Shown here: positions 1 through 64,000 of the stretch, one piece after another | Numbering within the stretch: position 1 is the first letter of the stretch | How the letters are laid out: the number at the start of each line of letters is the position of its first letter | Assembly (NCBI RefSeq): GCF_002214805.1 | Contig: NZ_CP019914.1 | Span: 682,001 to 746,000, forward strand | DNA: 64,000 nucleotides | Origin: Brachyspira hampsonii | Lineage (GTDB): Bacteria > Spirochaetota > Brachyspiria > Brachyspirales > Brachyspiraceae | Reading direction: 5' to 3' | Translations under genes and position numbers: made by a program | The notes under the pieces: model-generated | Databases searched by the model: none | Told to the model about the DNA's origin: nothing | What the model saw: the letters and a program-made list of their open reading frames with translations, nothing else

Positions 1-352
1 AACAATGATGGAAGAAATACGATCTTATAATGATGCTTCAGCCTATTACAGACAATTAGTAGAGATGTCTCCTGGTGTTGAAAATTACATGCTTTACGGA
101 GCATTTTCTTATAGAAGACTTCAATATAATGAAGCTATATACGCCTATAATGAAGCTTTAAACTTGGCGGAATCAAAAAGGGATATGTTTGACATTAACT
201 TAGTTTTAGGTAAATGTTATTACAGAATGAATGAACTTGATAATGCCGAAGAAAGTTATAGAAATGCTTTAAGCTATGACGGCGGTAATTCTCAGGCTAA
301 AGATGGTTTAAGGCAGGTGCTTACTAAAAAAGAGCTTATGTATAATAATTAA
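1..352 (+). CDS. TPR-repeat protein, 3' part (probably partial)
   Basis: The reading frame is open to the left edge, so this is probably the C-terminal end of a longer gene, although ATG codons occur at 5 and 8. The visible ~115 residues have the helix-turn-helix spacing of tetratricopeptide repeats: recurrent Tyr/Ala/Leu positions around residues 13-45, 45-80 and 80-105, for example a NEAIYAYNEALNLA segment and an ELDNAEESYRNALSYD segment. TPRs act as protein-protein scaffolds. No catalytic domain or membrane segment is visible. A strong hairpin follows the stop codon. Family assignment is good; specific function is unknown. Confidence 0.6.
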   Translation, partial: TMMEEIRSYNDASAYYRQLVEMSPGVENYMLYGAFSYRRLQYNEAIYAYNEALNLAESKRDMFDINLVLGKCYYRMNELDNAEESYRNALSYDGGNSQAKDGLRQVLTKKELMYNN

Positions 353-370
353 TACTAAGTAATATAAAAT

Positions 371-400
371 AAAGCAGAATATTTAAAATATTCTGCTTTA
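371..400 (+). terminator. Rho-independent terminator after the TPR gene
   Basis: Perfect inverted repeat AAAGCAGAATATTT (371-384) and its complement (386-399), with T-rich DNA on the right and A-rich DNA on the left. It lies 19 bases after the stop codon and could work in both directions. Confidence 0.75.
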
Positions 401-402
401 TT

Positions 403-656
403 ATTTTAAAATTATTATTTATTATTATTGCTAATAAAAATTGTTCGCTAAAAATGTATAGCAAATGAATTTGCTATATGCTCACAATTTTTATATTAGG
501 CTTTCTAGTATTTTAAAATTATTATTTATTATTATTGCTAATAAAAATTGTTCGTTAAAAATCTATAGCAAATGAATTTACTATACGCTTATAATTTTTA
601 TATTAGGTTTTCTAGTATTTTAGAATTATTATTTTCTTATTATTGCTAATAAAAAA
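403..656. repeat. 107-bp tandem repeat carrying a palindromic element (2 copies plus a partial third)
   Basis: Units start at 403, 510 and 617 with an exact 107-bp period; the third stops after about 40 bases. Each full unit contains a 61-bp palindromic core (434-494 and 541-601) with outer arms ATAAAAATTGT/ACAATTTTTAT and inner arms TATAGCAAAT/ATTTGCTATA. Copy 2 differs from copy 1 by an inner-arm change that stays a G-U pair in the minus-strand RNA. The reverse complement matches the two elements at 41655-41796. On the minus strand the copies lie downstream of the tRNA-Lys/tRNA-Glu genes and their terminator. Confidence 0.85.
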
Positions 657-686
657 CAAAAAAGCCGTACTAATTATCAGTACGGC
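651..686 (-). terminator. Terminator of the tRNA-Lys/tRNA-Glu unit
   Basis: Inverted repeat GCCGTAC (664-670) / GTACGGC (680-686). Read on the minus strand it is followed by a T-rich run, immediately downstream of tRNA-Glu. Confidence 0.75.
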
Positions 687-693
687 AACAATG

Positions 694-767
694 AACCGGT
701 GACGGGTTTCGAACCCGCGAGTGCAGGAATGAAAATCCTGTGTGTTAAACCTCTTCACCACACCGGC
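694..767 (-). tRNA. tRNA-Glu (anticodon TTC)
   Basis: Cloverleaf on the minus strand. The anticodon stem CAGGA/TCCTG encloses the loop TTTTCAT, giving anticodon TTC. The T arm is GCGGG-TTCGAAA-CCCGT. The acceptor stem GCCGGTG/CACCGGT has a terminal G-U pair, and the discriminator appears to be U. CCA is not encoded. It is probably co-transcribed with tRNA-Lys just upstream. Confidence 0.9.
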
Positions 768-794
768 ATATATTTAAAGAACTTCAGCTTAATA

Positions 795-867
795 TGAGCC
801 AAGAAGGGTTCGAACCTTCGACAACCGCCTTAAAAGGGCGATGCTCTACCGACTGAGCTATTGGCCC
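795..867 (-). tRNA. tRNA-Lys (anticodon TTT)
   Basis: Minus-strand cloverleaf with acceptor stem GGGCCAA/TTGGCTC, discriminator A, D arm AGCTCAGTCGGTAGAGCA and anticodon loop CTTTTAA (anticodon TTT). CCA is not encoded. It lies 27 bp upstream of tRNA-Glu in the same orientation. Confidence 0.95.
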
Positions 868-951
868 GATTATTTTCACATTCTTTCAAATGTTTGTATA
901 TAATACTATATTATTAATTTTTTGTCAAGTAGAAAATATATTTTTTTTTCA

Positions 952-1677
952 TTAATTAAATATATTCCAAGGATTATATAATGGTAAATCCGCTTCAACA
1001 TATATTTCTTCATCTTTCGTTGGATGAGGAAATTTAAGACTTTTAGCAAATAAAGCCAAAGGTACATCATTTCTATCATACTTTATATAACTTCTGTACT
1101 TCCTATCGCCGTATATAGCATGACCTATATTAGCAAGCTGAACTCTTATCTGATGGAATCTGCCTGTTTCTAATTCTATTTTTAACAAACTTAAATTTTT
1201 TATTATATCCTCTTTTACAACATTATATCTTAATTTGGCTATTTTGGCATTTTTTGTATTTTCAAAAACAACCTGAGCTATATTACCCAATTTATTCGTT
1301 TTCTTAATGAGATAATTTTCAAGCTTACCTTCTTTTTCCAATAGTATACCATTAACAACGGCATAATAAGTCTTTTCAAATTTTCTATCTCTTATAGCTT
1401 CGCTTAATCTTGAAGCAGCCTTTGAAGTTTTGGCAAATACTATTACTCCTGACACAGGTCTGTCCAATCTATGCACAAGTCCTAAAAATACATTTCCTTT
1501 TTTATTGTACTTTATTTTTATATAATCTTTAACATTCTCAAAAAAAGAAACATCACCTGTTATATCGCCTTGTGTAGGTATATTAGGGGGCTTTACTGCT
1601 GCTATTATATGATTATCCTCATAAAGCGGATTAATATAATTACTCATTTCTTTTTCTATATTCATATTATTTGCCAT
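952..1677 (-). CDS. RluA-family rRNA/tRNA pseudouridine synthase
   Basis: Isomerises a specific uridine in RNA to pseudouridine in the cytoplasm. The 241-residue protein has the RluA motif HRLDRPVSG at about residues 69-77, so Asp72 is the expected catalytic Asp. Further family signatures are the GRFHQIRVQLANIGHAIYGD segment and a C-terminal FPHP-like motif. There is no N-terminal S4 domain, so it resembles the short RluA/RluC-like catalytic form. The target base cannot be told from sequence. It stands alone between tRNA genes, and a second family member lies at 43218. Confidence 0.9.
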   Translation of the reverse strand: MANNMNIEKEMSNYINPLYEDNHIIAAVKPPNIPTQGDITGDVSFFENVKDYIKIKYNKKGNVFLGLVHRLDRPVSGVIVFAKTSKAASRLSEAIRDRKFEKTYYAVVNGILLEKEGKLENYLIKKTNKLGNIAQVVFENTKNAKIAKLRYNVVKEDIIKNLSLLKIELETGRFHQIRVQLANIGHAIYGDRKYRSYIKYDRNDVPLALFAKSLKFPHPTKDEEIYVEADLPLYNPWNIFN

Positions 1678-1736
1678 TATTATTTATTAAGAAGTTAAAT
1701 AGTATTTTAATAGATTTATTATATTTGGGGGGGATG

Positions 1737-1809
1737 TGCCTAGTCAGGGAATCGAACCCTAGACACAAGGATTTTCAGTCCTTTGCTCTACCAACTGAGC
1801 TAACTAGGC
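1737..1809 (-). tRNA. tRNA-Phe (anticodon GAA)
   Basis: Minus-strand cloverleaf with acceptor GCCTAGT/ACTAGGC, discriminator A, D arm TAGCTCAGTTGGTAGAGCA, anticodon stem AAGGA/TCCTT and loop CTGAAAA (anticodon GAA). CCA is not encoded. Confidence 0.95.
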
Positions 1810-1905
1810 AAGTGAAAATTATTATAGCATACAAATAAAAAATGTCAAGCGGTGATTTAAAAATTATTACGAAAAATATTTTTTTTGGTTTATAAGTTAT
1901 ATATT

Positions 1906-1934
1906 TTGACAAATAGCATTATTAAATATATAAT
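1906..1934 (+). promoter_or_regulatory. Sigma-70 promoter for the GldG-like gene
   Basis: TTGACA at 1906-1911, a 17-bp spacer and TATAAT at 1929-1934: a perfect consensus promoter. It leaves a 5' leader of about 75 bases before the ATG at 2016. Confidence 0.8.
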
Positions 1935-2015
1935 GTACAGAAAATTTTCATTATTTCTGATTTATAAATGCAGTCAGAATATTATAATTTTATCATTTTT
2001 ATATGCAGGTAATAT

Positions 2016-4058
2016 ATGACAAAGAAAAAAGACAGAATAATAACATTTTCATTAATAGTTGTAATTATAATATTAATAAATGCAATAGCGAATCAATTTA
2101 CTCCAATGATAGATTTAACCAAAGACAAAGTTTATTCTTTGAGTAAAGAAAGTAAAAATTTAGTTAAAAATTTAAAAGAGCCTATGAGTGTAAAATTTTT
2201 TGTTACACCCAATTTACCGCCGCCATTTTCTACCTATGAAAAGTATATAAAAGATTTATTTGAAGGATATAAAGCAGCAGGCGGAAAAAATATTAGCTTT
2301 GAAGTGATAGATGCATCAAAACATTCAGATTTAGCCAATCAGTACAGAATAAACCCTACTCAAATAAGCGTATTAGAAAAAGATCAAACTCAAACTAAAG
2401 TGGCATATATGGGACTTTCTTTCATATATGGGGATTCCATAGAAACAATACCATTCGTACAATCCACTGAAGGTTTGGAATACAATATAGATACAACAAT
2501 AAGAAAAATGATGGATAAAAATGACAGATTAGCAAGATTAGAAAATAATTTGAATGTTTATTATGTATCATCAAAAGAGATATACGATCTTCTTCCTATA
2601 GGGGCATTTGAACTTATACCAGACTCTATTATGAAGGCTGTTGCTGATGCTAATATAGATTTAATGAATAAAGTAAGATTTATAAATGTAGATATGTCCA
2701 ACCCTAGCCCTGAAAATGAAGAATTATTAAAAAAACTTAATGTTAAAAAAATAGAATGGGACGATATAAAAGATCCTAATGGAAATATAGTGGCAAATAA
2801 AGGGAGTGCTTATTTTTCATTAGTTTTAGAAAATGGAGATGATATAAGACAGCTTTCAACATCATACATATTGTATGGAGCTTTCGATGAAATAAAAAAT
2901 GAAATTTCAAAAAATATAGACAGTATGCTTGGACTTAAAGCAACTATAGGATATGTACAAGGACATGAAGAAGCTAATTATATAACAATACCGCCTCAAT
3001 TCGGAGGAAATCCTAATGATGCTTATGATAGTGTAAGTGAGTATGTATCAGAAATACAAGGGAATTATAATTTTGAAGCTGTTGATATCGCATTGAATGA
3101 TATACCTTCTAGTATAGATGCATTGATTATAGCAGGAAGTAAAACTGCATTCAGCGATTATGAATTATATAAATTGGATCAGTTTATTATGAGAGGAAAG
3201 CCTGTATTATTTATGCTAAACGGTGTACAAATAAATCAAGATGATCCGGCTGCTCAGATGTACGGTCCTAAACTTATACCTGTTACAAACAGACTTAATG
3301 AAATACTTAATAATTACGGATTTACTGTAGCAGAAAATATGATATTTGATGATAATGCATATAAGGCTCAATTACAGCAAGGTATGCCGGAACAAAAAAT
3401 GTATTATATACCTTTGATAGCTTCTGAAAATATAAATGCCAAAAATGATATAACTAAGAGTATTAATCTTCTCCTTACACCGATATCATCAGAAATTATA
3501 ACAAATACAAATAATACAGATATAAAAATAACACCTCTGATTTATACTAGTGATAAAAGCTGGGTTGAAACAGAAAACTTTGCATCTTCTATGACAGGAA
3601 TGCCTCAGGATTCAAGCAGATTATCAAAAAGACTTTTAGCAGCTTCTTTTGAAGGAAAAATGAATAGTGCATTTGCTGGAAAAGATATACCTTCTTCAAC
3701 AAATGCTCAAAATAATATTAACAGCGGTATAAACAGAATAAACTCTACTACAAGCGGAAGAGTTATAGTTGTTGGTTCTTATGAAATGGCTAAAAACAGT
3801 GCTTATACTGCTAATAAAATATTCCTAATGAATTTAGTTGATTATATGGCAGGAGACAGCGGACTAATGAGCATAAGAAGAAAAGGGGCAGTATTTAATC
3901 CTCCTTATCAAGTGCCTGAAACCGTTAAGCTTTTTGTAAGAGTAATAAATATAGTTATGCTTCCTGCTGCAGTTATAGTATTTGGGCTTATGTTATGGAG
4001 TTCCGACAAGAAAAGAAGACAGAAAATTTTTGAGAAGTTTAACAGCAAATCAGAATAA
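2016..4058 (+). CDS. GldG-like ABC transporter auxiliary protein
   Basis: A 680-residue membrane-anchored protein resembling the GldG / ABC-type auxiliary family. It has an N-terminal membrane helix at about residues 9-27, a large extracytoplasmic region and a C-terminal helix at about 645-663 followed by a basic tail. The early segment around SLSKESKNLVKNLKEPMSVK and the later ...PVLFMLNG... segment fit the family, whose extracytoplasmic part resembles a degenerate glutamine-amidotransferase-like fold. Relatives normally work with an ATPase and a GldF-type permease, but neither partner is adjacent. The gene has its own consensus promoter and an AGGT ribosome site. The exported substrate is unknown. 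Confidence 0.7.
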   Translation: MTKKKDRIITFSLIVVIIILINAIANQFTPMIDLTKDKVYSLSKESKNLVKNLKEPMSVKFFVTPNLPPPFSTYEKYIKDLFEGYKAAGGKNISFEVIDASKHSDLANQYRINPTQISVLEKDQTQTKVAYMGLSFIYGDSIETIPFVQSTEGLEYNIDTTIRKMMDKNDRLARLENNLNVYYVSSKEIYDLLPIGAFELIPDSIMKAVADANIDLMNKVRFINVDMSNPSPENEELLKKLNVKKIEWDDIKDPNGNIVANKGSAYFSLVLENGDDIRQLSTSYILYGAFDEIKNEISKNIDSMLGLKATIGYVQGHEEANYITIPPQFGGNPNDAYDSVSEYVSEIQGNYNFEAVDIALNDIPSSIDALIIAGSKTAFSDYELYKLDQFIMRGKPVLFMLNGVQINQDDPAAQMYGPKLIPVTNRLNEILNNYGFTVAENMIFDDNAYKAQLQQGMPEQKMYYIPLIASENINAKNDITKSINLLLTPISSEIITNTNNTDIKITPLIYTSDKSWVETENFASSMTGMPQDSSRLSKRLLAASFEGKMNSAFAGKDIPSSTNAQNNINSGINRINSTTSGRVIVVGSYEMAKNSAYTANKIFLMNLVDYMAGDSGLMSIRRKGAVFNPPYQVPETVKLFVRVINIVMLPAAVIVFGLMLWSSDKKRRQKIFEKFNSKSE

Positions 4059-4086
4059 TTTTAACGCTTTATAATTATTTTTCGCT

Positions 4087-4114
4087 TTGACAATTTACAC
4101 TCTTTTGTTATAAT
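4087..4114 (+). promoter_or_regulatory. Consensus promoter of the Rpn remnant
   Basis: TTGACA (4087-4092), a 16-bp spacer and TATAAT (4109-4114). Only six bases separate the -10 box from the ATG at 4121, so a normal transcription start would fall at or next to the start codon. The downstream radA gene may also depend on this promoter. Confidence 0.75.
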
Positions 4115-4120
4115 AAAATT

Positions 4121-4204
4121 ATGAAAAAAACAAAAGATATTAATGTGTTAAATGATTACTTTGTGAGATATCTATTCTCATCGACGACAGATAAAAAATT
4201 ATGA
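4121..4204 (+). pseudogene. Miniature remnant of an Rpn-family nuclease/transposase gene
   Basis: A 27-codon frame whose first ~20 residues (KDINVLNDYFVRYLFSS) match the N-terminus of the full Rpn gene at 40800 (RDINVLNDYFVRYLFSS). It then ends in KKL-stop, as the full gene also does; the DNA around the two stops reads AAAAAATTATGA and AAAAAATTGTGA. The simplest reading is that the promoter and both ends survive while the middle (about 260 codons) has been deleted. There is no Shine-Dalgarno sequence. The N-terminal match is strong; the shared C-terminal end rests on few bases. Confidence 0.7.
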
Positions 4205-4205
4205 T

Positions 4206-4243
4206 AAAAACTGATAGTATATATAATAATACTAGCAGTTTTT
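4206..4243 (+). terminator. Hairpin between the Rpn remnant and radA
   Basis: Arms 4206-4220 and 4229-4243 (AAAAACTGATAGTAT versus ATACTAGCAGTTTTT, one mismatch) around an 8-base loop, ending in T5. It starts one base after the remnant stop codon and ends nine bases before the first radA start, so it would attenuate read-through into radA. Confidence 0.65.
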
Positions 4244-4252
4244 ATAAACAAA

Positions 4253-5665
4253 ATGAATAAAATTAACAAAAATATGGCTAAAAAAAATAACACTATATTC
4301 GTATGCGATAATTGTGGAGAAAGCACAATTAATTGGATGGGGAAATGTCCTTCATGCGGTTCTTGGAATAGCTTAAAACCTTTTACAGAGCCGTCTCAGG
4401 ACACTAATAAATCCATAAGAGAAAGAACTTCAACATCAGCTAATACTGATAAGGCATCATTGACTCCGCTAAAAAAAATAAAAACTAATGATAGAACTAG
4501 AATATCAACAAATATAGATGAACTTAACAGAGTATTAGGCGGAGGAATAGTACAGGGAAGCGTTATATTAATAGGCGGAGAGCCGGGAATAGGTAAATCT
4601 ACCCTACTACTTCAAACTGCATCTAATATTGCTAAAAATGAAAAGGTTTATTATTTCACAGGCGAAGAATCTCTTGAACAAATAAAATTAAGAGCAGACA
4701 GACTAACATTAGAAGATTCTGACTTTTTAATATCTTCAGAATCGAATTGCGATAATATAATAAATACTTTATTAGATGACACTCCATCTCTTGCTATAAT
4801 AGACTCTATACAGACAATATACAGTCCTTCTACAAATAGCATAGCAGGCTCACCAGCACAAATAAAAAACTGTGCTTGGGCTTTGATGCAGACTGCAAAA
4901 TTAAAAAATATAACAATATTTTTAGTAGGTCATATCACAAAAGAAGGTACTATAGCAGGACCTAAAATACTAGAACATATTGTAGACTGCGTATTATATT
5001 TTGAGGGCGATGATAAAGGAATATACAGAATATTAAGAGCGGTGAAAAATCGTTACGGTGCTGTTGATGAGGTTGGAATATTTGAGATGGCAGAAAAAGG
5101 ATTAATGGAAGCTAAAGATCCTTCAAGAGTATTCACAAGAGGAGTTAATGAATCAGTATTTGCTGGAAATGTTATAACTCCTGTCATAGAAGGAAGCAGA
5201 GTATTTTGCGTAGAGCAAGAGGCATTAGTAGGAAGCAGTGCATTTGGATATCCTAGAAGGCTTACCATAGGTTATGATCAGTACAGACTCCTAATAATAA
5301 TAGCGATATTAGAAAAAAGAGCACATTTAAATCTTTCAAATCAAGATGTATACATAAACATAGCAAACGGACTCAATGTCAAAGAAACTGCAAGCGATTT
5401 AGCGATAGCAATGGCAATAGCTTCTAGTATGTCCGGAATATCAATTCAGAGAACTACTGCTTATATTGGAGAATTGGGGCTTTCTGGAGAAGTAAGACCG
5501 GTTAGATTTATAGAAAGAAGGATAAAAGAGATGCAGAAATTCTCTCTTAAGGAAGTATACATATCTAAGAGAGCTGTAAAAGAAATTAAAAATCCGGGTG
5601 ATATAAAGATAATAGGCATAGATCATATATCTGAAGCCGTTAAAAGGCTTGGTATTGGAAATTAA
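4253..5665 (+). CDS. radA: DNA repair protein RadA (Sms)
   Basis: RecA-like ATPase that helps branch migration during recombinational repair. At 470 residues it has the full architecture: an N-terminal C4 zinc finger (Cys18, 21, 32, 35), Walker A GGEPGIGKST at about 109-118, the RadA-specific KNRYG motif at about 263-267 and a C-terminal Lon-protease-like domain from about 290. Start choice is uncertain: ATG 4253 is used, while ATG 4274 would give MAKKNN just before the zinc finger; neither has a clear Shine-Dalgarno sequence. The only good upstream promoter visible lies before the Rpn remnant and the hairpin. Confidence 0.95.
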   Translation: MNKINKNMAKKNNTIFVCDNCGESTINWMGKCPSCGSWNSLKPFTEPSQDTNKSIRERTSTSANTDKASLTPLKKIKTNDRTRISTNIDELNRVLGGGIVQGSVILIGGEPGIGKSTLLLQTASNIAKNEKVYYFTGEESLEQIKLRADRLTLEDSDFLISSESNCDNIINTLLDDTPSLAIIDSIQTIYSPSTNSIAGSPAQIKNCAWALMQTAKLKNITIFLVGHITKEGTIAGPKILEHIVDCVLYFEGDDKGIYRILRAVKNRYGAVDEVGIFEMAEKGLMEAKDPSRVFTRGVNESVFAGNVITPVIEGSRVFCVEQEALVGSSAFGYPRRLTIGYDQYRLLIIIAILEKRAHLNLSNQDVYINIANGLNVKETASDLAIAMAIASSMSGISIQRTTAYIGELGLSGEVRPVRFIERRIKEMQKFSLKEVYISKRAVKEIKNPGDIKIIGIDHISEAVKRLGIGN

Positions 5666-5689
5666 TAAAAATTTACGAATCAAAAAAAG

Positions 5690-6020
5690 ACTTGGGCAGG
5701 TGTGCTTTTTCTAATTAAACTGTGAAATTATTTAAATTAGAATTTCAATTAAAGCTTTAAATAATAAAGGGCGGGGTATGTAAATAGATTTCAATATATA
5801 AAGTTCTTTTTAAAAACCCACCCATTATACTTTTTAATTTTAAATGCATATAAAAGTTTTTATTAATTTTTTTAGTCAATTTATAAAAGCATGCCCACCC
5901 AAATTTTATTATGCTTTTTGATTTATTTAACGCACGTTAAATAAATATATATATTTATAATTTAAATTTTAATTTTTAATTATTTTATATTAAAAATTTT
6001 GTTTACCGTGCGGTGATGAT
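5690..6020. repeat. Intergenic modular G/C-rich repeat, copy A
   Basis: Occupies most of the radA-hisJ convergent gap. Landmarks in order: GGGCAGG near 5694, AAAGGGCGGGG (5766-5776), ACCCACCCA (5816-5824), GCCCACCCAAA near 5893, ACGCACG near 5930 and ACCGTGCGG (6005-6013). The same landmarks recur in copies B-D. The G-rich and C-rich blocks are complementary, so the inner part (5766-5832) can fold into a hairpin. It is the most diverged full copy. The rest of the gap to 6124 is A/T-rich with no gene seen. Confidence 0.7.
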
Positions 6021-6124
6021 ATCAATAATTTAATAAGAATTTTATCTACTATGACTTTTATAATTAAACTAAGTTAAAGCTTTAACGAATCTAGTATCTA
6101 AATAGTTACTTATATAAATTATTA

Positions 6125-6970
6125 TTATATATTCTCCCCTAATTTACTTATATCAATATCTTTAAACTCATTATCTATTAACATTTTTATAGATTTCACA
6201 CCGAGTTTATTTAGTTCATCAGCAGTTTCAAAATAAAAATTATCTATATTATTACATTGATGAGCATCTGAATTTATAGTAATAGGTATATTCTTCTCTA
6301 ATAATTTTTTTATAATTCTTTTATTAGGATAATGTGCATTCAAATTATTTTTGTTCATTAGTTTAGTATTTATTTCGACTATAGATTTACTCTTTTCAAT
6401 AACATCTATAACTTCATCTGTCTTTTCTATATACCAATCTTCTTCTTCTGTAAAATATTCTTTATTCAAATTATATTTTTTTACCAAATCTAAATGCCCT
6501 ATAATATCAGGTTTCTGATTTTCTATCATCTTTATAACATTATCATAATATCTAAAAATAACTTCTTTAATACTGCCAAAATGATTTATAGTTTCATTAA
6601 AAGTATCTCTTGACATATCTATAGGAAAGTACGAATTATGACTATCATCAATATAATGTACAGAACCTATTCTATAATCAAGTCCCATTTCTTTATCAGT
6701 ATCCTTATTTAAATTTGAATAATAATCGCCTTCTATTCCCAAATAAATCTGTATTTTATCTTTATAAATATCTTTTGCTTTTTTTATATTATTTAAATAT
6801 TTAATAGTATTTTCTTCAGACATAGAAGTATCATCTATATAAAAATGAGAATGCCCTGAAAAACCTAAACTGATTAATTCTTTATCTATAGCATATTGTA
6901 TATTTTCTTCAACCGTATTTTTACCGTCGCAGTATATAGTATGTGTATGTAAATTTGATATGTATTTCAT
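6125..6970 (-). CDS. PHP-domain histidinol-phosphatase-like phosphoesterase
   Basis: A 281-residue protein of the polymerase/histidinol-phosphatase (PHP) metal hydrolase family. Metal-ligand motifs are visible: the N-terminal HTHT (His8, His10), GHSHFYI at about 39-45, a central GIEGDY segment, IGSVHYI, IGHLD and the late NSDAH motif. HisJ-type enzymes dephosphorylate histidinol phosphate in histidine synthesis, but no other his genes are nearby, so the substrate may differ. Start ATG 6970 has an AAGGA ribosome site. It is convergent with radA across repeat copy A. Confidence 0.8.
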   Translation of the reverse strand: MKYISNLHTHTIYCDGKNTVEENIQYAIDKELISLGFSGHSHFYIDDTSMSEENTIKYLNNIKKAKDIYKDKIQIYLGIEGDYYSNLNKDTDKEMGLDYRIGSVHYIDDSHNSYFPIDMSRDTFNETINHFGSIKEVIFRYYDNVIKMIENQKPDIIGHLDLVKKYNLNKEYFTEEEDWYIEKTDEVIDVIEKSKSIVEINTKLMNKNNLNAHYPNKRIIKKLLEKNIPITINSDAHQCNNIDNFYFETADELNKLGVKSIKMLIDNEFKDIDISKLGENI

Positions 6971-7106
6971 TTATATTCCTTATATAATAAAATAAAACAA
7001 TAATATAAATATATATTAAAAAATATTTTTTTAAATACAAAATTGAAAATATTTGACAAAATAACAATTTAATATATAATTGTCTTCGTTAATATTTAAT
7101 ATTTAA

Positions 7107-7188
7107 GCTCGGGTGGTGGAATAGGTAGACACAACAGCTTGAGGTGCTGTCGGGTAACACCGTGCTGGTTCAAGTCCAGTCTCGAGCA
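7107..7188 (+). tRNA. tRNA-Leu (anticodon GAG)
   Basis: An 82-base class II tRNA with acceptor GCTCGGG/CTCGAGC, discriminator A, anticodon stem ACAGC/GCTGT and loop TTGAGGT (anticodon GAG). The variable arm CGGGTAACACCG is long, as expected for leucine. Confidence 0.95.
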
Positions 7189-7214
7189 AATATTTTTATT
7201 CAATATTTCTAATA

Positions 7215-8513
7215 CTATTTATTTTCCAAGTTATTATCTTTATCAGTATTTTCTATTTTATTTACTATAACCTTGTCTATTCTGGCACCGTCCATATCAA
7301 CTATTTCTAAATTTAAATTTTTCCATTCTAAAGATTCGCCCTCTCTAGGCACATGCTGTAATAATTCTAATATTAAACCGCTTATAGTATTATAATGATT
7401 GGAAGCATTTTCATCTTCTATTTCAAAATACTCTAAGAAATCATACATTGGACATTGCCCGTCTACAAACCAACCGCCATTCTTTCTTTTTCTAATATCT
7501 TTACTGTCTTTTCCCTCGGTTACAGAACCTACTAAAGCCTCAAATATATCGCTTTGAGTAATCATTCCATCTATATTTCCAAACTCATCTGATACAAGCC
7601 CTATTTTTGTATTATTCTTTTTCATATCTTCAAGAACCAAATAAACTTCCATATTATTATGAAAATAATTGGCTTTCTTCACAAATTTTTCTATTTTAGC
7701 TTTTGATGTATTGAGTTTATCAAATATATCAGTTACCCTTACAACCCCCAAAATATTATCCAAATTTTTATCTGCAACAGGATAAGCAGAAAAAGAATGT
7801 TTTGATACTATTTTTTTTATCTCTTCGTTACTCATATTAACATCTAAAAATACTATATCATTTCTATGCGTCATTATAGACTCTATTTTTCTGTCTCCCA
7901 AAAAGAAAGCTCTCTCTATAATATCCTGTTCTATCTCCTTAACTTCTCCGCCTTGTCTTCCCTCTTCTATCATAGATTTTATTTCTTCTTCAGTTATAGG
8001 AGTTTTATCATCTTTTATTCCTAAAACTCTCGAAACTAATAATGCACTATTGGATAACACCCATACAAATGGAGCACCTATCTTAGAAAGTATTGTCATA
8101 GGAGCCGCAACAACTTTTGCTATTCTTTCAGGCATTACCATTCCTATTCTTTTAGGTACTAGTTCTCCGAATATTAATGTAAGATATGTTACTAATGCCA
8201 CCACTAATACCTGAGCTATTACAGAAGAATAAGATGAAGGAACATTTATTTTGATAAGTAAATTGGCAAGCTCTTTAGCAACAGTATCGCCTGAGTAAAT
8301 ACCTGTTAATATACCTATTAAAGTTATACCTATTTGTATTGTAGATAAAAATTTATCGGGATTATCTGCTAAAGTTAATGCTGTTTTTGCACCTTTATTT
8401 CCTTCTTTGCTGTCTTTCATTAATGAAGATTTTCTTGCAGAAATTACTGCTATTTCTGACATGGCAAAAATACCATTTAAAAGTATTAACACTATTATTA
8501 TTATTATATCCAT
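7215..8513 (-). CDS. HlyC/CorC (TlyC-like) family membrane protein, DUF21-CBS type
   Basis: A 432-residue protein with an N-terminal DUF21/CNNM membrane domain (helices at about 1-20, 55-80, 95-120, 135-155), a CBS-domain pair at about 205-335 (ITEEEIKSMIEEG entry motif, then MTHRNDIVFLD) and a C-terminal CorC_HlyC domain ending near residue 420. Relatives are linked to Mg2+/Co2+ efflux, and some were named haemolysins in Brachyspira and other genera; the membrane topology argues for ion transport rather than a secreted toxin. Start has an AAGGA site. The stop lies just after tRNA-Leu on the other strand. Confidence 0.85.
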   Translation of the reverse strand: MDIIIIIVLILLNGIFAMSEIAVISARKSSLMKDSKEGNKGAKTALTLADNPDKFLSTIQIGITLIGILTGIYSGDTVAKELANLLIKINVPSSYSSVIAQVLVVALVTYLTLIFGELVPKRIGMVMPERIAKVVAAPMTILSKIGAPFVWVLSNSALLVSRVLGIKDDKTPITEEEIKSMIEEGRQGGEVKEIEQDIIERAFFLGDRKIESIMTHRNDIVFLDVNMSNEEIKKIVSKHSFSAYPVADKNLDNILGVVRVTDIFDKLNTSKAKIEKFVKKANYFHNNMEVYLVLEDMKKNNTKIGLVSDEFGNIDGMITQSDIFEALVGSVTEGKDSKDIRKRKNGGWFVDGQCPMYDFLEYFEIEDENASNHYNTISGLILELLQHVPREGESLEWKNLNLEIVDMDGARIDKVIVNKIENTDKDNNLENK

Positions 8514-9185
8514 TTTAATTTATCCTTAAAAATAAAAAAATATTTATTAGATTTAAAAAATTGAAAAGAAAATAATACGATTTTATAGAGGGAAGTATTA
8601 AAATATTTGTATAAAAAGAGTAAGTACTGAAAGTATTATCCTTAATAAAATTATTTTCTATTATTGCTTATAAAAAATACATATTAAATTTTTAAATATA
8701 TAAACGAGCAGCTAATAGCTAACAAAAAAACTTGTAAGCTATTTTTAAGCTAGTTTAGCTTTAGCAATAATGAATATATATTATAATATAATATAAATAA
8801 AACTTCAAGTATTTGTAAATAAAATTTTACTATATAATATTAATTTGTTTTTAATAATCTATTATAATTGTTTCAAAACTAATTTTATTTATTAATTGAG
8901 TGCCGACGAAGTAGATATATGGTGTCAGCATATAAAAGACTACATATTTATGTACTAAAATAGCAAATTATACAACATAGAAAACATTATTTTTATAATT
9001 GATAAATAATGAAAATTTCATATACAATCCTGTCAGGTGCTTTTGAAAAAAATCTAATATAGTGAATTTTTTTACTATTTATTTTGTGTAAATATAAAAA
9101 TGCATATATTACAGTATTTGCAGCTTTTGCGGCGGGAAAAGTTGATAAAATAACTTTTAAATAATTTTAATTATTAAATAAAACA
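8514..9185. other. Non-coding gap with degraded repeats
   Basis: No credible gene. 8649-8770 holds ATTATTGCT- and AGCAATAAT-bounded hairpin-prone sequence resembling the heads of the 107-bp units at 403. 8881-8967 matches 17371-17446 in a broken way (shared AATTTTATTTATT, then CATATTTA near a TACT-AAATA stretch), suggesting an old dispersed repeat. 9110-9145 contains a short G/C-rich patch (GCAGCTTTTGCGGCGGG). Confidence 0.45.
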
Positions 9186-9214
9186 TTGACAAAATAAAAT
9201 CATTTTAGTATATT
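9186..9214 (+). promoter_or_regulatory. Promoter of the PP-loop gene
   Basis: TTGACA (9186-9191), a 17-bp spacer and TATATT (9209-9214), 45 bases before the ATG. Confidence 0.7.
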
Positions 9215-9258
9215 ATAAAAATTAAATAATAATTAAATTTATAATAAAGGAAAATTTG

Positions 9259-10323
9259 ATGAGCGATAAAAAGGCAAAAGCTATTTTACTGTTATCCGGA
9301 GGCTTAGATAGTACACTTGTAGGAGCCATATTAAAAAGAGAAAATATTGATGTGCTTGCTTTAAGATTTGTTACGGGATTGGAATATTCTGTCATAAAAG
9401 AAGAATTACTTGAAATATATAGTGAAGATCCTGCTAAAAAAGCTGCAGATTTTCTTAATATACCAATAAGATTTGTATCATTGAAAGATGTTTATTTAGA
9501 TATGTTTTTAAATCCTAAATACGGCTATGGAAGTGCAATTAACCCATGTTTAGACTGTCATATATTAATGCTTAAAACTGCTAAAAAAATAATGGAAGAT
9601 GAAGGATTTGATTTTATAGCGACAGGAGAAGTAAAAGGACAAAGACCTATGAGTCAGAAATCTCAGGACTTGATAAATGCTATAAAAGAAAGCGGACTTG
9701 AAGGAAAATTATTGAGACCCTTATCTGCTAAACTTTTACCTATAACTAAAGCTGAAGAAGAAGGACTTATAAACAGAGAAAATCTTTATGATATATACGG
9801 AAGAAGCAGAAATGTACAGATGAAATTGGCAGAAGAGTTTGGCATAACAGACTACCCTATACCTGCAGGTGCCGGATGTTCTATAGTGGATAAAGGATAT
9901 GCCAGAAGATATAATGATTTAATTTCTAATAATGGGAAAGATATACTTAATATAGAGCTTATGCAGTATTTAGCTATAGGAAGACATATAAGAATGAATA
10001 AAAATGTTAAACTTCTGCTTGGAAGAAATGAAAAAGAAAATGATGCTTTGGAGAAAAGAAAAAGAGTAAACTGTATAATATTAAAACCTAATTATAATAG
10101 AGGACCTTTAGGATATTTAGAAATATATGATGATAATGCAGAAAATATTGATAAGGATATAATATATAAATCAGCTATGATAATGGGATATTTTTCAAAA
10201 GAGGAAAATGAAACTCTGTCAATAACAGCATCATACTATAATGATTGTAAAGAATATAAGAATGAAGTAATACAAATAAATAATAAAGAATCTAAAAATA
10301 CTAAATTTGAGCAGATAGTTTAA
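9259..10323 (+). CDS. PP-loop ATPase, MnmA/ThiI-like tRNA thiolation family
   Basis: A 354-residue N-type ATP pyrophosphatase. The PP-loop motif SGGLDST is at residues 13-19. A CLDCH motif near residue 95 and a later AGAGCSIVD segment near 210 supply candidate catalytic cysteines, as in enzymes that activate uridine for sulfur transfer. The C-terminal ~130 residues are not MnmA-like and may bind RNA, as in stand-alone relatives that carry an NFACT-R/DUF814-like region. ATG 9259 is preferred over the upstream in-frame TTG because AAAGGA lies 6 bases before it. The exact modification is inferred, not shown. Confidence 0.75.
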   Translation: MSDKKAKAILLLSGGLDSTLVGAILKRENIDVLALRFVTGLEYSVIKEELLEIYSEDPAKKAADFLNIPIRFVSLKDVYLDMFLNPKYGYGSAINPCLDCHILMLKTAKKIMEDEGFDFIATGEVKGQRPMSQKSQDLINAIKESGLEGKLLRPLSAKLLPITKAEEEGLINRENLYDIYGRSRNVQMKLAEEFGITDYPIPAGAGCSIVDKGYARRYNDLISNNGKDILNIELMQYLAIGRHIRMNKNVKLLLGRNEKENDALEKRKRVNCIILKPNYNRGPLGYLEIYDDNAENIDKDIIYKSAMIMGYFSKEENETLSITASYYNDCKEYKNEVIQINNKESKNTKFEQIV

Positions 10324-10333
10324 AATAATAATA

Positions 10334-10360
10334 CCCTTTCAAATTATTCATTCAAAAGGG
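10334..10360. terminator. Weak bidirectional terminator
   Basis: CCCTTT (10334-10339) pairs with AAAGGG (10355-10360), with partly paired inner bases, between two converging genes. It lacks a strong T-run on either side. Confidence 0.4.
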
Positions 10361-10389
10361 CATCACTATAACTTTTAGGATATTTTTAT

Positions 10390-11205
10390 TTAACTTACTT
10401 TCTTATCGGAATAAATATAACTATCTTTATATGCTGGTATCTTTTTTATTTCAGCTAAAGCTTTTTGAGCTTCTTCTCTGGTTTCATATCTGCCTACTTT
10501 TAATTTATACATCATTTTTCCGTCAGACATAGTTTCTTCTTTTATAAATGCTTTTGGGAATTTAGCTTTTAAACTATCTCTAGCAGAATAAGTATTATCT
10601 TTGTCATAACCTACAGCAACCTGTATAAAGTATATAGAATCAGATGAAGAACTTCTAGTATAAGGCACAGTACTTTTTGCAGGAGTTGTTGTCTTAACAG
10701 GAGCTATACTAGCCATTTGCTGAGGGGGAGTATATGTTGTGTTAGGAGCCAATCCGGCTGTATCTTTTTCTTTAATATTTTCATTGATAGCATCTAATTC
10801 AGAAGCTAAATTCTGAGTATATTCATTGTATCTGTCTGCAGAAGTATTTCCTTCTCTGATAATGCTATTGTTGTTAACTTCAGCATCATATTCACTTAAT
10901 GCGGTAATATCATCATTAGGCATATCAGCTGTACTTGTTTCTGTTGATGCCATGTCTTCACTGTCCTGAGCATTTCTCATTAAAGCTGCAATAGAATCAT
11001 CAGTATTATTTGCATGAACAGGTTTTGAACCGCCTAAATGAAAACCTAATACAAATATAAATAAAATTAAAGCAACAGAACTGATAGAAAATATCAATAA
11101 TCTTATAGGGGTAAAATTAACTATATAAAGAGTTTTTTTTCTGCCAATATTGCGATTAATAGAAGCGCCTTTTTCTTCTATGTTTGGATTTTGATTTAAC
11201 TCCAT
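10390..11205 (-). CDS. SPOR-domain membrane protein
   Basis: A 271-residue single-pass protein: a short cytoplasmic N-terminus, a membrane helix at about 36-55, a Ser/Thr/Pro-rich linker and a C-terminal SPOR domain at about 190-268 (YFIQVAVGYDKDNTYSARDS then MMYKLKVGRYETREEAQKAL). SPOR domains bind denuded septal peptidoglycan, so a cell-division or envelope role fits its place at the end of the ftsZ cluster. The start ATG lies 50 bases inside the end of coaE and has an AAGG site. Confidence 0.85.
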   Translation of the reverse strand: MELNQNPNIEEKGASINRNIGRKKTLYIVNFTPIRLLIFSISSVALILFIFVLGFHLGGSKPVHANNTDDSIAALMRNAQDSEDMASTETSTADMPNDDITALSEYDAEVNNNSIIREGNTSADRYNEYTQNLASELDAINENIKEKDTAGLAPNTTYTPPQQMASIAPVKTTTPAKSTVPYTRSSSSDSIYFIQVAVGYDKDNTYSARDSLKAKFPKAFIKEETMSDGKMMYKLKVGRYETREEAQKALAEIKKIPAYKDSYIYSDKKVS

Positions 11206-11776
11206 AATACCTTCCTAATTTTTTAGAGATTATAATTAAATTATTATAATCTTTCATGTTGTTTATTAGAATATCGGCATCGAATCTATTATTTTTAACA
11301 TCTCTTTGCATTTTTAATCTTTTTCTTGCTTCAGTTTCTGAAATATTTCTAGTTTTTTTCATTCTTTTAATAATATCAGAAGTTTTTGCATTGACATATA
11401 TTAGGCTGCTGCATATAGAAGTAATTTTGCTTCGCATAATAAGTGCCGCTTCTATAACAACATCTTTATCTGTGCTTTCTACCATCTCTTTTACTTTATT
11501 TTCTATATACGGATAATTAAGTTCCTGAAGTCTTTTTAATCTTTTAGCATTGCCAAACACTATATCGCCAAGTTTTTTTCTGTCTATATTATTATTTTCA
11601 TCTAATATAGATTCTGAAAACTCTTTTACTATATTATCTTTATTATCAATCAAAGCCCTATGCCCTATCAAATCGGCATCAATATATAATGCATTCATTT
11701 CCTTAGCAAGCATCTTAGAAAATGAACTTTTTCCGGAGCATATAAGTCCATATACTCCTACAATATTTCTTTCCAT
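11156..11776 (-). CDS. coaE: Dephospho-CoA kinase
   Basis: Catalyses the last step of coenzyme A synthesis, ATP-dependent phosphorylation of dephospho-CoA. The 206-residue protein has the P-loop GLICSGKSS at about residues 10-18 and the following IDADLIGHRAL segment typical of CoaE. The C-terminus is a basic tail (KSKSKHRRKRR) that overlaps the SPOR gene by 50 bases in another frame, which implies tight translational coupling. It starts 19 bases after the TPR gene upstream. Confidence 0.9.
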   Translation of the reverse strand: MERNIVGVYGLICSGKSSFSKMLAKEMNALYIDADLIGHRALIDNKDNIVKEFSESILDENNNIDRKKLGDIVFGNAKRLKRLQELNYPYIENKVKEMVESTDKDVVIEAALIMRSKITSICSSLIYVNAKTSDIIKRMKKTRNISETEARKRLKMQRDVKNNRFDADILINNMKDYNNLIIISKKLGRYYGVKSKSKHRRKRRFY

Positions 11777-11795
11777 AACTATTTACTATTTTAAA

Positions 11796-13730
11796 TTAAT
11801 TAACAGCATTAGCATTGGTATTAGTGCTTTGAACTGTATTTGTTATATAAGGCATTACTATTTGATTTAAATTAACTTTATTTAAAAGTCTTCCGTCTAT
11901 AAGTTTAACCAAAGAAACATTTTCATCTGCTGTTATAACCTTTATCATACCTACAGCACTATTGTAACCTCTAGTAGATAAATCAGTTCTAGGTATCGAT
12001 GTATCATAAAGAATCAAATTCATATTATTGGTTACGCCCTGCATTCTTCCAGCATTTATATATATATTATCATTATGAATCTTTATAACTTTTGAATAGA
12101 AAGGAATACTATTATTTATAACCCTTCCTGCCATAACAGCAGCACCCATTACCTTTTCTCTGCCTCTGGTCATAACAGTAAAATTAGTAACAACTTTTTC
12201 ACTCTTAACATCTACTAAATCAAGCATGATAGTAAAAGTATCATTATTTTGAAAAGCAGAACCCCTTAAAAAATAATCAACATTTCTTCTATTGAGTTCT
12301 CTATATAAATCTATTGTATCATAATAATTTGTATACATCTCTAATACTTTAAATCTTCCAAATTGAGGAAGTACATAAGCCAATGTCTGATATAAAGATG
12401 TATTCAAAAATAAAGGACTGTCTTTTTGTGCCGTAATAGTATCTGTTATTGCCACTGTGAATCCCGGAGTTTCTATATTGTATTGTTCTATTCCCCAAGA
12501 TTTTGAAACTATATTTTTATCTAATTTTCTTTTATAACTGTCATATTTATATATAATTGATTTCTCTTCAGGATTAACATTTTTTGCTATCTCTAATTCT
12601 TCTAAAGATTTTTCTTCCAACCCCATTCTTCTATAAACATCTGAAAGCATTAATCTTGCATAAGTGTTAGCAGGATTTAATTTTAACATGTGTTTTAAAT
12701 ATGCCTGAGCTCTAACATTGTCAGCAAGTCTAGTATAATAAGAGGCTAAATTTCCATAGTATAAAGCAGCCCTATCTCTCTCATAATCAGGAGTAGGATT
12801 AGTATGAAGCAGAACTCTCTCATAAGCAAGTCTTCCAAGTTCATCTTCAGGCTTAGTTCTAAGGTAATTTATATATGCATTTTTAGCACGTAAATAATTA
12901 TTAGCTCCCTCATAAACATTACCTATATAATAATATTTAGAATCATTTTTAAATCCTGTATCAGGCATATATTCTAATATAGCTATTGCCTCATCATATC
13001 TATTTAAAGAAATAAATACATTAGCTTTCAATATATTAGCATCATTATAATTGGTATAGTAAAATAAAGCATTATTAATTTCATCTAAAGATTTATTATA
13101 TTCTTTATTCAAATAATAATAATTAGCTAAATGATAATAAGATTCAGCCATTCTAGGATTATTTGTCATATTTTCATTAAATAATCTTAAAGCAGCATTA
13201 CTGTCGCCATTAGCAAGATACAAATATGCCAATGAAACAGTAGCCTCAGGTCTTACCCTATTGATAACCCTAGCCCTTTCATACATATTCATAGCTGTTT
13301 GATAATATCCGGATCTCTCACTGAGAACACCTTCTGCATAATTAGCTATATAATTTTTATTATCCAATTGCTTTATAGTATTAACAGTTGTTCTCGCTTC
13401 TGAATTTCTATTATTTAAAAGCTCCATAATTAACTTTCTTTCAAGCAATCTGTAATTTCTTGAATGATATCGTTCAGCATCTGCTATTAAAGTTTCAACC
13501 ATAGCAAAATTATTTAGTTTTATATAATTATCTATCAATAACAGATATAAATCTAAATCGCTAGGCTTAACATTAAGAGACTCTAATATTCTTATGGAAC
13601 TTTCATAATTTCTTTCATTATACAGTTTCAAAGCATTTTCTGCAGTATTTTGAGAAAAAGCATGAAAAGCCAATATTTGAAAAATAAAAAGACTTAACAA
13701 TAATCTTTTTTTAAAAATATTTTTCTTCAT
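11796..13730 (-). CDS. Secreted TPR protein with C-terminal flagellar-assembly-like domain
   Basis: A 644-residue protein with an N-terminal signal peptide (basic start, hydrophobic core at about 9-24, AFS-Q cleavage region). About ten tetratricopeptide-like repeats follow at ~30-400. The C-terminal ~200 residues (DVKSEKVVTNFTV..., then IYINAGRMQGVTNNMNLILY) resemble the envelope domains found in LpoB/FlgT-like proteins. It is probably periplasmic or outer-membrane associated and involved in envelope assembly. It starts 15 bases after ftsZ and precedes coaE in the same unit. Precise function is unknown. Confidence 0.65.
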   Translation of the reverse strand: MKKNIFKKRLLLSLFIFQILAFHAFSQNTAENALKLYNERNYESSIRILESLNVKPSDLDLYLLLIDNYIKLNNFAMVETLIADAERYHSRNYRLLERKLIMELLNNRNSEARTTVNTIKQLDNKNYIANYAEGVLSERSGYYQTAMNMYERARVINRVRPEATVSLAYLYLANGDSNAALRLFNENMTNNPRMAESYYHLANYYYLNKEYNKSLDEINNALFYYTNYNDANILKANVFISLNRYDEAIAILEYMPDTGFKNDSKYYYIGNVYEGANNYLRAKNAYINYLRTKPEDELGRLAYERVLLHTNPTPDYERDRAALYYGNLASYYTRLADNVRAQAYLKHMLKLNPANTYARLMLSDVYRRMGLEEKSLEELEIAKNVNPEEKSIIYKYDSYKRKLDKNIVSKSWGIEQYNIETPGFTVAITDTITAQKDSPLFLNTSLYQTLAYVLPQFGRFKVLEMYTNYYDTIDLYRELNRRNVDYFLRGSAFQNNDTFTIMLDLVDVKSEKVVTNFTVMTRGREKVMGAAVMAGRVINNSIPFYSKVIKIHNDNIYINAGRMQGVTNNMNLILYDTSIPRTDLSTRGYNSAVGMIKVITADENVSLVKLIDGRLLNKVNLNQIVMPYITNTVQSTNTNANAVN

Positions 13731-13745
13731 ATTTAAAATAACACC

Positions 13746-15686
13746 TTATCTCATAGTATTTCTTGCCTGTATTTGTCTTCTTAAAAATGCCGGTTTTTCC
13801 AAATCATTATCAATAGTAGAAGTTTCGCCAAATATAGACATTTTTGAACCCATTTTATTATGCTTATCCATATAATCATCTGATACTATATCAAATGGAT
13901 TTTTGTGATAATCAGAATGGGGATTATTATGTTTCTCCTCTTCTTCAAAACGCATCTCTTCTGATATTCTTTCTTTTGTTTCATATCTATGAGCATACTC
14001 TGAATTATTATTAACTATAGTTCTATTAAATGTTTCTTTAATATCTTTTTTATTATCATTTTCTTCTTCATTATTATTTACAGTGATACTATCATTGAGA
14101 TTATTAAATCTATTTGCTTTAGTTATTAGAGGTTTTTTAAGATTTCTAATATAATTTTCAAATTTATATTCTTTGGTTTCTTGAACTTTATCATTATTAT
14201 TTGAAATTAATACATTTTCTTTAATTTCCTCTTTCTCTTCTTCTATTACTGCTTCATTTTTTTCTATTACTGCTTCTACTGATTCATCTTTTTCTATATT
14301 AATTTCTGAATTAATATTCAAAGTTTCAAGTTCTACTTCATGTCCTTCCTGAGGTTCTTTGACTATTGTATTTATATTATCTATATCAACTATATTTTCA
14401 GCTATATTTTTTGATGATATTTTACTCTCAGATATTATCTTTTCACTTACTTCTGCTTTATTAATTTCATTTTTACTGCTGCTTATATCCTCTTCTTTTT
14501 TATTATTAGTATCAACAGCAGGAGAATATGAATTATTAGCAGATACATCATTAGAACTATTAGAATTATTATTATTATTTATAATTTCACTTTTATTTGA
14601 TGATGCAGATTTATTTATTATATCATTAGCATTTGAATCTATATCTTTATTTTCAGAATTATTCTTAGAATTAGCATCAAATCCTGTAGCAACTATTGTA
14701 ACGATAATTTCATCTTTAAGCTCTTCTTTAGGACAAACCCCTATTTTTATATTAGCATTATCATTAGCATAATTATTAATGATTTTACTAGCCTCTCTAT
14801 ACTCTTTCATAGCAAAATCTTTAGGACAAACTATATTTGCAAGTATACCTCTTGCATTTTTTATGCTTGAAACATCTAAAAGAGGATTTTCAAATGCATT
14901 AGTTATAGCTTTTTGAAGTCTTTCATCTCCCTTACCTACACCTATACCTAAATGAGCTCTTCCATTAGATAGGGAAATCATAGTCTTAACATCTGCAAAG
15001 TCAACATTAATGAATCCTGTTTGAGTTATTATATCGGATATTCCTTGTACGCCCTGACGAAGCACATCATCTACAACTGATAATGCCTCTTCATAACTGT
15101 AATTATCCATATCAACCATATCATAAAGGTTTTCATTAGGTATTATTATAAGAGAGTCTACTACAGTAAGCATTTTATCAATTCCAGACTCAGCACGGCT
15201 CATTTTCAATTTACCTTCATATTCAAAAGGCTTAGTTACAACTCCTATAGTTAAAGCCCCTGCTTTTTTGGCTGCTTCAGCAACTACAGGGCTTGCTCCC
15301 GTTCCTGTACCGCCTCCGAAACTGCTTGCAATAAATACCAAATTAGCTCCGTTTACAACTTCTTCTATATTGGCAATATCCTCTCTGGCAGCCTCAGCAC
15401 CTTTTTCAGGATCTGTACCTGCCCCTAGTCCCTGAGTTACTCTGTCTCCTAAAACTATTCTTGTAGGAGCATTAGAACGGGATAATGCTTGAGCATCTGT
15501 ATTCATAGCAATAAACTCTACATCTTTTAAGCCTTCTTCTATCATTCTGTTTACAGCATTGCAGCCGCCGTTTCCGATACCTATTACTTTTATTACAGTA
15601 TCTAATGATGAAGAATCATTATTAAATGCCATTTTTTCGCTCCCTTTCATATTGTCTGCCAATTCTATGCGATAGTTAGGATTCAT
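13746..15686 (-). CDS. ftsZ: Cell division protein FtsZ with very long linker
   Basis: Tubulin-like GTPase that forms the division ring. The globular domain contains GIGNGGCNAVN, the tubulin signature GGGTGTG and the synergy-loop region with NVDFADVKTM. A low-complexity Asn/Glu/Ser/Lys-rich linker of about 280 residues follows, and the protein ends in a C-terminal peptide with PAFLRRQ, as in partner-binding FtsZ tails. At 646 residues it is far longer than the usual ~350-400. Two in-frame starts are plausible: ATG 15686 (GGGGAG, spacing 5) and ATG 15632 (GGGAG, spacing 7); the second gives the more usual N-terminus. It heads a TPR-coaE-SPOR unit. Confidence 0.95.
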   Translation of the reverse strand: MNPNYRIELADNMKGSEKMAFNNDSSSLDTVIKVIGIGNGGCNAVNRMIEEGLKDVEFIAMNTDAQALSRSNAPTRIVLGDRVTQGLGAGTDPEKGAEAAREDIANIEEVVNGANLVFIASSFGGGTGTGASPVVAEAAKKAGALTIGVVTKPFEYEGKLKMSRAESGIDKMLTVVDSLIIIPNENLYDMVDMDNYSYEEALSVVDDVLRQGVQGISDIITQTGFINVDFADVKTMISLSNGRAHLGIGVGKGDERLQKAITNAFENPLLDVSSIKNARGILANIVCPKDFAMKEYREASKIINNYANDNANIKIGVCPKEELKDEIIVTIVATGFDANSKNNSENKDIDSNANDIINKSASSNKSEIINNNNNSNSSNDVSANNSYSPAVDTNNKKEEDISSSKNEINKAEVSEKIISESKISSKNIAENIVDIDNINTIVKEPQEGHEVELETLNINSEINIEKDESVEAVIEKNEAVIEEEKEEIKENVLISNNNDKVQETKEYKFENYIRNLKKPLITKANRFNNLNDSITVNNNEEENDNKKDIKETFNRTIVNNNSEYAHRYETKERISEEMRFEEEEKHNNPHSDYHKNPFDIVSDDYMDKHNKMGSKMSIFGETSTIDNDLEKPAFLRRQIQARNTMR

Positions 15687-15970
15687 TGCAACTCCCCTTG
15701 CTATATAATAGAATTTTTAATTAAAATTCCTTTAATTAAAAATAAATTTATAATAAACATATTTCAATAAACATAATTATATTAACATAATTGTCAAATT
15801 CCGCAAGTAGTAAAAATAAAAAAAATATGTTATTATGTTAATCGGATTCTTTTATTTTTTAATTACAAAAAATATTATGTTAATTAAATCTTTTTAAAAT
15901 ATTTGAGTTATTATAGATTTTAATATATACTAATAAAGAATTAATACTATTTACAAGCAAGAGAATATTT

Positions 15971-17224
15971 ATGAACATACATTTACATACTTTTGGATGC
16001 CGGCTAAATCAATATGAAAGTGAGAAAATATCTTATGAATTAAGAAATATGGGGGCAAACATCACAGAATTAAATAATGCCGATGCAATAGCTATAAATA
16101 CATGCACTGTTACTAATGACAGCGATAAAAAACTCATTGCCTATTTAGAAAAACTTGGAGACATATCCCAAAAAAAAGTATTTCTAATAGGATGTTATGT
16201 TTCAAAAAAAGATAAAGACTCCTCTATCATACAGGATAATATTATACTCATACCAAATGAAAAAAAAGAAGAGGCTTCTGAAATAATATTTAATACGATG
16301 CATAATAACTTAGAAAACAAAATAAATAATCCAATATTTTTTCCTCAGGAGCAAAGCAGAGCATATTTAAAAATACAGGACGGATGCGAAGTATTCTGTA
16401 CTTACTGCATAGTTTCAAGGGTAAGAGGTACTCATAGAAGTGTAGAGCCTCAAAAAATATTTGATGCTGTAAAAATGGCTAATGATTACGGTTATAAAGA
16501 AATAGTATTAACAGGACTTAATTTAGGTTCATACAATTACAATAATGAAATTAGCTTCTATAATATACTCACTCAAATATTAGAACATTCTTCAAAATAC
16601 GGCATAAGAATAAGGCTTTCATCTGTAGAACCGCTTTATTTTGATGACAACCTTATAAACCTATTTAAAAATGATGATGTACTTTGTCCTCATGCACATA
16701 TACCGCTTCAATCTGGAAGCAATAAAATACTTAAACTTATGAACAGAAGATACACAAGAGAAGATTATTTATCAGTTACAGAAAAACTATACAAAACTAA
16801 TTCAAATATGGCAATAAGCAGCGATGTAATGGTTGGTTTTCCTCATGAAGAAAATAATGATTTTAATGATACTTATGATTTATGCGAAAAGTCAAAGTTC
16901 ATAAAGATTCACATATTTAGATATTCTAACAGAGAAAATACTCCTTCTTCAAAAATGGACTCTCAAGTTGGATACAGAACAAAATTAAAAAGAGCTAAAA
17001 TATTAAATACTCTAAACGGCAAATTAAAAGATTTATACTACAAAAATGCCGAAGGAAGAAATCTAAAAATAATAATAGAAAAAACTTTATCAGACAATAA
17101 CTATATAGGAACAAGTGCCGAATACTTAAAATGCAAACTTCACAGTGAATCCTCTCTAAACAAAAAAGAACTTACAATTGCAAAGGCATTGAAATATGAA
17201 GGCGGTATTATGCTCTGTGAATAA
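15971..17224 (+). CDS. mtaB: MtaB-type tRNA methylthiotransferase
   Basis: Radical-SAM enzyme that adds a methylthio group to t6A37 of tRNA. The 417-residue protein has the N-terminal UPF0004 domain (HTFGCRLNQYES; further Cys at TCTVTNDSDKK and IGCYV), a radical-SAM core with the CxxxCxxC motif in CEVFCTYCIVSRVRG, and a C-terminal TRAM-like region. The FGCRLNQ opening and RVRGTHRS segment point to MtaB rather than MiaB (usually GCQMN) or RimO. A single gene with A/T-rich flanks. Confidence 0.85.
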   Translation: MNIHLHTFGCRLNQYESEKISYELRNMGANITELNNADAIAINTCTVTNDSDKKLIAYLEKLGDISQKKVFLIGCYVSKKDKDSSIIQDNIILIPNEKKEEASEIIFNTMHNNLENKINNPIFFPQEQSRAYLKIQDGCEVFCTYCIVSRVRGTHRSVEPQKIFDAVKMANDYGYKEIVLTGLNLGSYNYNNEISFYNILTQILEHSSKYGIRIRLSSVEPLYFDDNLINLFKNDDVLCPHAHIPLQSGSNKILKLMNRRYTREDYLSVTEKLYKTNSNMAISSDVMVGFPHEENNDFNDTYDLCEKSKFIKIHIFRYSNRENTPSSKMDSQVGYRTKLKRAKILNTLNGKLKDLYYKNAEGRNLKIIIEKTLSDNNYIGTSAEYLKCKLHSESSLNKKELTIAKALKYEGGIMLCE

Positions 17225-17642
17225 GTATATAATGAAAAATACTAGTTTTTCTATATTTGTTTAAATTTTTATTTCGTACGACTAAGTATGACTTTGCAAA
17301 AGCTAAAAATTATATATTATTAATGATTACATACTAAAAATTTTTAAGTTTGTCAAAAATGTATTTAAAAATTTTATTTATTTGTTGGTAGTAGCCAGCC
17401 TCTATATTTGCATAGGAAAGGACTGCATATTTACATACTGAAATAATTAATTTAAGTCTAATACTTGGAATAATAGATAAATCAGAATAATATATAACTT
17501 ATTATACGCTTAGTATTAAAAATACAGAATAATAATGAAGTAACTTTTCAAAATATATTCCATTAGAGTGAATATTATAATCAGCTTTGCTTCATATATA
17601 GCATTTCATATAAAATTTCATTAAATAAATCTAAACTACCAC
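17225..17642. other. Non-coding gap with degraded repeat
   Basis: No credible gene. 17371-17446 matches 8881-8967 (AATTTTATTTATT, then AAAGGACTGCATATTTAC and TACTGAAATA). It also contains the short patch TAGCCAGCC near 17391. The remainder is A/T-rich. Both copies of this repeat lie upstream of plus-strand genes. Confidence 0.4.
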
Positions 17643-17670
17643 TTGACAATAGTTGTTTTAGTTTTATATT
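17643..17670 (+). promoter_or_regulatory. Promoter of the sorbitol-type dehydrogenase
   Basis: TTGACA (17643-17648), a 16-bp spacer and TATATT (17665-17670), 40 bases before the ATG. Confidence 0.65.
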
Positions 17671-17710
17671 TTATAAAAGTATTTAATATATTTCTAATGG
17701 AGAATAAAAA

Positions 17711-18754
17711 ATGAATTCTAAAATGAAAGTAGCTGTTATGACAGATTTACAAAAAATTGATTTCATAGAAAGAGATATACCAAAACCCAAGAATGATGAA
17801 GTTTTAGTAAAATTAGAATATGTAGGAGTTTGCGGTTCTGATTTGCATTACTATGAACATGGAGCTATAGGAAAGTATATTGTAAAGCCTCCATTTGTTT
17901 TGGGACATGAATGCAGCGGTACAGTGGTAGAAATAGGAGATAAGGTTAAACATTTAAAAGTAGGAGATAAAGTAGCATTAGAACCGGGTAAAACATGCGG
18001 AGAATGCGAGTTTTGCCGAAGCGGTAAATACAATCTATGTCCTGATGTAATATTTTTTGCAACACCTCCTATAGATGGAGTATTTCAGGAATATGTAACT
18101 CACCCTGAACATTTATCTTTCAAACTTCCTGATAATTTAACTACTATGGAAGGCTCTTTAATAGAACCTTTATCTGTAGGAATGCATGCGGCTATGCAGG
18201 GAGATGCCAAATTAGGACAAACTGCATTTGTTACAGGTACAGGATGTATAGGTTTATGCTCTATGCTGTCATTAAAAGCATGCGGAATATCAAAAGTTTA
18301 TGTAATAGATATAATAAAAAAGCGTTTAGACAAAGCATTAGAATTGGGGGCTTCCGGAGTTATAGATGCTTCCAAAGAAGATGTGGTTAAAAGAGTTTAT
18401 GAATTAACAAATGGAAAAGGAAGTGATTTAACTATAGAGACATCAGGTGCCGAATCTGTAACAAATCAGGCTATAGAATTTGCTAAAAAAGGTTCTACTA
18501 TAGTATTAGTCGGATACAGCAAAACAGGAATGGTAAATATGAATTTAGGTTTGGCATTGGATAAAGAATTAACTTTCAAAACAGTATTCAGATACAGACA
18601 TATATTCCCATTATCAATAGAAGCTGTATCAAGCGGAGCTATTAACATAAAAAATATAGTAAGCAATATTTATGAATTTAGTGATTTGCAAAATGCGTTG
18701 GATAATAGCCTAAATGATAAAGAGAATATAGTAAAAACAGTAATAAAAATTTAA
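17711..18754 (+). CDS. Zinc-dependent sorbitol/xylitol-type dehydrogenase
   Basis: A 347-residue medium-chain NAD(P)-dependent polyol dehydrogenase. The catalytic zinc motif CGSDLHYYEHG, the GHECSG segment and a structural zinc cluster (CGECEFC...C) are present. EPLSVGMHA and the Rossmann region VTGTGCIGLCSMLSLKA follow. The CGSDLHYY motif is typical of L-iditol/sorbitol and xylitol dehydrogenases, so it probably oxidises a polyol to a ketose that could feed fructose metabolism (compare the PTS operon at 55443). Substrate is inferred. GGAG lies 8 bases before the start. It is monocistronic, with a hairpin after the stop. Confidence 0.85.
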   Translation: MNSKMKVAVMTDLQKIDFIERDIPKPKNDEVLVKLEYVGVCGSDLHYYEHGAIGKYIVKPPFVLGHECSGTVVEIGDKVKHLKVGDKVALEPGKTCGECEFCRSGKYNLCPDVIFFATPPIDGVFQEYVTHPEHLSFKLPDNLTTMEGSLIEPLSVGMHAAMQGDAKLGQTAFVTGTGCIGLCSMLSLKACGISKVYVIDIIKKRLDKALELGASGVIDASKEDVVKRVYELTNGKGSDLTIETSGAESVTNQAIEFAKKGSTIVLVGYSKTGMVNMNLGLALDKELTFKTVFRYRHIFPLSIEAVSSGAINIKNIVSNIYEFSDLQNALDNSLNDKENIVKTVIKI

Positions 18755-18773
18755 TCTATAAAATATTTAAGTA

Positions 18774-18810
18774 CTTACAGATATATGAAATTTAATTATA
18801 TATCTGTAAG
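18774..18810. terminator. Hairpin between convergent genes
   Basis: Perfect 13-bp arms CTTACAGATATAT (18774-18786) and ATATATCTGTAAG (18798-18810) with an 11-base loop, seven bases before the converging gene's stop. No T-run is present, so it may be a weak terminator or an RNA end stabiliser. Confidence 0.55.
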
Positions 18811-18817
18811 ACTAATA

Positions 18818-20451
18818 TCATATATAAAGTCTGTTTATTATAGTTTTATTATTTTCCCTCTTTACCTGAAGTTTATAAATTTTATATGAGGAATCTTTAA
18901 AATCTTCTCTGTAATGAGCCCCTCTGCTTTCATCTCTCTCAAGCATACTCAAAGCAATCATCTTAACACTTTCTATAATCAAATAAATTTCTATAGAACA
19001 ATCTTTAATATTTTCTTTTATACTATAATTGCCTCTAATCTCATCTATCTTAGTTAAGAAATTTTCTATTTTTTCTCTGCTTCTTGCAACAGATAAATTT
19101 TCACTTACTAATTCTCTTATTTTTTTAAGAACTTCATTTTTTTTCAAAGTATTTCTCTTATCATCTTTTGAAATATCATTAATCCAATTATTAAATTCTT
19201 TTTCTATAATATTTAATTTTTTATCATTATTATCAAATTTATTATTTTTAATATATTTATAAGCATCCTTTACAGCATTATTTCCAAATACTAAAGCACC
19301 TCCTACAGAATTACCCCCAAGCCTATTAGCTCCCTCTATAGCAGATGATAATTCACCAACCGCATAAAGCCCAGCAACACCTGTAAATCCATTGCTGTCT
19401 ATTTTAATACCGCCATTACAGCTATGGGCAAAATGAGTTATTAAAGTCTCATCTTTAAATAAATCAATATTCATTTCATTTTTAAGCCAATCTAAATAAA
19501 CAGTATAAAACTCTTCTTTATCTTTATATAAATCTTCAGAATATTTTAGTCTTACACCGCCGTAAGGTATTTTTAAATCTATTTCACTGCTTTCAAAATC
19601 TGTACTGAAAGGAGCATAACTGCTTCTTTCAATCCATAATCTTTTATTTTTATCATTGCTTATTCCGTCAAAAATTAATTTATTATTCTCATCATACATA
19701 CCAATACAATATTTAAGAGTATGCTCTCCAAATAAAACATTATATCTAGGCTTTAAATAAGCAGGTATAAATTGAATAAACTCCATATTTTGTGCATAAG
19801 CTCCTGCATCCAATGCAGCAATATGACATGTACCATTAATTTTTTTAGGATATAAACTATTTTTATAATTTCCAGCAACTCCCCCAGCAGCCAAAATTAT
19901 TACTTTAGATTTTATAAAGAAAAATTTATCTTTATTTTGAAATATAGCACCATAAACTCTATCATTATTCTTTATGATTCTTATTAAAGAACTTCATTCA
20001 AATATTTTCAATCTTTTATTTTTTCTAAAAATTTTATTTGCTCTTTTTCTAGCTTCATTCCAATCATTAATCAAAAAATATTTCTTGAATATCTAGCAAA
20101 ACAAGCAGGTCTTGAATCCTTTCTAAGCCAAGGTTTAAAACCAATTCTTTTTAGAAGATAAACATCTTTTTTAATATTTTTTATATAGGTCTTTATAAGT
20201 TCAGGATTTTCAACACCTTTTCCCATATTAGTTATATCTTCATAATATTTATTATAATCATTTTTATCTTTTGATGCTTGTATGCCTAATGTGGCTTTTA
20301 GAGGAAAATAAGAAGCCCCTGAACAAATCTTGAAAGAATCAGCAAGGAATACTCTCTTAAAACTTTTTAATGCTCTCTCAGCAGCAATAAGTCCGGCTAT
20401 TCCTCCGCCTACAATTAACACATCACAATCAAACTCTTTATTTATATTCAT
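18818..20451 (-). pseudogene. FAD-dependent oxidoreductase (fumarate reductase / L-aspartate oxidase type), frameshifted
   Basis: The N-terminal part (20451-20071) has the FAD Rossmann motif VLIVGGGIAG at residues 11-20, then runs into TGA after a T6 tract near 20074. Adding one T restores the frame through LINDWNEARKRANK, a single in-frame TGA at 20000-19998 follows, and the frame then runs intact to 18818. The distal part keeps family signatures: NGGIKIDSNGFTGVAGLYA, EGANRLGGNSVGGALVFG and ESRGAHYRED. Restored length is about 544 residues, normal for NadB/SdhA-like flavoproteins. No nad genes adjoin. Two lesions in otherwise conserved sequence suggest a recent pseudogene or sequencing errors. 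Confidence 0.8.
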
Positions 20452-20522
20452 AGCAATACTCTCATATATTAATATCTTATTTTTTCATTACAATACAATA
20501 TTATAATATTTTTATAAAATAA

Positions 20523-21866
20523 TCACTCTACAATTAAAATATCAGCACTTCTATTTTTATATAATGCCAAAGAAACTATCAAAGTAAATACTTCGCTTAT
20601 AGGCAGAACCAAAACCAAACCTATAAACCCAAAAATATTTGGAAGTGTTAATACCAATACAACAGGTAAAATCATACTTCTTAAAGCAGCAACAATTGCA
20701 GAAACTCCTGCCTTTTGAACAGAAGTATAATATGCACTCATTATAATATTTATTCCAACTCCTATAAATGTAGGTATAGAAGTTCTTACAAAAAATAAAG
20801 CATCGTCAAAAGTCTGATTATCAACATCTTTTAAAAGAGTATTAACAAGCAGACTAGGATTAATCAAAAGTATAATAGAACTTAATACCGATATAAAAGT
20901 AATTAAAAATACAGATATCTTTAAAAAATCTTTCATTCTATTTTTATTTCTAGCCCCATAAGAAACACTTACCAAAGGTTCTAATGCCTCGCCTATAGAA
21001 TATGCAAGCATTATAAAAAACATTATTGCATAATTAGCAACAGAATATACTAGTATGCCTCTATTTCCTGAAATATTGTATGCTGTTATATTGAAAAGCC
21101 AAGGAATGAGTCCTGATGAAAAATTGCTTAAAAACTCAGAAAATCCATTAAATGCTGCTTTCAGTATATATATCCATCCTCCATAAACTTTTATTATCTT
21201 CAATCTGCAATTTGGTTTAAAGAAATATAATAATCCCATTAAAAAAGCTATTATCTGTGAGATTGCAGTAGCCCAAGCAGCTCCGGAAATACCGAAATCA
21301 AATACTATAATAAAAATAGGATCTAAAATCATATTCACTAAAGATGATATTATAAACATTGAAGAAGCAAATTTCGGAGAACCATTTAATCTTACAAACT
21401 GACTTAAAACATAAGCCATTCCCCAAAAAAATGTAGCAAAAAGTACACCCTCCACATAATCCAATGATAATTCATAAACTACTCCATGTGCACCAAAAAA
21501 AGGAAGAAGACTCTCTCTAAATATATATGCTATAACTAACGGAAAACTTGCTATAGTAAGAACTACGATTAAAGTTTGAGTAAATATTAAATTGGCCCGT
21601 CTTATATTATTTTCACCTATACATTTTCCTGCAAGAGCAATAGAACCTATAGTAAGCATTACATAAATACCGAAAGACAAAGCAGTTATAGGCCATACTA
21701 TATTGATTGCAGTAAAAGCCTCTGCCGATATAAAATGTGCTACAAAAAAACCGTCCACAAATACAGCAGTACTTCCCATTATCATGCCCAATATACTAGG
21801 TATTGCAAATTTTGAAAATAAATTTATGCTGCTGCTTTCTATTAAAGTTCTATTATTAAGTTCCAT
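20523..21866 (-). CDS. MATE-family multidrug efflux transporter
   Basis: A 447-residue polytopic membrane protein with about 12 predicted helices and the MatE opening pattern: a hydrophilic start, then FAIPSILGMIMGSTAVFVDGFFVAHF at about residues 18-43 and an internal repeat in the second half. MATE proteins export cationic drugs or metabolites using Na+ or H+. Substrate unknown. It lies upstream of the broken flavoprotein on the same strand but 71 bp apart, so co-transcription is possible. Confidence 0.9.
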   Translation of the reverse strand: MELNNRTLIESSSINLFSKFAIPSILGMIMGSTAVFVDGFFVAHFISAEAFTAINIVWPITALSFGIYVMLTIGSIALAGKCIGENNIRRANLIFTQTLIVVLTIASFPLVIAYIFRESLLPFFGAHGVVYELSLDYVEGVLFATFFWGMAYVLSQFVRLNGSPKFASSMFIISSLVNMILDPIFIIVFDFGISGAAWATAISQIIAFLMGLLYFFKPNCRLKIIKVYGGWIYILKAAFNGFSEFLSNFSSGLIPWLFNITAYNISGNRGILVYSVANYAIMFFIMLAYSIGEALEPLVSVSYGARNKNRMKDFLKISVFLITFISVLSSIILLINPSLLVNTLLKDVDNQTFDDALFFVRTSIPTFIGVGINIIMSAYYTSVQKAGVSAIVAALRSMILPVVLVLTLPNIFGFIGLVLVLPISEVFTLIVSLALYKNRSADILIVE

Positions 21867-22073
21867 TTATTATTCCTTTAAAATAAAAAGAAAACATATA
21901 CTAAAGAAAATGATTAAGATATAAAAAATAAATTATTAATAGTATGTTTTTTGACTAAATATATTATAGTCAATTATTATTTTATGTCAATATTACGAGT
22001 TAATATTAAATAATAATATTTTAATTAATATATAATAATGTATAATAATTTAATATTACTAAAAGGAATAAAA

Positions 22074-22556
22074 ATGCAGATAATAAAATACGATATAAAA
22101 TATATTAAAGAAGTTTTGAATATATGGAATGAAACTATAAAAGAAGGCATATATTTTCCTCAAATAGAAATATTATCTAATGAAGAAGAAGCTAATAAAT
22201 ATTTTAGCTCTCAAGACTATACAGGTATAGCAGTGGATAATGATAAAGTTTTCGGTGTGTATATACTTCATCCGAATAATATAGGAAGATGCGGACATAT
22301 ATCCAATGCCTCTTATTCTGTAAGTAAGGACTCAAGAGGAAAAGGAATAGGAGAAGCATTAGTAAGAGATTCTATGAAACAAGGTAAAAAATTAGGATAT
22401 AAGATACTTCAATTTAATGCTGTTGTAATATCAAATATTAATGCACATAAATTATATGAAAAAATAGGATTCAATAAAATAGGCGTTGTTGAGAAAGGAT
22501 ATATGAATAAAAATAATGAGTATGAAGATATTGTACTTTATTATATAGATTTATAA
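22074..22556 (+). CDS. GNAT-family N-acetyltransferase
   Basis: A 160-residue acyltransferase. The acetyl-CoA pyrophosphate-binding loop is visible as DSRGKGIGEALV (R-G-x-G-I/G type) at about residues 84-95, and the C-terminal NINAHKLYEKIGFNKIGV motif is typical of GNAT fold motif B. It acetylates an amine of unknown identity. ATG 22074 is chosen over the upstream in-frame ATG 22038 because AAGGA lies six bases before it and the homologous fold begins there. A bidirectional hairpin follows. Confidence 0.85.
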   Translation: MQIIKYDIKYIKEVLNIWNETIKEGIYFPQIEILSNEEEANKYFSSQDYTGIAVDNDKVFGVYILHPNNIGRCGHISNASYSVSKDSRGKGIGEALVRDSMKQGKKLGYKILQFNAVVISNINAHKLYEKIGFNKIGVVEKGYMNKNNEYEDIVLYYIDL

Positions 22557-22562
22557 ATATAA

Positions 22563-22601
22563 AAAACAAGGAAGATAATTATTAATTATATTCCTTGTTT
22601 T
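22563..22601. terminator. Bidirectional terminator between GNAT gene and rnfB
   Basis: Perfect arms AAAACAAGGAA (22563-22573) and TTCCTTGTTTT (22591-22601), A-rich before and T-rich after, so usable on both strands. Confidence 0.75.
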
Positions 22602-22623
22602 ATAATTTTTAATTAATTAATTT

Positions 22624-23466
22624 TTATGCTTTTTTTAAAGGTACAGGAAGGCTTTTTACTGAATTTACTTTCTCATCAGTAATAGCTTTAGTAGGACATT
22701 TAGCTATACTCTCATTTGTAACAACATAATCTGCATAATTCACTATAGCAAGATAATTGTCAACTTTCATACCGCCTTCTTTAGTATTTTTAACGCATAT
22801 ATTACATCCTATACAAGCTCTGTCGCAAGCCTTTTTAGCTATAGGACCTTTATCTTTAGATTTACAATAAACATGTATATCTTGAGAAACTGGGTGAATC
22901 TCAATAAGTTTCTGAGGGCAAGCTTTAACACAAGCACTGCATGAAACACATTTATCTTCAACTATAACAGGCATTCCTGTTTCTTCATCTCTGATAATTG
23001 CTCCAAATTCGCAAGCGTTCATACAATCATAAAAGCCAACACATCCATAAGAACATTCTTTATTTCCTCCTGCCATAACAGCAGATACGCAAGTTTCAGC
23101 ACCAGTATAAACTTTATTAGATTTAGCTATACCATTATGTCCATGACAGAAAATATATGCTCTTGTTTTCTCTTTTTGCTCAGGAGCTGCCTTACCCAAG
23201 AAATCAGCAACTTTAGAAGCAGTATCAGCACCGCCTACAGAACAGCCGTCTACAGGAGCTTTATCATCAACTAAAGCCTTAGCAAACTGTGCACAGCCCG
23301 GAAAACCGCATCCGCCGCAGTTAGCACCGGGAAGCATTTCAGTAAGTGTTGTAACTCTTTCATCTACTTCAACTCTGAAAATTTTTGAAGAAAATATTAA
23401 TAAAACAGCCAATATCAAAGCAATTAAGCCTGAAGATATTGAAGCTACTAAAACAGATGTCATCAT
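22624..23466 (-). CDS. rnfB: Rnf complex subunit B (iron-sulfur protein)
   Basis: The ferredoxin-like subunit of the Rnf ion-translocating ferredoxin:NAD+ oxidoreductase. The 280-residue protein has an N-terminal membrane helix (~5-28), the 4Fe-4S motif CGGCGFPGCAQFA near residue 50, then two ferredoxin-like cluster regions (CVSCSACVKACPQ near 175; CDRACIGCNICV near 213, with the last ligand in IAKCP near 260). ATGATG start with AAGGA. It is the last gene of rnfE-rnfA-rnfB; rnfC, rnfD and rnfG are not in this window. Confidence 0.95.
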   Translation of the reverse strand: MMTSVLVASISSGLIALILAVLLIFSSKIFRVEVDERVTTLTEMLPGANCGGCGFPGCAQFAKALVDDKAPVDGCSVGGADTASKVADFLGKAAPEQKEKTRAYIFCHGHNGIAKSNKVYTGAETCVSAVMAGGNKECSYGCVGFYDCMNACEFGAIIRDEETGMPVIVEDKCVSCSACVKACPQKLIEIHPVSQDIHVYCKSKDKGPIAKKACDRACIGCNICVKNTKEGGMKVDNYLAIVNYADYVVTNESIAKCPTKAITDEKVNSVKSLPVPLKKA

Positions 23467-23503
23467 TTTTATTATCCTTATAAAATACTTCTAACACTCA
23501 AAA

Positions 23504-24085
23504 TCATATTTTTATTATTCCGGAAAAACCATAGAAAATAAGTGCAAGTATACCTGCTGTGATGAAAGGCATAGCAGGACCTTTGAAAGCTTCCGGTATA
23601 TCTGCAGTCATTAAACGCTCTCTTATACTAGCCATTATAACTAAAGCTAATGTAAAGCCAACTCCTGCACCTAAAGCGAATACTATATTTTGTATAAAGT
23701 TATATTTATATAAAACTCCAAATAAAGCTAATCCTAATACACAGCAGTTAGTAGTAATAAGAGGAAGGAATATACCTAAAGCCAAATATAAACTTTCGCT
23801 TGTTTTTCTTACAACCATTTCAACAAATTGTACCAAAGCCGCAATTACTATAATGAAAAGTATAGTTTGTAAAAATTCTATTTTAAAAGGTACTAATATA
23901 TAGTATTGTATCATCCAGCTAACAGCAGCAGTCAAAACCAATACGAAAGTAACGGCAATACCCATACTTATTGCTGAATCTAATTTGTTGGATACGCCTA
24001 AAAACGGACATATACCTAAAAATTTAGTTAAAACGAAATTATTAACTAAAACAGTTGCTACAAATAATAAAATTAAATTAACCAT
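23504..24085 (-). CDS. rnfA: Rnf complex membrane subunit A
   Basis: A 193-residue integral membrane subunit with six predicted helices. It opens with VNNFVLTKFLGICPFLGVS, and the later TTNCCVLG segment is typical of the RnfA/NqrE family, in which such conserved cysteines take part in electron transfer through the membrane. ATG 24085 is chosen over 24106 because a GAGGAGG ribosome site precedes it and it gives the usual family length. It overlaps the end of rnfE by 8 bases, indicating translational coupling. Confidence 0.95.
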   Translation of the reverse strand: MVNLILLFVATVLVNNFVLTKFLGICPFLGVSNKLDSAISMGIAVTFVLVLTAAVSWMIQYYILVPFKIEFLQTILFIIVIAALVQFVEMVVRKTSESLYLALGIFLPLITTNCCVLGLALFGVLYKYNFIQNIVFALGAGVGFTLALVIMASIRERLMTADIPEAFKGPAMPFITAGILALIFYGFSGIIKI

Positions 24086-24737
24086 TAGCTTTTCCTCCTC
24101 TAGCATCTATAGCTCTTTTAATAGCAATTAAAGTTCCTAAAGTGAAGAAAGCACCAGGAGCCATAATCATAACAACCCAAGGAGTAGTAATTTCATTATA
24201 TGCATTCAAAGCAAAAGGCATAGCAGACTCAAAGAAACCTCTTAAAGTACCTACTATATCAAATCCGAGCCAAGTACCATTACCTAAAATCTCTCTGATA
24301 GAAGCAAGTAATGTTAAAGCAATAAAGAAACCTACACCATTACCTAAAGCATCAAAAATACTAGGTATAATTCCGTTTTTATTAGCAAAAGCCTCTGCCC
24401 TTCCTAATATTATACAGTTTACAACTATAAGCGGAATATACGGACCTAATGCCAAAGATAATGTATAAAACTTAGCTTTCATAACAATATCTGTCAAAGT
24501 AACGAAAGCTGCTATAACCACTATGTATCCCATGATTCTAACTTCATTAGCATAAATCTTCTTAATAAGAGAGATTAAGGCAGAAGAACAAACCAAAACG
24601 AATATAGTAGCTACAGACATACCTATAGCATTCATTACGCTGCTTGTAACTGCCAAACTAGGACACATACCAAGAACCTGAACGAAGGTAGGATTATTTT
24701 TCCAAACACCTTCCATAAATACCTGAGAATTTTTCAT
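24078..24737 (-). CDS. rnfE: Rnf complex membrane subunit E
   Basis: A 219-residue integral membrane subunit, paralogous to RnfA, with about six helices. Signatures are NPTFVQVLGMCPSLAVT near the N-terminus and VVNCIILGRAEAFA mid-protein. With RnfA it forms the membrane core that couples electron transfer to ion pumping. It is the first gene of this short cluster. A TTGAAA-N16-TACAAT promoter precedes it, with its -35 region at the centre of a 13-bp perfect inverted repeat. Confidence 0.95.
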   Translation of the reverse strand: MKNSQVFMEGVWKNNPTFVQVLGMCPSLAVTSSVMNAIGMSVATIFVLVCSSALISLIKKIYANEVRIMGYIVVIAAFVTLTDIVMKAKFYTLSLALGPYIPLIVVNCIILGRAEAFANKNGIIPSIFDALGNGVGFFIALTLLASIREILGNGTWLGFDIVGTLRGFFESAMPFALNAYNEITTPWVVMIMAPGAFFTLGTLIAIKRAIDARGGKANG

Positions 24738-24776
24738 AATAATTTAACCTTGATTTAATTAAGATTACACTACTAC

Positions 24777-24804
24777 ATTGTATCATAAATCATAATTTTT
24801 TCAA
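24777..24804 (-). promoter_or_regulatory. Promoter of rnfE-rnfA-rnfB
   Basis: On the minus strand: TTGAAA (24804-24799), a 16-bp spacer and TACAAT (24782-24777), about 40 bases before the rnfE ATG. Confidence 0.6.
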
Positions 24805-24819
24805 GTAAAATTATGATTT
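24787..24819. promoter_or_regulatory. 13-bp perfect inverted repeat over the rnf -35 box
   Basis: AAATCATAATTTT (24787-24799) and AAAATTATGATTT (24807-24819) flank 7 bases that hold most of the -35 hexamer. It could be a repressor/activator operator or, less likely because no T-run follows, the terminator of the upstream chemoreceptor gene. Confidence 0.5.
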
Positions 24820-24887
24820 ACAAGTCATTAATTATATCTAAATTTCAACAAAATTTTATATTAACAACTATATTTTTATATATTTTA

Positions 24888-26813
24888 TCACTTAACATCA
24901 TCTTTGATTTTGAAAAATGACATAGCTTCTTCCAACTTTATAGATAATTCCTCTAATTCTTCAGAAATTTCACTTACATCTTCTGCCAATTCAGTATTAT
25001 TTCTTGAAATATCTTCCATATTTAGTATATGAGAACTAATGGAATCTATACCATCTTTCTGCAGTTTTAAGGCACTGCTGAAATTGGAAAGTAAAGAATA
25101 GGCTTTTTCTAGCTTTCCTTTCATATCATTGAATAATTCCTTAGATTGATTCGTAGACTTAGCCGCTAATTCTATACGCTTCTGACTCTCCTCTATAAGA
25201 GAGGATATATCTTTAACTGAACCTGATGTGCTTTGTGCTAAATTTCTAACTTCATTTGCTACAACAGAAAAACCTCTTCCATTTTCACCAGCCCTTGCTG
25301 CTTCTACAGATGCATTTAAAGCTAATATATTTGTTTGAAAAGCAATATTTTCTATTACCTTTGTAATATCTTTTATTTTATTACTAGCTTCACTTACTGA
25401 ATTAGCATTATCTGCAGCTTCAGAAATACTGTTGTCAGCCATATCTATGGAATTATTAGCATCTTTCATTATATTAATAAGTTCATTAGCATAATTAGTA
25501 GTTTCTAATACAGAATCCCCTATATTATTAGTTATGTTTGAAGTTTCCTGCATTTTATAAGAATTATTTTCTGTTTCAGCATGCAGCTTATTATTCTTTG
25601 ATGATATCTCTCCGGCTTTATTTTTTGTATCTGCTGCAATACTATTGGCAGTATTAACAGCATTCATTAATGCTAATTTCATATTATAAAAGCTGCACAT
25701 AAGTACCCCTATTTCATCTTTTCTAGTACTGCATGAAATATTATTATTATTAGCTATATGACCATTAGATATATTATCAGCTTCATCTACAACCATATTT
25801 AAAGGCAAAATTATAGATCTCGCTATCAATTTACCAATAAAACAAATTATAACAGACATAACAATGGCTATAATTATAACTATTTTTGTTAGTTTATTCT
25901 TATCTCCGTAAATTTCATCTTGACTGTAGCTTACTATAAGATACCAAGGAGTATTATTTATAGGATTGAATAAAGATATTTCTGACACATTATTATCATC
26001 TACATATTCCAAAATACCTTCTTTATTATCCAAAACATACTGAAAAAATTTATCCTCTCTTTCTCTTATAGTTTCAGGCTTTCTCTCATAAGCTGATGTA
26101 CCTATTATATTACTTTCATATATGTATAGTTTATTTGTATCATTATGTGCTATTATGTTTTTATTCTTATCTATAATAGTTATAGAGCCTGTTCGTCCTA
26201 ATTGACTTGGGGTAATATAATCTGATATAAACTTCATCCAATTAATAGAACTATTCAAAACCCCTACAACCTTTCCATTTTCATCTTTAACACCTTTCCA
26301 TATAACACATATAGCATTAAGAGGATTGGCTGAAGAAGGCTGAATTAAATCTCTTCCGGCAAAATCATATCCTGTATCTCTAAATCTAGTCCAATCAGAT
26401 GAATTTTTTCCATAGTTTATATGAAGCAGTTTTCCGCCTATAGAATCGAGTATTATATTAGCATCAAAATTTACAAGAGAATAATTATAAAAAACCTGTG
26501 TATCTGAAACCTCTCTAGTAAATTCCTTTAATGATTCTTCCGCTGCCAATTTATTTTCTTCTGTTGGATTGACTAAATATCTTGAAAGATTTGGGTCTTT
26601 AGAATATAAATCCATAACCAAGCGTTTTTCTGAAAAATATAAATCAATCATATCAGAATACGATTTAGCCGCAACTCTAAGTCCTTTTATCGCCGTATCT
26701 TCTATAGAATTAGAACTTACTATTGTAATTATAAGAACTATAATAAACATGCATAATATAAAAGTAATTGAAATTATAAAAGGTATTCTAAAGGAAAGAT
26801 TATTTATTTTCAT
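24888..26813 (-). CDS. Methyl-accepting chemotaxis protein (Cache type)
   Basis: A 641-residue chemoreceptor: membrane helix at ~10-33, a periplasmic double-Cache-like sensor (~35-310), a second helix (~312-330), a HAMP-like linker (~330-385, [20 protein letters not shown]) and a cytoplasmic signalling coiled coil. The conserved hairpin tip is present: [20 protein letters not shown], then [14 protein letters not shown]. It signals through CheW/CheA. It stands alone, with its stop just before the rnf promoter region. Ligand unknown. Confidence 0.93.
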
Positions 26814-27031
26814 AATACATAAACCACATAAAAAATAAACTAAAAAAAATTTAGATATTTTTTAAAAAACTAATTATTTTTTATAAGATATAATATAGTC
26901 AAAAAATATAAAAAAATCAAATTCCTAAATAATTTAATTATAACAATAATACATACATTCATTTAATATAAATAATAAAATTTCATTACTTAAACATATA
27001 ATTTACAAAAACGATGTAAATATATATAAAA

Positions 27032-27384
27032 CTAGGGTGGGCTTCTATAATTTATTAATAGAGCATTAAGAAAATTTTACATAAAATATTAAAAATAAGC
27101 AAAAAATCTAAAGGGCGGGGAATGAAAATAGATTAAAAATTTATTTACACACCCCACCCCATAAATTTAAAGCTTTTTTATGATTTTAATAGAATATTAT
27201 TTTTTAAAAATCAATTTGTAAACAGAATACCCACCCAAGTTTTATTTAAATTTATAACTTCCGCAACGCACGCAGAGTAAAGCTATAAATATATGTTATA
27301 TGCAAATCCTAATTTTTATTATATTTGAAATTTTGCTAACCGTGCGTGTAGGAAATTTTTAAATTTAAAAAATCTAGGGCGGGC
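27032..27384. repeat. Intergenic modular G/C-rich repeat, copy B
   Basis: Order of landmarks: CTAGGGTGGGC (27032-27042), AAGGGCGGGG (27111-27120), ACCCCACCCC (27151-27160), ACCCACCCAAG (27229-27239), ACGCACGC near 27267, GCTAACCGTGCG near 27335 and CTAGGGCGGGC (27374-27384). G-rich and C-rich blocks pair as nested hairpins. The last 146 bases match 29631-29776 on the far side of the ankyrin gene. The rest of the 26814-27403 gap is A/T-rich and shows no gene. Confidence 0.75.
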
Positions 27385-27403
27385 AATTATAAAAAGTAAA
27401 AAA

Positions 27404-29539
27404 TCACTTGCTGTATTTTTCAAATATGCTTTCCATTTCATCATTGCAAACTATCATCAACTCTATATCTTTATTTATAGATAGATCCGCTCCATTTTTT
27501 AGTAAAAGTTCAAATATGTAAGCATTTTTCTTTTGAGCTGCTATAACTAATGCCGTATTTCCTTCAGGGTCTGTCATATTAATATCAGCATTATTTTTTA
27601 TAAAAAACTCTGCAAGTTTTACATGTTCTTTCTTAACAGCAGCCATTAGAGGGGTATATCCGTTTTTTCCTCTTTTATTAATATCTGCATTATTATCTAA
27701 TAATATTTTTGCAATTTTTCTCTTTTCAACAAGAGTTAAAGGCGTATCTCCAAAATCATCTTGAAAGTTAACATCTATTCCTTTTGATATGTATTTTAAT
27801 ACTTTTTCAATTTCTCCGTATGAAACGCTATTAAGAAATTTGGAGTTTCTCTTATATTCTTTATCATGATAACTTTTAAAAATGTTAAACATATCACAAT
27901 TTTCATTTCTGCCAGCATAATATAATGCTCTTCTTCCATAAGCATCTCTTGCAAATACATCAGCTTTATTTTCTATTAAAATTTTTACTATATTAATATG
28001 ATTATGCATAGCAGCAAGAATTAAAGCACTAGAACCTAATTTAGTTTGAATATTAATATCAGCATTATTTTCTATTAATAAGTTTAATATTTTTTCAGCA
28101 TTATAAGAAGCAGCACACATTAAAGGAGTAATACCATCATTATCCATAGCATTTACATCTGCTCCTCTTTTTATAAACTCCTCTGCTATATCAAAATTAT
28201 TGTCATTATTAGAAATATATTCTAAAGCTGTATTATTTAAATAACTTCTAAAATTAACATCAGCATTATGTTCTAATAATATTTTTATTATTTCTTCATA
28301 ATGACTGCGTGAAGCTAAAAGTAATGCATTAAATCCATATTTCCCGTATACAGCATTATTAATATCAACTCCTTCAGAAATATATTTCAAAACATCATCT
28401 ATTTTATTTTCAATAACTGCATATAAAAATTTTATTTCTTTGGATGAAGCATCTAATATTAATTTTACCATTTTCTCTTGATAAATATTTTTATTATGTG
28501 CTATATCTAATGCAGTTTCTTCATAGTTATTTTTTAATGTCAAATCAGGATTATATTTCAAAAGAAGCTCAGCAATCTCTATATTATGTCCATTTACACT
28601 ATACATCAGAGGGGTTTCTTTTCTATTATCTGATAAATTAATATCAGCATTATGCTCTAACAATATTTTTGCTATATCATAAGAACGATAATCACATGCA
28701 ATTATCAAAGGAGTTCTGCCCCATTTATCTTGTACATTAGGACTTGCATTATATTCAAGTAAAGCTTTAACCATATCAATATTTATACTTTCACATGCAT
28801 ATATTAATGCGGTACTTTCTTCATCATTATTTTTTATTTCTGTATCAGCATTATTCTCTAATAAAGCTCTTACAAAATCAGTTTTTCCAGCATAAGAAGC
28901 CCATATTAATGCTGTAAAGCCTCTATTGTCCTTTGCGTTTATATCTGCTCCATACTCTAATAATATTTTTATTGTTTCTCTACTAGGTTTATTATTTTTC
29001 ATTAAGGCATAATATATTAATGCTGTTTCTCCTTTTTGATTTTTATAATTAGGGTCATATCCATTTTCAAGTAATATTCTCACTATTTCAGTATGATTTT
29101 CACTGCAGGCCATCATCAATGCAGTTAAATAATTATTTTCTAATGTAGTCTCTATATACATATTAGCTTTATGTTCAAGAAGAATTTTTACCACATCTGC
29201 TTTGCCATAAATACATGCATATATCAAAGCAGTATAATTATAATTGTTAGTCATATCTACAGAAGCATTATACTCTAATAAAAGTTTTACTATATCAGCA
29301 TTTCCTTTGTAAGAAGCAATCATTAAGGGAGTATATCCCTCTTTATTCTTAAAATCAATTTCAGCATCTTTTTCTGAAGCAACATTTTTATTATTTTTAT
29401 GTTCAATTAATATTTTTGCTATTCCAAAAATATTTATATTTATATAATTATTTTTGTTTAATAAATATTTTATATGCTGAATATTGCCGTCTTCTATAGC
29501 ATTGAAAAATTCAATTTTTTCTTTATTTGTAAACATCAT
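27404..29539 (-). CDS. Large ankyrin-repeat protein
   Basis: A 711-residue protein made almost entirely of ankyrin repeats, roughly twenty units of ~33 residues. Examples are GYTPLMIASYKGNADIVKLL near residue 70 and YTPLMAAVKKEHVKLAEFF near 645. There is no signal peptide or transmembrane helix, so it is probably a cytoplasmic binding scaffold, or exported by an unrecognised route. Ankyrin proteins are often numerous and variable in host-associated spirochaetes. The gene is flanked on both sides by the same repeat module in direct orientation, so gain or loss by recombination is plausible. Confidence 0.9.
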   Translation of the reverse strand: MMFTNKEKIEFFNAIEDGNIQHIKYLLNKNNYININIFGIAKILIEHKNNKNVASEKDAEIDFKNKEGYTPLMIASYKGNADIVKLLLEYNASVDMTNNYNYTALIYACIYGKADVVKILLEHKANMYIETTLENNYLTALMMACSENHTEIVRILLENGYDPNYKNQKGETALIYYALMKNNKPSRETIKILLEYGADINAKDNRGFTALIWASYAGKTDFVRALLENNADTEIKNNDEESTALIYACESINIDMVKALLEYNASPNVQDKWGRTPLIIACDYRSYDIAKILLEHNADINLSDNRKETPLMYSVNGHNIEIAELLLKYNPDLTLKNNYEETALDIAHNKNIYQEKMVKLILDASSKEIKFLYAVIENKIDDVLKYISEGVDINNAVYGKYGFNALLLASRSHYEEIIKILLEHNADVNFRSYLNNTALEYISNNDNNFDIAEEFIKRGADVNAMDNDGITPLMCAASYNAEKILNLLIENNADINIQTKLGSSALILAAMHNHINIVKILIENKADVFARDAYGRRALYYAGRNENCDMFNIFKSYHDKEYKRNSKFLNSVSYGEIEKVLKYISKGIDVNFQDDFGDTPLTLVEKRKIAKILLDNNADINKRGKNGYTPLMAAVKKEHVKLAEFFIKNNADINMTDPEGNTALVIAAQKKNAYIFELLLKNGADLSINKDIELMIVCNDEMESIFEKYSK

Positions 29540-29616
29540 AAACCTCTAATATATTTTTAGTGCAGTATATCAAAAACTATAAGGTTAATCAATCTAAAAT
29601 TAAGATATGTTATTAA

Positions 29617-30076
29617 GCACACCAAACCAAGTTTTAATTAAATTAATAATTTCCTCACCGCACGCAAAGAAAAGTTATAAATATATGTTAATTATGAATT
29701 CTAATTTCTATTATATTTTAAATTTCGCTAACCGTGCGTAGAGCAGATTATAAAATTAAAAAAATCTAGGGCGGGCATCTATAATTTCTTAATAAAACAT
29801 TTAAGAACTTTGAAACAAAAATTTCAAATTAGATAAAAAGTATAATGGGCGGGGAATTAGAATAGATTTAAAACCTATTTACACACACCACCCTTTTATA
29901 CTTAATACTGCAATTTGTAATAATAGCTTTCATATATTTCTTAGCTTCATTAGAAATTATAGCACCCACCCAAGATTTTATTAAATATGAGAATTTTATT
30001 AACCGCACGATGAATGAATAGTATTTAAATGATAAACTAAGAAGTAAAATGCATTTAATTATATGATTATACTCTG
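29617..30076. repeat. Intergenic modular G/C-rich repeat, copy C
   Basis: Landmarks: CCAAGTTTTAATT (29627-29639), CCGCACGC near 29658, GCTAACCGTGCG near 29727, CTAGGGCGGGC (29766-29776), GGGCGGGG (29847-29854), CACCACCC (29886-29893), CACCCACCCAAG near 29963, ACCGCACG near 30002 and TGCGTGCG near 30075. The inner hairpin is the best preserved of all copies: AAGTATAA-T-GGGCGGGG pairs with the C-rich arm and TTATACTT. The region lies between the divergent ankyrin and flagellin genes and leaves about 130 bp for the flagellin promoter. Confidence 0.75.
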
Positions 30077-30209
30077 CGTGCGTTATATAATTATATGTAA
30101 TAAGCTTAATTTTAATACATAAAAATATTAACATAATTATATTAACATAATATTAATGTATATTTTTGAATAAAACTGAAGAAAAAAATTTTTATTTAAC
30201 TAAAAAAAT

Positions 30210-30236
30210 TAATAATTAAAAAGCTATAACCGATAA
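30210..30236 (+). promoter_or_regulatory. Sigma-28 (FliA)-like promoter of flagellin
   Basis: TAAT (30210-30213), a 15-bp spacer and ACCGATAA (30229-30236), close to the flagellar consensus TAAA-N15-GCCGATAA. It gives a leader of about 45 bases with a hairpin. Confidence 0.6.
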
Positions 30237-30240
30237 TAAG

Positions 30241-30264
30241 TATGTGTTCAGGGAAGAACACATA
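30241..30264 (+). promoter_or_regulatory. Hairpin at the 5' end of the flagellin mRNA
   Basis: Perfect 9-bp stem TATGTGTTC (30241-30249) / GAACACATA (30256-30264), loop AGGGAA. The GGAGG ribosome site (30277-30281) follows and itself sits in the loop of a small ATGG/CCAT hairpin. It may stabilise the mRNA or tune translation. Confidence 0.6.
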
Positions 30265-30287
30265 TAAATAATTCATGGAGGAACCAT

Positions 30288-31160
30288 ATGGTTATCAACA
30301 ATAATATAAGTGCTATAAACGCACAACGCACTTTAAAATTCCGCCAAGTAGATCTTAAAAAAGATGCAGCTCAAATTTCTAGCGGTATGAGAATCAACCA
30401 AGCTGGAGACGATGCTAGCGGATTAGCAGTATCTGAAAAAATGAGAACTCAGATCCGCGGTTTGCGTATGGCTGAAAGAAATACTCAAGACGGTATATCT
30501 TTCATTCAAACTACTGAAGGATACTTAGAAGAAACTACTAACATTCTTCAAAGAATTCGTGAATTAGCTATACAAGCTGCTAATGGTATCTATACTGACG
30601 AAGACAGACTTTATGTACAAATCGAAGTTTCTCAGTTAGTAGACGAAATCGACAGAGTTGCTTCTCAAGCTCAATTCAACAAGCTTAACATGTTAACTGG
30701 AAGATTCGCTAGATCTACAGGTGAAAACACTCCTACAGCTTCTATGTGGTTGCACATCGGTGCTAATATGGACGAAAGAAAACGCGTTTATATCGGTACT
30801 ATGAACAGCCAAGCTCTTGGACTTAAAAACCCAGTAGGACCTGCTGTTACAGCTACATTCATCAGCGTTTCTAGCCCAGCTAAAGCTAACTCTGTAATTG
30901 GTATGGTAGACGAAGCTCTTCTTAAAGTATTAAAACAAAGATCTGACTTAGGTGCTTATCAAAACAGATTAGAAATGACAGCTCAAGGCTTAATGGTTGG
31001 ATACGAAAACATGCAGGCTTCTGAAAGCAGAATTCGTGATACAGATATGGCTGAAGCATCAGTTAAACTTGCTAAAGACCAAATTCTTAACCAAGCTAAC
31101 TTGTCTATGCTTGCTCAAGCCAATCAGTTACCACAAGGTGCTCTTAGATTATTACAATAA
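30288..31160 (+). CDS. flaB: FlaB-type core flagellin
   Basis: A 290-residue periplasmic-flagellum core filament protein. The N-terminal D0/D1 motif [16 protein letters not shown] and the [20 protein letters not shown] segment are conserved. A short central region (~130-215) replaces the variable D2/D3 domains, and the C-terminus ends in [20 protein letters not shown] followed by a short Leu-rich tail. Like other spirochaete FlaB proteins it has no signal peptide; the flagellar export machinery moves it. Codons are markedly richer in C-ending and CGC codons than in neighbouring genes, which fits very high expression. A strong GGAGG site and a T-run terminator bracket the gene. Confidence 0.97.
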
Positions 31161-31198
31161 TTAATATTTTCAATTAGTTTTGTAATATTAACCATATA

Positions 31199-31229
31199 GG
31201 GGACATTCTTAATCGAATGCCCCCTTTTT
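31199..31229 (+). terminator. Flagellin terminator
   Basis: GGGGACATTC (31199-31208) pairs with GAATGCCCCC (31215-31224) with one A-C mismatch, followed by TTTTT. Confidence 0.9.
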
Positions 31230-31260
31230 ATTTTTTAGCTAATTATCAAAGTTTCTAAAA

Positions 31261-31638
31261 TTATATATTTATTACCATATTAAACTGTTTTGATATCTCT
31301 CTTTTTATAGCACTTAAGTATTGAGATACTGCCGACTGAGTTACATTAAGTGATTTTGCAAGCTCCTCCTGACTCATTCCCTCTGCAAATAATTTCATTA
31401 TTCTTTTTTGTTTTGGCGTAAGTATAGCTATTATTAAATTTGAAACCCTGCTGTATTCACTGTCTGTTAAAGCATTTGTATAAAGTATATTATCCAGATC
31501 ATCATTCGTTAATATGCTTTCCCTGCTGTCCGTTCTATCTAAATTAACTTTCCTAGTACCTAAACTCTTATTAATCTCTTTTAACACATCATTACAAAGT
31601 TTTTTACAGGTGTCATATTTAGAACATAAGTTACACAT
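31261..31638 (-). CDS. Sigma-70 region-4-like HTH regulator with N-terminal four-cysteine motif
   Basis: A 125-residue protein. Residues 2-15 form a compact cysteine cluster C-x2-C-x5-C-x3-C, likely to bind zinc or an Fe-S cluster. Residues ~70-118 form a LuxR/sigma-region-4-type helix-turn-helix (LTPKQKRIMKLFAEGMSQEE, then LNVTQSAVSQYLSAIKREI). Similar small Cys-HTH proteins occur as regulators in phage-derived loci, but no phage structural genes adjoin. It follows the 74-residue gene by 4 bases and uses a GGAG site, so the two are one unit. A good dyad lies upstream of the pair. Targets unknown. Confidence 0.65.
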   Translation of the reverse strand: MCNLCSKYDTCKKLCNDVLKEINKSLGTRKVNLDRTDSRESILTNDDLDNILYTNALTDSEYSRVSNLIIAILTPKQKRIMKLFAEGMSQEELAKSLNVTQSAVSQYLSAIKREISKQFNMVINI

Positions 31639-31642
31639 TATA

Positions 31643-31867
31643 TTAATACTCCTTTAAAATACATAATATTTTATCAAGAATTTCAGGCTTATAATTTTCT
31701 ATATCAATATCTTCTAACTGTCTAATGGCATTATTTACATCAACACGCATTATTACCCATTCCTCCCAATTAGCTTTTTTGTTGTAAAAAAAATCGTCCT
31801 CCTTAATATTGTCTAATATGTTTTTGATGAGTTTTTTGTAATAGATGTTTTTTTGAAAAGTTTTCAT
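31643..31867 (-). CDS. Small hypothetical protein, first gene of the regulator pair
   Basis: A 74-residue, charged, mainly helical protein with no recognised domain (central YNKKANWEEWVIMRVDVNNA). It has a TAGGAG ribosome site and ends four bases before the Cys-HTH gene, so it is translated in tandem with it. It could be a partner or small regulator of the HTH protein. The family is not recognised. Confidence 0.6.
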   Translation of the reverse strand: MKTFQKNIYYKKLIKNILDNIKEDDFFYNKKANWEEWVIMRVDVNNAIRQLEDIDIENYKPEILDKILCILKEY

Positions 31868-31881
31868 GTCATACTCCTATT

Positions 31882-31901
31882 ACAGTATTTTTCTATACTG
31901 T
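31882..31901. promoter_or_regulatory. 20-bp dyad upstream of the regulator pair
   Basis: ACAGTAT (31882-31888) and ATACTGT (31895-31901) separated by 6 bases, ending 14 bases before the first start codon. Size and place fit an operator for a dimeric repressor, possibly autoregulation by the HTH protein. The rest of the gap to 32120 is A/T-rich, with no gene seen. Confidence 0.5.
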
Positions 31902-32120
31902 ATAAGAATACTATATATTAAATATCAATTTATTACAACCATATATATTATATTTTTATATATTATATTTAAATTTATTATATAATAATATGATTACACA
32001 TTACATTTAATACATATAACTTAAAATTTCTATTAAATAAATCTTATATTTAATTTTATAAAGAATTTTTTCAATAAGTCAATTTTAAATATTATTTATA
32101 TAACTAAAAAACACAATTAA

Positions 32121-32260
32121 AAATAGGTTTAAAAAATTATTTACATACCCCACCCTTTATACTTATTGTATTAATTTGAATTTTTTAGCTTTATTTATAC
32201 TAGATACTTAAACAAAAAAAGCATACCCGCCCAAGTTTTATTTAATTTATGAATTTATGC
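32121..32260. repeat. Intergenic modular G/C-rich repeat, copy D (partial)
   Basis: Only the right half of the module: TTTACATACCCCACCC near 32141-32156, then TTTATACTT, and ACCCGCCCAAGTTTTATTT near 32225-32243. The matching G-rich left arm is absent. It abuts the rpoD terminator. Confidence 0.7.
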
Positions 32261-32266
32261 ATGAAA

Positions 32267-32293
32267 AAAGGAGGCTTAAAAAATGCCTCCTTT
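32267..32293 (-). terminator. Terminator of dnaG-rpoD
   Basis: Stem AAAGGAGGC (32267-32275) / GCCTCCTTT (32285-32293); on the minus strand it is followed by TTTTTT, just after the rpoD stop. Confidence 0.9.
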
Positions 32294-32312
32294 GAAATTT
32301 TTAGTTTAGATA

Positions 32313-34076
32313 TTAAGAATCAAGAAAATCTTTTAATTCTTTTTTCTTTGACTGAGCCCTTAATCTTCTTATAGCCTTAGCTTCTATCTGTCTTATACGC
32401 TCTCTAGTAACTTTGAATACATATCCAACTTCTTCAAGAGTATGAGAATAACCATCAACAAGACCGAAACGCATTCTTATAACCTTTTGTTCTCTGTCAG
32501 GGAGACTGTCAAGTATTGAATCAATCTGTTTTCTCAATATTTTGAAAGTTGTAATGTTCTGAGGACTTTCAAATTCCTTATCCTCTATTAACTCACCCAA
32601 AATGGTATCTTCTTCATCACCTATTGGAGCGTTTAGAGAAACAGGATCTTTCGCAACATTTCTTACACTTTTAACTCTGCTTTCAGGCCAGCTTAAAGCC
32701 TTTGCTATTTCCTGAATAGAAGGCTCTCTGCCATGCTGCTGCATATACTGTCTTAAGACCCTTTGAACTTTGTTGATTTGTTCTATCATATGAACAGGTA
32801 CTCTTATAGTTCTAGCCTGATCACTTATAGAACGGGTAATAGCCTGACGAATCCACCAAGTAGCATAAGTAGAAAATTTATATCCTTTTTTGTATTCAAA
32901 TTTATCTACAGCCTTGATAAGTCCGATATTACCTTCCTGAACTAAATCAAAGAAATGAAGCCCTCTATTAACATACTTTTTGGCAATAGCAATAACAAGT
33001 CTTAAATTAGCCTTAACAATATGATCTTTAGCCTGAGCAATCTTTCTTCTTGATGAATCTATTTTACGAACCCATTCAACCAAAGTCTCTTTATCAATAC
33101 GAACTTCATCATAAATATCAGCCATACGAACCTGTGCCTTATGAAAGCTAGTTATAACAGCCTCTATAGCTTCAGGAGTAATATTAAAGTCATCTACAAG
33201 TCTTATATATATATCTTTATTACCGGATTCTATCTCTTTGTAATAATTTTCAAAATCAGATATTTCTTTATAGTATCTTTTTTTAAGTTTTTCAAAATAC
33301 TCTTCTATCTGATTTATTCTATGCAAATAGAACTTTAATTTTTCAGCTATTCTGTCTATTTCCATTCTGTTTAATCTTACTTTAGTTAAAAGCTTTACTA
33401 TACTATCTTTAACTTCCTGCTGTTCCTTAGTGAGAGCTTTAATAGTCTTTTGAGTTGTAATTTTCTTTATTCTTTTATCTAAAGCAATGTATTTCTCAGC
33501 CAATACTACATACTCTTTTTCAAAGTTTTTATACTTTCTCTCTAATTTTCTCTTTTCTTGAGTAGAAACATTATATATCCTAGGAGGTTCTAATATTTCA
33601 TGTATAGAAACTTTTCCTATCTGTACATTTTTAATAGTATTTAATACTTCCCCTACTACAAGATGAGTATTTAAGATTATACTTTCAATTTCAGATTCTC
33701 CAGATTCAATCTTCTTTGAATAATCTACCTCATCATCATGAGTAAGCAGACTAACCTTTCCAATTTCTTTAAGATATAGCCTTATAGGATCATCATTATT
33801 TCCAACCTTATCCTCAACATGTATGAATTTAGCAGCATCATCAATTTTATTTTGATTTTTAGAAAGGCTTTCAAACTCTCTTTTGTCTTCAACGATAACA
33901 ATTTTTCTTGCAGCTAATAATTGAAAAAGTATATCCATTACATCAGTATCCATATTATCAATGGCACCGTTAATCTCCTTAAATGTAAGATATTTATTTG
34001 CATTTCCTTTTTCAAGTAATTTTCTAATCTTTTCATTATTTTTAATCAAAAGATCGCAATCTTCTTCTGTCATCAT
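32313..34076 (-). CDS. rpoD: Primary RNA polymerase sigma factor
   Basis: A 587-residue group 1 sigma-70. A short region 1.1-like start (to ~60) and region 1.2 ([20 protein letters not shown] near 95) come first, then a long helical non-conserved segment. Regions 2.1-2.4 ([20 protein letters not shown] and [20 protein letters not shown]), region 3 and region 4 ([18 protein letters not shown] and [18 protein letters not shown]) follow. The ATG overlaps the dnaG stop as ATGA, the classic coupling of the macromolecular synthesis operon. The many TTGACA/TATAAT promoters in this window fit its expected specificity. Confidence 0.97.
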
Positions 34077-35887
34077 AAATCACTTCCTTGATGTAATTTT
34101 TCTTTTTGCTTATTAAGTAAATTTATTCTGCGAACTGTCTCATACATAGCCTCATCATTATCACTTTTAAGAATGCCTTTTGAATTATTTTCAAGCAGTT
34201 CTTTTTTTTCGGTATCTATGCAGCCGCTTTTAATTTTAATAATAAGCTCCTCCAGTTTTTCATATATATTTTCACTATATAATTTTTGCTTGCTCAAAAT
34301 CTGCTTGGCTATATGCTCATTTCCTAATACATTAAGAGCATCTTCAACACTTGCATATTTATTAAGAGTTAAGAGTCTTATATAAAATTCCCTTGTTATA
34401 TCTTTTTTAATAAGATCTACACTAATTTCTCTTTCAGCCTCTTTAATTAAAGAAGGATTCAGAGCAAGTAAATATATTAAACTATTTTCGTAATAAAATT
34501 TATTATCTATGTTTTTTAATTTTTTATCATTTTTTATAAAGGAAGAATGCTGATTTGCATTATATGTATTTAAATAGTCCTTGTTAAAAGCTTCTCTATC
34601 AACATTAAGTTTAGAAGCTATATATGAAATTATCATTTGTTTCTCTGTTTCACTTTTTACAGCATCTAAATATTTATAAAAACCATTAATAATATCTAAT
34701 TTTTCTGTTATAGATAAGGAAAAAATATCTTTTTTTAGCTCACTATCTATAACAAAATCATACCAATTTAGTTTATTATTATGTAATATATCAAACCGGC
34801 TTCTGCTATAAACCGTAAAAAATTCATCTAAATCTTTAGTTTCTTTTATACATAAAATAGTCAATTTTAAATCAGACTTTAACAATGTAATTACAGCAGA
34901 TTTAGCAGCTTTTATACCAGCTTCATCGCTATCTAAAGCAAGCACCACATTTTTAGTGTATTTTTTTATTTCTCTTGCATGCTCCTCTGTAATTGCCGTA
35001 CCCAAAGTACCAACAACATTTTTTATCCCCATTTTATGGCATGCTATAGTATCCATATAGCCTTCAACTAATATTACTTCATCCTGCTTCATTATGTATG
35101 ATTTAGCAATATTTATTCCATATAATGAAGATTTCTTTTTAAATATCAGGCTTTCTTTAGAATTTAGATATTTAGGCTCTTTACCATCTATACTTCTTCC
35201 CCCGAAACCTACTATCTCCTCGCGTTCATTTATTATTGGAAACATTATTCTATTAACAAATGTGTCGTAATAATGATTAGGGTTATTCCTGCTTACGCTA
35301 ACCAAACCCAATATATTCATATTATTTACTGTAATTTTATTCTCTATTAATGCATTCATTAAAGCATTCCAACTAGGAGGTGCATACCCTATTCTAAACT
35401 CTTTTATAATAGAAAATGGTATTTTTCTTGATTTCAAGTATTTTTCAGCATCTTTATAGAAATAATCACCATTCTTATCTTTTAAAAACAGGCTTTTGCC
35501 AAAAAAGTTGCATGCTATTCTGTTAATTCTTCTGCTTTCTAAATATATTTTATCTTTTTGCGTAGTTTTAGCAGAGAAAAATCCGCTTACATCAACTGAA
35601 AATCTATTGCCTAAATACTGCACAGCCTCTTTGAATGATTTATTCTCTTTTTCTTTAAGGTATGTAATAACATTACCTTTAGCCCCGCATGTAAAACATT
35701 GATACACGCCTTTAGAATCATCAACCGACATAGAAGGATTAGTTTCCTGTCCGTCTTTATGAAAAGGGCATTGTACAGTATATTGACTTCCGCCTCTATG
35801 TATTACTTTATATCTATCACTTAATATGTCAATTAAAGATACCTTAGACAATAGATTATTTAATTTTTCAATAAATAAATTATCCAC
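34073..35887 (-). CDS. dnaG: DNA primase
   Basis: Makes RNA primers at the replication fork. An N-terminal CHC2 zinc domain ([18 protein letters not shown], then CFTCGAKGN), a catalytic TOPRIM core ([31 protein letters not shown]) and a C-terminal helicase-interaction region are present. No ATG start exists: GTG 35887 places the first conserved residues at the usual distance, and TTG 35902 is the alternative. It overlaps rpoD by 4 bases. Confidence 0.95.
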
Positions 35888-35977
35888 AATAAATAAACTC
35901 AAACTTTAATATTTATATATTAATCGGATATAGAAATATTAAAAATTATATATTATCCCCATAAATAAATATCCATA

Positions 35978-36005
35978 AATATAAAAATATTTTAAAAAAA
36001 GTCAA
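35978..36005 (-). promoter_or_regulatory. Promoter of dnaG-rpoD
   Basis: Minus strand TTGACT (36005-36000), a 16-bp spacer and TATATT (35983-35978). Confidence 0.55.
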
Positions 36006-36071
36006 GTATTTTTAATAATTATTAATAAAAATTATAGTATTCAAAATAAACTTATTTTAGACATTTATTAC

Positions 36072-36099
36072 TTGACAAAATTTTGTTTTTTATTATTAT
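36072..36099 (+). promoter_or_regulatory. Promoter of the 36129 gene
   Basis: TTGACA (36072-36077), a 16-bp spacer and TATTAT (36094-36099). Confidence 0.6.
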
Positions 36100-36128
36100 A
36101 GTATGAATATATTTTGCGGAGACTTATC

Positions 36129-37175
36129 GTGCCTAGTTATTTTGAAAAGAGTCATAGAAGAAGAAGGATCTTAAACAAAATAAAATCAAGAAGGATTATT
36201 ATAGATAAATTTAATATGCCATTAGGTATAGTACCTAGTGAATATGTTTACCCAATAGAAGGTACAAAAATAGAATTAAAAAATACTGATAACGGAGATA
36301 TATATTCATATAAAATATCCGTTTCAGCAGAAAAAATATTTTCATTGTATATGAAACTATTAAAACTATTTCCGTCTTACGGAACTATAGTTATAGAAAG
36401 AATCAGTGAAGATGTTAATAGAGATTTCGATGTTCTTATGAGCGATCCTGATATCTCATTAAATGAAATAAGAAAAGTATTTAAAAGATATAATGAATTA
36501 TGGATTGAATGCGGATTTGTCGGATTTGGCGTTATAGATGAGCTTACTGAATTTGAAATATTTATCAATTTAAATAAAGAAATAGAAATTAACACATCAT
36601 ATAAAAATATAAAAAAAATTAACCGTATATTAAATTCATATAAACTTTTTAATGATGAAGTTTCTTTTATCAGCGACTATGAACATGTACATTATTCTTT
36701 ATCATCTATAGCAGCAGATGAAGGCTGCTCAGAAGAAGATGAATATGTTTTTGATTATTATGATATTATAAATAATCTAAAATCAGATTACGGATTTACA
36801 ACTATTAATTTAAATGATACGGATAATATTATCAAAACTCCGAAATGGTGGAATGTTACAGTCAAGGGATTAGGGAAATGCCAGAAGAGAACCTTTATGT
36901 CTACATATTATATAGTGGCAAATACAATAGAAGAAATGGAAACTTTAATAGATGAAAAAATGAATGATATGAAAGTGGATTATTATTATATATATGATTT
37001 TTATAATGTAGATCCTAATAATTATAACTATGAAAATGTAAATGTTGCTGATATTCATAATGTATCTTTTGAAAGAGCACCTTTTGGTATATGGGGACAA
37101 TCTGATGTATTTATATGCAAAGCTAAAAATATAGCTTCATATTATATTAATAAGAATTATGCAAGAATATACTAA
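36129..37175 (+). CDS. Hypothetical protein, 348 residues
   Basis: No family is recognised. The protein has a very basic N-terminus (KSHRRRRILNKIKSRR), no signal peptide or membrane helix, and a Tyr/Asn/Asp-rich body. A WWNVTVKGLGKCQKRTFMST segment near residue 235 precedes a final region rich in Tyr-Asn. GTG 36129 is chosen as start because GGAGA lies six bases before it; the upstream in-frame TTG at 36114 lies ahead of that site. Its end overlaps the NUDIX gene by 17 bases, and signal peptidase follows, so the three form a plus-strand unit. It is probably cytoplasmic, perhaps nucleic-acid binding given the Arg/Lys start. Confidence 0.75.
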   Translation: MPSYFEKSHRRRRILNKIKSRRIIIDKFNMPLGIVPSEYVYPIEGTKIELKNTDNGDIYSYKISVSAEKIFSLYMKLLKLFPSYGTIVIERISEDVNRDFDVLMSDPDISLNEIRKVFKRYNELWIECGFVGFGVIDELTEFEIFINLNKEIEINTSYKNIKKINRILNSYKLFNDEVSFISDYEHVHYSLSSIAADEGCSEEDEYVFDYYDIINNLKSDYGFTTINLNDTDNIIKTPKWWNVTVKGLGKCQKRTFMSTYYIVANTIEEMETLIDEKMNDMKVDYYYIYDFYNVDPNNYNYENVNVADIHNVSFERAPFGIWGQSDVFICKAKNIASYYINKNYARIY

Positions 37176-37725
37176 TGATAATTTTACAAATGCTTTAAAA
37201 ATAAAAGAACATATTAAATATCAATTTAAATATTGTCCTTATTGCGGAGAAAAAGATTCCTTTATTTTTAATGATATAAAAATTTTTCAATGCTCAAAAT
37301 GTAAAAGAACATATTTTACTAATCCGGCATCAGCTGTAGGAGTTGTAATAGAAACTCCAAATGGAATAGTATTCGTTGAAAGGAAATTTGAACCTAGAAA
37401 AGGTTATATAGATATGCCGGGAGGTTTTTGCGAGCCTTATGAAATGGTTGAAGAGACTGCTGTTAGGGAAGTTTTTGAAGAAACAAATATAAAATTAAAT
37501 GATATACATTTTTTTATGAGCGGGGCTAATGAATATATATATGATGGTATTATGTATGTTACAGCAGATATATTCTTTTATTCAAAATTAGATTATATCC
37601 CAGATGCTGCTGCGAATGATGATGCTTCAAAAGTTATTTTTATAAAAAGAGAAGATATTAATTTTGAAAAAATAGCTTTTGAATCTGCCAAAGAGGCTTT
37701 TTCTTATTATATTAACAATTTTTAA
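37159..37725 (+). CDS. NUDIX hydrolase with N-terminal zinc ribbon
   Basis: A 188-residue pyrophosphohydrolase. Residues ~26-48 form a zinc ribbon (CPYCGEKD...CSKCKRTYF) and the Nudix box is at ~92-114 (GGFCEPYEMVEETAVREVFE continuing with ETNI), keeping the catalytic REvxEE core; the usual Gly after EE-x is Asn. It probably cleaves a nucleoside diphosphate derivative such as NADH or ADP-ribose, but the substrate is not fixed by sequence. The start lies inside the preceding gene with no strong ribosome site, suggesting coupling. Confidence 0.88.
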   Translation: MQEYTNDNFTNALKIKEHIKYQFKYCPYCGEKDSFIFNDIKIFQCSKCKRTYFTNPASAVGVVIETPNGIVFVERKFEPRKGYIDMPGGFCEPYEMVEETAVREVFEETNIKLNDIHFFMSGANEYIYDGIMYVTADIFFYSKLDYIPDAAANDDASKVIFIKREDINFEKIAFESAKEAFSYYINNF

Positions 37726-37734
37726 TTTTTTTAT

Positions 37735-38265
37735 ATGACGAATAAAAAACAAATTTTAGAGATAATATTAGCTTCATTAAGTGCTGTTTTGATAGCCGGA
37801 TTTATTAGAATATTCTTCTTTGATACATATATTGTTACTAATAAATCTATGGAGCCTACTTTTTTTGAGGGAGATCAGATACTGCTTTTAAAAAAGAATT
37901 TTGTATTTAATAGAATTAAAAATTTTGATGTTGTCGTATTCAATTATAATGATACAAATCTTGTAAAAAGAGTTATAGGAATAGAGGGCGATAAAGTAGA
38001 AATAAAAGACGGCGGACTTTATTTAAATGACAATCTTATAGAACATGAATATTATATATTTTCAAGCGAAGATGACGGACTATATATTTTAGGAAATAAT
38101 CAGTATTTCGTTTTGGGAGATAATATAAAGGTAAGTGAAGACAGCAGATATTTTGGGCTTGTAGATGAAAAAGATATAAAAGGACAGGTTATACTAATAT
38201 TCAGCCCTAAAAAAAGATTTCAGCTATTTAATAATATTTTTCATCATAATAATATTTCAGAATAA
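37735..38265 (+). CDS. lepB: Signal peptidase I
   Basis: Membrane serine protease that removes signal peptides from exported proteins. A 176-residue compact form: one N-terminal helix (~8-28), catalytic Ser38 in NKSMEP, the general base Lys78 in LVKRVIGIEGD and the GDN-x-DSR-like motif LGDNIKVSEDSRYFG near 128. The start, nine bases after the NUDIX stop, lacks a clear Shine-Dalgarno sequence. It is convergent with azlD across four bases. Confidence 0.93.
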   Translation: MTNKKQILEIILASLSAVLIAGFIRIFFFDTYIVTNKSMEPTFFEGDQILLLKKNFVFNRIKNFDVVVFNYNDTNLVKRVIGIEGDKVEIKDGGLYLNDNLIEHEYYIFSSEDDGLYILGNNQYFVLGDNIKVSEDSRYFGLVDEKDIKGQVILIFSPKKRFQLFNNIFHHNNISE

Positions 38266-38269
38266 ATTA

Positions 38270-38599
38270 TTATACAAATATCACCTGCACCAAAAACATA
38301 TAAATTATAGTTCCTGCTCCTATGCCTATAAGTACATTTCTTTTTATTATATGCAAAATTATTATAATTGCTATAGATATTAATTCCGGCAAGGCATAAG
38401 GAAATTTTATAATATTTATGTCTTTCAAACAATATATTACAAGAAGTGCTATCATAGAATAAGGAAGCACTTTCCCTAAAAACTGCACATATCTATTTTC
38501 AGATAATGATTTATTTATTATAATAAAAGGAAGAAACCTTAAAAAAGCAGTTCCAATCACAATCATCAAAGCTGTTATAAATATTTCTGTATTATTCAT
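38270..38599 (-). CDS. azlD: AzlD-family branched-chain amino acid export subunit
   Basis: A 109-residue membrane protein with about four helices, the small partner of AzlC. ATG 38599 is preferred to the upstream in-frame ATGs at 38617 and 38611. It overlaps the azlC stop by 8 bases, has GGAAAA just before it, and gives the normal AzlD length and start (a TALMIVIGTAFLRFLPF helix). AzlCD pairs export branched-chain amino acids or analogues. Confidence 0.88.
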   Translation of the reverse strand: MNNTEIFITALMIVIGTAFLRFLPFIIINKSLSENRYVQFLGKVLPYSMIALLVIYCLKDINIIKFPYALPELISIAIIIILHIIKRNVLIGIGAGTIIYMFLVQVIFV

Positions 38600-39305
38600 A
38601 TATTTTTCCATATTCATTATATTTATAAATTACGCTTATAGATATGAATATCAATACCATAGCAAGTATTATAAATATATTAGTTTTAAATATTAAAATA
38701 GGTATAGAGCATATAATACCAATCAAAGCACCTCTATGATCTTTACTTTCAAGCCATTGTTCTGTAAATATCACAACAAATAAAGCAGTTAAAACAAAAT
38801 CAAGCCCTTTGGTATTGAAAGTGATAAAAGAGCCTATTAAACATCCAAGCAATGTACCTATATTCCAATAAAGATGATTCATAAATGACACAAAGAAAAG
38901 AAATGCATTTTTATTAATATTTTCCGGTATATCTGCAGAGCATAGTATAGAAAAAGTTTCATCACTTAAAGTATATATCAAATAAGGTTTTATAATTCCT
39001 GTATTTTGAAATTTTGATGCAAGAGATATTCCATAAAAACCGACCCTTGAATTAACTATTAATGTAAGCATAAAAGCGTATAAAGGATTAAAAGGTGCTA
39101 AAAATAAATAATTAATAGCCGTATACTGCATACTTCCGCAATAGGCAAATAAACTTAAAAAAACAGCAAGCCAAGTATCAAGTCCTTTAGCTTTCATAAG
39201 TACACCATAAGCCATACCCAAAAATATATACCCTACAAGAACAGCTACAGTAAAAGGAAATGCATATTTTAATGCCGAAATTAAATCATGTTTTTTAGTA
39301 TTCAT
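38592..39305 (-). CDS. azlC: AzlC-family branched-chain amino acid exporter
   Basis: A 237-residue membrane protein with about six to seven helices. The family motif region FPFTVAVLVGYIFLGMAYGV at ~17-36 and the central SLASKFQNTGIIKPYLIYTL and LSDETFSI region are typical of AzlC (LIV-E). It starts five bases after the cutC stop and overlaps azlD, forming a cutC-azlC-azlD unit. Confidence 0.9.
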   Translation of the reverse strand: MNTKKHDLISALKYAFPFTVAVLVGYIFLGMAYGVLMKAKGLDTWLAVFLSLFAYCGSMQYTAINYLFLAPFNPLYAFMLTLIVNSRVGFYGISLASKFQNTGIIKPYLIYTLSDETFSILCSADIPENINKNAFLFFVSFMNHLYWNIGTLLGCLIGSFITFNTKGLDFVLTALFVVIFTEQWLESKDHRGALIGIICSIPILIFKTNIFIILAMVLIFISISVIYKYNEYGKIYE

Positions 39306-39310
39306 ATTAT

Positions 39311-40048
39311 TTATAACTTTGATTTGATATTCTTAACTTTGTTCTCATCAGTATATTTTACATTAAACTCTGAAGCTCTTAAAGCTGCCCCCATAAATAC
39401 ATTTTCATTCCTATACTGCATAATACTTTCAACTGTTTTATTTGCAGTCATATGATATTCATTAGCTTTTACAGTGTCTTTTATATATTCAATATTTCTT
39501 TCATTTATTCCGCTTCCGGGCATTATTATTATTTTATCATTATATTTTGAAACTAATTCTTTTAATTTGATTATACCGCTCATAACATTAGCCTCTCCTC
39601 CTGAAGTGAGTATTCTCTCAAAACCAATGGATATTATATCTTCGCATGCTTTATTTAAATCACAGCTTACATCTATTGCCCTATGAAATGTAGCTTTACT
39701 GCTTCCCCATAACTCTAATAATTTAGAGCATCTTTCTTTATCAACTTTTCCTTCTTTTGTAAGTATGCCGAATACTATACCGTCAATTTTTAATTCTTTC
39801 ATGAGTTTTATTTCTCTTTTCATTATTTCAAACTCTATATCATCATAGCAGAAATCTCCGCCCCTAGGACGCACCATTGCATATATTGGTATATTTACTT
39901 TTTCTCTTGCTAATTCTAAAACACCGAAACTTGCAGTTGTGCCTCCCTCAAACATATTACCGCAAAGCTCAAGTCTGTCAGCTCCGCCTTTTTCAGCATT
40001 TATACAAGACTCTGCAGAATCAACGCATATTTCTATTTTGGTATTCAT
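39311..40048 (-). CDS. cutC: CutC-family protein (copper homeostasis / TIM barrel)
   Basis: A 245-residue TIM-barrel protein with the CutC signatures EICVDSAESCINAEKGGADR at the N-terminus, MVRPRGGDFCYD near 60, TFHRAIDVSCD near 124 and LTSGGEA near 147. The family is named for copper tolerance, but its biochemical role is unsettled. It is first in the unit with azlCD. Confidence 0.92.
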   Translation of the reverse strand: MNTKIEICVDSAESCINAEKGGADRLELCGNMFEGGTTASFGVLELAREKVNIPIYAMVRPRGGDFCYDDIEFEIMKREIKLMKELKIDGIVFGILTKEGKVDKERCSKLLELWGSSKATFHRAIDVSCDLNKACEDIISIGFERILTSGGEANVMSGIIKLKELVSKYNDKIIIMPGSGINERNIEYIKDTVKANEYHMTANKTVESIMQYRNENVFMGAALRASEFNVKYTDENKVKNIKSKL

Positions 40049-40132
40049 AATAATGCCTTTTATAAAATTATTAAAATGTGTAAATTATACTAGAAATTTG
40101 CTAATTGTCAAAATATATCATACATATCTTAT

Positions 40133-40727
40133 TTTGCATATACTGCTAATATAAAAAAGTATTTATTCTTTACTCTTAAAGGAAGCATTGATAAATACCC
40201 TATTACAATAAACATACATATTCAAAATCCTGATAATATTACAGAAAATAAAAAATATTATATAGACGGATATTATAAATATAATAGTATTAATACTCAA
40301 ATACCTATAAAGCGGAGAAATGGATAAGAATACTATTAAATTTACTGCCTTTGATTATGATAATTCTGATAAAAAAGAGGAGCATATCCTGATACTGCAA
40401 TATCACTTTTGACATTAGATATTAATAAATTAAAAACAAAAATATTAACTTTATCAGATTTTGTAAATGACAGTGATAAATTTAGAAAAACTTTTCAAAG
40501 AGAAATTGATAAATATTATAAAGAAATTAGAGAAGATGATTTTACCATTGATGTAATAAATAAATCTGATAGTTATTATGCTGTCAAGAAATGTTTCAAT
40601 TAACAGATATTCTGACAGTATTAGTTTGCATATAAGGTTTGAGCTTCCTCATGTTGTTAGAGCACTTGATGATTTTGAAATATCTTTTGAAAAATTAAAG
40701 CCTTATTTAAAAAAGAATATTTATTGA
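40133..40727 (+). pseudogene. Decayed hypothetical protein gene
   Basis: Three overlapping stretches in different frames read like one broken protein. They are a TLKGSIDKYPITINIHIQNP stretch (ends near 40324), MDKNTIKFTAFDYDNSDKKE from 40321, and LDINKLKTKILTLSDFVNDS (40409-40603). A final stretch, RFELPHVVRALDDFEISFEK in a third frame, runs to 40727. At least two or three frameshifts are needed. The beta-rich opening and charged C-terminal part recall small Brachyspira secreted proteins with DUF3298/RsiV-like ends, but this is a weak impression. It lies directly upstream of the Rpn gene. Confidence 0.55.
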
Positions 40728-40764
40728 TTATTATTGCTATATTTTAATGATAAATAATCAAAAC

Positions 40765-40793
40765 TTTACTTTTATATTTATTTTTTGTATAAT
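40765..40793 (+). promoter_or_regulatory. Promoter of the Rpn gene (leaderless arrangement)
   Basis: TTTACT (40765-40770), a 17-bp spacer and TATAAT (40788-40793). The ATG begins at 40800, only six bases after the -10 box, and no Shine-Dalgarno sequence is present. Confidence 0.7.
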
Positions 40794-40799
40794 AGTATT

Positions 40800-41669
40800 A
40801 TGAGCAGAAGAGATATTAATGTTTTAAATGATTATTTTGTGAGGTATTTATTTTCATCACCAGACAGTAATCCTATACTGCTTGATTTTATCAATTCAAT
40901 AATGCTTGACTCTAATATGAAAACTTTTAGATCAGTAGAGATACTTACTCCATTTAATTATAAGGAAAATTATGAAGATAAGGAAACAATAGCAGATGTA
41001 AAATGTATTACACAAAATGGAACTGTAGTTATAATAGAAATTCAAATTCAAGGTAATTCAAGATTTCCAGAACGAATATTATATTATTGGGCTTCTAATT
41101 ATAGCAAATTATTAAAACATGGAGAAAAGTATGATGCTTTAACTCCAGTAATTAGTATCAATTTACTCAATTTTAATTTAGATGATTCAAATAATATTCA
41201 TTCATGCTATATGATTTATGATACCAATAATAAAAGATTACTCACTGATCATTTGCAAATTCATATAATTGAACTCAAAAAATTTAAATATAATTTATTA
41301 CAATCAGATTTAAACTGTTGGCTTAAATTTTTTACAATGAAAGAAAAAGATAATAAGGAGGTTATTATGTCAGAATTAGTAAAAGAAAAACCTATAATGG
41401 AAGAAGTACAAAAAAGATACAATAACTTTATTAAAGACAGACTGATGATGAACGAATATGATAAAAGGCAGGCATATTTATATGGTAATCAAATAATGCT
41501 TGAAGAAGAAAGAAGATTAGGAAGAGAAGAAGGTATAAAAGAAGGTATAGAACAAGGTAAAAAAGAACAGAAAATATCTATAGCTAAAAGCTTCAAAAAT
41601 GCAGGCATAGATATAAAAATTATAAGTGAAAACACAGGATTAAGTATAGAAGAAATAAAAAAATTGTGA
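40800..41669 (+). CDS. Rpn-family recombination-promoting nuclease / putative transposase
   Basis: A 289-residue protein of the PD-(D/E)XK nuclease Rpn family, whose characterised E. coli members are DNA endonucleases that promote RecA-independent recombination. The opening NDYFVRYLFSS-PDS matches the family, and the nuclease core is visible as Asp66 (TIADVKC), then Glu80-x-Gln82 (VVIIEIQIQG). The C-terminal part has a charged helix (EEERRLGREEGIKEGIEQGK) and a final SxxTGLSIEEIKKL tail typical of these proteins. ATG 40800 is used; it has no ribosome site. The stop codon lies within a palindromic element. Confidence 0.9.
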   Translation: MSRRDINVLNDYFVRYLFSSPDSNPILLDFINSIMLDSNMKTFRSVEILTPFNYKENYEDKETIADVKCITQNGTVVIIEIQIQGNSRFPERILYYWASNYSKLLKHGEKYDALTPVISINLLNFNLDDSNNIHSCYMIYDTNNKRLLTDHLQIHIIELKKFKYNLLQSDLNCWLKFFTMKEKDNKEVIMSELVKEKPIMEEVQKRYNNFIKDRLMMNEYDKRQAYLYGNQIMLEEERRLGREEGIKEGIEQGKKEQKISIAKSFKNAGIDIKIISENTGLSIEEIKKL

Positions 41670-41796
41670 GCATCTAGTAAATTTATTTACTAGACACAAA
41701 TAGCGAGCAAGTTTTTTATGTCTAAATAATAATAAAAAATTTGTGAACATCTGGCAAGTTTACTTGTCAGACACTTTTAGTGAACAAATTTTTTAT
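41655..41796. repeat. Two tandem palindromic elements at the end of the Rpn gene
   Basis: Cores 41655-41719 and 41732-41796, 77 bp apart. Copy 3 has an inner stem CTAGTAAAT/ATTTACTAG and an outer stem of 11 of 12 paired bases; the Rpn stop codon is at 41667-41669 just inside it. Copy 4 has an inner stem CTGGCAAGT/ACTTGTCAG and a perfect 13-bp outer stem ATAAAAAATTTGT/ACAAATTTTTTAT. Reverse complements of 434-494 and 541-601 belong to the same family. The remaining gap to 41940 is A/T-rich with no gene. Confidence 0.85.
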
Positions 41797-41944
41797 ATAT
41801 AAACAAAGAAATAGAAAAATTATAATAATAAAAATTGTTAGTGCTTGATATTTGTAAGAATGTCAGTGTCTTTAAAAAACAAGTTTTTTATAATTAAATA
41901 AATAATTTTTTATAAATCAAAAATTTTTAACTATTAAAAATAAA

Positions 41945-41980
41945 AAGAGCTTCTATATACAGCAATATATAAAAGCTCTT
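41945..41980 (-). terminator. Terminator of the glutathione peroxidase gene
   Basis: AAGAGCTT (41945-41952) pairs with AAGCTCTT (41973-41980), with extended A/T pairing inside. T-rich on the minus strand, 12 bases after the gpx stop. Confidence 0.7.
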
Positions 41981-41992
41981 AATTTTTATTTA

Positions 41993-42475
41993 TTACTTTT
42001 TAAGAAGTTCTCCTACTATCTCATCAAGCTCTTCAGGTTTTACTCTAGGATCATAGCGTCCTACTATATTTCCCTGTCTGTCTATCAAGAACTTACCGAA
42101 ATTCCATCTTATTTTTTCAACGCCTTCTTCTGTAGGTTTTTCTGCTTTCAAATAAACAAATAAAGGATCCGCATTTTTACTATTAACTTTTACTTTATCA
42201 AATAGTTTGAAAGTAATACCAAACTTTTCTTTTCTAAACTCGGCAATCTCTTCAATAGGTTCTTTTGCCTGACCTCCGAATTGATTACAAGGGAAATCTA
42301 ATATTTCAAAGCCTTCTTTTTTATATTTTTTATACAAGTCTTGCAATGCTGGATACTGTTTTGTAAATCCGCATTTTGTGGCAGTATTTACTATTAATAA
42401 AACTTTACCTTCATATTTTTTTAATTTAACATCCTTGCCTTCAGCATCTTTTACTGTGTAATTATATATACTCAT
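41993..42475 (-). CDS. Glutathione peroxidase-family thiol peroxidase
   Basis: A 160-residue peroxidase that reduces hydroperoxides. The peroxidatic residue is Cys35 in NTATKCGFT (cysteine rather than selenocysteine), with the tetrad partners in FPCNQFGGQ and IRWNFGKF. The non-seleno form usually draws electrons from thioredoxin rather than glutathione. It neighbours tpx on the same strand, but each gene has its own terminator, so they look like an antioxidant locus of separate transcripts. GGAGG precedes the start. Confidence 0.93.
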   Translation of the reverse strand: MSIYNYTVKDAEGKDVKLKKYEGKVLLIVNTATKCGFTKQYPALQDLYKKYKKEGFEILDFPCNQFGGQAKEPIEEIAEFRKEKFGITFKLFDKVKVNSKNADPLFVYLKAEKPTEEGVEKIRWNFGKFLIDRQGNIVGRYDPRVKPEELDEIVGELLKK

Positions 42476-42554
42476 AATTCCTCCATAATTTTTTATAAGT
42501 ATTAATTATTTATTGTAAAATTATAAATTAATTTTTCTATATATGCAAATAAAA

Positions 42555-42586
42555 AAGGCATACTCTATAATAATAGAATATGCCTT
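42555..42586 (-). terminator. tpx terminator
   Basis: AAGGCATA (42555-42562) / TATGCCTT (42579-42586), with TTTTTT following on the minus strand. Confidence 0.85.
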
Positions 42587-42606
42587 GAAATTACTCCAAT
42601 TATAAA

Positions 42607-43104
42607 TTATAAAAGAGCTTTAGCAGCATTTAAAGCAGCATCATAATCTGGTTCATTAGTGATTTCTGGAACATATTGTACATATTTAACAGTATTGTCT
42701 TTGTCAAGAACAAATACAGCACGAGTTAAAAGTTGTAATTCTTTTAATAAAGTACCGAATTTTCTTCCGAAATCTTTTTGATTGTAGTCAGAAGCTACTA
42801 TATGTGAAGAAGCATTAGCAGCAGCACACCATCTAGCTTGAGCGAATGGTAAGTCAACAGATACTGTTACTACTGTTACTCCTTTTAAAGAAGCAGCTTC
42901 TTTATTGAATCTTTTAGTTTGTACATCGCATACAGGTGTATCTAAAGATGGTACAGAAGATATGATTTTTACTGTATCACCTGCATCTTTTAAAGACCAT
43001 GGACTTAAATCTGTTTTTACTACTGTAAAATCTAAAGCTTTAGCTCCAACTGTTAATTGAGCACCTTCTAAAGTTTGTGTTGCACCTTGAAATGTAACTG
43101 TCAT
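42607..43104 (-). CDS. tpx: Thiol peroxidase (Tpx, atypical 2-Cys peroxiredoxin)
   Basis: Reduces peroxides with thioredoxin. The 165-residue protein has peroxidatic Cys59 in PSLDTPVCD and resolving Cys93 in RWC, matching Tpx spacing. The FGTLLKE, LLTRAVFVLD and YVQYVPEITNEPDYDAAL segments are family-typical. AGGAG lies before the start. Codons are more G/C-rich than neighbours in places (GCA/GCT-rich, few rare codons), which fits high expression. Confidence 0.95.
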   Translation of the reverse strand: MTVTFQGATQTLEGAQLTVGAKALDFTVVKTDLSPWSLKDAGDTVKIISSVPSLDTPVCDVQTKRFNKEAASLKGVTVVTVSVDLPFAQARWCAAANASSHIVASDYNQKDFGRKFGTLLKELQLLTRAVFVLDKDNTVKYVQYVPEITNEPDYDAALNAAKALL

Positions 43105-43217
43105 TTTTTACTCCTTCTATTATTTATTAATTTTAATAAAAATTAAATATAATCTTTTATTATTTAAGAAAATATATAAATTATTAGGAAAAAAGTCAAT
43201 AAAAAAAATGAATAATT

Positions 43218-43868
43218 TTATTTTTTAACTCTTTCAAGGAGCTTAAGTCTAATTAAAAACTCTTTATTGTATTTTATATCTATCTTTATATTTTTTTTTG
43301 TGATAGGATGAACAAAATTAATCTCTTTTGCTATTAAAGCAAAACCTTTCATTTTATAAATATCAGCATTTTTTGAATATATTTTGTCTCCTATTATTGG
43401 ATGTCCTATATATGAAAGATGCACTCTTATCTGATGCGTTCTTCCTGTTAAAGGTTTTAATTCAAGTAAAGTATGTTCATTTAATATTTTTAGAACTTTA
43501 TAATGAGTTACTGCTGATTCGCCTCCGTCTTTTACAAGCAATGGTATTCTCCTATTAGGATTTTTTTTGTCTATTCCTATTGACACATCTATTGTACCAT
43601 TATCTTTTTTTACTTTTCCCTGAACTATGGCATGATACACTTTATTAATGGTTTTATTTTTAAAAGATTCTTCAAAATATTTTTTAGTTTTCTCATCTCT
43701 AGCAAGAATAAGTATTCCTGAAGTAAATTTATCTATTCTATGAACTAAATATAAACTATCAATATGATTATATTCTTTTTTTATTGTATCTATTAAATTA
43801 TTATCCGCCTCAATACCTGCTTCTTTATCAATAGCAATGAAATAATCATCTTCATAAATAATTTTCAT
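43218..43868 (-). CDS. RluA-family pseudouridine synthase
   Basis: A 216-residue synthase with the catalytic motif HRIDKFTSGILILA (Asp46) and the TGRTHQIRVHLSYIGHPIIGD segment. It lacks an S4 domain, so it is a short form. Distinct from the gene at 952. It starts 21 bases after the MptE-like gene on the same strand and is probably co-transcribed with it. RNA target unknown. Confidence 0.9.
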   Translation of the reverse strand: MKIIYEDDYFIAIDKEAGIEADNNLIDTIKKEYNHIDSLYLVHRIDKFTSGILILARDEKTKKYFEESFKNKTINKVYHAIVQGKVKKDNGTIDVSIGIDKKNPNRRIPLLVKDGGESAVTHYKVLKILNEHTLLELKPLTGRTHQIRVHLSYIGHPIIGDKIYSKNADIYKMKGFALIAKEINFVHPITKKNIKIDIKYNKEFLIRLKLLERVKK

Positions 43869-43889
43869 TTTATATTCACTTTATAATTA

Positions 43890-45617
43890 TTATAATTTTT
43901 CTATAATTAAAGATATTCTAGTAAAAAAGTAATTCACATTTCTCAAACTTTCAGCAATAAGAAATATTAATTTTTCTCTTGTATCTCTTTCTCCCCTTTC
44001 GCACATAAGTATAGTTGCTGATAAAATAGTTTGCAGTATGCTTGCTTTTTTTTGATATTCTTTTACAAGATTCATTGTTTCATAATATAAATTATCTATA
44101 TTATTTAAATTATTATTTATATTGTTATATGTATTTGACAAAACATTTCTAAATTCTTCTAATATATTTTTTAATTCTATATAGGCTTTTTTTATATCGG
44201 TGTCATTATCTTTTTTATATATGCTATTAGCTATATTTAATGCTTTACTTCTTATATTATCAATAGAAAAATTTTCTATGAAGCCCTCTTCTATAGAATC
44301 TATCTTCACAGCTTCTTTAGTAATTCTCCTTATTTTCATATTTGAATATTTATCTTTAAATTCATTAAAATATTCCATCTGACTTTCAAATACAAATTCT
44401 GTAGGCGGATAATTGTCTATATTTGTATTATTTCTTATAGCATTAAAATAATATGATTCATAAGTTTTTAATTTATTAGTTTTATTCACCATATATTCAT
44501 AAGAAAGAGCATGTTTGATATGCCTCTCATAAAAAGGATAGCTATTGTCAAAACCTATTAATAATACTTCATCTAAACCAATATAATGAGCAAAATCTAT
44601 CATAGTTGTTGCTACGGTGCTTGAAGTAGTAAGGCATGATAATTTGGTGAAATCCTGTATATATTTTATTATTCCTAAATTTTCAGAAGAAGTAAACCTT
44701 ATAATATCAGCATTTATATTTCTAGGTATTATTTTATTTGCCGCTATATCCATAACCAAATAAGGAAATTCTCTATTTTCATATACAAAATCTAAAGAAT
44801 TAAAAAATCCCCCGTCTACAGTAATTACAAAATCAGGAATTATACCATGTTTACATAACACACTGTAACTTGTATCAACGCATATAATAAAGAAATTTTC
44901 TCTTTCTTTTTTTATTGTATCTATACTATGCTTCAAAGTAGGACCCGGACATATAAGCAATGCCTTTAATCCTTTAAATGCATCTTTAAAAGGAATTATA
45001 TCCGATGATTTTTTTATATACTCACTATTAAATATTATATTCTTAGTCCATATATTCTCAAAATACATATTAGTAAATATATTGGATATTTCTTTTTCCA
45101 TTATATTTAATATCTGAGTATAAAATATATTAGCATTATCCTTTTCTTCTTTGGTAAGCGATGGAAGAAGAACTAAATTAATACCATTTATACTTTTATA
45201 ATCAATGATTTTATTTATATAATCAATACTGTCATCTTTATATACAAAAAATATATTCTTATTATCCGTATTGTATATATTATAATAAGAATATTTGAAA
45301 ACTGCAGCATCTTCTATAACAACTATTATTTTAAGAGTTTTTATGATTTCTTTATTAAAATAATTATCAATATTTTCAATCAGGTATTTTAAAGTGTATC
45401 CTAATCCATAACCATATATTATGAGAAGATTTTTATTTTTATTTATATTTTCTAAAGCTCTTTTACATTCATTATTAATATTATATTTGCTATGTAAAGC
45501 TCTGCCATTTTTGGAAATTATTATGATATTATCTTTATTTTTTTCTATTTTGTATGAAGCGTCAAGTTCGCTTTTTTCTTCTTTTAATAAATTATGCAGT
45601 TTTACTGATATATTCAT
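43890..45617 (-). CDS. MptE-like / DUF115 motility accessory (Maf-type) protein
   Basis: A 575-residue protein with a central MptE-like (DUF115) domain: GLKALLICPGPTLKHSIDTI near 220, then VDTSYSVLCKHGIIPDFVIT, and LIGFDNSYPF near 365. Proteins of this type in flagellated bacteria (Maf) are implicated in flagellin glycosylation, including with pseudaminic/legionaminic-type sugars. Spirochaete flagellins are commonly glycosylated, so modification of FlaB is a reasonable inference. Adjacent on the same strand to a pseudouridine synthase. Confidence 0.75.
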   Translation of the reverse strand: MNISVKLHNLLKEEKSELDASYKIEKNKDNIIIISKNGRALHSKYNINNECKRALENINKNKNLLIIYGYGLGYTLKYLIENIDNYFNKEIIKTLKIIVVIEDAAVFKYSYYNIYNTDNKNIFFVYKDDSIDYINKIIDYKSINGINLVLLPSLTKEEKDNANIFYTQILNIMEKEISNIFTNMYFENIWTKNIIFNSEYIKKSSDIIPFKDAFKGLKALLICPGPTLKHSIDTIKKERENFFIICVDTSYSVLCKHGIIPDFVITVDGGFFNSLDFVYENREFPYLVMDIAANKIIPRNINADIIRFTSSENLGIIKYIQDFTKLSCLTTSSTVATTMIDFAHYIGLDEVLLIGFDNSYPFYERHIKHALSYEYMVNKTNKLKTYESYYFNAIRNNTNIDNYPPTEFVFESQMEYFNEFKDKYSNMKIRRITKEAVKIDSIEEGFIENFSIDNIRSKALNIANSIYKKDNDTDIKKAYIELKNILEEFRNVLSNTYNNINNNLNNIDNLYYETMNLVKEYQKKASILQTILSATILMCERGERDTREKLIFLIAESLRNVNYFFTRISLIIEKL

Positions 45618-45739
45618 CTATTTATAATAACAAAAAAAATATAAAAATCAAATATATAGCACAATATATAATAAAAAATAATTGACAATATCCATAATTA
45701 TTATAAATTATAAAGATATAACTTTTATGAGGTATTTTT

Positions 45740-46165
45740 ATGTCAACTTCACCATTAGGATATAATACTAAAACAGGAAAACCATATAAAGTAATGGTTA
45801 TAGATGATTCTAGTACTATAAGGATAGCTGAAAGAAAGATATTATTATCTGAAAGCTTTGATGTAATATTGGAAGCTGACGGTGCTATGGATGCTTTAAC
45901 AAAACTTAGAGAAGCAACAGATAAACCGGATATAATAATGACGGATTTTGAAATGCCGCAGATGAATGGAATCGATTTGCTTAAAAGGATTAGAGCATTG
46001 AATATAGACTCCAAGATAATAGTTGTTACTTCTTATGCCAACAAAGGCGTATTAATGGAGTTCTTAAAATTAAAAGTAGACGGATATATTGTAAAGCCTG
46101 TTAATCGTCAGACTATGATATATCATTTAGCTAGGATAATAGGAAGAGAAGATTATTTAAAATAA
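45740..46165 (+). CDS. CheY-like single-domain response regulator
   Basis: A 141-residue receiver domain with no output domain. Acidic residues are in MVIDDSS (Asp22-Asp23), the phosphoacceptor is Asp69 in MTDFEMP, Thr/Ser lies in VVTSYA and the conserved Lys in IVKPVN. It could be a CheY paralogue that signals to the flagellar motor or to other proteins. GAGG precedes the start, and TTGACA occurs at 45682. No kinase gene adjoins. Confidence 0.9.
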   Translation: MSTSPLGYNTKTGKPYKVMVIDDSSTIRIAERKILLSESFDVILEADGAMDALTKLREATDKPDIIMTDFEMPQMNGIDLLKRIRALNIDSKIIVVTSYANKGVLMEFLKLKVDGYIVKPVNRQTMIYHLARIIGREDYLK

Positions 46166-46288
46166 ATTTAATCTTAAGCATTTTAATTTATAATGTCTGA
46201 AACTATATTTTCAGAAATAAAATATATTATTACAATAGTATAGATTGAATTATATATTTTCTTCTATATTATAGTATCATTTTATATA

Positions 46289-46317
46289 TTGATAATTTTA
46301 TCATAAAATGTTATAAT
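46289..46317 (+). promoter_or_regulatory. gyrA promoter
   Basis: TTGATA (46289-46294), a 17-bp spacer and TATAAT (46312-46317), 30 bases before the gyrA ATG. Confidence 0.7.
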
Positions 46318-46347
46318 TGTATGAATATTTTTTAAGGATATAAATAT

Positions 46348-48852
46348 ATGGCAGTAAAAAAGAATAAAGAAGATAATTCAGAAGAAAGACAATATTCCAC
46401 ACTGACAAAAGATATCTTGAAAAGAGTAGATCATATTTCAATAGAAAATGAATTAAGAGAATCTTATTTAACTTATGCTATGAGCGTTATCGTGTCTAGG
46501 GCATTGCCTGATGTAAGAGACGGTTTAAAACCTGTTCATAGAAGAATCTTATATGCTATGTATGATGCTAATCTTACACATGATAAACCATATAAGAAAT
46601 CAGCAGCCACAGTCGGTGAAGTTTTAGCCCGCTATCACCCGCACGGAGATGCTGCAGTTTACGGAACTATGGTAAGAATGGCACAGGATTTCTCTATGCG
46701 TTATTTGCTTGTAGACGGACAGGGTAACTTCGGTTCTATAGATGATGACCCTCCTGCAGCAATGCGTTATACTGAAGCAAGAATGACTCGTTTTGCTGAA
46801 GAGATGCTTAATGATATAGAAAAAGAAACTGTTAAATTCGTACCGAACTTCGATGATTCCAGAACTGAGCCTTCTGTACTTCCTGCTACAGTCCCTCAGC
46901 TTTTAGTTAATGGAAGTATGGGTATTGCTATTGGTATGGCTACTAATATGCCGCCTCATAACTTAAAAGAGGTTGTAAATGCTATAGTTTATTATATAGA
47001 TCATCAGGATGCAGAAATTAAGGATTTGATGCGTTATGTACAAGGTCCTGACTTCCCTACTGCTGGAATTATATACGGTAAAGAAGGAATAAAAGAGGCT
47101 TATACTACAGGAAAAGGACGAATAAAGCTAAGAGCTAGACTTGAAGTAGAAGAAACAAAAAAAGACAGAGAAGCTATAATAGTTAAAGAGCTTCCTTACG
47201 GCGTTGTAAAAACTAATTTGCATGAAAAAATAGCTGAATTAGTTAAACAGGGAAAAATTGAAGGCGTTGCTGATATTAGAGATGAATCCAGCAATAGAGC
47301 AGGTATTCGTCTTATAATAGAACTCAAAAAAGGGGTTGCCACACAAATAGTGCTTAATCAGTTATGGAAGCATACTGATTTGGAAACTACTTTCGGTATA
47401 ATAAATCTTGCCTTAGTTAATGGCGAACCTAAAGTTTTAAATTTAAAAGAGCTTATAAAATATTTTGTTGACCATAGAGTTGAGGTTATCACAAAAAGAA
47501 CAGAATATGATTTGAATCAAGCTAGGGCTAAAGCTCATATATTAGAAGGCTTACTCATAGCTCAGGCTAATATTGAAGAGGTTATAAGAATAATAAGAGA
47601 AAGCGAAAATACTGATGCTGCAAGAACTACTCTTATGAACAGATTTAAACTTTCAGAAAAACAGGCTCAGGCTATACTTGACATGCCTCTCAAACGCTTA
47701 ACTGCTTTAGAAAAATTAAAAATAGAACAGGAATTACAGCAATTAAGAGAGTTTATAGCTTACTGCGAAGATTTGCTTGCACACCCAGAAAAAATACTTG
47801 CAGTTATTAAAGATGAGCTTAAAAAAATAGCAGAAAAATACGGTGATGACAGAAGAAGCGAAATAATCGGAAAAACTAATGACACCGAAATAGATGAAGA
47901 AGATTTAATACATGATGAAGATGTAGCGGTATCTATTACTACTCAGGGATTCATTAAAAGAGTACCTGCTTCAAGCTATCGTACACAAGGCAGAGGCGGC
48001 GTAGGTGTTCAGGGCGGAAAATCTCAAGGCGAACATTATATAGAACATTTATTCGTTGCTTCTACTAAAGACTATTTATTTATATTTACAGACAGAGGTA
48101 AGGCTTTCTGGATGAAGGTGCATGAAATACCTGCTTTAAGTAAAATATCTCAGGGTAAAAGTATTAAATTTATACTTAATTTAGCACCTGAAGAGAAAAT
48201 TACAAGCTACTTCACAGTATCCGAATTCGAACCTAAACAGTCTATTATTATGGTTACAAAAATGGGTACTATAAAGAAAATGGAATTAAAACATCTTGAG
48301 AATGCCAAAAAAAGAGGAATACTTGCTTTAACATTAGAAAATAATGATGAATTAGTTGCAGTTTCACCTGTACAAACAGGAGATGATTTCATTATGACTA
48401 CTGCTTCAGGACTTGCTTTAAGAATCACTGAAGAGAAGATTAGAAAAATGGGAAGAGCAGCAGCTGGTGTTAAAGGTATTGCATTAGATGATGATGATGT
48501 TTGCGTATCAGGAAATGCTATACATAAGGGTGAATCATTAATTGTTATTACAGAAAATGGTATAGGTAAGAGACTTTCTTCAAAACAGTTTAATGTTAAA
48601 GGAAGAGGAGGAAAAGGACAGATTTATATTAAACCGGACAATAAAACAGGAAATGTTGTCAGCGTAAAAACTGTAGGTGATAAAGATGAAATAATGGTTG
48701 TTACTACTGATGACATGACTATAAAGATTAAAGCTGATTCTATACCTGAACTTGGAAGAAATGCTAAGGGTGTAAAAATCGTTAATATTTCTGATGGTGC
48801 TAGGGTTAGTGATTTAGCTGTTGTACCTGCTGATAGTGAAGAGAAAAAATAA
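46348..48852 (+). CDS. gyrA: DNA gyrase subunit A
   Basis: The DNA cleavage and rejoining subunit of gyrase. The 834-residue protein has catalytic Tyr141 in AAMRYTEAR, the DNA-gate motif ARYHPHGD at ~95-101, and a C-terminal beta-pinwheel of six blades. A GyrA-box-like [11 protein letters not shown] at ~545 argues for GyrA rather than ParC. At the quinolone-contact positions equivalent to E. coli Ser83 and Asp87 it has Ala102 and Gly106. AAGGAT precedes the start. gyrB is not in the window. Confidence 0.96.
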
Positions 48853-48865
48853 TTTAATATTTATA

Positions 48866-48895
48866 AAGCCTATATTTTTTAATATAGGCTTTTTT
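48866..48895 (+). terminator. gyrA terminator
   Basis: AAGCCTATATT (48866-48876) / AATATAGGCTT (48881-48891) with T5 following. Confidence 0.92.
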
Positions 48896-49107
48896 AATTA
48901 AAAAAAATTGCATTTTTATGAAATTTTATTATATTGATAATATAACAAAATGAGTATTTATAAATATTTGAAATAATTGTTATTTTATTTCTTAAATCTT
49001 TAATTTTAATTATATACAATTTTTTCTGTTAACTGTTAAAGAAAAAATTTACTTATTAAAAATATAAAAATATAGATAATATTAATATGTTATTTTGAGG
49101 TTACATT

Positions 49108-49458
49108 ATGAATACTACAATAAAGCTGCCTTATGATGCCGAAATATTTATAAAGAGTAAATTTCTTAAAGCACAAATAGTAGAAATCGAAAAAACAGAT
49201 AATATTTTTAAAGTAGAACTTGATAATGAAGTATTTATCACATTTGATGAAAATGGTAATTGGATTTCCATTAATAGTGAGAAAAGGCTTCCTGAAGATG
49301 TTATTCCTGATATAGTTCAAAAGAAAATAAATAAATTAAAAAGATTTGAAACAAAATATAAATATGAGAATTTAGATATTAATGAAATAAGGAAAATCAT
49401 TAATTCATATAGAGTAATATTAGATCATTATTTGGAAATGCATATATACAGTAATTAA
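49108..49458 (+). CDS. PepSY-like small protein
   Basis: A 116-residue protein with a pattern close to PepSY-like / DUF2874 domains: a KVELDNEVFITFDENGNWIS strand pair followed by RLPEDVIPDIVQKKI, resembling half of a beta-lactamase-inhibitor-like fold. No signal peptide is visible, unlike many relatives, so it may be cytoplasmic. The C-terminal ~35 residues are helical. GAGG precedes the start. It ends one base before the convergent ABC gene. Confidence 0.5.
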   Translation: MNTTIKLPYDAEIFIKSKFLKAQIVEIEKTDNIFKVELDNEVFITFDENGNWISINSEKRLPEDVIPDIVQKKINKLKRFETKYKYENLDINEIRKIINSYRVILDHYLEMHIYSN

Positions 49459-49459
49459 A

Positions 49460-50134
49460 TCATTTCAAACAGCGAACTATTTTACCATTAGACATCTCAT
49501 AAACATTGTTAGCATAAGCTGCTATATTATGGGCATGTGTAACCATAATAATACTAGTTCCTTGTTTATTAATAGTTGTTAATATTTCCATCAAAGTTTT
49601 TGTACTTGCAGGATCAAGATCGCTTGTAGGCTCATCGGCTATTAAGCATTTACAGCCGTAAGCCAATGCTCTTAATATAGCAACCTTTTTCATTTCACCG
49701 CCTGACAGATTAGATGCTTTAGAATATGTTTTATCTTTAAGAGCAAATAATTCTATATTTTCCTTAGTCTGATTTATTTTTTCTTCTGTAATTTTATGTT
49801 TAAAAGATAAAGGCATTAATATATTATCAATAACGCTTATAGTTGGTATAATAACAGGATATTGAAATATATAAGAAAAATATTCTCGTCTAAAACTTGC
49901 AAGAACATCTTCGCTGGCTCCATTCAATTTGAAAGAATCATAATATATAGTTCCGCTAGTAGGTTTAAGTATTCCGCCTATTATACTTAGCAATGTACTT
50001 TTTCCGCTACCTGTATGTCCTACAAAACTTATAAAATCACCTTGATTGATATCCAAACTAATATCTTCGCAGGCATTGAATTGATTAACTCCTAAAGGGA
50101 AAACCTTTGATACATTGATTATTTTTATATTCAT
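49460..50134 (-). CDS. ABC transporter ATP-binding protein (LolD/MacB/FtsE type)
   Basis: A 224-residue ATPase with Walker A GHTGSGKST near 39-47, signature LSGGEMKK near 140, Walker B CLIADEPTS near 162 and the H-loop VTHAHN. The sequence type fits type VII ABC systems (LolD, MacB, FtsE), which use mechanotransmission rather than transport through the permease. It overlaps the small permease gene by 4 bases. Confidence 0.92.
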   Translation of the reverse strand: MNIKIINVSKVFPLGVNQFNACEDISLDINQGDFISFVGHTGSGKSTLLSIIGGILKPTSGTIYYDSFKLNGASEDVLASFRREYFSYIFQYPVIIPTISVIDNILMPLSFKHKITEEKINQTKENIELFALKDKTYSKASNLSGGEMKKVAILRALAYGCKCLIADEPTSDLDPASTKTLMEILTTINKQGTSIIMVTHAHNIAAYANNVYEMSNGKIVRCLK

Positions 50135-50694
50135 AGTGTTCCCCTCAAATCATCATAAGGATCTTTTCGTAAAAGTATAGAATTAGAAATAAAGGCTCCT
50201 ATCATAAAGCCTACTATTAGTACAGCATTTGATAGTAATACTACATAAGCTCCGTTAATTACATCAGAAATTTCTACCAAAGTTAATATATATGAACTAT
50301 ATCTTATATACAAGATTAACATTTCTATAATACAAATCAAAAATGATCCTAAAGGATATAAAAGGCTTATTAATATAGCTAATTTTCTTATAGCTAATTT
50401 AGTAGCTCCGAATATACGCAAAGTAGAAAACATTCTGCTGTTCTTTGAAAATATATAAGAGCTGGATATTGCCGAATATAATACTCCTATTATTAATATT
50501 CCTATAAATAAAGCGTATATAGAAAACTCTCTGAAGAAAGGTATATTTTCATTTAATAATATTTCATATTTCCATACCAAACTAAATATAGAAGTTACAG
50601 TCATAAGCTGAGATAATGAAATAAATATTATTATTGAAAATACAATACTTCCTTTAATGAGTTTTGAAGCATATCCTATAGTTGAATTATACAC
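50131..50694 (-). CDS. Half-size FtsX-like permease
   Basis: A 187-residue membrane protein with four helices. It resembles only the core of FtsX/MacB permeases: the helix-loop MFSTLRIFGATKLAIRKL near 88-105 is the typical cytoplasmic coupling motif. The usual large periplasmic domain is missing, and the extracytoplasmic loops are short. GTG start with AAGG upstream. The pair could act as a homodimer with the ATPase. Confidence 0.7.
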   Translation of the reverse strand: MYNSTIGYASKLIKGSIVFSIIIFISLSQLMTVTSIFSLVWKYEILLNENIPFFREFSIYALFIGILIIGVLYSAISSSYIFSKNSRMFSTLRIFGATKLAIRKLAILISLLYPLGSFLICIIEMLILYIRYSSYILTLVEISDVINGAYVVLLSNAVLIVGFMIGAFISNSILLRKDPYDDLRGTL

Positions 50695-50814
50695 AATAAA
50701 AAACCTTTTATTTTTTTTAACCTATTAGCCGTATCTTTGTAAAATAGCTCTAAAATTCAATATCGATATTATCTATGATTACTTAAGCAAATTATTTTTA
50801 CTGTATATAAGTAA

Positions 50815-51339
50815 TTATCTTAATGTTCCGAATTCTATTGTATTAAAATTATCTACTTCTTCTATTAGCGGGATAGGATATTCAGACATATCTTTTCCTT
50901 CTCTTAAGGTATTGTATATTGTTAAATTATTTTTTTTCCAATCGGATAATCTTTTTTTGTATTCTTTTGTATACCCTGAAGTCATTTCTAATCTGCCGTT
51001 ATTCAGAATAAAGCCTACTAGCATATTTACATTGCTATTTGGAATAGAATCTCTTACATCATAAGCAACATAATTTAAAGGCATCTTTTCATAATAATAA
51101 GCATTAGTAGAGCTTTCCGCATACAGAAATATTCCTGTACCGCCTTTCATACCATTTATTTTATATTCCACATCTCCATTTTCTTTAAATGTATATAAAT
51201 ATCCGTTAGGAGCAAGCACACTTTTCCCCTTAACCGATTTTACCCATACATTATTATATTCACTATCAGATACCTTAACATTAGAGGCACAAGAGCTTAT
51301 AATAAACAATAAGATGAATATACTATACAATTTCAACAT
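50815..51339 (-). CDS. Putative lipoprotein
   Basis: A 174-residue protein with a lipoprotein signal peptide: hydrophobic core and lipobox-like IISSC with the Cys at residue 17. The mature part is beta-rich (APNGYLYTFKENGDVEYKIN), resembling small envelope lipoproteins that report a computed residual or lipocalin-like fold. No family recognised. It lies upstream of the ABC pair on the same strand with a 120-bp gap. Confidence 0.75.
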   Translation of the reverse strand: MLKLYSIFILLFIISSCASNVKVSDSEYNNVWVKSVKGKSVLAPNGYLYTFKENGDVEYKINGMKGGTGIFLYAESSTNAYYYEKMPLNYVAYDVRDSIPNSNVNMLVGFILNNGRLEMTSGYTKEYKKRLSDWKKNNLTIYNTLREGKDMSEYPIPLIEEVDNFNTIEFGTLR

Positions 51340-51515
51340 AAGAGACCTTATTTAAAAATATTTTTTATATTTTCGGCATAAAAACTAATTATAATATAAA
51401 ATTATATTTATGTAATTTTTTCATAGTCTTTTCATTATGAACTATTGCTATTTAATAAAATAATATTTATTATATATTGACATTTTTAATACCTTATATA
51501 AATGGTAAAAGTAAT

Positions 51516-54500
51516 ATGTATAATAATGAATCAATATATAGCGAATTAATAGAAAAATTTTCAAAAAGCGAAGAATTTGTAAATTTCGATATAAAAAAAA
51601 CAAAAAGCATAACAGGACTTAAAGGAGGAAGTGATTCTTTATTTTTCGCTTCTATTTTTAATACAGAAAGCATTTTAATAATCAAAGAAAATGAAAGCGA
51701 TGCTATGCTTCTAAGCCAATCTTTAAATTTTTACAATATACCTAATTATTATTTTCCTGATTATGATACTGTTCCTTTTACTAAAATGTCCCCCATTACT
51801 GATATAGCACAGGAAAGAATAAATATATTATATAAATTAATAAACAAAGAAAAATGTATAATAATAACAACGATAAATGCTGTAACTAGAAAATTACCAA
51901 ATAGAAATGATTTGAAAAAGCTGCCTATATATTTAAATGTAGGGGATAAATTAGATTTGGATAATTTAAGATTAACATTGTATGATTTAGGATATGTTAT
52001 AGAAAGAGAAGTTGCAGAAAAAGGTACTGCTTCTGTAAGAGGAAGTATAGTAGATGTATTTTCTGTGGAATATGACAATCCTATTAGAATAGAATTATTT
52101 GATGATGAAATAGAGAGTATAAGATTATTTAATATAGAAGACGGAAGATCTTTCAAAACCGCAGAAAATATTATTATTTATCCTGTAAGAGAAGCTGTAT
52201 ATAGTGATTCGGCGGTAAATGAATTTTTAAACAGTAATGATATTAATGATGAAATTAAAGACAATATAATAAAAAGAAAATATTTCGCCGGAAGTGAAAA
52301 TTTACTGCCTATTTTTTATACAAATTTAGAAACTATATTTGATTATTTTGATTATGGTTATGTATTTATTGATGATGCTTTAAAATTAAAAAATAAATTT
52401 ATTACTATTATAGATACTATAAAAGAAAATTTTAATGACATAGATAATATATTCAATATAATAGAAGATATTTATAAACTTTATATTGATAATAATTACT
52501 TATCTGAGATAGTAAAAAAATCAATAAATATATCTCCGTTCATAACAGATGCAGATATATATAAATTTAACTTTTTGGAAGGTGTTTCTTTTAAATCAAG
52601 ATTAACAGATTTTCTTGATTATGTTAAAGAATATAGGGAAAAAGATTATTTAATTATTCTCTCTACAGGTCATCATGATCAGGCATTAAGATTTTATAAG
52701 ATAATGCAGGATTTATCTCCAATCATTATAACTGAAAATGAAATACAAGAAGATGAAGAAAAAGTATCTGAAGATAAAGAAAATAATGATAATAAAGAAA
52801 TAATAAATAACAGCATAGAAAATACTGAGAATAATAATGAAGATAATAAAGAAATAATTCTTGAAGATAATAATAAAAAAGAAGAAACAAAAAAAGATTA
52901 TTCAAAAAATGAAAATAATTTTTATATAATAACTACCCAATCATCATCAGGTTTTATAAAAGATGATATAAAAACAATATTCATGGCAGATTGGGAAGTA
53001 TTTGGAAGAAAGAGAAAAAAGGTAAGAAAAATACCTAAAGTTAATAAAAACTTAATAGAAACATTTGTAGACTTGAATGTAGGAGATTATGCTGTACATG
53101 TCAATTATGGTATAGGAAAGTATTTAGGTCTTACAAGAAAAATGTCAAATGGAAAAGAAAAAGACTATATAACATTAGAATATGCTAAAGGCGATAAACT
53201 TTATATACCTGTAGAGCAAATGAACTTCGTACAGAAATACATATCCGGACATGGCGAAGCCCCTAAATTAACATTATTAGGCGGAAGTGCTTGGGATAAA
53301 ATAAAGAGCAAGGCAAGAGAAGATGCATTAGCTACTGCCAGAGAATTAATAAAACTTTATGCTATAAGATCCAATATCAGAGGAAATGTTTATGGGGCTG
53401 ATACTCAATGGCAGGACGATTTTGAAGCTTCATTTCGTTATGAGGAAACAGTTGATCAGTTAAGAGCCATTAATGATATAAAAGAGGATATGGAAAGCGG
53501 CAAAATGATGGACAGACTTGTATGCGGAGATGTAGGATTTGGAAAAACAGAAGTGGCATTCAGAGCTGTATTTAAAGCTATAATGGCAGGAAAACAATGT
53601 GCTATACTCTGCCCTACCACTATATTATCACAGCAGCATTATAATAATGCCAAAAAAAGATTTGAAGATTTTCCTATTAGAATAGAAGTTTTAAATAGAT
53701 TCGTTACAAGCAGGCAGGCAAAAAGAAATAAAGAATTATTAAAAACAGGCTCCTGCGATTTAATAGTAGGAACTCATATGCTTTTATCAAAAGATATTGA
53801 GTTTAAAAATCTCGGACTTATAGTTATAGATGAAGAGCAGAGATTTGGTGTTAAGCATAAAGAGGCATTAAAAAAATTAAGATTAGAAACAGATGTTCTC
53901 ACCCTTTCAGCTACGCCTATACCTAGAACTTTAAATATGGCTTTAACAGGAATAAGAGATATAAGTATAATAGAAACCCCTCCATTAAATAGAATACCTG
54001 TAAAAACTTTTGTTACAGAGTTCAGCGAAGAAGCAGTTGTAAATGCAATAGAAAGAGAACTTAAAAGAGAAGGACAAGTATTTTACCTTTATAACAGAAT
54101 AGACACTATAGAATCATTTGCACTTATGATAAAAAAACTTTGTCCTAAGGCAAGAATATGCGTAGCACATGGAAGAATGACAGGGCATCAGTTAGAAAAA
54201 ATAATGGAAGATTTTATTAATCATAAATATGACATACTAGTATCAACTACTATAATAGAAAACGGTATAGATATACCTAATGCTAATACTATACTAATAG
54301 ATAATGCAAATAAATTAGGATTATCCGAACTTTATCAATTAAGAGGAAGAGTTGGAAGAAGCGACAGAGAGGCTTATGCTTATATGTTCTATCCAAGCGA
54401 TTTAGCTCTTACAGAAGTTGCTTATAAAAGACTTGAAGCTATATCTGAACATACAGATTTAGGTGCAGGATTTAAAATAGCTATGCGTGATTTAGAAATA

Positions 54501-55265
54501 AGAGGAGCAGGAAATATTTTAGGTAAAGAGCAATCCGGTATGATATATCAGGTAGGTTATGAACTTTATACTCAAATGCTTGAAGAAGCTGCCAATGAAT
54601 ATAAAGGAGAAATAAAAGAAGTAACATTCGATACAGTTATTGATTTGAAGCATAATTTATTTATTCCTGACTCTTATATAGCAGATTCAAAAGAGAAAAT
54701 ATCCGCATACAAATTAATAATGCGTTCTCAAAGCGATGAAGATATAGAATATTCTAAAGAGTTTATGACAGATAAATACGGAAAACTTCCTAAAGAATTA
54801 GAAGATATTTTTAATATAGCAAAACTTAAAATCATATTGAAAAGAATTAGAATATTATCTGTTATAGAAGGACAGTATAATATATATCTTAAACTTGATA
54901 AACTTTCAAAAATAGATACTGATAAACTTGTAAAATTAATCAATACAAAAAATTCCGGAGTTTATTTTGATAAGGATAATCTTAATCAATTAATAATACC
55001 TGTTGTAAATGAAAAAGAAAATGATATTGAATGGAAATTAGAAAAAATAAAAAATGTAATATTGGCAATAGAAAGCGAAAATTATACAGAGGATACTAAT
55101 TCACAAAATAAAAGTAATGAAAACACTGAAAATAAAGAAGATAATAAAAAAGAAGAACATTCCAAAATGAGCATTGTAGAAGCTAATATAAAAAATAACA
55201 AAAATAATAAAAAAAGAATTATATCAAGAAGATCGCCTAAATTGATAAAAGTAAATAAAAAATAA
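51516..55265 (+). CDS. mfd: Transcription-repair coupling factor Mfd
   Basis: ATP-dependent translocase that removes stalled RNA polymerase and recruits UvrA. Features in order: an N-terminal UvrB-like region, an unusual acidic Asn/Glu/Lys-rich insert at about residues 408-468, the RNA-polymerase-interacting domain (LNVGDYAVHVNYGIGKYLGL), then superfamily 2 helicase motifs including VCGDVGFGKTEVA, LIVIDEEQRFG and a RGRVGRSDREAYAYM segment. A short TRCF domain and another Asn/Lys-rich tail follow. About 1249 residues. ATG 51516 is used; an in-frame TTG 51477 is less likely as it coincides with a TTGACA hexamer. Confidence 0.95.
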   Translation: MYNNESIYSELIEKFSKSEEFVNFDIKKTKSITGLKGGSDSLFFASIFNTESILIIKENESDAMLLSQSLNFYNIPNYYFPDYDTVPFTKMSPITDIAQERINILYKLINKEKCIIITTINAVTRKLPNRNDLKKLPIYLNVGDKLDLDNLRLTLYDLGYVIEREVAEKGTASVRGSIVDVFSVEYDNPIRIELFDDEIESIRLFNIEDGRSFKTAENIIIYPVREAVYSDSAVNEFLNSNDINDEIKDNIIKRKYFAGSENLLPIFYTNLETIFDYFDYGYVFIDDALKLKNKFITIIDTIKENFNDIDNIFNIIEDIYKLYIDNNYLSEIVKKSINISPFITDADIYKFNFLEGVSFKSRLTDFLDYVKEYREKDYLIILSTGHHDQALRFYKIMQDLSPIIITENEIQEDEEKVSEDKENNDNKEIINNSIENTENNNEDNKEIILEDNNKKEETKKDYSKNENNFYIITTQSSSGFIKDDIKTIFMADWEVFGRKRKKVRKIPKVNKNLIETFVDLNVGDYAVHVNYGIGKYLGLTRKMSNGKEKDYITLEYAKGDKLYIPVEQMNFVQKYISGHGEAPKLTLLGGSAWDKIKSKAREDALATARELIKLYAIRSNIRGNVYGADTQWQDDFEASFRYEETVDQLRAINDIKEDMESGKMMDRLVCGDVGFGKTEVAFRAVFKAIMAGKQCAILCPTTILSQQHYNNAKKRFEDFPIRIEVLNRFVTSRQAKRNKELLKTGSCDLIVGTHMLLSKDIEFKNLGLIVIDEEQRFGVKHKEALKKLRLETDVLTLSATPIPRTLNMALTGIRDISIIETPPLNRIPVKTFVTEFSEEAVVNAIERELKREGQVFYLYNRIDTIESFALMIKKLCPKARICVAHGRMTGHQLEKIMEDFINHKYDILVSTTIIENGIDIPNANTILIDNANKLGLSELYQLRGRVGRSDREAYAYMFYPSDLALTEVAYKRLEAISEHTDLGAGFKIAMRDLEIRGAGNILGKEQSGMIYQVGYELYTQMLEEAANEYKGEIKEVTFDTVIDLKHNLFIPDSYIADSKEKISAYKLIMRSQSDEDIEYSKEFMTDKYGKLPKELEDIFNIAKLKIILKRIRILSVIEGQYNIYLKLDKLSKIDTDKLVKLINTKNSGVYFDKDNLNQLIIPVVNEKENDIEWKLEKIKNVILAIESENYTEDTNSQNKSNENTENKEDNKKEEHSKMSIVEANIKNNKNNKKRIISRRSPKLIKVNKK

Positions 55266-55285
55266 TATAATTTTAATTTATTTAA

Positions 55286-55338
55286 ACTACATTAAGTATA
55301 ATAATATACTACAAATTATACTTAATGTAGTTTTTTTT
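55286..55338 (+). terminator. mfd terminator
   Basis: 17-bp perfect arms (55286-55302 and 55315-55331, ACTACATTAAGTATAAT type) followed by a run of Ts. Confidence 0.93.
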
Positions 55339-55345
55339 ATATTTT

Positions 55346-55383
55346 TTGATTGAAATTGATTATTTTTGATTGATTTTGATTGA
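55346..55383 (+). promoter_or_regulatory. Operator array: four TTGATTGA-like sites at 10-bp spacing
   Basis: TTGATTGA at 55346-55353, TTGATTAT at 55356-55363, TTGATTGA at 55366-55373 and TTGATTGA at 55376-55383. The exact 10-bp period puts all sites on one face of the helix. The last overlaps the -35 region of the fructose operon. Direct-repeat arrays of TGATT-type sites are the expected operator style for DeoR-family repressors, and the first gene encodes one. Confidence 0.75.
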
Positions 55384-55407
55384 TTTTTATAGTTTTTTTG
55401 CTATAAT
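55380..55407 (+). promoter_or_regulatory. Promoter of the fructose operon
   Basis: TTGATT (55380-55385) overlapping the operator array, a 16-bp spacer and TATAAT (55402-55407), 35 bases before the GTG start. Confidence 0.65.
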
Positions 55408-55442
55408 TATTAATATAAAGATTGAATGAGGTAAGAATAAAA

Positions 55443-56186
55443 GTGCTGAAAGTAAGCAGATATGAATTAATTTTTGAAGTTATAAAAGAGAAAAAGAATA
55501 TTAAAATAGAAGAATTAATTGAAAGACTTAATGTTTCAGAGGCAACTATTAGGAGAGATTTAACATTTCTTGAAAAAGCAGGAAAAATAAGAAGAGTTCA
55601 TGGCGGTGCTATATTAGTTGATACTCAGGAAGAAAGTTTGATATACAAAAAGGAAATATATTCAGAAGAAAAAGAAAAAATAGGAAAGTTTGCTGCTTCA
55701 TTAGTTGAAAGCGGTAATACAATATATTTAGATGCAGGAACAAGTGTTTTTGCTATGATTAAATATTTGTCGGGGATTGAGAATATAAAAGTTGTAACAA
55801 ACGGTGTAAGCCATATAGATGAGCTTAATAATAAAAGAATAGAAACTTATTTGATAGGAGGAAAGATAAAAACACTTACAGGAGCATTGGTTGGAGGAAC
55901 TGCTGCAATGTCTGTAAAGAATTTCAATTTTGATTTAGCATTTATGGGAGCAAATGCAATAGATATTAACGGATATTCTACACCTGACAGTGAGGAGGCA
56001 TTAATAAAAAATGAAGCTGCTTCAAAAGCAAATAAAACTTATTTTTTATGCGATGAATCAAAATTAAAAAAGAAAAGTTTTATTAATTTTTATAACTTAG
56101 AAGATTCATATTTGATAACAAATGCAAAAGAAATAGATAATAATATAAAAGATAAATTAAAAGGATTATTTATTGTTAATCAATAA
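55443..56186 (+). CDS. fruR: DeoR-family repressor of the fructose operon
   Basis: A 247-residue regulator with an N-terminal DeoR helix-turn-helix (IKIEELIERLNVSEATIRRD, then LEKAGKIRRVHGGAI) and a C-terminal sugar-phosphate-sensing domain (LDAGTSVFAM, VTNGVSH and a FLCDESKLKKKSF segment). GTG 55443 is used; GAGG precedes it, whereas the in-frame TTG 55422 has no ribosome site. Expected effector: fructose 1-phosphate, by analogy. It is the first gene of fruR-fruK-fruA. Confidence 0.88.
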   Translation: MLKVSRYELIFEVIKEKKNIKIEELIERLNVSEATIRRDLTFLEKAGKIRRVHGGAILVDTQEESLIYKKEIYSEEKEKIGKFAASLVESGNTIYLDAGTSVFAMIKYLSGIENIKVVTNGVSHIDELNNKRIETYLIGGKIKTLTGALVGGTAAMSVKNFNFDLAFMGANAIDINGYSTPDSEEALIKNEAASKANKTYFLCDESKLKKKSFINFYNLEDSYLITNAKEIDNNIKDKLKGLFIVNQ

Positions 56187-56204
56187 AAAAGTGAGGGATT
56201 ATTT

Positions 56205-57122
56205 ATGATATATACTTTAACATTAAATCCGGCTGTAGATTATTATATAGGCATGGATAACTTTGAAGAGGGAGAATTAAACAAAGTTAATAATGCCTAT
56301 ACATTAGCCGGAGGAAAGGGAATTAATGTTTCCAAAGTTTTAAAAAATTTCAATATTGATTCTATTGCTTTAGGATTTTGCGGAGGATTTACCGGAGATT
56401 ATATAAAAAAGCATCTTAAAGAATACGGCATCAAAGAAAATTTTATTGATTTAGAAGAAAATACAAGAATCAATATAAAATTAAAAACTTTAAAAACAGA
56501 AAGTGAAATAGCAGGAAAATCACCTAATATTTCAAAAGAAAAAGTTAATGAGCTTTTAGATTTTATAAAAAACAATATAAGAGAAAATGACATACTAGTA
56601 TTATCCGGAAGCGTTCCGAACTCAATAGAAAGCAGTATATATAAAGATATTATATCAATAGCAAATAAAAATATAAAAGTAATACTAGATGCAAGAGATA
56701 AGGCATTCAAATTCGGATTAAAAGCAGGAGTATTTCTTACAAAACCAAATAAAAAAGAATTAAGCGAATATTTTAATAAACAAATAGAAAACACAGAAGA
56801 TATTATAAAGTATGCAAGAGAATTAATAAAAGAAGGAAGCGGGAATGTAATAGTATCCTTAGGAAAAGATGGTTCTATACTTGTAACAAAAGATGAGGCT
56901 TATTTAGGAAATGCCCCTGACGGAAAATTGATAAGTTCTGTTGGAGCTGGGGATTCTATGGTTGCTGGTATAGTTTATGGCTTAAGCAATAGTTTAAATA
57001 TAATTGATTCTTATAAATATGCTATAGCAAGCGGAAGTTCTACTGCTTGTTCTGAAGGTTTAACTACATTTGATAATATGAAGAAATTTTTAGAAAATGC
57101 AGAAATAAAAAAAGTTAATTAA
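56205..57122 (+). CDS. fruK: 1-phosphofructokinase
   Basis: PfkB-family kinase that phosphorylates fructose 1-phosphate to fructose 1,6-bisphosphate. 305 residues. N-terminal TLTLNPAVDYYIGMDNFEEG and GGKGINVSKVLKNF signatures, and the C-terminal SVGAGDSMVAGIVYG motif with the catalytic Asp. Between the regulator and the transporter, in the usual fructose-operon order. Confidence 0.93.
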   Translation: MIYTLTLNPAVDYYIGMDNFEEGELNKVNNAYTLAGGKGINVSKVLKNFNIDSIALGFCGGFTGDYIKKHLKEYGIKENFIDLEENTRINIKLKTLKTESEIAGKSPNISKEKVNELLDFIKNNIRENDILVLSGSVPNSIESSIYKDIISIANKNIKVILDARDKAFKFGLKAGVFLTKPNKKELSEYFNKQIENTEDIIKYARELIKEGSGNVIVSLGKDGSILVTKDEAYLGNAPDGKLISSVGAGDSMVAGIVYGLSNSLNIIDSYKYAIASGSSTACSEGLTTFDNMKKFLENAEIKKVN

Positions 57123-57143
57123 TTTTTTAAATGGAGGCACACA

Positions 57144-59021
57144 ATGCTAAAAGATGTTATAACTTTAGATTGTATTGATGTAGATCTAAAGGGAACAACA
57201 AAATCAGAAATTATAGATGAAATGGTTGATATTCTCTATAATAACGGCAGATTAAATGACAGAGAAGAGTATAAGCAGGAAATACTAAAAAGAGAAGCTC
57301 AAAGCTCTACAGGTATGGAAGAAGGAATAGCAATACCGCATGGTAAAACTAAAGCTGTAAAGATTCCTACTGTTGCTATAGGTATTTCCAAAAAAGGTGT
57401 TGACTATGAATCATTAGACGGTGAGCCTTCGCATTTATTTTTTATGATAGCAGCTCCTGAAAACTCTAATGACTCTCATATAGAGTTATTATCTAAAATA
57501 ACTACTCTTCTTCTTGAAGATGATATTAGAGAGGCATTATTAAATGCAAAAACTAAAGAAGAAGTACTTGATATATTAATGAAAAATGCTGAAAAAGATA
57601 ATGAAAACTCATCTTTAAATCAGGAAAGCAGTAATAATAATGATTCATATCAGGTATTAGCAGTAACAGCATGTCCTACAGGGATAGCACATACTTATAT
57701 GGCTGCTGATGCTTTGCTTAAAAAAGGTAAAGAACTTGGAATTACTATAAAAGTAGAAACTAATGGATCAAGCGGTGTAAAAAATGAGCTTACAAAAGAT
57801 GAAATAAAAAATGCCAAAGGTATAATAGTAGCAGCTGATAAAAATGTTGCTATGGATAGATTTGCAGGAAAGAATGTTGATATAGTAGGCGTTAAAGAGG
57901 CTATAAAAAATCCTGAGCAGTTAATAAAAAATGCATTAAATCAAACAGCACCTATATATCAAATTAATTCTGAAGGAGGATCTTCAAACAAATTTGCTAA
58001 AAAGCCTAAAACAGGAGTATACAAGCATTTAATGTCAGGCGTATCAAATATGCTTCCTTTTGTTGTAGGCGGAGGTATACTTATAGCATTTTCATTTATG
58101 TTTGGTATAAATGCCAGCAATCCTAATGATCCTTCATATAATGCATTTGCGAAACTTTTAAATGATATAGGAGGAGGAAATGCATTCTTCTTAATGGTGC
58201 CTGTAATGGCAGCATTTATTGGTATGAGTATTGCTGACAGACCGGGATTTGCTCCTGCTATGGTTGGAGGACTTATATCATTAAACAGCGGCGGCGGATT
58301 TTTAGGCGGACTTATAGGCGGTTTTTTGGGCGGCTATATTACACTTCTACTAAAAAAAGTATTTTCTAAATTGCCTGAAAGTTTGGACGGAATTAAACCT
58401 GTTTTACTATATCCATTATTTGGAATATTTTTTACAGGTGCTATAATGTATTTATTCATAGTTGATCCAATAGCTGCAATAAACTCAGGACTTTCTAATT
58501 TCTTAAAGAATATGGGTACAGGAAACTTAATATTATTAGGTGCTGTGCTTGGTGCTATGATGTCCACTGACATGGGAGGACCTATAAATAAAGCGGCCTT
58601 TACATTTGGAATAGCAATGATAGCTTCAGGTGATTATGCTCCTCATGCTGCTGTTATGGCTGGTGGTATGGTTCCTCCTTTGGGTATAGCATTAGCTACA
58701 ACAATATTTAGAAACAAATTCACTGCTGATGAAAAAGATGCAGGAAAAACATGCTATGTTATGGGGCTTTCATTCATCACCGAAGGAGCTATACCATTTG
58801 CCGCATCAGATCCTATAAGAGTAATACCTTCTTGTATGATTGGTGCTGCTATTGCCGGAGCTTTGACTATGGCTTTTCGTATAGAACTTAGAGCTCCTCA
58901 TGGAGGAATATTTGTTCTTCCTATAGTGAATAATCCTGTAATGTATTTACTTGCTATAGTGATAGGTTCTGTAATAACTGCAGCAATACTAGGATTTATT
59001 AAGAAACCGGCAGAAAATTAA
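57144..59021 (+). CDS. fruA: PTS fructose transporter, EIIABC fusion
   Basis: A 625-residue membrane transporter that imports fructose as fructose 1-phosphate. The IIA domain (~1-150) has the phospho-His66 in IAIPHGKT. The IIB domain (~170-265) has phospho-Cys177 in AVTACPTGIAHTYM. The IIC domain (~285-620) has about eight to ten helices with a GGPINKAAF segment. GGAGG lies before the start. Domain order A-B-C in one chain; the general PTS proteins EI and HPr are not in the window. Confidence 0.95.
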   Translation: MLKDVITLDCIDVDLKGTTKSEIIDEMVDILYNNGRLNDREEYKQEILKREAQSSTGMEEGIAIPHGKTKAVKIPTVAIGISKKGVDYESLDGEPSHLFFMIAAPENSNDSHIELLSKITTLLLEDDIREALLNAKTKEEVLDILMKNAEKDNENSSLNQESSNNNDSYQVLAVTACPTGIAHTYMAADALLKKGKELGITIKVETNGSSGVKNELTKDEIKNAKGIIVAADKNVAMDRFAGKNVDIVGVKEAIKNPEQLIKNALNQTAPIYQINSEGGSSNKFAKKPKTGVYKHLMSGVSNMLPFVVGGGILIAFSFMFGINASNPNDPSYNAFAKLLNDIGGGNAFFLMVPVMAAFIGMSIADRPGFAPAMVGGLISLNSGGGFLGGLIGGFLGGYITLLLKKVFSKLPESLDGIKPVLLYPLFGIFFTGAIMYLFIVDPIAAINSGLSNFLKNMGTGNLILLGAVLGAMMSTDMGGPINKAAFTFGIAMIASGDYAPHAAVMAGGMVPPLGIALATTIFRNKFTADEKDAGKTCYVMGLSFITEGAIPFAASDPIRVIPSCMIGAAIAGALTMAFRIELRAPHGGIFVLPIVNNPVMYLLAIVIGSVITAAILGFIKKPAEN

Positions 59022-59039
59022 CATATATCTTCTAAAAAA

Positions 59040-59070
59040 GGCTGTATCCTTATCCAATAAAGATACAGCC
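59040..59070 (-). terminator. Terminator between fruA and oppA-like gene
   Basis: GGCTGTATC (59040-59048) / GATACAGCC (59062-59070). On the minus strand TTTTTT follows, so it ends the peptide-binding gene; it also lies 18 bases past the fruA stop. Confidence 0.85.
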
Positions 59071-59084
59071 AATAAAATTTCAAA

Positions 59085-60689
59085 CTATTCTAAATAACAA
59101 TGATGGAATTTATGAAATCCTAGAGGATCATAATAAACACCTTTAAGTTTAGGAGATACAAGCAAAGGTTCTGTATAATAATATATAGGTATTATAGCCT
59201 CTTCTTTCATAAGCATTTCTTCTGCTTTATGCATAGTCTCCATTCTGAATTTCTGATCTCCTGAAAGCATAACCTGACTTATTATATCATCATAAGCCTT
59301 ATTACTATAAACACTGTAATTATTAGGCGAATAACTTAAGCATAAACTCATAAAGTTTACAGGATCATCAAAATCACCATTCCATGCTCCTCTAGCCATA
59401 GTTATGTTTCTGTCATATCTTGTCTGTAAAAATACTGCCCATTCTTCCTGAGTTAAAGTTACATCAATACCAAGATTTTCTTTCCACATCTGCTGAACAG
59501 CTTCAAATATTTTTACATGTATTCCCGGATCTGTTTTAAACTCCATAACAGGAAAACCTGCCCCATTAGGATATCCTGCTTCAGCCATTAATTTTTTAGC
59601 TTCCTCAACATTTTTAGCATATCCTTCTTTAGTCACATCAATATATTCTCCGCCGTTTTCTCTGAAATCTCCTTCATAATCAGATATTCCAAAAGGCACT
59701 AAAGCACCGGCAGGCTTCTCCCCTCCTCTTGTAATTTGTTCTACTATATAATTTCTGTCAATGGCAAGAGATAATGCCCTTCTTACTCTTACATCTTTTA
59801 ATATATTATTAGTTAAATTTAAACAATAATAATATGATGATATTCTAGGCTCTATTACTATAAGTCCTTCATTTTGAAGTGTCTGTATATCCTGTCTAGG
59901 GAAAGATCTTGCAAAATGCAAAGAACCTGCTTTAACGCCGGCAACAGAAGCGGTTTCATTTTCCATAAGAACAAATGTTATTTTATCAGGAACTATATCT
60001 TTTATATTCCAATAATTAGTATTTTTTACCATTACAAGGCTCTCATCTCTGTTTCTTTCTACAAGTTTGAAAGCACCATTTCCTATATAAGTATTAGCAT
60101 TTAAAGTCCATTCATCTCCGTACTGTTCTATAATATCTTTTCTAAGCGGATAAAATGTAGGAAAAGTTAAAAGCTCTAAGAAATAAGCTGTAGGAGCTTC
60201 TAACTGCACCTCTAAAGTATAATCATCTATTGCTTTTATACCCAAACTTTCTTTAGGCATCTCGCCAGCTGTTATAGCTTTGGCATTTTTTACAGGTTCA
60301 TGCTGATATCCGTACTGACTTCCTGTAGCAGGATCAACAACCCTTTGCCAAGAATAAACAAAATCATCAGCAACAACTGATTTACCGTCTGTCCATTTAG
60401 AATTGGTTCTAAGTTTGAATGTATAAGTAAGTCCGTCATCGCTTATTTCCCAGCTCTCTGCTACTCCAGGAACTAATTTACCATTCATATCTTTTTCTAT
60501 TAATCCCTCAAATGTATGCATCAAATAAAATACTGCATCTGAAGTTACATTAATACTAGGATCTATAGTATTAGGCTCAGGTCCTGTGTTAATAAATATA
60601 GATATGCCGTCTTCTGATTTATTATCATTAGAACAGGATATAATAAATGATATAAAAATCATCATAAATAAAATAAATACTTTTTTCAT
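59085..60689 (-). CDS. oppA: Oligopeptide ABC transporter substrate-binding lipoprotein
   Basis: A 534-residue solute-binding protein of the SBP_bac_5 family. The signal peptide ends in an ISFIISC lipobox (Cys near residue 18). The family motifs AESWEISDDGLTYTFKLR at ~85-102 and the DDFVYSWQRV region follow. It binds peptides at the outer face of the inner membrane for import by the Opp system. ATG 60689 is used because GGAG precedes it; the in-frame TTG 60704 is not preferred. The permease and ATPase genes are not in the window. Paralogue of the next gene. Confidence 0.93.
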   Translation of the reverse strand: MKKVFILFMMIFISFIISCSNDNKSEDGISIFINTGPEPNTIDPSINVTSDAVFYLMHTFEGLIEKDMNGKLVPGVAESWEISDDGLTYTFKLRTNSKWTDGKSVVADDFVYSWQRVVDPATGSQYGYQHEPVKNAKAITAGEMPKESLGIKAIDDYTLEVQLEAPTAYFLELLTFPTFYPLRKDIIEQYGDEWTLNANTYIGNGAFKLVERNRDESLVMVKNTNYWNIKDIVPDKITFVLMENETASVAGVKAGSLHFARSFPRQDIQTLQNEGLIVIEPRISSYYYCLNLTNNILKDVRVRRALSLAIDRNYIVEQITRGGEKPAGALVPFGISDYEGDFRENGGEYIDVTKEGYAKNVEEAKKLMAEAGYPNGAGFPVMEFKTDPGIHVKIFEAVQQMWKENLGIDVTLTQEEWAVFLQTRYDRNITMARGAWNGDFDDPVNFMSLCLSYSPNNYSVYSNKAYDDIISQVMLSGDQKFRMETMHKAEEMLMKEEAIIPIYYYTEPLLVSPKLKGVYYDPLGFHKFHHCYLE

Positions 60690-60724
60690 TGATATTGACT
60701 CCAAACATTTTATTTAAATTAAAA

Positions 60725-62365
60725 TTAATCTTCCAAATATGCTCTCATAAAACTATGCTGCCCCATAGAATCATACAAAACGCCTTTTAATTTCGGCGAC
60801 ACCAATATTGGTTCATTAGAAAAATATATAGGTATTATTGCCATATCATTAATTAATAATTCTTCAGCTTTATGCATAGTCATCATCCTATGAGATGAAT
60901 CCGTAATTAATGCAGCTGTTTTTATCAAATCATCATACCTTTTATTTGTGTAAAGACTATTATTGTTAGGCGATGTACTTAAAAATACGGAAAGAAAATT
61001 TATAGGATCATTAAAATCTCCATTCCAAGATCCGCTTGCTATTTCAAAATTTTTATCAAATCTTTGAGTAAATAAATCAGATAACTCTAATTCTTCTATA
61101 TTTACATCAATACCTAAATTTTCACTCCACATTTTTTGTATAGCTTCAAATATATCTCTATTTATTCCGTAAGTAGTTTTTAAAGTCATAACAGGAAAAT
61201 CATTACCATTAGGATATCCAGCAAGGATCATAAGTCTTTTTGCTTCTTTAATATTATCATCATAACTTCCCTTGCTTATATCTATATAATCGCCACCATT
61301 TTCTCTAAAATCCCCAAAAAATCCCGGTATACCATAAGGTACAAAAGCAGCTGCTGGTTTTTCTCCATTTCTAGTGATATTTTCAACTATATAATTTCTA
61401 TCAATTGCAAGAGATAATGCTTTTCTCACATTTACATCAGATAATACTTTATTTGTAGTATTTAAAAAATAAAAATATGTTCCTATTCTAGGCACATTGT
61501 GTATATATCCGGATCTTTGCAATGAAACTATATGCTCTATTGGAAAGTTTCTTGAAAAATTAATCAAACCGTTTTTTACTGAGTTTAAAGAGTACATAGG
61601 ATCATTTTTTAATATGAACTCTAATCTGCTTGGTATAACTTCTTTATTATTCCAATAGAATTCATTCTTTTCCATTACAATAATATTACCTATTTTTCTC
61701 TCTACAACTTTAAATGCCCCATTTCCTATAAAAGTTTCAGGTTTTTCTGTCCAATTATCTCCATGCAGTTTTATTATATCCTCCCTTAAAGGATAAAATG
61801 TAGGATATGATAAAACTTCAATAAAATAAGCTAAAGGCATATCTAATATTATCTCTAATGTATAATCATCTATAGCTTCAACACCCAAATATTTTGTTTC
61901 TATTTTGCCGTTAAGTATATCTTTAGAATTATTTATAAAACTATACTGATATGCAAATTTGCTTTCAGTATTAGGATCAAATAGTCTCCTAAAAGAATAA
62001 ACAAAATCTTTTGCTAAAACAGGATTGCCGTCAGACCAATAAGCATCTTTTCTTAAATTAAATGTATATACAAGTCCGTCAGCACTTATATTCCAACTTT
62101 CAGCAGCAGCAGGTATTACTTTACCATCTTTATCCTTACTCACTAAACCTTCAAATATATGATTTAAATATATTAAAGTATCCGATGTTACATTTTTACT
62201 AGGATCCATAGTATATGGCTCCTGACCTATATTTATCAGCAATGAAAAATACTTTCCGGCGGGAGGACTATCCGTAATGCTTTCTTCTATTTTTGTACAT
62301 GATATAATTAAAGAGATCAAAATAATTATAAAGATATAATATTTTTTTAACATTTTATTATCCAA
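60725..62365 (-). CDS. Oligopeptide-binding lipoprotein, tandem paralogue
   Basis: A 546-residue SBP_bac_5 lipoprotein (lipobox ISLIISC near residue 22). It follows the same architecture and motif order as the downstream gene: ESWNISADGLVYTFNLRKDA and DFVYSFRRLFDP, with a similar C-terminal region. The two differ widely across the ligand-binding lobes, so they probably bind different peptides. The intergenic gap is 35 bases, so they are probably one transcript. Confidence 0.92.
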   Translation of the reverse strand: MDNKMLKKYYIFIIILISLIISCTKIEESITDSPPAGKYFSLLINIGQEPYTMDPSKNVTSDTLIYLNHIFEGLVSKDKDGKVIPAAAESWNISADGLVYTFNLRKDAYWSDGNPVLAKDFVYSFRRLFDPNTESKFAYQYSFINNSKDILNGKIETKYLGVEAIDDYTLEIILDMPLAYFIEVLSYPTFYPLREDIIKLHGDNWTEKPETFIGNGAFKVVERKIGNIIVMEKNEFYWNNKEVIPSRLEFILKNDPMYSLNSVKNGLINFSRNFPIEHIVSLQRSGYIHNVPRIGTYFYFLNTTNKVLSDVNVRKALSLAIDRNYIVENITRNGEKPAAAFVPYGIPGFFGDFRENGGDYIDISKGSYDDNIKEAKRLMILAGYPNGNDFPVMTLKTTYGINRDIFEAIQKMWSENLGIDVNIEELELSDLFTQRFDKNFEIASGSWNGDFNDPINFLSVFLSTSPNNNSLYTNKRYDDLIKTAALITDSSHRMMTMHKAEELLINDMAIIPIYFSNEPILVSPKLKGVLYDSMGQHSFMRAYLED

Positions 62366-62419
62366 ATGTATTTTACTTCAATTAAGTATATATTCTATAA
62401 CATTTAATGTCAAATAATA

Positions 62420-63760
62420 TTATTTTATTAGTTTGAAATATTCTATTATATTCTTTAACTCTTCAGATTCATCTGTAATGGATTTATAGTTGTCAGAAAT
62501 ACCATTTACAAATTTATAATTATTATTCGATTTATCATCATTGGAAACTGATGATTTGGAGTTTTCAGATATTTTATATTGCTTATCTTTCAATACATCA
62601 ATAATATTATTTAAATACTCTATAGTGTTATTATTATTATCCGCATTCATATCTGTAACTATATCATCTGATTTTATATTATATGATTTTATTTTAGATT
62701 TATTGTTATTAACAAAATTTATGACAGGTATTACTTTCCTATTTATGATATTAGGTACTATAATAATTATTAAAATAATCATTACAGAAATCATAATTCC
62801 TATCATTATCAGCATTTTATTATTATTTTTTAATACCATAGCTGATGGTACTGCCACCTCTATACCCCAATACACATTGTCAAATAAATTTATAGGTTTT
62901 AAAATATAAAAATATCTATTTAAATTTTTAAAATTGTATTTTTCTATCATTAAACTTTTATTAGAATTTATCATATCTATTACATTATAATTATTATATG
63001 GATGATATAAATTAGTAAAATTTTCACCTATAATTTCAATGTCCGTATTACAATAAACAATATTCCCATTTTCATTGAATAAAGTAATAGATATATCATT
63101 TCCTTTATAAAAATTCATACTATCTGAACTCATATCCAAACCAATTATTCCTATAATTTGACCGTCATTAGAACATATAGGCATCAGACAAGTTTGCACC
63201 TGCTTATACTTGTTTTGCATCTGAATAGTATATATTGGTGTTATATACATTTCATTCTTTTCTATTGTATTTTCTATAAAGGATGATTTTAATTCTAAAT
63301 TTTGAACATCAAGTCTTGATATATTACCATCTTTATCTTTAGCCATATATATTGCGAATTGTCCGTTAATATTTTTATACAAACTATCATTTTTATATAT
63401 ATTGTCATTATCAATTGCATTTGGAAGAAAAAGCAAAAAAACCGCCTCAGCATTTTCACTTATCTTTTTAGAGAATTTATCCATTAAATTTTCATATATT
63501 TTTCTATTTCTTATATTACTGCTGTATAATTCTTCTGCAATAAATTTTATACCATTCATAAAATCTAATTCATTATTGATTACATATCTCATATTTAATA
63601 ATTGAACTTCAGATATTTGATCTATTGTTTCTAATGACATATCCTTAGAAATATTATATGTATAAATAATAGTTATAATACTGCATATCATTATTATCAC
63701 TATTATAGGTATGATAATAAATAGACTTATTTTTATATTCAAATTATTTTTGCTGTTCAT
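62420..63760 (-). CDS. Cache-type receptor lacking the chemotaxis signalling hairpin
   Basis: A 446-residue membrane protein: helix ~8-30, an extracytoplasmic dCache-like sensor (~35-320), second helix at ~322-345 and a short cytoplasmic tail of about 100 residues. The end (SITDESEELKNIIEYFKLI) looks like the very end of a chemotaxis receptor, and KISENSKS like the start of its coiled coil, but the ~200 residues carrying the conserved tip (the ALNASVEAA-type motif) are absent. It may bind ligand without signalling to CheA, or act as a decoy. It lies upstream of the peptide-binding genes. Confidence 0.75.
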   Translation of the reverse strand: MNSKNNLNIKISLFIIIPIIVIIMICSIITIIYTYNISKDMSLETIDQISEVQLLNMRYVINNELDFMNGIKFIAEELYSSNIRNRKIYENLMDKFSKKISENAEAVFLLFLPNAIDNDNIYKNDSLYKNINGQFAIYMAKDKDGNISRLDVQNLELKSSFIENTIEKNEMYITPIYTIQMQNKYKQVQTCLMPICSNDGQIIGIIGLDMSSDSMNFYKGNDISITLFNENGNIVYCNTDIEIIGENFTNLYHPYNNYNVIDMINSNKSLMIEKYNFKNLNRYFYILKPINLFDNVYWGIEVAVPSAMVLKNNNKMLIMIGIMISVMIILIIIIVPNIINRKVIPVINFVNNNKSKIKSYNIKSDDIVTDMNADNNNNTIEYLNNIIDVLKDKQYKISENSKSSVSNDDKSNNNYKFVNGISDNYKSITDESEELKNIIEYFKLIK

Positions 63761-63773
63761 AATTTTTACACTT

Positions 63774-64000
63774 TTATTCTCTTAATCTAAAATATTTTAT
63801 TATTTTTTGTAAATCATTTGATTCTTTTAAAAGAGATTTTGAATTTTCATTTACATTATTTACAAGCTTAGAATTATGATTTTCTTTTATTTCATCGTTA
63901 TTGATGCAGTCATTAATTTTATATGCTAACTCAGATATATTATTCGAGTTTTCCGAAATTTTATTAGTTTTTATTTTTACAGTTCTAACCAAGTTATTTA
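63774..64000 (-). CDS. 3' end of a second hairpin-less receptor (partial)
   Basis: The frame continues past the right edge. The visible ~75 residues align with the tail of the 62420 protein: KISENS near the start, then NVNENSKSLLKESNDLQKII and a YFRLRE end. It also passes directly from the coiled-coil start to the C-terminal end without the conserved signalling tip. Tandem duplicate, 13 bases upstream of the next gene. Confidence 0.65.
   Translation of the reverse strand, partial: NNLVRTVKIKTNKISENSNNISELAYKINDCINNDEIKENHNSKLVNNVNENSKSLLKESNDLQKIIKYFRLRE

Follow-up and report, generated by a model that had tools for sequence, protein, structure and literature searches.

The first few hundred nucleotides of this stretch of the Brachyspira hampsonii genome raise the question of what a palindrome that stands in tandem beyond two tRNA genes, and again beyond a nuclease-family gene, is conserved for: as a piece of DNA, or as the fold of an RNA. 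The initial annotation of the window (the whole stretch of 64,000 nucleotides analysed here) had described two 107-bp tandem units with 61-bp palindromic cores and had suggested a structured RNA or DNA element under selection. The cores are indeed found at 434-494 and 541-601 of the minus strand, each unit in the window being composed of a 5' extension AATAATAATTTTAAAATACTAGAAAGCCTAAT followed by core and tail, and the 107-bp period of this array recurs at G000:C1:1341393-1341785. Compared with shuffled sequences, copies 1, 3 and 4 fold with z of -3.9, -3.8 and -5.2 respectively, and copy 2, in which the 5' GA reads AA, the outer stem is broken and the fold is weak, folds no better than the shuffles (z -0.9). 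The coordinates are collected in Table 1.

Table 1. Copies of the element in the window, the parts of copy 1, and neighbouring genes and signals
Feature	Position	Strand	Score or remark
Copy 1, core and tail	423-494	- (sense = minus)	97.5 bits, covariance model R1
Copy 1, outer stem	484-494 with 434-444	-	
Copy 1, tandem GA/AG	482-483 with 445-446	-	
Copy 1, two-pair segment	480-481 with 447-448	-	
Copy 1, inner stem	470-479 with 456-465	-	loop 466-469
Copy 1, bulge ATTTTTA	449-455	-	7 nt
Copy 1, tail TAGCAATAATA	423-433	-	
Copy 2, partly degenerate	530-601	-	78.4 bits, model R1
Two 107-bp tandem units	399-505, 506-612	-	99/107 identical
Partial third unit, end of 3' arm and tail only (TTTTTTATTAGCAATAATA)	628-656	-	
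Intrinsic terminator between tRNA genes and copies 1-2	664-686	-	terminator scan
tRNA-Glu and tRNA-Lys, same-strand genes upstream of copies 1-2	693-767, 795-867	-	
Weak degenerate copy, TATAAAC subfamily	8695-8772	+	30.5 bits, E 0.0017
PD-(D/E)XK nuclease family gene (PF12784, PDDEXK_2), upstream of copies 3-4	40785-41669	+	E 1.2e-45
Copy 3	41657-41728	+	core 41657-41717
Copy 4	41734-41805	+	core 41734-41794
Fifth copy, degenerate	41828-41898	+	E about 0.03

Both groups of copies had also been described as lying 3' of a gene in their own orientation. Copies 3 and 4 do so directly, the last codons and the TGA stop (41667-41669) of the PDDEXK_2 gene being contained in the 5' arm of copy 3, and copy 4 is succeeded by AAAGAAATAGAAAAATTATAA, a diverged repeat of the end of that gene (EEIKKL stop and KEIEKL stop). 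Copies 1 and 2 likewise follow the tRNA-Lys and tRNA-Glu genes, but beyond a clear terminator, and in this position past the end of the tRNA operon their transcription may depend entirely on read-through or come from elsewhere. Different, partly inverted remnants stand at the equivalent site of other species, which fits an insertion into a tolerant spacer and not a tRNA-specific function. The weak copy of the TATAAAC subfamily sits in the intergenic region between 7215..8513(-) and 9256..10323(+).

Read in the sense strand, the element (about 72-107 bp) has an outer stem of about 9-11 bp, inside which a 5' GA stands opposite a 3' GA (tandem G·A/A·G), then two pairs, usually G-C and C-G, and an inner stem of about 10 bp, whose loop is short or branched. 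A bulge interrupts the 3' side only, and is followed in order by the two pairs, the GA, the outer stem and the tail TAGCAATAATA. Among 158 parsed distinct copies this bulge measures 7 nt in 115 and 8 nt in 32, with the consensus AYUUUUA and a terminal A in 82-96%; GA/GA, which the parse did not demand, is present in 117, the rarer fillings of the site including TT/AA and TA/TA, i.e. Watson-Crick pairs. The conserved parts are the internal motif GA-GC ... AYUUUUA-GC-GA and the 3' tail UAGCAAUAAUA, and the same plan is kept by outer stems as diverse as AAAAATTGT, AAAAAACTTGT, AAAAAAATC, AATAGT, GCTATAAAC, AAGCAATAAAC and AAAAC. Variants of the plan itself also occur. Eight 69-bp units GCGAGCC...GGCGAGCATAGCAATAATA at G000:C1:923576-924070 (L170) have almost no outer stem together with the same GA pattern and tail, and at G000:C1:893-896 kb (L255) a second type of hairpin, GAAAAAGCC...GGCTTTTTC followed by GAGCATAGCAACAATA, lacks the GA mismatch, its outer stem being perfect, and has the same tail; a similar perfect-stem variant is found at 1410047 (L260).

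Two known folds were dropped on anatomical grounds, the second of them more tentatively. A kink-turn needs tandem sheared G·A pairs directly beside a 3-nt bulge, whereas here two base pairs separate GA/AG from a bulge of 7-8 nt. Integron attC sites are characterised by a conserved GTT/AAC in the outer (R) boxes and by an IntI recombinase; the AAC beside the GA is missing in several subfamilies, e.g. GCGAGATTTTTT and GCGAGTTTATA.

A scarcity of other genomic copies, which would have spoken against the initial annotation, is not what is found. A blast of copy 1 against its own genome (one 3.19-Mb contig) returns 81 matches, many of them in tandem arrays with array-specific periods (72, 82, 107 or about 190 bp), and a covariance model built from 20 subfamilies (R2; R1 was built from 15 copies) recovers about 109 sense copies in the same genome. 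A sequence-free structural descriptor, with a chance rate of 2-6 per 64 kb, was too loose for counting. Copies are present in 25 of 26 Brachyspira genomes, their number ranging from 0 to about 110 per genome, with one to five in most small-genome species and 25-110 in large genomes; no element was found in any of the 367 other Spirochaetota searched, three of the same family included, and among the genomes searched it is restricted to Brachyspira. Searches of Rfam returned only the tRNAs for the window and only chance-level matches for the elements (E>3; none for L171 and L183), and literature searches on Brachyspira repeats, structured RNAs or UTRs yielded nothing on this element. The family is best read as a new one among the transcribed palindromic repeats, a broad kind already known, and its unusual traits are the near-strict sense orientation and the long bracketing duplications without a known transposase, both of which are considered below.

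Several arrays deserve mention in their own right. Those of near-identical units at G000:C1:3041454-3043257 and 2861342-2862004 could vary in copy number between strains, and may overlap with the published Brachyspira VNTR typing loci. Seven 72-bp tandem elements (L254, G000:C1:2655281-2655783) stand directly before the start of a prfB-like gene with a AGGGGGTATCTTTGAC-type frameshift site, a start similar to that of release factor 2. Elsewhere the element is nested in a longer repeat beginning with CCCTAYTACGCTCTGCGTGCC and ending with GGAAATGTAGGAAAGCGGGAT, in at most nine copies about 150 bp apart (L125, G000:C1:1269600-1271100; L112, 22.7-23.4 kb; L113, 61.6-62.0 kb), which is probably a composite or larger palindromic repeat. 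One copy (L083/L249, G003:C150:1021-1092) lies between phage-head-type genes, decoration- and capsid-like as judged by eye.

Pairing is kept throughout the family in the face of extensive sequence change. The path C-G, T-G, T-A, C-G quoted earlier for one inner-stem pair of the four copies is present in the alignment (columns 24/36). The 15-copy set contains 11 doubly changed pairs, none of 500 shuffles being as good, and among the 20 subfamilies both sides have changed in 21 of 23 pairs (112 cells against 32 after shuffling), with a covariation score of 0.681 against 0.217 (0/500 shuffles). Cells are paired in 95.8% against 70.1% in the shuffles, a percentage flattered by the choice of subfamilies as clear copies, the double-change count being the safer measure; sliding the partner by 1-3 columns lowers the pairing from 96% to 38-48%. 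Outer and inner stems are almost completely different between subfamilies, yet paired. Compensation is thus far above chance in both sets, where changes uncompensated above chance would have told against the earlier proposal. At the 3' end of pgk several compensated pairs of the inner stem differ together between species, a pattern that resembles unit replacement as much as stepwise change.

The claim of a structured element under selection therefore stands for the family, by virtue of this covariation, but not for each locus. In orthologue comparisons the copies at 877310, 960020, 1174408 and 251054 erode, at several of these without compensation, and those at 2871661 and 842502 stay. Since orthologous copies erode, the fold belongs to the family and to young copies, and a function at individual loci, or a necessity for any one gene, is doubtful.

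Lying in the direction of transcription, as remarked for the copies in the window, is a rule of the whole family. Between same-strand genes the element runs with the genes in 34 cases and against them in 1 in its own genome (p 2e-9), and in 48 and 1 at loci of other species; earlier tallies agree. Copies occupy UTRs and intercistronic gaps. About half stand no more than 45 nt from the stop codon before them, and between a third and a half (31 of 58 in other species) no more than 20 nt from the start codon that follows. The stems themselves point to the acting strand: as tallied by a parser neutral between the two pair types, G·T exceeds A·C by 129:42 over all copies and by 57:21 with one representative per 90% cluster (p 6e-5). 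Counts throughout are phylogenetically non-independent, many copies being array members or orthologues. Duplex DNA, or a palindrome acting in either strand, would give a ratio of 1:1, so that the excess argues for the sense single strand. The acting form is likely to be single-stranded sense RNA, on the orientation as well as on the G·T excess, part of which could come from transcription-linked C-to-T mutation.

Beyond what the initial annotation described, the element is also mobile, its sites being filled or empty between species. At 842502 both element and duplication are absent in G004, the sites at 877310 and 960020 are empty in G006, and the subfamily at an argC-argJ-like junction varies from species to species, some having no element there. 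Direct repeats above the 99% control level bracket 19 of 126 arrays (1.3 expected), the 19 representing about ten independent places, among them pgk, a chemotaxis-receptor-like gene and an ankyrin-repeat-like gene (named by eye from the sequence); a ribBA-type 3' end has the same arrangement by eye. These repeats are copies of the local gene end, variable in length (37-139 bp), and the downstream one begins 0-5 nt past the end of the element in 17 of the 19. They are not the short fixed-length target-site duplications of MITEs. A MITE would also have terminal inverted repeats common to the family and matching an IS in the genome; the outer stem forms an inverted repeat, of a sequence that varies among subfamilies. 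In the remaining 107 of the 126 arrays no bracketing repeat is detectable; old duplications in AT-rich spacers may have been lost.

In the cleanest case (G000:C1:1757597) the element and a 40-bp duplication separate two genes, both whole, which in G004, G006 and G009 overlap at GATARATGAG with a single copy of the duplicated stretch. Repeats start at A-rich positions (AG^AAA) in several cases, of which too few are independent for a rule. At 633816, ATAAAAATYTTTAT closes both the last repeat of G005 and the only one present in G006; it can be read as an element that has lost its centre. Insertion directed by replication was rejected, copies on both strands being intermixed along the chromosome (judged by eye).

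Our preferred reading, to which we assign a probability of about 0.55, is that these are Brachyspira-specific mobile repeats which act as RNA and spread with long gene-end duplications. The form recognised would be the sense RNA hairpin, not duplex DNA, and the recogniser most likely a ribonuclease or RNA-binding protein that processes or stabilises mRNA at the gene boundary, perhaps as RNase III acts on the CREE of Neisseria and RNase E on the ERIC of Yersinia. The variable duplications suggest widely staggered breaks or template switching, and spread may be pictured as insertion by either route, in which the end of the upstream gene would be duplicated and both neighbours thereby left intact. 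A more ambitious version, namely that of a new class of mobile RNA-acting element which spreads without a Y1 transposase or recognisable reverse transcriptase, lands or survives nearly always in sense only, and duplicates 37-139 bp of the upstream gene end so as to pry overlapping genes apart undamaged, is offered tentatively and with some scepticism.

Three candidate movers were considered and rejected. A REP-associated tyrosine transposase (Y1_Tnp, PF01797) is absent from all 26 Brachyspira genomes, with the control positive in 5 of 14 genomes, which removes the RAYT/REP system as mover; nor was a GTAG/CGTC tetranucleotide found at the hairpin end, the aligned copies beginning ATAAAAATTG... 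and ending ...TAGCAATAATA. For a retroelement, SINE-like or group II derived, the RVT_1 profile (PF00078), which a strongly diverged reverse transcriptase could escape, has no match in the own genome or in most element-rich genomes and is uncorrelated with copy number. PDDEXK_2 genes, encoding Rpn-like nucleases, number 22 in the own genome, with a range of 0 to 40 over the Brachyspira genomes. The element follows at least eight of these genes, in most cases with the stop codon inside the first arm. Their counts do not track copy number across species, one genome (G001) having 25 such genes and 1-3 copies and another (G017) one gene and 13-16 copies.

These results bear on the possibility that the element is a selfish palindrome at the level of DNA, MITE- or REP-like, whose folded single strand is the substrate of a nuclease or transposase, such that only folding copies move and orientation reflects tolerated insertion. 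The decay of single copies in families that stay structured, the polymorphic sites bracketed by direct repeats and the eight or more copies or arrays after PDDEXK_2 genes would all be accommodated. However, neither the sense orientation (34:1 and 48:1) nor the G·T excess is expected from it, none of the 26 genomes has a Y1/RAYT transposase, PDDEXK_2 counts are out of step with copy number, and the target duplications made by transposases are usually far shorter than the bracketing repeats, so that we regard this explanation as unlikely.

Sense orientation at gene ends would follow naturally if the inner hairpin and U-rich bulge were a Rho-independent terminator, the outer arms being an elaboration. 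At the 3' end of pgk two genomes (G010 and G016) have a plain terminator, a hairpin with a T-run, at the site which in other species is occupied by an element of closely similar inner hairpin and seemingly degenerate outer arms; judging from pgk, inner hairpin and U-rich bulge can serve as a terminator. Yet the terminator scan, which called two ordinary terminators beside them, did not call copies 1 and 2; such common bulges as GATTGAA and CCTTAAA make poor U-tracts, with conservation of the terminal A; and elements, sometimes six or seven in tandem, stand some 10 nt upstream of start codons, a place in which a strong terminator would shut off the gene. On the strength of the uncalled window copies, the poor U-tracts and the arrays just before start codons, the element does not appear to be a general terminator, and termination as its explanation is improbable.

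Less probable again is a cis-regulatory RNA of which each copy regulates its own gene, as an attenuator, a riboswitch-like element or a site for an RNA-binding protein, and is conserved for that purpose. Placement right before ribosome-binding sites (in other species, 31 of 58 at no more than 20 nt from a start) and the retention of the element across species, with compensated stems, at pgk and argC-argJ are what it would predict, but the neighbouring genes are functionally unrelated, copy number changes from 0 to about 110 between species, orthologous copies erode and Rfam holds no match. That there is no function or recognition at all, and that palindromes, which like tandem arrays are prone to template switching, are homogenised during replication with compensated changes arising by mutation alone, agrees with the whole inner stems seemingly swapped as units at pgk, yet is very improbable indeed, as the G·A/A·G mismatch, which 117 of 158 copies retain, would disappear under copying from arm to arm, conservation extends to the unpaired bulge and tail, and orientation is left unexplained.

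If the preferred reading of mobile repeats acting as RNA is true, element-rich Brachyspira genomes hold dozens to about a hundred copies of one gene-boundary RNA motif, which would be likely to affect the ends of mRNAs in these gut spirochaetes, a genus with an RNA biology so far scarcely described. The insertion process, which matches none of the transposases tested, has left a clean record in the bracketing duplications. The strong covariation gives, with the covariance model and the conserved internal motif, a means of looking for the recognising protein.

How does such an element compare with known systems? The RNase III signals of the T7 R1.1 type are intercistronic hairpins of about 60 nt with two stems split by an asymmetric internal loop; unlike the Brachyspira element, they are not known to be mobile or to form a repeat family, and the likeness may serve as a lead. 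The pneumococcal BOX, RUP and SPRITE families are small interspersed repeats that are transcribed and whose predicted RNA folds are conserved (PMC3049150), but of different architecture, and MITE-type target duplications and IS-related ends have been proposed for them, whereas the Brachyspira element lacks short duplications. REPs and REPINs with their RAYT are high-copy spacer palindromes, mostly downstream of genes and thought to be transcribed, for which the same argument from G·T pairs has been used (PMC3733652); the Brachyspira element differs in having neither GTAG/CGTC tag nor Y1_Tnp/RAYT (26 genomes), in its greater length and in its internal asymmetric motif.

Closer parallels are found in Neisseria and the enterobacteria. 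The CREE/NEMIS of Neisseria are mobile palindromic repeats of about 100 bp, in about 120 copies and partly in mRNAs, whose hairpin is bound or cut by RNase III, and the ERIC hairpin is recognised by RNase E (PMC2649163, PMC2229807). The inverted-repeat ends of CREE are fixed, and CREE further possess a core, with promoters or IHF sites; the Brachyspira element has stems that vary between subfamilies, a conserved internal GA/bulge motif, a nearly constant sense orientation and bracketing repeats of 37-139 bp. The ERIC/RU-1 of enterobacteria are imperfect palindromes of about 127 bp, co-transcribed with genes and having an orientation-dependent effect on mRNA stability (PMC2229807); no sequence relation to the Brachyspira element was found or is claimed, and that account of ERIC makes no mention of near-strict sense orientation or long gene-end duplications. 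The best reading by analogy is that the Brachyspira repeats would be comparable to CREE and ERIC as transcribed hairpin repeats, minus the transposases of the REP type and the short target duplications.
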